Source: a virus. From it: DNA of 25,851 bases. Shown piece by piece: positions 1-25,851 of this stretch. The notes beneath the pieces were generated by a model, which was not told where the DNA came from, did not search any database, and worked only from the letters and a program-made list of their open reading frames with translations. Made by a program: the position numbers and the translations under genes. Every line of letters begins with the position of its first letter. The stretch's first letter is position 1. The DNA is taken from IMG/VR virus record IMGVR_UViG_3300006790_000101, positions 1 through 25,851 of that record; one strand, written 5' to 3'.

Positions 1-111
1 AAAAACCAAGCTCAAAGACTGCATTACTTACCACCAAGCAAAGACCGATGGAAAATAAGAAGTACAACGTTCCAGGGTATAGCTGATGCAATGGCGGAAC
101 AATGGGGGTAG
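1..111 (+). CDS. C-terminal end of an unidentified protein (5' partial)
   Basis: Frame 1 is open from the first base to a TAG at 109-111 and gives 36 residues that end in GIADAMAEQWG. The gene starts outside the window. The ending, with an STTF-GIADAMAEQW pattern after a PPSKDRW segment, faintly recalls the last conserved segment (motif X) of phage DNA methyltransferases. That would fit the methyltransferase gene 700 bases downstream, but the fragment is too short to assign. It lies on the same strand as everything that follows and is separated from the next small gene by only a few bases. I am fairly sure the reading frame is real, and unsure of its function. Confidence 0.5.
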   Translation, partial: KNQAQRLHYLPPSKDRWKIRSTTFQGIADAMAEQWG

Positions 112-115
112 TATT

Positions 116-187
116 ATGCACAATGCCTCAATATGTGGAGGTATAATGAGGAACGAAATTATAATTACATCATATAAATTGTTATGA
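116..187 (+). CDS. Possible 23-residue leader peptide
   Basis: A tiny open frame begins five bases after the preceding stop codon and ends at a TGA that overlaps the ATG of the next gene (ATGA at 184-187). The peptide has no recognisable motif. A GGAGG at 137-141 lies upstream of an internal ATG at 146, which would give 13 residues. The only support for translation is the ATGA junction, a common arrangement between coupled genes in this window. It could equally be a chance frame in a short spacer. Confidence 0.2.
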   Translation: MHNASICGGIMRNEIIITSYKLL

Positions 188-387
188 TTATGTTTTTAAA
201 GACATTAAGGCTAATAGAAGAGCGAACTCGTGTAGATGCTTTCAAAAATGAATACAAGCAAACGAGAGCCAATAAGTACAACCCTCTCACGTATCTATGG
301 GTAGGGTGTTTGATACCTCTATCTATATTTTGCTATGGATGGAAAGAAACCAAAACAGAAACTAAGAAAATGTTTGATTGGCGGTAG
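184..387 (+). CDS. Small single-span membrane protein, unknown function
   Basis: This 67-residue protein has a charged N-terminal half rich in Arg, Lys and Glu, one hydrophobic segment at about residues 38-52 (YLWVGCLIPLSIFCYGW), and a short Lys/Thr-rich tail. The N-terminal part up to residue 33 looks helical and soluble, so it is probably a bitopic inner-membrane protein. The ATG at 184 was chosen because it overlaps the stop of a preceding micro-ORF; a second in-frame ATG lies at 190. No family is recognised. Small membrane proteins in phages often act in lysis or superinfection exclusion, but nothing here shows either role. Confidence 0.5.
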   Translation: MIMFLKTLRLIEERTRVDAFKNEYKQTRANKYNPLTYLWVGCLIPLSIFCYGWKETKTETKKMFDWR

Positions 388-443
388 TTAATCATAATAC
401 CTGCTAAACGCCACTCTTATCTTAATTAAACATATAAAGCAAA

Positions 444-779
444 ATGGATAACGCGAAATCATTTTTAAAATCGAAAAAACTACCAGAAGAAATAAAAACT
501 GAACGTTTGATTGCTATTAAACCTGTTGGGCAATATAACGTTTCTGAACTGCTGGAAGAGTATAAAAAAACATTTGTATTTAAAGGTTTCAATCTAAAAG
601 AAGGCGATGAAATAGCTATTCATTTTATGAATAGCGTAACTAATCAAGAACTTGGAATAGTTCATATAGGTGTTGTAACGTGGGTTGAAACGGGATTTTT
701 CCTTAAGAGGAACTACAACGGTAAAAACACTTACACTTGTTTAGGAGCGTACAAAAACTGTAGAATACATAAGCTATGA
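444..779 (+). CDS. Unknown 111-residue protein coupled to the DNA methyltransferase
   Basis: This soluble protein has no signal peptide or membrane segment. Residues 1-45 are Lys/Glu-rich and probably helical; residues 55-111 look like alternating beta strands, including IAIHFM and LGIVHIGVVTWVETGFFL. Its TGA overlaps the ATG of the cytosine methyltransferase (ATGA at 776-779), so the two are very likely translated together and may work together, for example in protecting or modifying phage DNA. That link is inferred from position only. The start follows an A-rich leader without a Shine-Dalgarno sequence. I do not recognise the family. Confidence 0.6.
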   Translation: MDNAKSFLKSKKLPEEIKTERLIAIKPVGQYNVSELLEEYKKTFVFKGFNLKEGDEIAIHFMNSVTNQELGIVHIGVVTWVETGFFLKRNYNGKNTYTCLGAYKNCRIHKL

Positions 780-1837
780 ACTGGTTAAGTTTATTTGATG
801 GCATGAGTTGCGCGCAAATAGCTGCAAAAGAATTAGGGTTGCCTATAGACAACTATTATTCGTCTGAAACAGATAAATTTGCTATTAAAAATACCGAGTA
901 TAATTTTCCTGACACAATTCATTTAGGAGATGTTACAAAAATAAGGGCTAAGGATTTGCCTAATATAGATGTAATCGTAGGGGGTAGCCCTTGCCAGGGG
1001 TTTAGTTTTGCGGGCAAACAATTAAACTTTAACGATCCTAGATCAAAGCTTTTTTTTGAATTTGTAAGGCTTGTAAAGGAACGCAAACCTAAATACTGGC
1101 TACTTGAAAATGTGGTCATGAAAAAAGAGTATATAGAAGTTATAAGTAATGAATTAGGTGTTGATCCAATCATGATTAATTCCGCTTTGGTTTCCGCTCA
1201 GAACAGAAAAAGGTTATACTGGACCAACATAAAAACTATTCAAGATACTTTGTTTGGGAGACCTAAAGTAAATATTCCGCAACCAGAAGATCGAGGGATT
1301 ATGTTAGTTTATGTATTAGAAGAAAATTGCGAGGCTAATTATAAAGGTGCTGCCCAAAGAGGTAGATACATAGTAGACGGTAAAAGGCACGACCATAAAA
1401 TGAGACCAGGAGGGTTGACTAATCAAAGAATTGAGGTTAGAAATGATTTCAAATCAAATACGTTAACTACTGTTACTAAAGATTTTTTGGTCGCTAAAAT
1501 CACGAATGTAAACCCATCAGGGAATGGAATGAATGGCTGGGTTTATGATATTAACGCTAAATCACCAACTCTAACAACCAATAAAGGAGAAGGTATTAAA
1601 ATAAGGGATAAATCAAAAACTGTTAGATCATCTAGCAGAGGTAGCTATGACCGACATGAATGGGATAGTGTTGATAATTTGCATTATAGAAAGCTAACAC
1701 CTTTAGAATGCGCCCGTTTACAAACTATTCCTGATTGGTATAAGTTTATAGTGTCAAATAGCCAGCAATATAAAATGTTAGGAAATGGATTTACAATAGA
1801 GGTTATTAAGCATATATTTAGTTTCATGGAATTATGA
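776..1837 (+). CDS. DNA (cytosine-5) methyltransferase
   Basis: This 353-residue enzyme transfers a methyl group from S-adenosylmethionine to carbon 5 of cytosine in a specific DNA sequence. The conserved motifs appear in order: motif I SLFDGMSC at residues 5-12 (cofactor binding), motif IV GGSPCQGFSFAG at 69-80 with catalytic Cys73, motif VI ENV at 111-113, motif VIII QNRKR at 142-146, motif IX LTPLECARLQTIP at 307-319 and motif X KMLGNGFT at 333-340. The variable target-recognition region lies between about 160 and 305. The DGMSC form of motif I is typical of phage-type C5 methyltransferases. No restriction endonuclease lies beside it, so it is probably an orphan that shields phage DNA from host restriction. 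It is coupled by ATGA to the preceding gene. The recognition site cannot be read from sequence alone. Confidence 0.93.
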   Translation: MNWLSLFDGMSCAQIAAKELGLPIDNYYSSETDKFAIKNTEYNFPDTIHLGDVTKIRAKDLPNIDVIVGGSPCQGFSFAGKQLNFNDPRSKLFFEFVRLVKERKPKYWLLENVVMKKEYIEVISNELGVDPIMINSALVSAQNRKRLYWTNIKTIQDTLFGRPKVNIPQPEDRGIMLVYVLEENCEANYKGAAQRGRYIVDGKRHDHKMRPGGLTNQRIEVRNDFKSNTLTTVTKDFLVAKITNVNPSGNGMNGWVYDINAKSPTLTTNKGEGIKIRDKSKTVRSSSRGSYDRHEWDSVDNLHYRKLTPLECARLQTIPDWYKFIVSNSQQYKMLGNGFTIEVIKHIFSFMEL

Positions 1838-1879
1838 TAAAATTATTTTCTTATTAAAAATTGAAAACCAAAAATAATC

Positions 1880-2419
1880 ATGGGAGAAAAAAAAGCATGT
1901 ATAGTAATAGGGCATAACAGATTTAAAAAAGGCGCTTCTTCGCCTTATTTTAATAGAACAGAATTCACGTTCTTTGAAGAAGGGGCGGCAAAATACAGTA
2001 AATACCCGGTATTTATTAATTTGCCGATGCCTTATCAGGAACAGTGTCAGAAAACAGCTCTAAAAACAGAAAATTACGATTTAGTGATTGAACTGCATTT
2101 TAATGCCTTTAACGGTCGCGCACATGGTTGCGAAACCGTATGTAACAAGGATAATCAAAGAATGATTGCTCTTAGTGATAAGTTCAACAAACTTATGGGG
2201 GAACATGGATTTTCTGCAAGAGACGGGGTAAGAGTTGATTTGAAAAAGTACAAGCAAGCAAGAGGCGGGGGATTCGTAAAGTCGACTAGAGAGGATGCGA
2301 TTATTCTTGAACCTTTCTTCGGAGATAACTCAGAGGATTGCAAAAGGTTTGAAAAGCTTGGAATGAAGGGCTTCTTTAGTATTATAGATAAATTAGTAGA
2401 ATTTTACCAAACATTATGA
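1880..2419 (+). CDS. N-acetylmuramoyl-L-alanine amidase (Amidase_3-like endolysin)
   Basis: This 179-residue protein probably cuts the amide bond between N-acetylmuramic acid and L-alanine in peptidoglycan and so lyses the host. The zinc-amidase layout is visible: His12 in IVIGH, Glu28 in NRTEF, His73 in LVIELHFNAF, and the catalytic Glu144 in IILEPFFGD. The single catalytic domain fills the whole chain. There is no cell-wall-binding domain, no signal peptide and no signal-anchor segment, so it would need a holin to reach the periplasm. Its TGA overlaps the next start (ATGA at 2416-2419). It lies upstream of the terminase genes rather than beside the holin candidate at 24825. The spacing and order of the motifs make the fold assignment fairly safe; the exact bond cut is inferred from the family. 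Confidence 0.82.
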   Translation: MGEKKACIVIGHNRFKKGASSPYFNRTEFTFFEEGAAKYSKYPVFINLPMPYQEQCQKTALKTENYDLVIELHFNAFNGRAHGCETVCNKDNQRMIALSDKFNKLMGEHGFSARDGVRVDLKKYKQARGGGFVKSTREDAIILEPFFGDNSEDCKRFEKLGMKGFFSIIDKLVEFYQTL

Positions 2420-2607
2420 TAGTAGTAATTAATCTCAGCGAAGGAAAATACACCGCATCGGGAAAAACGAAAAACAACACCGTTATTTCAGTTAGCGAAA
2501 AAGAAATTCATACAGTAAAAGATTCATTCACCCGTTTGTATGAAAGTATGGTCATTAGGAATAATTTAGAAAAAGAAAAAATAAGATTTCGATCGAATAT
2601 CGAATAA
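2416..2607 (+). CDS. Small protein coupled to the endolysin
   Basis: This 63-residue protein begins at an ATG that overlaps the amidase stop codon, which strongly suggests coupled translation. Its N-terminal third looks like beta strands (VVINLSEGKYTASG and NNTVISVS), and residues 30-60 are a charged helix. It has no membrane segment, signal peptide or lipobox, so it does not look like a holin or spanin. It may modulate the amidase, but this rests on position alone. It is the last gene before a pair of intrinsic terminators. Confidence 0.5.
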   Translation: MIVVINLSEGKYTASGKTKNNTVISVSEKEIHTVKDSFTRLYESMVIRNNLEKEKIRFRSNIE

Positions 2608-2663
2608 TTTAACTATATTTGATTTCAGCGTTAAGACCATGATGCTTTTCAATTGAGAGTTTT

Positions 2664-2705
2664 AAAAAGCCTCTTTTCTTAAACAAGAACGGAGGCTTTT
2701 TTTTG
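2664..2705 (+). terminator. Intrinsic terminator of the methyltransferase-endolysin unit
   Basis: The 10-base arm AAAAAGCCTC at 2664-2673 pairs perfectly with 2692-2701, and an inner stem TTCTT/AAGAA (2676-2680 with 2685-2689) closes a four-base AAAC loop. A run of T residues follows at once. It sits 57 bases after the 63-residue gene. The A-rich 5' flank mirrors the T run, so it may also stop transcription from the other side. Confidence 0.85.
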
Positions 2706-2737
2706 TAATCTTTTTACTCATTCTTGGTAGGAGTAAT

Positions 2738-2772
2738 AAAAACCTATTTCTTTTTAAGTTATAGGTTTTTTT
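2738..2772 (+). terminator. Second intrinsic terminator in tandem
   Basis: AAAAACCTAT at 2738-2747 pairs with 2761-2770 and is followed by more T residues, with a 13-base loop. It follows the first terminator by about 30 bases. The symmetrical A and T flanks could let it act in both directions. Together the two hairpins make a strong stop before the region leading to the terminase genes. Confidence 0.75.
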
Positions 2773-2842
2773 GTTATAATTGTAAACGGGTTTCGCAGCC
2801 TTTAAAAGATCACTAGCTTAATATACAGCAATAAAGAGATTT

Positions 2843-2914
2843 AAAACCTCTGTAGTTGAAAAAGTTGGGTTATAGTGACACCCTTGCGAAGCTTTGATAC
2901 TACAGAGGTTTTTT
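2843..2914 (+). terminator. Terminator-like hairpin with a 44-base loop
   Basis: A perfect 13-bp stem joins AAAACCTCTGTAG at 2843-2855 to 2900-2912 and is followed by a T run to 2914. The loop of 44 bases is far longer than usual and holds its own small hairpin (GGGT 2867-2870 with ACCC 2880-2883). It could end a short transcript beginning after 2772. It could instead be one state of a switch, because its 3' arm can also pair with 3115-3123 and part of its loop with 2789-2797. Confidence 0.55.
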
Positions 2915-3048
2915 GTATGTTTTTGAGCCCATCAAAATCTACCAACCCGAAAAAAGGGGAGGTTTAAATGTTGTAAATGTCTTTCGATAAACTTGTGACA
3001 TACAACAGCCATTGCGATTATTCCGACGAACTCAACGGAGGTAATTAA

Positions 3049-3105
3049 GGTACGATTAGGTTTATCTTCTACTAGGGGGTAGGGGGTAAACTTGATTTCC
3101 GTACC
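3049..3105 (+). other. Long hairpin with 14-bp inner and 6-bp outer stem
   Basis: GGTACG at 3049-3054 pairs with CGTACC at 3100-3105. After an asymmetric internal loop, 3059-3072 pairs without interruption with 3079-3092 around the six-base loop TAGGGG. Four of the fourteen inner pairs are G-U, so the structure is better as + strand RNA than as a DNA palindrome. The 3' half carries a tandem GGGGGTA repeat at 3075-3088. It is the most stable-looking element of the gap and ends 58 bases before the next gene. Confidence 0.6.
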
Positions 3106-3163
3106 AAAGCTCTTAAACCTCTGAATCTAACATAGGTAATTAACAGTTTTAAACAATATTAAA

Positions 3164-3331
3164 ATGGCGGTAGACACTAAATTATTTATAGCTTTAAAAA
3201 AAATAAAGGAGGCGTTAGAATATGGATTAGACCGTTGCCAAGACGAAAACGGAGACGGAGAGACTCATTTTAATGTATTTTCTAATGCTATTAATTCGTT
3301 AGATGAAATAATTAACGAATATAACCAGTAG
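3164..3331 (+). CDS. Small acidic protein, unknown (55 residues)
   Basis: An open frame of 55 codons runs from an ATG with an A/T-rich leader to a TAG at 3329-3331, five bases before the next ATG. The protein looks like two amphipathic helices (about residues 5-24 and 36-54) joined by an acidic loop, DENGDGETH. The loop resembles an EF-hand start but lacks the closing acidic residue at position 12. There is no membrane segment. The coding-like composition and close junction support a real gene. Function is unknown; the place just before the terminase genes fits a packaging accessory, without direct evidence. Confidence 0.5.
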   Translation: MAVDTKLFIALKKIKEALEYGLDRCQDENGDGETHFNVFSNAINSLDEIINEYNQ

Positions 3332-3335
3332 TAAA

Positions 3336-3629
3336 ATGAACAATCTAAGAAAAAACACCATAAGAACATTAATAACAACAATCGTTAAATGTTTAAAACT
3401 TGTATTGATAGCTGTATGGCTAGGCGCTGTTTATACATGTATATGGGGCGATTATTACATAGGGATTAAAATCGGTTTAACCTCTCTTGTTACTTATATA
3501 TTTATTAACTACATCCATAGGTTATTGCACACATCTTCGCTTATTGAAAAAAAATCAAAAAATAAAGGTAAGTTAGAAGATTCCGGCTTTAACAGTAGAA
3601 TAAACAAGGCTATTAATAATGCTAATTAA
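3336..3629 (+). CDS. Two-span membrane protein, unknown (possible holin)
   Basis: This 97-residue protein has a basic N-terminus, two hydrophobic segments at about residues 20-36 (LKLVLIAVWLGAVYTCI) and 41-60 (YIGIKIGLTSLVTYIFINYI), and a hydrophilic Lys/Asn/Ser-rich tail. The positive-inside rule suggests both ends face the cytoplasm, the layout of class II holins. Against that, it sits before the terminase genes, and another holin candidate lies at 24825. It starts five bases after the 55-residue gene and is followed by a terminator at 3680-3712, so the two small genes form their own short unit. No family is recognised. Confidence 0.55.
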   Translation: MNNLRKNTIRTLITTIVKCLKLVLIAVWLGAVYTCIWGDYYIGIKIGLTSLVTYIFINYIHRLLHTSSLIEKKSKNKGKLEDSGFNSRINKAINNAN

Positions 3630-3679
3630 TACTTAAATTTATATGTTTATTGGATTTTCATTTGAAATTGCGGTAGGTA

Positions 3680-3712
3680 AAAACCCCTCTTTTTATAATT
3701 GAGGGGTTTTTT
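3680..3712 (+). terminator. Intrinsic terminator before the terminase genes
   Basis: AAAACCCCTC at 3680-3689 pairs perfectly with 3701-3710 around an 11-base loop and is followed by T residues. It lies only 22 bases before the ATG of the small terminase gene. Either a promoter is squeezed into or upstream of this space, or late transcription reads through by antitermination. No convincing Bacteroidetes promoter (TTTG then TAnnTTTG) was seen in the gap. Confidence 0.8.
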
Positions 3713-3733
3713 GTATTTTTATTCAAAAAAGTT

Positions 3734-4183
3734 ATGGAAGAAGTAAAAAAAGGTAGACCTACGAAATATAAAGAATCTTTTAATGATCAAGCTTATAAGC
3801 TATGCTTAGCGGGATTTACGGACTCTCAATTGGGGGATTTTTTTGACGTAACAGAGCAAACTATAAACAACTGGAAAATTGATTATCCTTCTTTTTTTGA
3901 GTCTATTAAAAAAGGTAAGGATATAGCTGACGGGGAAGTGGCTCATACGTTATACCAAAGGGCGAAGGGATACAACTTTACGGAAGTAAGAAAAGAGTTC
4001 GATAAAAACGGCAAAGAGGTTGGTAGAACAGAAACCGTTAAGAGAATAGAAAGTGATGCGGCTTCTTTCGGGTGGATGAGAAATCGAAGACCTGATCAGT
4101 GGAGAGATAAGAAGCATGTAGAAGTTGAGGAAGTTAGTAGACCTATTTTAGAAGGGGGAAAAGAACTACCAGAAGATGAATAA
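3734..4183 (+). CDS. terS: Terminase small subunit
   Basis: This 149-residue protein binds the phage packaging site and brings the large subunit to the DNA. The N-terminus (KKGRPTKYKESF) leads into a helix-turn-helix-like domain at about residues 20-55 (AYKLCLAGFTDSQLGDFF then TEQTINNWKIDYPSF), followed by the helical region IADGEVAHTLYQRAKGY at about 65-80, probably for oligomer assembly. The C-terminal FGWMRNRRPDQWRDKKHVEV segment at about 115-133 is a typical ending of this terminase small-subunit type. It overlaps the large-subunit gene by eight bases. Sequence order and neighbours both support the call. Confidence 0.93.
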   Translation: MEEVKKGRPTKYKESFNDQAYKLCLAGFTDSQLGDFFDVTEQTINNWKIDYPSFFESIKKGKDIADGEVAHTLYQRAKGYNFTEVRKEFDKNGKEVGRTETVKRIESDAASFGWMRNRRPDQWRDKKHVEVEEVSRPILEGGKELPEDE

Positions 4184-5612
4184 AATAACCACGACCTCAA
4201 ACTTTGATTTTATACAGGAGTCTTTCATAAAAGCAAAGATAGCTCTTAATAAAGAACTAAGAACAGGAATAGAAAACCCCAACAGGCTTAAAGGTGTAGG
4301 TTTAGAAGGTGCCTCCAGGACTGGAAAGTCTTGGGATATTTCTGTTTTTATATGTCATTATGTATCTACCTACCAAGGCAAACAAATTAACGTTTGTCGT
4401 GATCATCTAACTACTCTAAAGAAAACCTTTTATCAGACTTTAAAAAAAGTCTGGGTAAACTATTTTAAATACCCTGGTCATCACTTCAATAAAACATCTT
4501 CTGAGATTCACTTTAATAATAATATAATCAGATTTGTTGGGGTTAATGATGATATAATGATCTCTCACGGTTTAGAATCCGATCTGTTGATTATAAACGA
4601 AGCAATGGGGGTGGATCAAGAATCCATAAACCAGTTGGAGCAACGGTGTAACGAGTTTTACATATATGATTACAACCCAAGCGAAATCGAAAGTTTTTTG
4701 TATGATAAGGAAAATGAGCCGTCATATAGGCTACACAAAACAATCATATTTGATAATCCCTATGCCCCTTTAAATGCAAAAGCTAAAATACTATCGTATG
4801 CACACCCTGACGTAGATGATTATTCAGTGATAAGAGACAGGAAATGTTTCCCTGATTACACAAAGGAAGAATGGGAAGAATTTAAAATAAAAAATCTGAA
4901 TCGTAAAACAGCTCACAAATATAACTGGGAGGTTTACGGATTAGGAAAAAGAGCCGTTGGGGAAGATATAATTTTTCCTGATTGGGAGGAATACACCGAA
5001 GAACCAGACGATTCAACAATAGAATGGGAGCATGTAGGGGGTGATTTCGGTTTTAAAGCCGACCCTACAACTGCTGTAAAAGTTAAAAAGCAAGGCAATA
5101 ACCTTTATTTACGAGAATTGTTCCATGTTCCCGCTGTAAATCCTCAATGGGCAAAAGATAAGATTGAAAGAGAGAATATTAAAGATGAAAGGGTAATACA
5201 ATTACTAACTCAACCCACAGGAATTGTTAATAACGAAATTTCTGTTTTAATGAAGTATTTCAAAGAAGACAGGAATAGGTCAATATGGGATAAAGCAGAA
5301 GAAAAATCAGTCATTGAACTTAGAAATCTAGGCTTAGACGCTTGGTTTTCAGATAAAGGAGCGGGTAGTGTTGCTTTCGGTATACAAAAAATGCACCAGT
5401 TTAATATATTTATACACAAAAATTCACTACATTTAAAGCGATCATTTTCGAATTACAGATGGAAAAAAGATAGGAATGGTAATTATATTAAAAATTCGTC
5501 TGGGAAAAGAGTTCCTTTGAAAAAAGATGATCATACAATTGACGCTTCCAGATATCCTCTGCTTTATTATTATTGGATAGCAGGCGAAGAAAACCACGAA
5601 AGCGACATTTGA
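4176..5612 (+). CDS. terL: Terminase large subunit (packaging ATPase and nuclease)
   Basis: This 478-residue motor cuts concatemeric DNA and pumps it into the prohead through the portal. The ATPase domain shows Walker A GASRTGKS at residues 45-52 and a Walker B-like LLIINEA at 137-143 with catalytic Glu142; Asn precedes the Glu, which is common in phage terminases. A coupling-type motif YDYNPS lies near 164-169. The RNase H-fold nuclease domain has GDFGFKADPTTAV with Asp290, a second acidic site at Asp393 (FSDKGAG) and Asp456 in DDHTIDASRY. Length and motif order match complete terminases. Its start lies inside the end of the small-subunit gene. Confidence 0.96.
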   Translation: MNKITTTSNFDFIQESFIKAKIALNKELRTGIENPNRLKGVGLEGASRTGKSWDISVFICHYVSTYQGKQINVCRDHLTTLKKTFYQTLKKVWVNYFKYPGHHFNKTSSEIHFNNNIIRFVGVNDDIMISHGLESDLLIINEAMGVDQESINQLEQRCNEFYIYDYNPSEIESFLYDKENEPSYRLHKTIIFDNPYAPLNAKAKILSYAHPDVDDYSVIRDRKCFPDYTKEEWEEFKIKNLNRKTAHKYNWEVYGLGKRAVGEDIIFPDWEEYTEEPDDSTIEWEHVGGDFGFKADPTTAVKVKKQGNNLYLRELFHVPAVNPQWAKDKIERENIKDERVIQLLTQPTGIVNNEISVLMKYFKEDRNRSIWDKAEEKSVIELRNLGLDAWFSDKGAGSVAFGIQKMHQFNIFIHKNSLHLKRSFSNYRWKKDRNGNYIKNSSGKRVPLKKDDHTIDASRYPLLYYYWIAGEENHESDI

Positions 5613-5626
5613 AATTAATTTCATGC

Positions 5627-5647
5627 GGTATTTTTAACAAAGATACC
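5627..5647 (+). other. Hairpin in the terminase-portal gap
   Basis: GGTATTTTT at 5627-5635 pairs with 5639-5647 (one G-U) around an AAC loop. It occupies the middle of the only sizeable gap (63 bases) in the head module. It lacks an immediate T run, so it is a weak terminator at best. It may be an RNA-processing or stability element that adjusts terminase against head-protein levels. Confidence 0.4.
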
Positions 5648-5675
5648 AAGTTGTGTTTTTATTAGATCAACCATA

Positions 5676-7016
5676 ATGGAAATAACAAAAACGATTAAGC
5701 GGTTCTTTGTAAAGTCGCTAAATGCGATTAGCGGTACATTTATCTCGCTGACAAACACGGACTCAGACCTTATAAGTCTGTTGGGGTCCGGGTATCGTTT
5801 TGGCACTAACTCGAAAGATTTCTTATTAGAAGCGTATGGTATGAACCCTTACGCTTTCATGGTTATTGATAGGATATGCACTCGGTTTGTGCAGTTGGAT
5901 AAAAGGTTGTTAGGTAGACGTGGGGAGGAAATTGAAGATCTTAATTTCTTGGAGCTTCTTAAAAACCCCAACGATAAGGAAAACGGAGACGCATTCCTTT
6001 ATCGGGCTTCTGCAACATATCTCGCCACTGGGGAGTGCTTTATTATTCGACAGCAAGCAGTTGGGGAAGAAGACCAATATTTCGTACCCATCAACTACAA
6101 CGTCACGATTAATCAAGACAGTAAAGGTAACGTTGTAAATTATTGGGTTTCTCGTTTCGGTCATGCTGAAACGTATTTACCCAACGAGGTTTTGCACATA
6201 AGTAAACCCGATGTGACTTTGGATACTAATCACGGCTTTTCTACTTTAAGAGCTATTCGTAAAGTTTGGGAATCGAACAATGAGGTGTGGGCTTCCGAGG
6301 CATCTTTACACAAGAATAAAGGAATTGCGGGGGTTTTGTACTCGGACGGGAATAGACCGATGACTGATAACGAGAGAAATTTATTACAAGAAAGCTACGA
6401 TAAAGAATATACAGGAGTTGAGAGCTTTGGTAAGGTGAGGGTTACAACCGCCAAGCTGAATTATATTCGCATGGGAATGAATCCTTCCGACCTAAAATCA
6501 ATTGAAACCCGTATAGAACATTTAAGAACGCAGTGTGCCGCATATAATGTAGATTCTAAATTATTTGGAGACTCAGCTTCTTCCACATATAATAATATGG
6601 CTGAGGCAAAAGTTGCGTTTATCGTTGATGCGGTTTTGCCGCTAGCCGAGCTACTTTTACCCCAAATAATTGCGTTTATGTCCAAGTCACTTTTCCAAAA
6701 CTACTCTATGGGAGTTGACGAGGACGCAATACCAGAATTACAAAAGATAAAAGACGACCGTAGTGCAAGACTTGGTAGGGAAGTAGTCCAAGGTATAGTA
6801 TCAGCAGCGCAAGCCCGTAGGATACTGTACCCTGAGCTTGTGGAAGAAATGGAGTCAGACCCCCAACCAACCGTTAGAGATAACGTGTCGGTCCAGGATA
6901 TACTGGACATACAGGCGAGTATTATTCGTAATGAGATTTCACGTGCTGGGGCGGTCGTTATGTTAATGCAGATTTACGGACTCGACGAGGACACAGCAAA
7001 CCAGATATTAGTATGA
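5676..7016 (+). CDS. Portal protein (HK97-type)
   Basis: This 446-residue protein forms the dodecameric ring at one capsid vertex through which DNA enters and leaves, and to which terminase and the connectors dock. Typical features of the Phage_portal family are the N-terminal segment with NPYAFMVIDRIC near residues 56-67, LLKNPNDKENGDAFLYRA near 94-111, YLPNEVLHISKPD near 165-177, GFSTLRAI at about 186, and the long helical region with LRTQCAAYNVDSKLFGD near 283-299 that corresponds to the crown-leading helices. It overlaps the protease start by four bases (ATGA at 7013-7016), which keeps portal and protease synthesis linked. Order and motifs make this call safe. Confidence 0.94.
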   Translation: MEITKTIKRFFVKSLNAISGTFISLTNTDSDLISLLGSGYRFGTNSKDFLLEAYGMNPYAFMVIDRICTRFVQLDKRLLGRRGEEIEDLNFLELLKNPNDKENGDAFLYRASATYLATGECFIIRQQAVGEEDQYFVPINYNVTINQDSKGNVVNYWVSRFGHAETYLPNEVLHISKPDVTLDTNHGFSTLRAIRKVWESNNEVWASEASLHKNKGIAGVLYSDGNRPMTDNERNLLQESYDKEYTGVESFGKVRVTTAKLNYIRMGMNPSDLKSIETRIEHLRTQCAAYNVDSKLFGDSASSTYNNMAEAKVAFIVDAVLPLAELLLPQIIAFMSKSLFQNYSMGVDEDAIPELQKIKDDRSARLGREVVQGIVSAAQARRILYPELVEEMESDPQPTVRDNVSVQDILDIQASIIRNEISRAGAVVMLMQIYGLDEDTANQILV

Positions 7017-7855
7017 CAAAACCAGATAAGCAGAAGAAATTAAATACCCCTTATAAACCGCGAACGGTTACTAAGGCGGTTAAGGATGTGGATTTAGAGA
7101 AAAGAACCGTTGCGGGTATTTTCAATTCATATTTTTATATTGATTCGGATATGGATATGCTTCTACCGGGGGCGGCAGCTAAGTCAATTCAGGAAAGAGG
7201 TGTGGGCTCTACGAAAGGGAACCGTATCAAGCACTTAAAAGACCATGATTGGTCACAGAATATAGCCCGTTTAGATGTGCTCGACGAAAGGGAGGTTGAA
7301 ATTAATGGGCAAAAAATCCAAGGCATTTACCATGAATCATACTACCCCGAATCAACCGATTCAACAGACATGTTGATCAAGATTCAAAATGGTTTGTATG
7401 ATGCAAGGTCGGTCGGATTCCAATACGTTAATCTTGACTTAGTAGAAAGAGGAGAAGAAGACTTCGACAAGTATTTAGCTATGGCGTTAAATCCCGAAGT
7501 TGGAGAGGAAAAAGGGTACTTTTGGGTAGTCAAGGAAATAAAACTTTGGGAAGGCTCGGACGTAAGTTTTGGAGCTAACCAACTGACCCCGATTGTTGGG
7601 GTTAAATCAGGTACAAAAGATATTATCCAACAACAATTATTTGAAAAGTTGGATATTTGCACAGGTCTAATGCGGAACGGTAATCTTTCCGATGAGGGAT
7701 TTCATCGCTTAGATATGGAAATTAAGCAAATAAAAAGCTATATTAGTACTTTAACTGAACAGGAGCCGTTTAAAAAGGACACCAGTAAAGCTGCTGGCCG
7801 TAAATCTTCAAACACTTCTGAGGGTAAAGATTTCCTAAAAGCATTGTTCAAATAA
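7013..7855 (+). CDS. Prohead maturation protease (HK97 family, U35-like)
   Basis: This 280-residue serine protease is packed in the prohead, where it cuts the N-terminal scaffold from the capsid protein and then degrades itself. Catalytic residues can be placed at His78 (in IKHLKDHDW) and Ser133 (in DARSVGFQ), the usual NHD-like and SxGF motifs. GIFNSYFYIDSDMDMLLPGA near residues 35-54 and IKLWEGSDVSFGANQLTP near 176-193 are also typical of the fold. Residues 210-280 form a helical, Lys-rich tail beyond the protease core that may act in scaffolding or targeting. It is coupled to the portal by ATGA and sits seven bases before the capsid gene. Confidence 0.92.
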   Translation: MTKPDKQKKLNTPYKPRTVTKAVKDVDLEKRTVAGIFNSYFYIDSDMDMLLPGAAAKSIQERGVGSTKGNRIKHLKDHDWSQNIARLDVLDEREVEINGQKIQGIYHESYYPESTDSTDMLIKIQNGLYDARSVGFQYVNLDLVERGEEDFDKYLAMALNPEVGEEKGYFWVVKEIKLWEGSDVSFGANQLTPIVGVKSGTKDIIQQQLFEKLDICTGLMRNGNLSDEGFHRLDMEIKQIKSYISTLTEQEPFKKDTSKAAGRKSSNTSEGKDFLKALFK

Positions 7856-7862
7856 CAAGAAT

Positions 7863-9173
7863 ATGAACGAAGAATTTAAAAAATTCCTTGAAGAGAAAGG
7901 AATTGACGTGTCAAAGTTGGATGAAAAATCCGCTGAGGAATTAGCGGGGTTGTATAATGACTTCAACGAGAAAAAAAGAAAAGAGCTTGAGGATGCCATC
8001 GCTGCAAAAGCTTCAAAAGAAGACATTGCAAAAATGGAAAGCTCTATTAAGGAAGCCCAAACTGAGCAATTAAAACAGCTTAATGAGGTCTTGAAAGATC
8101 ACGGGGTTATGATTAAGCAACTTGCTAAACCTCAAAACGTAGGTAAATCAGGTACTTTCAGCGAGATGTTGACAAAAGGTTTAGAGGCTAACATCGAAAA
8201 ACTGAAAGCTCTTAAAAACGGGAACAAATCGGTAGCTAAAGACAACCAGTTTGATTTCGAGGTAAAAGCGCCGGGAACCATGACCCTAGCAGGCAATGTT
8301 TCAGGTGGCAATATCCCGGTTGAAGACCGTATAGAAGGGCTCAACATCGTTCCGTCAAGACCTGTAAGGTTACTTGATGTGATGAGTAAAAGGACTACAA
8401 CATCTAATGTTGTTAGCTGGGTTTACCAAGCAAACAAAGACGGGGCAGCAGGTCAAACAGCTGAGGGATCGGCTAAGAATCAGATTGATTTTGACCTAGT
8501 GGTTGCTAATGAGACGGTTAAGAAAACAACCGCATTCATTAAGGTTTCCACTGAGATGTTGGATGATATCGAGTGGATTCAATCAGAAATCGAACAGGAG
8601 CTTATGAGAGAGCTTTTGAAAGCTGTTGAACAGACTACTTATGATGGGGATGGCACAGGTCAAAACCACAACGGTATTAGAACTGTATCGAGTGCTTTCA
8701 ATGCGGGTTCTTTCGCGGGCACCGTTGACAATGCGAATATTGTCGATGTATTAGTCGTTGCTGACAACCAAATCAAAGTTGCGCAGGAAATGGGGGCGAT
8801 GTCAAATTACATTTTTATGCACCCGTCGGATGTTACGAGTTTGAAACTTGTAAAAATATCGTCTACCGATAAAAGGTACGTGGATAGATTACAGCAAGTA
8901 GGAGCTACTCTATTATTAGATGGTAGAATCCCAATCATCGAAAGTACACTGATTACCCAAGGGGAGTATTTAATTGGCGACTTCGACCTTTCTTTGTCTG
9001 TGACAAGAACAAACGTAAGGATTGATATTGGTTTGGATGGTAATGATTTTACTAACAACCTGAGAACTATCCTTGCAGAATGGAGAGGCTTAACTATTGT
9101 GAAAAACAACGACCGCACTGCGTTTGTGGCTGGTGTTTTCGCAACTGACCAAGCCGTACTTGAAACCTCTTAA
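7863..9173 (+). CDS. Major capsid protein (HK97 fold) with N-terminal delta domain
   Basis: This 436-residue protein builds the icosahedral shell. Residues 1-90 are a highly charged coiled coil, the delta domain that acts as internal scaffold in HK97-like phages. From about 95 on, the sequence changes to the capsid fold: an extended arm, PGTMTLAGNVSGGNIP at 137-152, the E-loop region with SNVVSWVYQANKDG at 181-194, the spine helix around EIEQELMRELLKAVEQ, then the A-domain and a C-terminal TILAEWRGLTIVKNNDRTAF. Protease cleavage probably falls near residues 90-100, which cannot be fixed by eye. It follows the protease directly, as expected. Confidence 0.93.
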   Translation: MNEEFKKFLEEKGIDVSKLDEKSAEELAGLYNDFNEKKRKELEDAIAAKASKEDIAKMESSIKEAQTEQLKQLNEVLKDHGVMIKQLAKPQNVGKSGTFSEMLTKGLEANIEKLKALKNGNKSVAKDNQFDFEVKAPGTMTLAGNVSGGNIPVEDRIEGLNIVPSRPVRLLDVMSKRTTTSNVVSWVYQANKDGAAGQTAEGSAKNQIDFDLVVANETVKKTTAFIKVSTEMLDDIEWIQSEIEQELMRELLKAVEQTTYDGDGTGQNHNGIRTVSSAFNAGSFAGTVDNANIVDVLVVADNQIKVAQEMGAMSNYIFMHPSDVTSLKLVKISSTDKRYVDRLQQVGATLLLDGRIPIIESTLITQGEYLIGDFDLSLSVTRTNVRIDIGLDGNDFTNNLRTILAEWRGLTIVKNNDRTAFVAGVFATDQAVLETS

Positions 9174-9183
9174 TCTGTAAAAG

Positions 9184-9357
9184 ATGAATAAAGTTAAAAT
9201 CAAAGCTTTGCCCGGGACCACTATGGTACCAGGCAAAGTATACGAGGTGTGCGCTTTTAATGCAGAGAAACTGATTGAATTTAAGAGAGCGGTCAAATCA
9301 GGAGATAGCGAGGAAGTTGGGAAAGTTTACGAGTATTCCGAAAAAAAAGAAAAGTGA
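9184..9357 (+). CDS. Small protein after the capsid gene, unknown (57 residues)
   Basis: A 57-codon frame starts 11 bases after the capsid stop and ends 19 bases before the next gene. The first half looks like beta strands (KVKIKALPGTTMVPGKVYEV); the second is a Lys/Glu-rich helix and tail. The pattern, with GTTMVPGKVYEVCAF, recalls small head-completion or capsid-decoration proteins, but no family is certain. The first codons carry a strong inverted repeat at 9206-9238, which could slow or regulate translation. The gap it fills is otherwise empty and the neighbours are packed tightly, so I believe the gene is real. Confidence 0.65.
   Translation: MNKVKIKALPGTTMVPGKVYEVCAFNAEKLIEFKRAVKSGDSEEVGKVYEYSEKKEK
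9206..9238 (+). other. Strong hairpin inside the start of the 57-residue gene
   Basis: The arms CTTTGCC at 9206-9212 and GGCAAAG at 9232-9238 pair, followed inward by GG/CC (9214-9215 with 9229-9230) and ACCA/TGGT (9217-9220 with 9224-9227) around the loop CTA. Two single mismatches separate the blocks, giving 13 pairs in 33 bases. It starts 22 bases into the gene and about 30 bases after the capsid stop. No T run follows, so it is not an intrinsic terminator. It may protect capsid mRNA or damp expression of genes downstream. Confidence 0.6.
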
Positions 9358-9375
9358 TATAACTAAATAAGTACA

Positions 9376-10074
9376 ATGGCTTTACCAGTAATAACAGCGG
9401 AAGATTTCACGGGATTTATAAAAATTGTGTCTAATGATTTTAAACAAGATGATTTAAATTTATACATAGATACATTTTTACCTAAATATCTTCGTGATAT
9501 TGTGGGGGATGAAGCTTTTTTAGACATCAAAAATCAAGATAGACAGAAATGGGATGATTTACTGGATGGAGTAGATTATCTTGATGAAGAAGGAAAAAGA
9601 AGGATTCACAACGGGCTGGTAGAGTCGTTAAAATATTTTATATATTTTCAATTTGTTCGCGATGATATGGTACAAACTCAATCTGGGTTTGTTGAAGGAG
9701 TTTCTGAAAATAGCTCAAGACCTTATGGTACTAAAGTTCTGAATAATGCTGTTTCAAGATATAATGAAGGGGTTTACCTTATAAAAACAACTCCTGATTT
9801 CTTGAAATCTAACGAAAGTTTTTCAGAAGAGGTGACCAGTTCGGTAGATAATTCAGATAATACGTATACTATTTTTGTTCCCAACACTAAATATTTAGAA
9901 GCTCAAGACTTTGTGAAAATAAATAATGTGACTTTTGAGGCTATTTCAGTAACTGAAAATACTAATTTTGTCATAAATGGGGGGCAAACAGGATTGGATT
10001 TTACCGGAGACTTAGTAGAATGGGAACCGTTTGAAGATGTTGAGTTTTGTGAAATAAAACCCTCTATGCCATGA
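9376..10074 (+). CDS. Putative head-tail connector (adaptor-like) protein
   Basis: This 232-residue protein follows the head genes, where adaptor proteins are usually encoded. Residues 1-140 are mostly helical, with ITAEDFTGFIKIVSNDF, LNLYIDTFLPKYLRDIVGDE and IHNGLVESLKYFIYFQFVRDD, the type of helical bundle seen in head-completion proteins of the HK97 gp6 / SPP1 gp15 class. Similar DUF6712-like proteins occur in Bacteroidetes phages; this is from memory. Residues 150-232 look like beta strands and may contact the portal or tail. It overlaps the next gene by four bases (ATGA at 10071-10074). Confidence 0.6.
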   Translation: MALPVITAEDFTGFIKIVSNDFKQDDLNLYIDTFLPKYLRDIVGDEAFLDIKNQDRQKWDDLLDGVDYLDEEGKRRIHNGLVESLKYFIYFQFVRDDMVQTQSGFVEGVSENSSRPYGTKVLNNAVSRYNEGVYLIKTTPDFLKSNESFSEEVTSSVDNSDNTYTIFVPNTKYLEAQDFVKINNVTFEAISVTENTNFVINGGQTGLDFTGDLVEWEPFEDVEFCEIKPSMP

Positions 10075-10742
10075 ATCTTACCGTTGATATATTAGATGAT
10101 TTTATTTCGTCATTAGATTTGTCAGGGAAGGTTATTAGCTCTAGTGATGATGGCGAAAACACTACTTTGGTAGTTGAAAAAACTTATCATATTAGGGCTA
10201 GAATGAATTTAGAAGTTGACGGCAACCCTTATAAAGTTGTTTCAGTCATTAATAATGAGTATGTAGTAGTAGAAGGTGTTTTAGTTTCTCCTTCCACTTA
10301 CAAAGTGCCTAACCCGTTTTATTTTCATGGCACGCCTATAATGACAAATAACCACATAAGAGGGGCAAATTCTAGCGACAAAGTTCCAATGGTTTATCTT
10401 TATGAAATACTTAAAGAGAAAGATTTGCCAATAAATAGCGCTATTAAAAGAAAATCAGATTTGAGACTATTCTTTTTAGACAGTGCTAATTTTGAAGACT
10501 GGACAACTGACGATCATTATTCAAAAAGACTTTTAGGCTTGAATAACCTAGTGGATGTTTTTATAGAGCAAGCTAGAGACTATAGTTGCTGTTTCTATCT
10601 ATACGAAACAGAATTTACCCGTATTAATCATGTAAATTGGGGCGTTTATGAAGACAATAAGGGCCATAAAAAAAGAATATTTGATGATGATTTAACCGGG
10701 GTAGAATTAAGATTTGAATTAAAGTTAAAAAATTGTAGTTAA
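10071..10742 (+). CDS. Putative neck or tail-completion protein
   Basis: This 223-residue protein is coupled by ATGA to the connector-like gene and is followed two bases later by the tail-protein gene. Residues 1-90 appear to form a small beta barrel (TTLVVEKTYHIRARMNLEVD and YKVVSVINNEYVVVEG). Residues 100-190 are mixed, with MVYLYEILKEKDLPINSAIK, LRLFFLDSANFEDW and a helix ending in VDVFIEQARDYS. The C-terminus is a strand rich in Leu and Lys. Position between adaptor and tail tube suggests a stopper or tail terminator. The sequence itself does not prove this role, and I do not recognise a named family with confidence. Confidence 0.5.
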   Translation: MNLTVDILDDFISSLDLSGKVISSSDDGENTTLVVEKTYHIRARMNLEVDGNPYKVVSVINNEYVVVEGVLVSPSTYKVPNPFYFHGTPIMTNNHIRGANSSDKVPMVYLYEILKEKDLPINSAIKRKSDLRLFFLDSANFEDWTTDDHYSKRLLGLNNLVDVFIEQARDYSCCFYLYETEFTRINHVNWGVYEDNKGHKKRIFDDDLTGVELRFELKLKNCS

Positions 10743-10743
10743 C

Positions 10744-11673
10744 ATGTCAGAATTTTGCGCATGCAATAGCACGTTAAAAAACACAGGCACACCAGACAAG
10801 CAAAGAGTTGTTGAGTCTGGCTCATTACTTATCGCTGTGCCTATCAAGGCTAACGATGGTACATTCAACGCTATTAATAGTACTGATGTAATAGACGAAG
10901 CTTATGTCCAAGCTAAAATAAACGAAGCTGATGAATCCAAAAGATGGTATCCGATAGGTACTTTTAAAAACCAGGAAGACGTAAGGGCTGACCCTATTAC
11001 AGAAACATTTACAGATGGGAGTTCTGGACTAACACAGCAAGGAGTTAGAACTTATACAGGTTGGTTACTTAATTACGCGCCTGTCTATCTTGAAACTTTA
11101 GAGTCTTTTAAGTGTCAAAAGTTCGGTCTTTACGTAGTCGATAGCTGCGGAGGGTTAACGGGGTCTATATCGAAAGATCGCACAAAATTGCTACCTACAA
11201 GGGTTAATGAAAAAATGTGGAATCCTACCTATACTAAAGGTACTCCTACGGTTTTTGCTAAAGTTCAATTGGTTTTTGAATTTGATCAACTAGAAAGGGA
11301 TAAAGACTTAAGGGTGATTAGCGATTCGGAAATTGATGTTGATTTGCTTAAAATTCAAGGGTTACTTCCTTTGAATGCTGCCATTACATCTCCTTCTACT
11401 ACTGGGTTTGTTGCTAAATTAACCGTTGATTTTGATGTGTTTTTAGAAGGTGAAAAAGAAGTTGTTCCTGCTTGGGTTTTGGCTGATTTTGCACTTCAAA
11501 ACAAAACAACAAATTCGGCTATTACAATCACATCAGTTACAGAAGCACCAGAAGGAACGTATACTTTTGTTATTCCTGCTCAGTCTGCTAGTGATGTCTT
11601 AGAGTTGACTAATGTGAGAACTTCTAGTCAAAAGCCTGGGTTTTTCTTAGAACAAGAAATAAGTATACCTTAA
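10744..11673 (+). CDS. Putative major tail (tube) protein
   Basis: This 309-residue protein has a Cys-containing start (MSEFCACNSTLKNTGTP), a core with RWYPIGTFKNQEDVRADPITETF at about residues 66-88 and GVRTYTGWLLNYAP near 100-113, then FGLYVVDSCGGLTG near 126-139. This pattern resembles a structural family common in Bacteroidetes phages and mobile elements, usually annotated as tail protein. Residues from about 215 on may be an added Ig-like or beta-sandwich domain (PAWVLADFALQNKTTNSAIT onward). Gene order (after connectors, before the tape measure) fits the tube protein. Its stop codon overlaps the ATG of the next small gene by one base. Confidence 0.68.
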   Translation: MSEFCACNSTLKNTGTPDKQRVVESGSLLIAVPIKANDGTFNAINSTDVIDEAYVQAKINEADESKRWYPIGTFKNQEDVRADPITETFTDGSSGLTQQGVRTYTGWLLNYAPVYLETLESFKCQKFGLYVVDSCGGLTGSISKDRTKLLPTRVNEKMWNPTYTKGTPTVFAKVQLVFEFDQLERDKDLRVISDSEIDVDLLKIQGLLPLNAAITSPSTTGFVAKLTVDFDVFLEGEKEVVPAWVLADFALQNKTTNSAITITSVTEAPEGTYTFVIPAQSASDVLELTNVRTSSQKPGFFLEQEISIP

Positions 11674-11855
11674 TGGTTAAGATCGGAAACACTTCGTTTG
11701 ATGAATCAGTGATAGGAACAATGACTTTTAAACAGTTTGAAAAGACTTACAAAAGCATTCTGATTGGTCAAGATTTGAAAGAGGTGTATAAACAGATCGT
11801 TCCAGCAAAAACACAACCTGATGATGACGTGGGGAAGGCTAACGGACTTGATTAA
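11673..11855 (+). CDS. Small protein after the tail tube gene (possible assembly chaperone)
   Basis: This 60-residue protein starts on the last base of the tube gene stop and has a TFKQFEKTYKSILIGQDLKEVYKQI helical centre at about residues 18-42, with an Asp-rich tail. In siphoviruses this position usually carries the tail assembly chaperones, often a pair made by programmed frameshifting. The next frame (11821) is shifted by +1 and overlaps it by 35 bases. I see no textbook slippery heptamer, and the downstream protein looks complete by itself, so a simple overlap is the more cautious reading. Confidence 0.6.
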   Translation: MVKIGNTSFDESVIGTMTFKQFEKTYKSILIGQDLKEVYKQIVPAKTQPDDDVGKANGLD

Positions 11856-12303
11856 TAATGTGAAAGGGTTGTCGTACAAAGACACCCTTTTTTTTGTTTT
11901 CAGTCAGAAAGATGTGCAGTTATTTACCATTGAGCTAAATACAGGGGCGCCTAATATAAAAGACTACGGTCAATTGTTTTTGAATGGTATAGATAGCGAG
12001 GGAGTTTTACTTTCTGATTACGGTGGTGAATATTCAGATTTAACCGTTCAGATAAAAAAAAACACAGGACTTCCTTTTGACAGGATAACGTTATATCAGG
12101 AAGGAGATTTTTATAATTCATGGGAATTCATTCAGGATGAAGATGGATTTAAATTGAGAGCTAATACATTTAAAGATGCGGTAGACTTGCAAGAACGTTG
12201 GGGTTACAATTTAGTAGGATTAACAAATGAAAGCATTAATGAACTTATTAAAGAGATTATACCGGAAATTATTGATTATATTCTACGAGAAATATTACAA
12301 TGA
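11821..12303 (+). CDS. Conserved phage structural or neck protein with EGDFYNSW motif
   Basis: This 160-residue protein carries the order GIDSEGVLLSDYGGEYSD (about 53-70), ITLYQEGDFYNSWEF (about 85-99), DGFKLRAN, LQERWGYNLVGLTNESINEL (about 123-142) and a helical end. I recall this order, GID..G, TGDFY-like, then RWG..LVGLT.E.I, as a family recurring in Bacteroidetes phages near the connector genes. ATG codons at 11821 and 11824 both lie inside the preceding gene; a GTG at 11860 is a later alternative but would remove conserved-looking N-terminal helix. The end overlaps the next frame by up to 77 bases. The exact virion role is unknown. Confidence 0.6.
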   Translation: MMTWGRLTDLINNVKGLSYKDTLFFVFSQKDVQLFTIELNTGAPNIKDYGQLFLNGIDSEGVLLSDYGGEYSDLTVQIKKNTGLPFDRITLYQEGDFYNSWEFIQDEDGFKLRANTFKDAVDLQERWGYNLVGLTNESINELIKEIIPEIIDYILREILQ

Positions 12304-12706
12304 TCTTAACGATATTCCTATACTAAACTTCAACAAATGCCTATCTGGTGATTTAACTTTTGTGTCTAAGAATAAATATTATGATCAAAAAAAATGCATC
12401 AAGAATTGGGAAATTATATTCAATGATCATTTAGAAAAATATGGGTTGCCAGAATCTTACATAAAATTCATTGATAAAATGAAAGAAGCTGTAAAGCATT
12501 ATGATATGGCTTACAATGGTAAGAAATGGATGGTTATAATGGCTAAATTGTATGAAAATGAAGCAAAAATGATGCTTGTTGGCGAATCCGAAACTGTAGA
12601 AATCACTTGTGCTAGAATAAGTAAATTTGTAGGGTTTCCTATTAAAGCCGATAAAGTAAGCGTTGTTGAATTTAACAGTTATATTGAACTTATTAAAAAT
12701 GTCTAA
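12227..12706 (+). CDS. Unknown phage protein with unclear start
   Basis: The frame gives up to 159 residues. Only ATGs at 12227 and 12239 exist near its 5' end, both deep inside the preceding gene. The likely conserved part begins later, around FYEKYYNDLNDIPILNF (residues 19-35), so the true start may be TTG at 12272, ATT at 12275 or another non-ATG codon. Another possibility is that ribosomes shift +1 near the UGA at 12301-12303. The rest is helical and Lys-rich (KFIDKMKEAVKHYDMAYNGKKW, LYENEAKMMLVGE). The gene ends by overlapping the next ATG (12699) by eight bases. Function is unknown; tail assembly is possible from position. Confidence 0.5.
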   Translation: MKALMNLLKRLYRKLLIIFYEKYYNDLNDIPILNFNKCLSGDLTFVSKNKYYDQKKCIKNWEIIFNDHLEKYGLPESYIKFIDKMKEAVKHYDMAYNGKKWMVIMAKLYENEAKMMLVGESETVEITCARISKFVGFPIKADKVSVVEFNSYIELIKNV

Positions 12707-13862
12707 TTATATATTCACATCTAATACAAATTCTGTCCTTGTTGATATTGACGGAAAGCAAGCGCCTTTTGGAGATAAGGAGTTACATCCATACACCCCT
12801 GAAACAACAGGGGATATAGTTTTTCTGTACGACATTACGGGAATTCTGAAGAAAATGGCAGCCTCAGACGGTGAAAATTTGAATTTCTCTAAAGACAGGC
12901 TAATAATAGATATTAGTTCAGACACAATAAATGTAAACGGTACAACTTCATGGGTAGATGCGGGGGCACTATTAGAAGCTTTGAGAGCCGTTTTTTTTTT
13001 AGCTAGTGGTGGCTCTGGAACCAACCCTTTAATACCAGAAGATCAAAGAGTAAATACTTATGCTGATTTGCCCGATCCAATCGCTGGTGATGGCCAATAT
13101 TGGATTGTTGACCAACAAACTGGAACTTGGATATTAGGAACTAGGAGGGAAGCGGGTATTTACAAGGCTGTTGCTGGTGCTTGGGTATATCGGGGAGCTG
13201 ATGTCCCTTATTACTTGCAAGACGATCAGTTTACTATAAAAGATAGTAGCGATCCGACAAAGCAGTTAGGGTTTGAAGTAGACCAAATATCTACAGGGCA
13301 AAGAAGGATTGCCACATGGCAAGATAAAGACGGTACTGTGGCTTATTTGTCAGATTTGGTTGTCGTCAGTTCTACGCCTCCCCTTGACTTAACAAGGCGC
13401 TGGAAAAACACTAACGACAACCTTATTTATTTCTACGAAACTGATTCAGGAGGATTAAACGGCGCTTGGGTTAGCGAGCAATTGTACAAACTAGACCTAA
13501 ACGAAAACGCAAATACTGGCAATGGGACCTTCCTGAGGTTTGGGAATACAGGGCTAGACCAATTATCCGCTGGTGTTCCGGTTATTGATAATTTAAGATT
13601 TTATTATGCAGATTACACAAACAAGAATCTTAGTTTAGGGCAGTTTATTGTTTACGTAGCGTTGCCGGGTCAAGTTGGAGCAGCGATAGGGAGTTTCGTA
13701 ACAGATACGGTTAATTTTATTAATCGTGTTCAGTTAGATATTGGTGGTACACTTCAAGAATTTGCAGATTTACCAGCTAACAGACGGGTTTCTGTTCAAT
13801 GGTCAGGAGCCGCTAATAATGACACTATATTAATCATATACTATAGAAAAAGACATGTCTAA
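12699..13862 (+). CDS. Tail-fibre-like virion protein encoded before the tape measure
   Basis: An ATG at 12663 is also in frame, but the start at 12699 gives the usual eight-base overlap and a sensible N-terminus, MSNYIFTSNT, for 387 residues. Residues 1-105 form an N-terminal domain with an alpha-beta pattern. The next part contains NTYADLPDPIAGDGQYWIVD and GIYKAVAGAWVYRGAD, then FEVDQISTGQRRIATWQDKDGTVA, phrases of the kind found in phage tail fibres and baseplate decorations. The final 120 residues look like a beta sandwich (FLRFGNTG onward). A fibre-type protein ahead of the tape measure is unusual. It might decorate the tail tube or be part of the neck; the role is inferred. Confidence 0.6.
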   Translation: MSNYIFTSNTNSVLVDIDGKQAPFGDKELHPYTPETTGDIVFLYDITGILKKMAASDGENLNFSKDRLIIDISSDTINVNGTTSWVDAGALLEALRAVFFLASGGSGTNPLIPEDQRVNTYADLPDPIAGDGQYWIVDQQTGTWILGTRREAGIYKAVAGAWVYRGADVPYYLQDDQFTIKDSSDPTKQLGFEVDQISTGQRRIATWQDKDGTVAYLSDLVVVSSTPPLDLTRRWKNTNDNLIYFYETDSGGLNGAWVSEQLYKLDLNENANTGNGTFLRFGNTGLDQLSAGVPVIDNLRFYYADYTNKNLSLGQFIVYVALPGQVGAAIGSFVTDTVNFINRVQLDIGGTLQEFADLPANRRVSVQWSGAANNDTILIIYYRKRHV

Positions 13863-14484
13863 GCTTTTAAAAAATATTACTGGTAATACAGAATATTCCC
13901 CGTTCTTATTTCAAGAAGAACTACAGCAAGGTTACACAGAAATAACCGACATGATAGAATATCATAATAATTCTACTGTTACAGGGAAAGACTATAAATA
14001 TATAAGGTCAAAAATTAAAGAATTATACACCACTAAAGGCTGGGATAATTGCACTGATGAAGAAAGGCTTTTAGTTTCAAGAATGTTTATTGAGCGAGAT
14101 AAATCAAAACAACTAACAGTTTTATCATTAAGCGATTACAAGCTTTACGCTAAAGAATTTGATCTAAATTCACAAGAATGCAGAGGAAAGAGAAGAGAGT
14201 CGGTAAGGGTTGAGATATTAGGTTGTATAGGTGCGAATGAAGGTCTCGCCTTACTTAATCAGGATAAGGTTAAAAAAATTTACGATCTTTACGTACAAGG
14301 AGTTGAAAAGTTTGAATTTGACGGTCAAAGCGGATTAATCGACTACTTTAATAGCGAAGAAGCATTTGTTGGTAATGGTTTTGCAGAAGATATGACGGCT
14401 TTTGGGTACACTGTTGATCCCCCGTATACGGTAGAATCTCTAATATTTAGAGCAAATGACATTTTAATTAACGGAAATTATTAA
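13855..14484 (+). CDS. Unknown 209-residue protein before the tape measure
   Basis: This protein overlaps the preceding gene by eight bases and ends six bases before the tape measure gene. It appears alpha-helical throughout, with YKYIRSKIKELYTTKGWDNC near 47-66, VRVEILGCIGANEGLALLNQ near 117-136 and VKKIYDLYVQGVEKFEF near 138-154. No membrane or signal segment is seen. Immediately upstream of the tape measure is the classical place for tail assembly chaperones, which are largely helical, so that role is possible. The sequence does not match a family I can name. Confidence 0.5.
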   Translation: MSKLLKNITGNTEYSPFLFQEELQQGYTEITDMIEYHNNSTVTGKDYKYIRSKIKELYTTKGWDNCTDEERLLVSRMFIERDKSKQLTVLSLSDYKLYAKEFDLNSQECRGKRRESVRVEILGCIGANEGLALLNQDKVKKIYDLYVQGVEKFEFDGQSGLIDYFNSEEAFVGNGFAEDMTAFGYTVDPPYTVESLIFRANDILINGNY

Positions 14485-14489
14485 TAATA

Positions 14490-17400
14490 ATGGCTGAAAG
14501 TAAACCTATAAGTTATTCCCAAATTGCGGAAAGGAATTTATTAAACCCGTTAATAACCGAGGTTGAAGAACTAAATAAATCTCTCAAGGTTACAGAAGGT
14601 AATTTAAAGGTGATCATTTCAGAATCTAGTAAGTTAGCCAATTCTACACCCCTAAATTCTTTTGAAAATATACAAAAGGTAGAAAAAGCGATTTCAGATT
14701 CCACAATGGCCGTAAAAGAGTTAGATAAGGTTCAGAAAGAAAGAATATCTTTAGAATCGAAATTAAAAAGTCTTGAAGATCAGCGTGTAAAAACCAATTT
14801 TGAATTAAAAGAACAAATTAGGCTACAGACAAAAGCTTTAAGAGAAAATGCAAAAGAAGCTGTTAACTCCAAGAACGCTTATGAAAAGTTAGTTGATGAG
14901 AAAAAAGAAGCTAGAAAAGAGCTTTTGAGGCTTACGGCTACGTTTGGTAAAAATTCAGATGAAGTAAAAGAAGCTAAAGAGAGATTTGAATCTTTAGATT
15001 CTCAGATTAACGAAATAAACGAATCTGTAAAAAGGGAAAAAGGGGCTTTTGAACTTCTTAATGATGAATTAAAGCAAGCTAAAATAAACGCTCAAAACGT
15101 AGCTACTCAGTTTGGGGCAACTTCAAAAGAAGCTGAAAAAGCAACTCAAGAGTATTTGCAACTTAAAAATGAAGTAAAAGAGGTTAATGAATCTCTTAAA
15201 GAGCCAATTGACACAGATGAATTTAAAAGGTTGACGAGAAGTGTTAATGAGGCTCAGAAAGAATACAAAATACTTGCCGCAACATTTGGAGTTAGCTCTA
15301 AAGAAGCAAAAGACGCTTTAAAAAACTTTAAGGCCTTAGATGATGAATTATCAGAAATAAATAAAAACGCTAGAGACGGCCGAAGAGATGTCGGTCGTTA
15401 TGAAAAAGGGGTTAAAGGCTTAAATGCTGCTTTTAAAGCATTTGCTTCTGCCACAATTGTATTAAAAGTACTTGAATTAACAAGAGATTCATTCGGTAAG
15501 AATAGTGATAGTGCCGCAGAATTTGCAAAAATAATTGCCCGTGTTACTTCTGTAATAGAAGTTTTTACACGCAGAGCAGTTGAAGGGTTTCCTATCATAA
15601 CAAACACGATTGATAAATTTTTCAAAGAAACTAGAAAGGATTTCCTAGAATTCAGAAGAGACATAACGGAAATAGGAGATTCGTTAAGAGGTTTTTTTGG
15701 TATAAAGCCAAAAGGAACAAACGAATTAAACAAAAGCATTGATGAATTAGATGAAAACATAAAAAAATTATCAGAAAATGAGGGTGATTTATTAAAGTTA
15801 TTCTCTGGCGTTGGTAAAGAAATTGAGGACTTAACAAAAAGGAATATTGAATTAATAGACAATACCCTTCGTTATAGAAAGGAAATTATTGCTTTAGAAA
15901 AAGAAATTGCTGATTTAATACCAACTACAGAAAAATTGAGGTCTTCTTTTGAAGATGATTCAAAATCTTTAGAGGATCAAATAAAAGCCGGTATTGAATT
16001 TAGAAAGGAATTACAGTTAAGGTTTGATTTAGAAGAAGAAATTGCAGCTAAGAGGCTAAAGTTAGCTCAGGACAACGCGATTGTCAACAAGACTAATGTA
16101 GAAGCTCAGGAAGAACTATCTGCTGCTACGCTGGAATACAATCAGTTAATAGCAGACCAAGCAACAGAGCTTGCTACAACGGAAAAAGAGATACAAAAAC
16201 TAAGAGATGATGCTACTCAACTTAATTTAGATTTCTATATTGACGATTTCGATAACAGGAAAACTGTTAATGAAAGAATAATAGCCGATGAAACACAAAC
16301 TTTTGAAAGAAGGCGTGAATTATTGGAGCAAAACAGGGTTGAAACCGAAAAAGCAAATGATTTAAGAGCGGAAGCGCTGAATAAATCTTTGCGAGAAAGA
16401 GGTCAGGCGGAATTAGATTTCGAGGAACTAAGAAAGAAGAATTCTAGTGAAGAGATTGCGAGAGCTGTTAGGGAGTCTGGATTAAGTGAGCAATTAGCCG
16501 TTAGAGCCTTAGAGATTATCCGAGAGAGACGAACGGAGCTACAAGATAATGCGGAAGCACAACGGGATTTAAACGTAGCAGAAGCTGAAAGTAGGTTAAT
16601 TCAAAACGATGTGATCTTACAGCAACAAGCTCTTAATAAGTTGCAAGAGGAAGGTGTTGACATACAAATGGTACTTTCAGAATTATCAAAGCAAAGATTG
16701 CAAAACGAAATTGATAGTTTACAGGAAAGATTAATTTTAGCAAAAAAAGGAAGCGAAGAATTTATTAGTATAAGTCAAGAATTAAACGATAAACTTTTAG
16801 AACAAGACCAGGAAAGACTTGATCAAGAAAAGAAAAATCAAGAAGAAAGAAAAAAAGGCATTGAGGAACTTAGTGGGGCAGCTAATGAAGGGTTCCAAAT
16901 ATTAACTGATATTGCGCGTAAAACTTCTGATGAAAGAACAAGACAAATAGATGATGAGATAAAGAAAGAAGAAAGCCGTGTAAATAAGCTTCAAGAATTA
17001 GCTAACCAAGGTAATGAAGATGCCGAAGACAATTTAGCCAAATCGGAGCAAAGACAGGCAGAACTAGAGTTAAAAAGACAACAGCAGTTAGAAAGGCAGC
17101 AAAGGCAAGAATTAGTATTTACGGCAATCCAAACTTATTCAAGTAAGGTTGAATCTGGTGACCCAAATCCTTTGGCCTCAACTGTTTCTGATATATCAGT
17201 ACTTCGAGCTTTCATAAATTCATTACCTAGTTTCTTTTCAGGCACAGAAGACACGGGAACGGTAAACAGTTCAATAGATAACAAAGGTGGAAGATTAGCT
17301 ATTCTTCATAATCATGAAAGAGTTATTGATCAAGAAAACAACAAATTGATTGGTAAAATGAGTAATAAAGAATTGGCTATGATTGCTAACAAAGAAAGGA

Positions 17401-17594
17401 ATAAGCCTCAATTGGTGCGAGATTCCTCTTATTTGGTCGCTAAAGAAATAAAAGAATTGAAAGACATCACAAAAAACAAACCTACATATATGGGGTTAGA
17501 TTATGATGCTATAGCCGATGCGATAACAAGAAAAATTCAAAAGGGGAAATCTTTGGAAAGAATACACTCTAAAAACGGGGGCATTTGGGGTTAA
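14490..17594 (+). CDS. Tape measure protein
   Basis: This 1034-residue protein is mostly long coiled coil (about residues 20-300, 410-450 and 460-850) and sets tail length by spanning the tube interior. At about 0.15 nm per residue this predicts a tail near 150 nm. Three related units of 56-58 residues lie at about 149-179, 205-235 and 263-293, each with a TFG/QFG..S.EA motif and an INES-type end. A short region near 311-330 (LNAAFKAFASATIVLKVLEL) is moderately hydrophobic. The C-terminus has GGRLAILHNHERVIDQENN near 931-949, common at the ends of such proteins. No lysozyme or peptidase domain was seen. It is the longest gene here. Confidence 0.93.
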   Translation: MAESKPISYSQIAERNLLNPLITEVEELNKSLKVTEGNLKVIISESSKLANSTPLNSFENIQKVEKAISDSTMAVKELDKVQKERISLESKLKSLEDQRVKTNFELKEQIRLQTKALRENAKEAVNSKNAYEKLVDEKKEARKELLRLTATFGKNSDEVKEAKERFESLDSQINEINESVKREKGAFELLNDELKQAKINAQNVATQFGATSKEAEKATQEYLQLKNEVKEVNESLKEPIDTDEFKRLTRSVNEAQKEYKILAATFGVSSKEAKDALKNFKALDDELSEINKNARDGRRDVGRYEKGVKGLNAAFKAFASATIVLKVLELTRDSFGKNSDSAAEFAKIIARVTSVIEVFTRRAVEGFPIITNTIDKFFKETRKDFLEFRRDITEIGDSLRGFFGIKPKGTNELNKSIDELDENIKKLSENEGDLLKLFSGVGKEIEDLTKRNIELIDNTLRYRKEIIALEKEIADLIPTTEKLRSSFEDDSKSLEDQIKAGIEFRKELQLRFDLEEEIAAKRLKLAQDNAIVNKTNVEAQEELSAATLEYNQLIADQATELATTEKEIQKLRDDATQLNLDFYIDDFDNRKTVNERIIADETQTFERRRELLEQNRVETEKANDLRAEALNKSLRERGQAELDFEELRKKNSSEEIARAVRESGLSEQLAVRALEIIRERRTELQDNAEAQRDLNVAEAESRLIQNDVILQQQALNKLQEEGVDIQMVLSELSKQRLQNEIDSLQERLILAKKGSEEFISISQELNDKLLEQDQERLDQEKKNQEERKKGIEELSGAANEGFQILTDIARKTSDERTRQIDDEIKKEESRVNKLQELANQGNEDAEDNLAKSEQRQAELELKRQQQLERQQRQELVFTAIQTYSSKVESGDPNPLASTVSDISVLRAFINSLPSFFSGTEDTGTVNSSIDNKGGRLAILHNHERVIDQENNKLIGKMSNKELAMIANKERNKPQLVRDSSYLVAKEIKELKDITKNKPTYMGLDYDAIADAITRKIQKGKSLERIHSKNGGIWG

Positions 17595-17606
17595 AATTGT
17601 AATATA

Positions 17607-19361
17607 ATGGGATCAAGTATAATCATAAACAACAAATCTGTATCAGTACCAAAAGATTTCTTTGATGTTGGGGTAAAAGCTAGTTTCGGGGAGGATATAC
17701 AGGCTAATTTAACCACCGAAGAGTTTACTTTTATCCTGGATGCTTATGAAGAAATATTAAGCTGGATAAATCAAGGAAAAGGTAGTGGTGTAGGTATTTT
17801 TGAAGGAATTTCAATATCTATAACTAAATCTAGCAATGAAAATAGTGTAGGTGTCTTTAACGGGATTATTGATTTACAGGCAGGTGCTACAATTCAAGAG
17901 AATTTAAAGCAAATAAAAGTAAGGTTAAGGCAAGATGAAAACCTAAATCAATTAAGTGACTTAATTGAGCCTCTTGATTTTGGCTACTTAAGAAGTATAG
18001 GGGTTATCAATCAATCAGACTATACAAATGTGGATTACGTTGTTGTTAAGCCAGACACGTCTTTAGAGTCAATAACTTTGCTGGTTACCGTGTACCTGCT
18101 TAGTAAGCAATTAGCAGATACAGTAAAAGAATTAGGTGAAACAATTGCGACTATATCAGGTATTTTAGCGGCCGGCGTTAGCGGTTCAGTTGGGGCTGCT
18201 ATTTATTCGGTAGCGGTAGCTATACTTCAAGTAGCTTATGCTGCTACTTTACTAGTTTTAATAATTGATTTTGGGACTAAGCTTTTTGATATTTTAAACC
18301 CTCCAAAACGAACACACAAAGGCATTTCACTTAAAACGCTTTTAGCAAAGACATGCGAACATATAGGTTTTGGTTTTGAAACTACTATAACGGATTTGGA
18401 AAATTTAGTGTATCTTCCTTCTAATCAAAACACCGATGAATTTGGGGCTGATAGTATTATACGTAAAGTCGGAGTTATTACCGAAGGCATACCTAATCCT
18501 AGTGACCCCGGATATACTTGTACGGATATGTTTCAAATATGCAGAAACCTTTTCAATGCTAGATTTGCCATCGTAGGAAGTAATGTTCAGTTTCATAGTG
18601 AGAATTCAGATTACTGGATTTCTCAATCTGGCTGGGAGAAACCTAATGTAGTTCAGGATAACGCTGAGAGGGCTTACCGGTACAATACAGATGAAATAAA
18701 ATCATCTATGCTTATTCAATTTCAAACTGATATTCAAGATCAATACACCATCGAGAACTACAAAGGCACATCTTATCAAGTTCTTACAGATGCAAAATCT
18801 ACAATTAACCCTGTTAATAAGACAATAAAAAACGTTGATAGGGTTGATATACCTTTTTCTCTTGGTAATAGAAAAGATAATCTAACTTCTTTTGAAGAGG
18901 GCTTAGCTTCTATCGCTAATTTGTTTGACGAGATCGCGCGTGTTTTTGGAGGTAATTTAAATCTAACTAATAAGATTAAAAATAAAATAGGAATTCTTAA
19001 GGTTAGCAATAATAACCATACTGTTCCAAAACTACTTTGGATGTCTGGAACAAGGCTCCCAAGCAACCAAAGAAACTTATTGAGTGCAAAGGCACTATAT
19101 GATAAATACCACAACGAAAAATCATTTATAGCGAATAATTTTGGCAGACAAAGAAGATATGTTGAAAGTGAGAGAATTCCTTTCGGTCTTAGCGATTTTG
19201 TAACCTTATTAAATAATTCGTATTTTAGAGATGAAAACGGAAAAGAAGGTAAAATTGTAGATATTGAATGGTTGATGTCCAAAGATTATGCAGTAATAAA
19301 CTACTGGACACAAGAAATTTACACAAGAAATTTACAAGAAACTTTTATTGAACCAGAATAA
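17607..19361 (+). CDS. Tail tip / distal tail protein with hydrophobic hairpin
   Basis: This 584-residue protein follows the tape measure, where distal tail or baseplate hub proteins are encoded. Residues 1-140 look like beta structure. Residues 154-166 and 180-222 are strongly hydrophobic; the second stretch is rich in Gly and Ala with ATISGILAAGVSGSVGAA and then AVAILQVAYAATLLVLIIDF, a pattern like two membrane-crossing helices joined by a glycine-rich turn. Residues 235-584 are a mixed soluble domain, ending in an Asp/Glu- and Tyr-rich part. Membrane segments in a virion tail protein suggest a part that enters the host membrane during DNA delivery. This role is inferred. The family is not known to me by name. 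Confidence 0.62.
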   Translation: MGSSIIINNKSVSVPKDFFDVGVKASFGEDIQANLTTEEFTFILDAYEEILSWINQGKGSGVGIFEGISISITKSSNENSVGVFNGIIDLQAGATIQENLKQIKVRLRQDENLNQLSDLIEPLDFGYLRSIGVINQSDYTNVDYVVVKPDTSLESITLLVTVYLLSKQLADTVKELGETIATISGILAAGVSGSVGAAIYSVAVAILQVAYAATLLVLIIDFGTKLFDILNPPKRTHKGISLKTLLAKTCEHIGFGFETTITDLENLVYLPSNQNTDEFGADSIIRKVGVITEGIPNPSDPGYTCTDMFQICRNLFNARFAIVGSNVQFHSENSDYWISQSGWEKPNVVQDNAERAYRYNTDEIKSSMLIQFQTDIQDQYTIENYKGTSYQVLTDAKSTINPVNKTIKNVDRVDIPFSLGNRKDNLTSFEEGLASIANLFDEIARVFGGNLNLTNKIKNKIGILKVSNNNHTVPKLLWMSGTRLPSNQRNLLSAKALYDKYHNEKSFIANNFGRQRRYVESERIPFGLSDFVTLLNNSYFRDENGKEGKIVDIEWLMSKDYAVINYWTQEIYTRNLQETFIEPE

Positions 19362-19362
19362 T

Positions 19363-19563
19363 ATGAATATAGCAAGGATAGCGGAAGACCTTAAGGATGC
19401 GTTAGGGTCATATAAGATTCAAGCTTATTCAGCGCTTAAAAGCTTACCAGAAGGAGATACTAAACAAAGTTTTCAAGAGCTTTTAAGACAGGCTGAAAGC
19501 GGTAAATTATCTGTAGACCAAGCGCATTTAAAAATTAAAAGAATAATAGAAGATGCCAATTAA
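19363..19563 (+). CDS. Small helical protein between tail genes
   Basis: An upstream in-frame ATG at 19348 lies inside the preceding gene, but the ATG at 19363 directly follows its TAA, so I choose that start, giving 66 residues. The protein is probably two or three helices (IARIAEDLKDALGSYKIQAY, TKQSFQELLRQAESG, SVDQAHLKIKRIIED). Its stop overlaps the next start by 11 bases. It may be a tail assembly factor or a small structural part; nothing in the sequence identifies it. Packing with its neighbours supports a real gene. Confidence 0.6.
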   Translation: MNIARIAEDLKDALGSYKIQAYSALKSLPEGDTKQSFQELLRQAESGKLSVDQAHLKIKRIIEDAN

Positions 19564-21889
19564 TATAGATGTATTTGATTTTAAGTGTTTCAATGAGCTA
19601 AAGAATGGCCCTAATTTCGATAGGAATTTATCAGATTTCACACCTAATTTGGTTGGTAATGTAGGAGAGAAAGTAAGAGTCTCTTACACATTTAATATTT
19701 CTCAGACATCCTTTACGGAAGGAGCTGAGGAATGGGAGATTGTACCATCTCAGGGAGAGATCAGAAGACAAACAGGTTCTTTTTTAAGTGATGCTATTCA
19801 GGTAGGGGATAGGTATATTTTTTATCCGGATTGGCTAAATCAAAAAAATGGCTCAGGAACCGCCGAATATAACGGCATAGTAACATTTGTGTCAAGTGAT
19901 GGTAAGATTTTAAAATACACTGTAGCGTCTGGAACAGATTCCACGACAGGGACGCAAACAAACGTAGGATTGGTATTCGATCAAAAAATACCTGAAAATG
20001 TAAATACAGCTATGTATGTGCGTTTCGGGTTGATTGGTAATGAAGAAACATTTAACTATACATCAAAAACAACAGAGGGCTTACAAGTATATTACGCAGG
20101 GGGATTAATTGAGGGATTTGTCACGCTAGGTCAGTCCCTTGGCAAAATAAAAGATTGGGTTTCTGGTGGCCTTTCGGTATTATTCACATCTAATACACCC
20201 ACGCCTTTAGGTGCTCAATATGAAATACGTCATGATTTTATTATTAACCCCTTTTATATTTTAGCGTATCGTGAGTTTATAGACAATGGAACTATACCAG
20301 AATTATTTTCCGGTGATGAATCTATAAAATACGCTGCTGAGCTTGAATTGCGTAAAACTCTTACTAACACCGGCTCGGCTAAAATTGCCTCTTTTGACAA
20401 TCTTAATGGTTTTGTGGGTTGGTATGGCGAAAACTTCAATGGGTTAAACAAAGATTATGAAGTGGTATCAGTGGCTTATGAGGATGCGGGTACGACTGAC
20501 CCGTTGGAAGGGGTGAATATAAACGCATCTACCAAGGCAACTATAGTAGTGAATAAAATTTCGGGGAGTATCTCAACTACTGCGTGTGGGGTGTATATTA
20601 TAAAGTTACCTACTTCTGAAGATGAATATATAGGCACAGAAACTAATTTACTTGATAATTTCATTTATAAATCTGGGATCGTTAGCCCTCCAGACACATC
20701 GGCGGTAAATGTCGGCACGTCCATTATTTCTGGTGATTTAGTAATTGAATACACTATAGATTATACGGTTGCAGAAAGGTTGAAATTGTCAACTGATGAC
20801 GAATATTTGCTATTAGTTCAGATCGAAGACCCTAGTTTACAATCGGGTAATAGTGACCGAATAATGTTAATAGCTGATCTGAGAAATTACACCGATGTTG
20901 ATTTCTTATCTGATTTTATCAATATTGAAAAATATAATTTCGTAACGCACGGGAAAAATACCACCCAAGGTAAATCTTCCACTATCGTGGCTAACGAGGA
21001 CGGCGTTTTACTTGATGCGGTCATAGGGGCTAATACGCTTAGAGATGTTATTATAAATAGTATTTCTGCGCAATTAGTAGCGTATAACGAGACTGAAAAT
21101 AATTTTTTCAATCTTGACACCTATTCATTCAGTATAGGAGGCACCGTAATATCAGGAGGATTGCAGCAAATAGAGGTAGACACATCAAGGGGTTACCCTC
21201 TTCCGGAAGGGGATATATTTAATCTTGTAAAAATAGAAACCTTATCTCAAGTTGGGGATAATCAACGATTTTCAGTGCAGATAGGGCAAAAGATAAAGTG
21301 GCAAGATTGGATTCCAAACCCAAGTGTTGATGATGTGTTTTTCAACAGCCTTTTGCCAAATAATAATTTGAATTATAAATCCTCTAATTATTCAGAAAAG
21401 CAAGATTACAAAATAAAACTAGCTCTAGTTATCGGGGTGTCGGGCCTTGATGATTTAGGCAGGACTATAACGGGGGATTTTGTGGCGTTTGGAGGTGATT
21501 TAGAGGTAAGAGATTACGACCAGACAGACCAATTTGGTTTAGCCGGGGTGATCGAAACATTTGACCCGGTTAGTGGTCAGTCTTTGGGAGGAGGGATTTT
21601 ATTCAATGGGGCTGACACCCTTTTCAGGTGTACTTTTGAAAACGCAGACGGTATTACTTTTGGAATACATAGAATAGAGCCGTCCCAAAGTCAAGGCGAT
21701 GGTATATTAGAGTTATCTAGTACTTTGCCGTCTGTTGGTAACAATATTTTAAAACCCTTAGAAGGGGAAACCTTATTGAAATTTACAAGAAACGGTAGTC
21801 AGGTAGTTACCGAATGCCTTATTTCTGGTGATTTAGTACAGGAGGGGATTAATTACAAATTAAGCGCAAGAGCAGGAAACCTATTTTAA
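19553..21889 (+). CDS. Large tail / baseplate structural protein
   Basis: This 778-residue protein is beta-rich throughout, with many short strands, Gly/Asn turns and few long helices. The N-terminal 160 residues resemble a small beta domain (INIDVFDFKCFNELKNGPNF; VRVSYTFNISQTSF), the middle includes the amphipathic segment QVYYAGGLIEGFVTLGQS, and a later part has NISQ- and TSRGYPLPEGD-type loops. It lies between the tip protein and the beta-helix protein, where baseplate and receptor-binding components are encoded. No enzymatic motif is seen, and it has no signal peptide. It may form the wider tail tip that holds fibres. It overlaps the previous gene by 11 bases. Confidence 0.6.
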   Translation: MPINIDVFDFKCFNELKNGPNFDRNLSDFTPNLVGNVGEKVRVSYTFNISQTSFTEGAEEWEIVPSQGEIRRQTGSFLSDAIQVGDRYIFYPDWLNQKNGSGTAEYNGIVTFVSSDGKILKYTVASGTDSTTGTQTNVGLVFDQKIPENVNTAMYVRFGLIGNEETFNYTSKTTEGLQVYYAGGLIEGFVTLGQSLGKIKDWVSGGLSVLFTSNTPTPLGAQYEIRHDFIINPFYILAYREFIDNGTIPELFSGDESIKYAAELELRKTLTNTGSAKIASFDNLNGFVGWYGENFNGLNKDYEVVSVAYEDAGTTDPLEGVNINASTKATIVVNKISGSISTTACGVYIIKLPTSEDEYIGTETNLLDNFIYKSGIVSPPDTSAVNVGTSIISGDLVIEYTIDYTVAERLKLSTDDEYLLLVQIEDPSLQSGNSDRIMLIADLRNYTDVDFLSDFINIEKYNFVTHGKNTTQGKSSTIVANEDGVLLDAVIGANTLRDVIINSISAQLVAYNETENNFFNLDTYSFSIGGTVISGGLQQIEVDTSRGYPLPEGDIFNLVKIETLSQVGDNQRFSVQIGQKIKWQDWIPNPSVDDVFFNSLLPNNNLNYKSSNYSEKQDYKIKLALVIGVSGLDDLGRTITGDFVAFGGDLEVRDYDQTDQFGLAGVIETFDPVSGQSLGGGILFNGADTLFRCTFENADGITFGIHRIEPSQSQGDGILELSSTLPSVGNNILKPLEGETLLKFTRNGSQVVTECLISGDLVQEGINYKLSARAGNLF

Positions 21890-21891
21890 TT

Positions 21892-22272
21892 ATGAGTTTG
21901 GATAGTAAAAAAATACAATATTCTAAAGATTTAGCACGAATAGCAAATTCTATAGAAGATGGTGAAGAATTAAAAGCGTTATATCAAAGCCATGAGCCCG
22001 ACTTTTTCAAGCATATAGTGGTTGCTGACCGTGACAGTTTAGATCTTTTAATTGCTTCATTACAGAAGATAAAACAGCAATTTCCTAAAAAGGAAGAGTA
22101 TGACTATGACAGGTATGTTGTTATTGTAAATAGCGAAGAAAACCCCGTCGTAACGGTAGAAACTGCTGTTAAAGATGATTTTGCAACGCATTTGAAAAAT
22201 GTGTTTTTAGATGATTTCTTGTTAAAGAAAAATACGGAATATAACAACAAGTTAAACGATTTAAACAGTTAA
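21892..22272 (+). CDS. Unknown 126-residue protein in the tail cluster
   Basis: This soluble, charged protein begins two bases after the 778-residue gene and ends three bases before the next. Residues 1-70 are helical (SKKIQYSKDLARIANSIED; SLDLLIASLQKIKQQF), residues 75-95 form strands (YDRYVVIVNSEENPVVTVET), and the tail is a Lys/Asn-rich helix. It may be an assembly chaperone for one of the adjacent large tail proteins, since such helpers often lie next to fibre genes. That is an inference. No family is recognised. Confidence 0.55.
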   Translation: MSLDSKKIQYSKDLARIANSIEDGEELKALYQSHEPDFFKHIVVADRDSLDLLIASLQKIKQQFPKKEEYDYDRYVVIVNSEENPVVTVETAVKDDFATHLKNVFLDDFLLKKNTEYNNKLNDLNS

Positions 22273-22275
22273 TAA

Positions 22276-23481
22276 ATGCTTTGGTTTAGAGGAATAGACA
22301 CCGTTTTAAGTACACCAACTAATCAAGTAGGCTTGGCTAACCACACGTTTATTGACCCGGTAAATGGTAATGACGCTAATCCCGGCACCCCTCAACAGCC
22401 TAAACAAAATTTATCAGCTGCAAATACAAGTAATAAGGTTTTAGCCCCTTCTATTTATCCAGCGTCTAGCGGGGGTTTTTCTGGTAGATTGATTGGTAAT
22501 ATTAAAGAAAGAGCTATTGTTGACTTTGAGGATACAACTCAATTAGTTTCTTTAACAAATGTTATGGCTTTTAGCGCAAATAATAACACATGGTCCACTG
22601 GGGGAAATCTATTTCATGCTGATACAATATTTGTGGATTGTCCATACATTAATCCTTCTACTGCTAATGCTCAAATTAATTACCAAAGATGCTTATTTAT
22701 AAATAGTGATGTAAATGTTAGCTTAAGCAACAATAAAGAATGGAATAAGTGTATTTTTTTAAATTCTGATGTTTTTGCACGACATTCGGCGTCACAGGGT
22801 AATGTGGAAACTGAATTCATTGACTGTTCTTTTGACAAGGATTCTGTATTGACTATAAATGATATTGCCCCACTTAGCAACCCATCCACTTTATTGAGAT
22901 GTATAATCGCTAATAGTATTGTTAACCCAAATAACCCTACAAATCAAACTGGGGTTTTGAGTGTGCCTAATTTTGAAATATTACAACAATCCGCGATAGA
23001 TAACTTACAGCTATTTTTAAAAGATTCTTTTGATTTGGCACAGGCACAAAATTTATATTATATATTACTAGATGCGCTAAATTACGGGGAGTTAGTAGAT
23101 TTATCTAATCCAGATGAAAATAATGGGATAACAGTTGGGCCGCCAATAACAGGAACAGGGAATATAAAACCACGTTGGAGGGTTTACAACAGGGTCAGAA
23201 AAAGCCCCATTGTTCGCCCTAACGGGTTATCTAATGCATTAGATCGAAATATAGACGTGTCTTATAAAAGTGAGATAGGGGGAGCGGTAACCACAAAGTC
23301 TTTTATCGTTGGTCTCCCTATGCTACTTGATGACGCTGGCCGATCAACAGGAGAGGTTGGTTTTGATCCGCGAGACATTGCTAGCAACTGGCAGATAGAT
23401 AAAGTTTTTGATTGGGACAACGTGGAAGATCACAATATCATAGATGTTGCGGAAATACAAGAAAATTTTGTACTAATTTGA
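22276..23481 (+). CDS. Beta-helix tail protein (possible fibre or receptor-binding protein)
   Basis: This 401-residue protein has FIDPVNGNDANPGTPQQP at about residues 25-42, the sort of phrase that opens right-handed parallel beta-helix domains. Residues 105-220 then show repeated short strand units with Cys/Ile and Asn: FVDCPYINPS, YQRCLFINSDVNV, WNKCIFLNSDV, TEFIDCSFDKDS, LLRCIIANSIV. Such helices are common in tailspikes and fibre proteins that bind or cut host surface glycans. No acidic catalytic pair can be assigned by eye, so an enzymatic role is unproven. The C-terminal 130 residues form a separate mixed domain ending in EIQENFVLI. It is followed one base later by the next gene. Confidence 0.65.
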   Translation: MLWFRGIDTVLSTPTNQVGLANHTFIDPVNGNDANPGTPQQPKQNLSAANTSNKVLAPSIYPASSGGFSGRLIGNIKERAIVDFEDTTQLVSLTNVMAFSANNNTWSTGGNLFHADTIFVDCPYINPSTANAQINYQRCLFINSDVNVSLSNNKEWNKCIFLNSDVFARHSASQGNVETEFIDCSFDKDSVLTINDIAPLSNPSTLLRCIIANSIVNPNNPTNQTGVLSVPNFEILQQSAIDNLQLFLKDSFDLAQAQNLYYILLDALNYGELVDLSNPDENNGITVGPPITGTGNIKPRWRVYNRVRKSPIVRPNGLSNALDRNIDVSYKSEIGGAVTTKSFIVGLPMLLDDAGRSTGEVGFDPRDIASNWQIDKVFDWDNVEDHNIIDVAEIQENFVLI

Positions 23482-23482
23482 T

Positions 23483-24667
23483 ATGGCTACAATAAACGAA
23501 TTATATAGTTTTTCAAGAGATTTCGACGGTACTTTTATTGTACTTCCTGTTGATTTAGACACGGGCGACCCTGTGCCGGTTTCTGCTGAGGCTTTTTTCG
23601 GAGGTAAGACTTTTGAAAGTCCCGAAGGAACACAGCACGATTTTTTCGTATCTGATAATATCACTAGTATAGATGTTACATTAGGGGAAAGTCTAACCCA
23701 TATTGTACCAACTCAGCCATTTAATTTTTCATTTAATGGAAGAACATTAATAGTTGAGATACAATTGGCTCCTATTCAATTCTCAGGGATAGTGGTTAAG
23801 TTTGACACGCTACCTGTTCGACCTCCTTTGCAATTTGTCGCTTCAGAAGATGCTTTGTTTTGTCCTTGTGATTTCAGGTGTGATTTTGAGGAAAAGGTTT
23901 TTGCAGACGAAGAGGGGACGGGTATCACTAACGACTTTAGCGATTTCTTATTTAGAAAAATATCTTCTGGTGATTCGGTTACAATAGAATTACTCAAAGA
24001 AAATGTTGTTTTAGCGGAGATAACAGATAATACTTATGGTGATTATTACGACGGGTTCACTGCTCAACCTCTGTATGTAGGTTGGCAAGCTGATTGGACT
24101 AAGATATTTCAAAACTTTTCAGGCGGTAGGTATCAGGTAAGGATCACAACTGTTATACTTGGGCAAGAATCTATATTCCTAAGTCGTTATTTTAGACTGA
24201 ATACTTTTGATGAAATTTCAGCAAACAATACCGTAAAAATAGAAACTTTTCAAAGTGGAAGAATAGATAATATTGATTTTGATTTTAACAACTTAGTTGA
24301 GGGCGGATGGCGGTCTTCTATAAGGATAGAAGGTCAATTTGGACAAATGAGCCCTAGTATAGAAAGAGACATATATCAAGATTCGTCTTATCGGGAGGTT
24401 CAAAATAGAGACACCATAAACAGAGAATATAAGTTAAATGGTAGATATGTATCAGAAAGTATATTCGAACGTATAACAACTAAAGACATGCTGGCAAACG
24501 AAATACTTATCACATCGTATGATCTTTTACAGGAAAGAAAATACGAAAAATTTCCTGTTGTAGTAGATTCTTTCGATGATCCTTCTTATGATGATTTAGG
24601 AAATGTTAATTTTGTAATTAATTTCTCTGACAGACAGAAAAACATAATCAAAACTAACGTCACCTAA
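23483..24667 (+). CDS. Conserved virion protein with CPC motif (tail)
   Basis: This 394-residue protein is beta-rich, with a Cys cluster FCPCDFRCDFEEKVFAD at about residues 127-143, followed by NDFSDFLFRKISSGDSVTIE near 151-170 and YGDYYDGF near 186-193. Then come WTKIFQNFSGGRYQVRI near 207-223 and YFRLNTFDEISANNTVKIE near 236-254. I recall a Bacteroidetes phage family with a similar order of features next to tail-fibre genes, usually without a known function. The four Cys/Asp positions might bind a metal, but this is untested. The stop TAA shares a base with the next ATG (TAATG at 24665-24669). Confidence 0.6.
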   Translation: MATINELYSFSRDFDGTFIVLPVDLDTGDPVPVSAEAFFGGKTFESPEGTQHDFFVSDNITSIDVTLGESLTHIVPTQPFNFSFNGRTLIVEIQLAPIQFSGIVVKFDTLPVRPPLQFVASEDALFCPCDFRCDFEEKVFADEEGTGITNDFSDFLFRKISSGDSVTIELLKENVVLAEITDNTYGDYYDGFTAQPLYVGWQADWTKIFQNFSGGRYQVRITTVILGQESIFLSRYFRLNTFDEISANNTVKIETFQSGRIDNIDFDFNNLVEGGWRSSIRIEGQFGQMSPSIERDIYQDSSYREVQNRDTINREYKLNGRYVSESIFERITTKDMLANEILITSYDLLQERKYEKFPVVVDSFDDPSYDDLGNVNFVINFSDRQKNIIKTNVT

Positions 24668-24828
24668 TGAGTCAATTAAGTAAAAAAATAATATACGCAA
24701 TTTGTGTGACGGTTACCGTTTATACGGCTTATTACAATTACGAGGAAATACACCGTTTACTTAGAGCCAAACGCGTAAGAAGAGAAGAGGTAGAAGAAAT
24801 TAAAGATTTAATAATAGAAAATGAATGA
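24667..24828 (+). CDS. Small membrane protein with N-terminal anchor (53 residues)
   Basis: A 53-codon frame starts on the last base of the preceding stop and ends at a TGA overlapping the next ATG (ATGA at 24825-24828), so it is tightly linked on both sides. Residues 6-23 (KKIIYAICVTVTVYTAYY) are a membrane segment and residues 25-53 a charged Arg/Glu-rich helix. This layout suits an i-spanin-like or accessory lysis protein, but no motif proves it. Its linkage with the holin candidate below supports a lysis role. Confidence 0.6.
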   Translation: MSQLSKKIIYAICVTVTVYTAYYNYEEIHRLLRAKRVRREEVEEIKDLIIENE

Positions 24829-25106
24829 ATTTGTTTGGTAAGCTATATAGCGCTTCATTTGGTATTATATTAAGTATAAACCAGCTCAATACAAATGATG
24901 CGTTGTACGCTATGATTGAAAAAGCGTTCAACAATGGAGTCACGAACGGTATATTGGTTTTTATCATATACAAGTTAATGGTGTTTTACGATAACAAAAT
25001 AAAAGACATAAAAGACATATACGAAGCTCAAGCAACAAGCGTGAAAGCGATATATGAGGAAAGAATAAGAGATTTAAAAGACAACATTCAACGTTTAGAG
25101 AAATAA
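24825..25106 (+). CDS. Putative holin (BhlA/UviB-like layout)
   Basis: This 93-residue protein has a hydrophobic N-terminal stretch (about 8-18), one clear membrane segment at 39-55 (VTNGILVFIIYKLMVFY), and a charged coiled coil at 56-93 with a repeat of the form KDIYEAQ / KAIYEER. A short N-terminus, one membrane helix and a charged coiled tail are the layout of BhlA/UviB-type holins. A holin would open the inner membrane so that the amidase encoded at 1880 reaches the cell wall. Position after the tail genes fits. The sequence match is by layout only. An alternative is a membrane-anchored virion or exclusion protein. Confidence 0.5.
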   Translation: MNLFGKLYSASFGIILSINQLNTNDALYAMIEKAFNNGVTNGILVFIIYKLMVFYDNKIKDIKDIYEAQATSVKAIYEERIRDLKDNIQRLEK

Positions 25107-25144
25107 AAAAGCATCTTATTTATTCATATTAACATATATTTATC

Positions 25145-25237
25145 ATGGAGTTTTTATTTATTTCAGCATGCTGTTTGTTGTTTAGTTTCTCAATTCCTTT
25201 TCTGATTGATGCAACCAGAAAAAAAACATCTCCTTAA
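25145..25237 (+). CDS. Very small membrane peptide (30 residues)
   Basis: A 30-codon frame encodes a hydrophobic segment at residues 3-22 (FLFISACCLLFSFSIPFLID) followed by a short basic tail (ATRKKTSP). It begins 38 bases after the holin candidate, after an A/T-rich leader. The composition is what a membrane peptide would have, and such peptides are often missed in annotation. It could modulate lysis, or the frame could be accidental in AT-rich DNA. Confidence 0.35.
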   Translation: MEFLFISACCLLFSFSIPFLIDATRKKTSP

Positions 25238-25259
25238 TATTTACATTTATCTTAGAATC

Positions 25260-25293
25260 AAAAAGGCAACTGGTAATACTGGTTGCTTTTTTT
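25260..25293 (+). terminator. Intrinsic terminator at the end of the late gene block
   Basis: AAAAAGGCAAC at 25260-25270 pairs with 25282-25292, including one G-T pair, around an 11-base loop (TGGTAATACTG), and ends in a T run. It is the first clear terminator after 3712, so it would close a transcript of more than 21 kb that covers packaging, head, tail and lysis genes. Confidence 0.8.
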
Positions 25294-25304
25294 GTTAAAA
25301 ATAT

Positions 25305-25366
25305 TTTACAAAAATATTTTGATATTGTAAATATATTTTACATCTTTACATCAAGATAATTGTAAA
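25305..25366. promoter_or_regulatory. Cluster of TTTACA/TGTAAA hexamers, candidate operator-promoter
   Basis: Five copies of the hexamer or its complement lie in 62 bases: TTTACA at 25305, 25337 and 25345, and TGTAAA at 25326 and 25361. Positions 25326-25342 form an inverted repeat, TGTAAA-TATAT-TTTACA, and a second pair is 25345-25350 with 25361-25366. A TTTTG at 25317-25321 may be part of a promoter, but no clear TAnnTTTG follows. The cluster sits just after a terminator and 18 bases before the next gene, the expected place for a promoter with repressor sites. AT-rich DNA raises the chance of random matches. Confidence 0.4.
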
Positions 25367-25383
25367 ACACAAACAAAATAAAA

Positions 25384-25731
25384 ATGTTCAATGACGCTAT
25401 TTTTGATCTTTACAATAGGTCAGACTCTCCAATCTTTTCAGAAGAAGAAGAAAAAGAATACTATTATGTTGTAGCGAAAACAGACGGAAGTTTTTGCGTT
25501 AGTTTATTAACTGAGGAAATGACCTCTATTAAAGTTCTGGATAGCCTAGAAGGTGATTTAATAGAACTTCCTTATTCTTACCTCAGAAAAGAAAAAAAAC
25601 ATCACAACGCTGACATTATATCGTTTTTATGTTACGACGAGGCGTTAGATTGGATATGTAATTTAATGGATATTACAAATCATCCAGATTGGCTAATGGA
25701 TTACGAAATAATTAAACTTTCTATATATTAA
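25384..25731 (+). CDS. Unknown 115-residue acidic protein, first gene of the next unit
   Basis: This protein is acidic and soluble, with an EEEEKEYYYVVAKTDGSFCV strand-like segment at about residues 19-38 and a helical C-terminal half (ADIISFLCYDEALDWICNLM near 75-94). It has no membrane or signal segment and no recognised motif. It starts after an A-rich leader (AAACAAAATAAAA) with no Shine-Dalgarno sequence. Because it follows a terminator and an operator-like cluster, it is probably the first gene of a separately controlled, perhaps early or regulatory, unit. Its function is unknown. Confidence 0.6.
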   Translation: MFNDAIFDLYNRSDSPIFSEEEEKEYYYVVAKTDGSFCVSLLTEEMTSIKVLDSLEGDLIELPYSYLRKEKKHHNADIISFLCYDEALDWICNLMDITNHPDWLMDYEIIKLSIY

Positions 25732-25743
25732 AACTCTCCTATT

Positions 25744-25851
25744 ATGATTAAACATAAAAAAATATTGCCTTGGCTTGTAATGCTAATAATTATCCCCTTT
25801 TGTGTGAGTGAGTGCGGTGATTATTTCCGTAAAAAAGAAGAAGTAAAGTTG
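25744..25851 (+). CDS. Start of a secreted or membrane-anchored protein (3' partial)
   Basis: An open frame begins 12 bases after the preceding stop and continues to the end of the window, giving 36 residues so far. A basic start (MIKHKK) precedes a hydrophobic segment (ILPWLVMLIIIPFCV), then Cys-containing SECGDYF and a charged stretch. This may be a signal peptide, a signal anchor or, less likely, a lipoprotein, since the residues before the Cys do not make a standard lipobox. The rest of the gene lies outside the window, so no family can be given. Confidence 0.5.
   Translation, partial: MIKHKKILPWLVMLIIIPFCVSECGDYFRKKEEVKL

Follow-up and report, generated by a model that had tools for sequence, protein, structure and literature searches.

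The gap in front of the terminase genes of this virus contains a single strong, strand-specific RNA hairpin (positions 3049 to 3105; hairpin D in the following), and this narrow statement is the robust one. As to its role, we tentatively consider hairpin D a cis-acting element of the late-transcript leader, a reading to which we assign a probability of about 0.4. This is the most likely of the roles we weighed, with a neutral structure coming next, although we hold this ranking weakly. The record analysed here is a virus contig of 25,851 bases (its whole length is referred to as the window), of linear class and probably a fragment. Its credible genes lie on the + strand and comprise a cytosine methyltransferase, an amidase/endolysin, small ORFs, terS, terL, portal, protease, capsid and others. 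Many of the named phages among the best TerL and capsid matches are phages of Bacteroides, Phocaeicola, Parabacteroides and Flavobacterium, and the phage therefore probably infects a Bacteroidota host. In the gap that separates the lysis-side genes from the terminase operon, 556 nt (2608-3163) are devoid of any credible gene, which agrees with what an earlier sequence-only reading had said of 2903-3123.

3049 to 3105, + strand: hairpin D, 25 bp, with a UUC bulge at 3097-3099 and the loop at 3074-3077
3734 to 5612, + strand: terS (phrog_309) and terL (Terminase_3/Terminase_3C), an operon downstream of hairpin D

The stem of hairpin D is made up of 11 A-U, 8 G-C and 6 G-U pairs, with no mismatches, no A-C pairs and one 3-nt bulge. 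Folded as a piece (3046-3108), it has a minimum free energy (MFE) of −30.3 kcal/mol (z −6.65) that 0 of 300 local shuffles reached, whereas the corresponding minus strand folds far worse (−13.2 kcal/mol). The stem formed with a pair probability of 0.999 (pair 3065-3086) in all transcript contexts tried, and a scan of the whole record in 160-nt windows returned 2961-3120 as the most structured stretch on the + strand (z −4.98, compared to −1.2 on the minus strand). Measured against shuffled genomes, this stability is significant but not astronomically so, with two of 84 block-shuffled genomes containing a 63-nt window at −29.0 or lower. Besides, all departures from a perfect palindrome at paired positions still pair in + strand RNA. 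These G-U-preserving departures are compatible with selection on RNA, yet the folding program favours such pairs anyway and the G-U bias could alternatively stem from one-sided C-to-T decay or drift on the + strand.

One-sided drift would also fit a hairpin D without a function, whether it arose neutrally, by chance or as an inverted duplication in decay. We regard this as somewhat doubtful. The differences between the arms are those expected from + strand C-to-T drift, about 2/84 shuffled genomes attain a comparable energy, the hairpins further upstream (A-C, see below) are at or near chance level, and no homologue was found in the loci and the viral and bacterial collections searched. On the other hand, the local z score, unmatched by any of the 300 shuffles, and the fact that each imperfect pair remains a G-U pair speak against it.

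Position had also led the sequence-only reading to imagine a packaging RNA or a cos/pac element, and a site upstream of terS/terL would indeed be in line with DNA-level packaging or regulation. However, we consider this highly improbable and found no positive evidence for it. The structure is RNA-like and strand-specific; with DNA folding parameters, hairpin D folds far more weakly (z −3.1 on the + strand and −1.2 on the minus strand). No Rfam family matched the whole window at the gathering threshold, and a relaxed Rfam search of 2600-3800 returned sub-threshold matches only, none of them of note and none inside 2912-3123. As for a packaging RNA of the phi29 type, there is thus no Rfam match, and the terminase pairs a Terminase_3/Terminase_3C TerL with a phrog_309 TerS. 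Moreover, relatives with the same terminase (52-72% TerL identity) lack hairpin D.

An equally improbable reading is that of a small-gene remnant in the frame 2968-3135, which translates as ML*MSFDKLVTYNSHCDYSDELNGGN*GTIRFIFY*GVGGKLDFRTKALKPLNLT*, with protein-like pieces between the stops. At 0.18 per codon, the codon score of the stretch 2977-3048 lies above the 95th percentile for off-frame sequence (0.114) yet does not reach the lower quartile for real coding sequence (0.228). A weak phrog_6473 match (2968-3036, E 0.005-0.04), which runs across a stop codon, also speaks for a remnant. Against it, the frame is interrupted by in-frame stops, tblastn found nothing in phages or plasmids, and there was no Pfam match. 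Being weak and interrupted, the remnant was not adopted.

The sequence-only reading had drawn the whole of 2903-3123 as a closed, multi-branched RNA domain, in which four hairpins in a row are enclosed by a 9-bp long-range helix. The sequences concerned are as follows.

2843 to 2914, + strand: T3, a terminator-type hairpin with a perfect 14-bp outer stem (2843-2856/2899-2912), followed by a U-run
2903 to 2911, + strand: CAGAGGTTT, the 5' arm of the proposed closing helix, inside the 3' arm of T3 (2899-2912)
2941 to 2963, + strand: hairpin A, weak and context dependent (z −2.1; probability 0.001-0.89)
2959 to 2967, + strand: GAGGTTTAA, the 5' arm of an alternative closing helix around hairpins B, C and D
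2969 to 3007, + strand: hairpin B (z −2.5 for the piece 2966-3010; probability 0.88-0.99)
3016 to 3046, + strand: hairpin C (z −0.8 for the piece 3008-3047; probability about 0.9)
3113 to 3123, + strand: TTAAACCTCTG, which pairs with 2903-2911 (proposed closing) or with 2959-2967 (alternative closing)

An inverted-repeat search confirmed that the 9-nt arms, 2903-2911 and AAACCTCTG at 3115-3123, are exactly complementary. Taken alone, the segment 2903-3123 also folds as drawn (MFE −71.6, z −4.9, 0 of 200 shuffles; z −5.9 in a second run), but its closing helix is not independent of T3. This upstream hairpin (MFE −26.4, z −5.0) has the stable stem running directly into a U-run that characterises an intrinsic terminator, and it pairs with a probability of 0.97-1.0 whenever its 5' arm is present. 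A simple terminator scan did not list it because the loop between its outer arms, 42 nt, exceeds the 3-8 nt which that scan allows. When the transcript was taken to start at 2780 or 2843, the closing helix formed with a probability of 0-0.033. It rose to 0.005-0.22 for a start at 2857, to 0.03-0.85 for a start at 2880 (depending on the 3' end) and to 0.45-1.0 for a start at 2903, so that the closed domain depends on where the sequence is cut. Besides, a long-range 9-bp match was present in 14% of shuffles of 2780-3165. Counting both strands, AAACCTCTG occurs at three sites, all of them in this region and more than the 0.21 expected from whole-window shuffles; two of the three sites are T3's own arms.

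The closed domain is therefore unsupported, since its 5' closing arm belongs to the stronger T3. Nor do the four hairpins carry equal weight: only 3049-3105 is strong, the other three are weak, and 2912-3045, which holds hairpins A-C together, folds no better than its shuffled controls (z −0.55). If any closed domain exists, the better candidate would be the helix between 2959-2967 and 3113-3121, which an inverted-repeat search likewise found exactly complementary and which needs no terminator arm. Its predicted probability was 0.77-1.0 in RNAs spanning 2929-3123 and 2929-3165, and 0.28 in 2929-3340. A closed, multi-branched noncoding RNA formed through either helix strikes us as quite improbable. 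What it has in its favour is the fold of 2903-3123 in isolation, the restriction of AAACCTCTG to this region and the alternative helix in RNAs that start near 2929 and end by 3165; this is set against T3, which leaves the proposed helix 0-3% once the 5' arm of T3 is transcribed, and against the shuffle-level folding of the stretch with hairpins A-C. As things stand, the main lesson is that cutting inside a neighbouring terminator-type hairpin can yield a seemingly closed RNA domain. A Shine-Dalgarno-like GGGGAGG near 2957-2963 was given no weight, as Bacteroidota mRNAs are without such sites (PMC6847099).

Besides T3, further terminator-like hairpins and a candidate promoter element lie around hairpin D.

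2614 to 2621, + strand: TATATTTG, a candidate −7 box (TAHHTTTG) upstream of T1-T3
2664 to 2704, + strand: T1, a terminator-like hairpin, AAAAAGCCTC..GAGGCTTTTTTTT (from inverted repeat and sequence)
2738 to 2772, + strand: T2, a terminator-like hairpin, AAAAACCTAT..ATAGGTTTTTTT (from inverted repeat and sequence)
3679 to 3712, + strand: T4, a terminator-like hairpin, AAAAACCCCTC..GAGGGGTTTTTT (from sequence and fold)

Hairpin D thus follows the closely spaced T1-T3 and precedes T4, which ends about 20 nt upstream of the TerS start codon (3734). T1-T4 share the layout of a stem followed by a U-run. Hairpin D does not: the sequence past 3105 reads AAAGCTCTTAAACC, and the terminator scan had no match there. 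No U-run follows its stem, and it is therefore no intrinsic terminator. A clear promoter for the region was not found, the candidates occurring near chance frequency (10 one-mismatch sites, 7.65 by chance). TATATTTG is the only perfect match to the Bacteroidota −7 consensus TAHHTTTG (PMC6847099) in the noncoding bases of the window, where chance alone would produce about one. Transcription from this box would have four terminators to cross before terS, which hints at regulated read-through. The best candidate past T3 (2893-2923, TTTG-N19-TATGTTTT) was judged weak and rejected, for it breaks the revised −7 consensus (PMC6847099).

T1, T2 and T3, which have no credible gene between them, might also end short RNAs, with hairpin D residing in another, separate and trans-acting small RNA. 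We deem this unlikely, given that nothing obvious ends an RNA after hairpin D, that clear promoters are missing and that Rfam gave no match.

Relatives were sought via TerL, TerS, the downstream small ORF and the capsid. Those of TerL, TerS and capsid are present in viral contigs, but none of them has the RNA; the downstream small ORF had no relatives, and TerL had none in bacterial genomes. In the TerL relatives L002, L003 and L085 (72%, 65% and 52% identity, respectively), the upstream sequence is unrelated and hairpin D is absent, as it is from 75 capsid-related loci, not all of which extend upstream to terS. Patterns of hairpin D, both exact and G-U-relaxed, gave zero matches in viral and bacterial collections, and a T3 pattern search gave zero matches as well. 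Blastn against phages and plasmids yielded matches of chance size only, and single-sequence covariance models run on about 160 phage loci only chance-level ones. Two loci that scored 14-15 bits just upstream of terS, L018 and L007, were rejected as homologues on inspection, the former having an ordinary terminator and unrelated hairpins and the latter a weak hairpin. Strong hairpins or terminators do precede the terminase genes in L106, L156, L011 and L018, yet they are not homologous to hairpin D. We regard hairpin D as an orphan among elements of an ordinary kind.

Several other features were seen in these loci. The block TTAACTTTGNNAC..ATAATTTTTTGGTTAAA is conserved directly before a terminator-like hairpin in L094 (1760-1794), L106 (1412-1446) and L156 (5337-5371); in the latter two it lies ∼40-50 nt ahead of the small gene that comes before terL. 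Block and hairpin could be a promoter-terminator pair before late genes. As in the window (3679-3712), terS in L011 and L018 is immediately preceded by a terminator-like hairpin, with little room for a promoter in between. In the closest relative, L002, palindromic TTGTTTAC/GTAAACAAT motifs are repeated through the gap upstream of terS (1479-1879) and may be protein-binding repeats. Strand-specific hairpins in L106 (1337-1380) and L129 (3220-3300) have the sequence GTTATAACG...ATGGCACG.TTTAAT in common, possibly a mobile or recombination-site repeat. Finally, low-complexity tandem repeats lie upstream of the terminase genes in L002 (1-200, GCAGCGATT/GCAGGTCTT) and L003 (1440-1660, GCTGCTTCT-like), and these repeats encode repetitive peptides.

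How might hairpin D act in a late-transcript leader, the role we prefer? Polymerase would either pass T3 or start after it, giving rise to a transcript that carries hairpin D. The double-stranded hairpin might then shape the fate of this transcript, serving its stability or processing by shielding the 5' end or setting where that end lies; alternatively, it might aid read-through of T4. The stability and strand bias of hairpin D, the terminators at the level of sequence and the order of the genes are direct observations, and we infer both the transcription of hairpin D and any molecular role it may have. The idea of a late-gene leader, which the sequence-only reading had raised for the domain as a whole, fits the position before the late operon, with + strand RNA structure supported for 3049-3105 only. 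In a more specific version, which we rate as very unlikely, hairpins C-D together with the 2959-2967/3113-3121 helix would act in cis for antitermination or attenuation, as an element so far undescribed in Bacteroidota phages, and so allow polymerase to get past the terS-side terminator; were it true, late expression would hinge on an RNA element situated amid multiple terminators. We found little literature on late-gene control in Bacteroidota phages, and if hairpin D acts on the late leader, it would offer an entry to this control.

Among known elements, RNase III-type processing hairpins and 5'-stabilising hairpins occur in phage mRNAs. Like these, hairpin D is a long, nearly perfect intergenic stem on the presumed transcribed strand and lacks a U-run; unlike for them, processing of hairpin D is hypothetical. 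The put RNAs of phage HK022 are cis-acting antitermination elements of about 70 nt with two stem-loops, located downstream of known early promoters (PMC9378689). Here, hairpin C lies next to D (the two span 3016-3105) yet does not rise above chance, a clear promoter is missing, one dominant 25-bp hairpin precedes late rather than early genes, and we claim no sequence similarity. What the two have in common is a highly structured + strand RNA, situated in a phage leader ahead of intrinsic terminators which polymerase has to pass on its way to the genes behind them.
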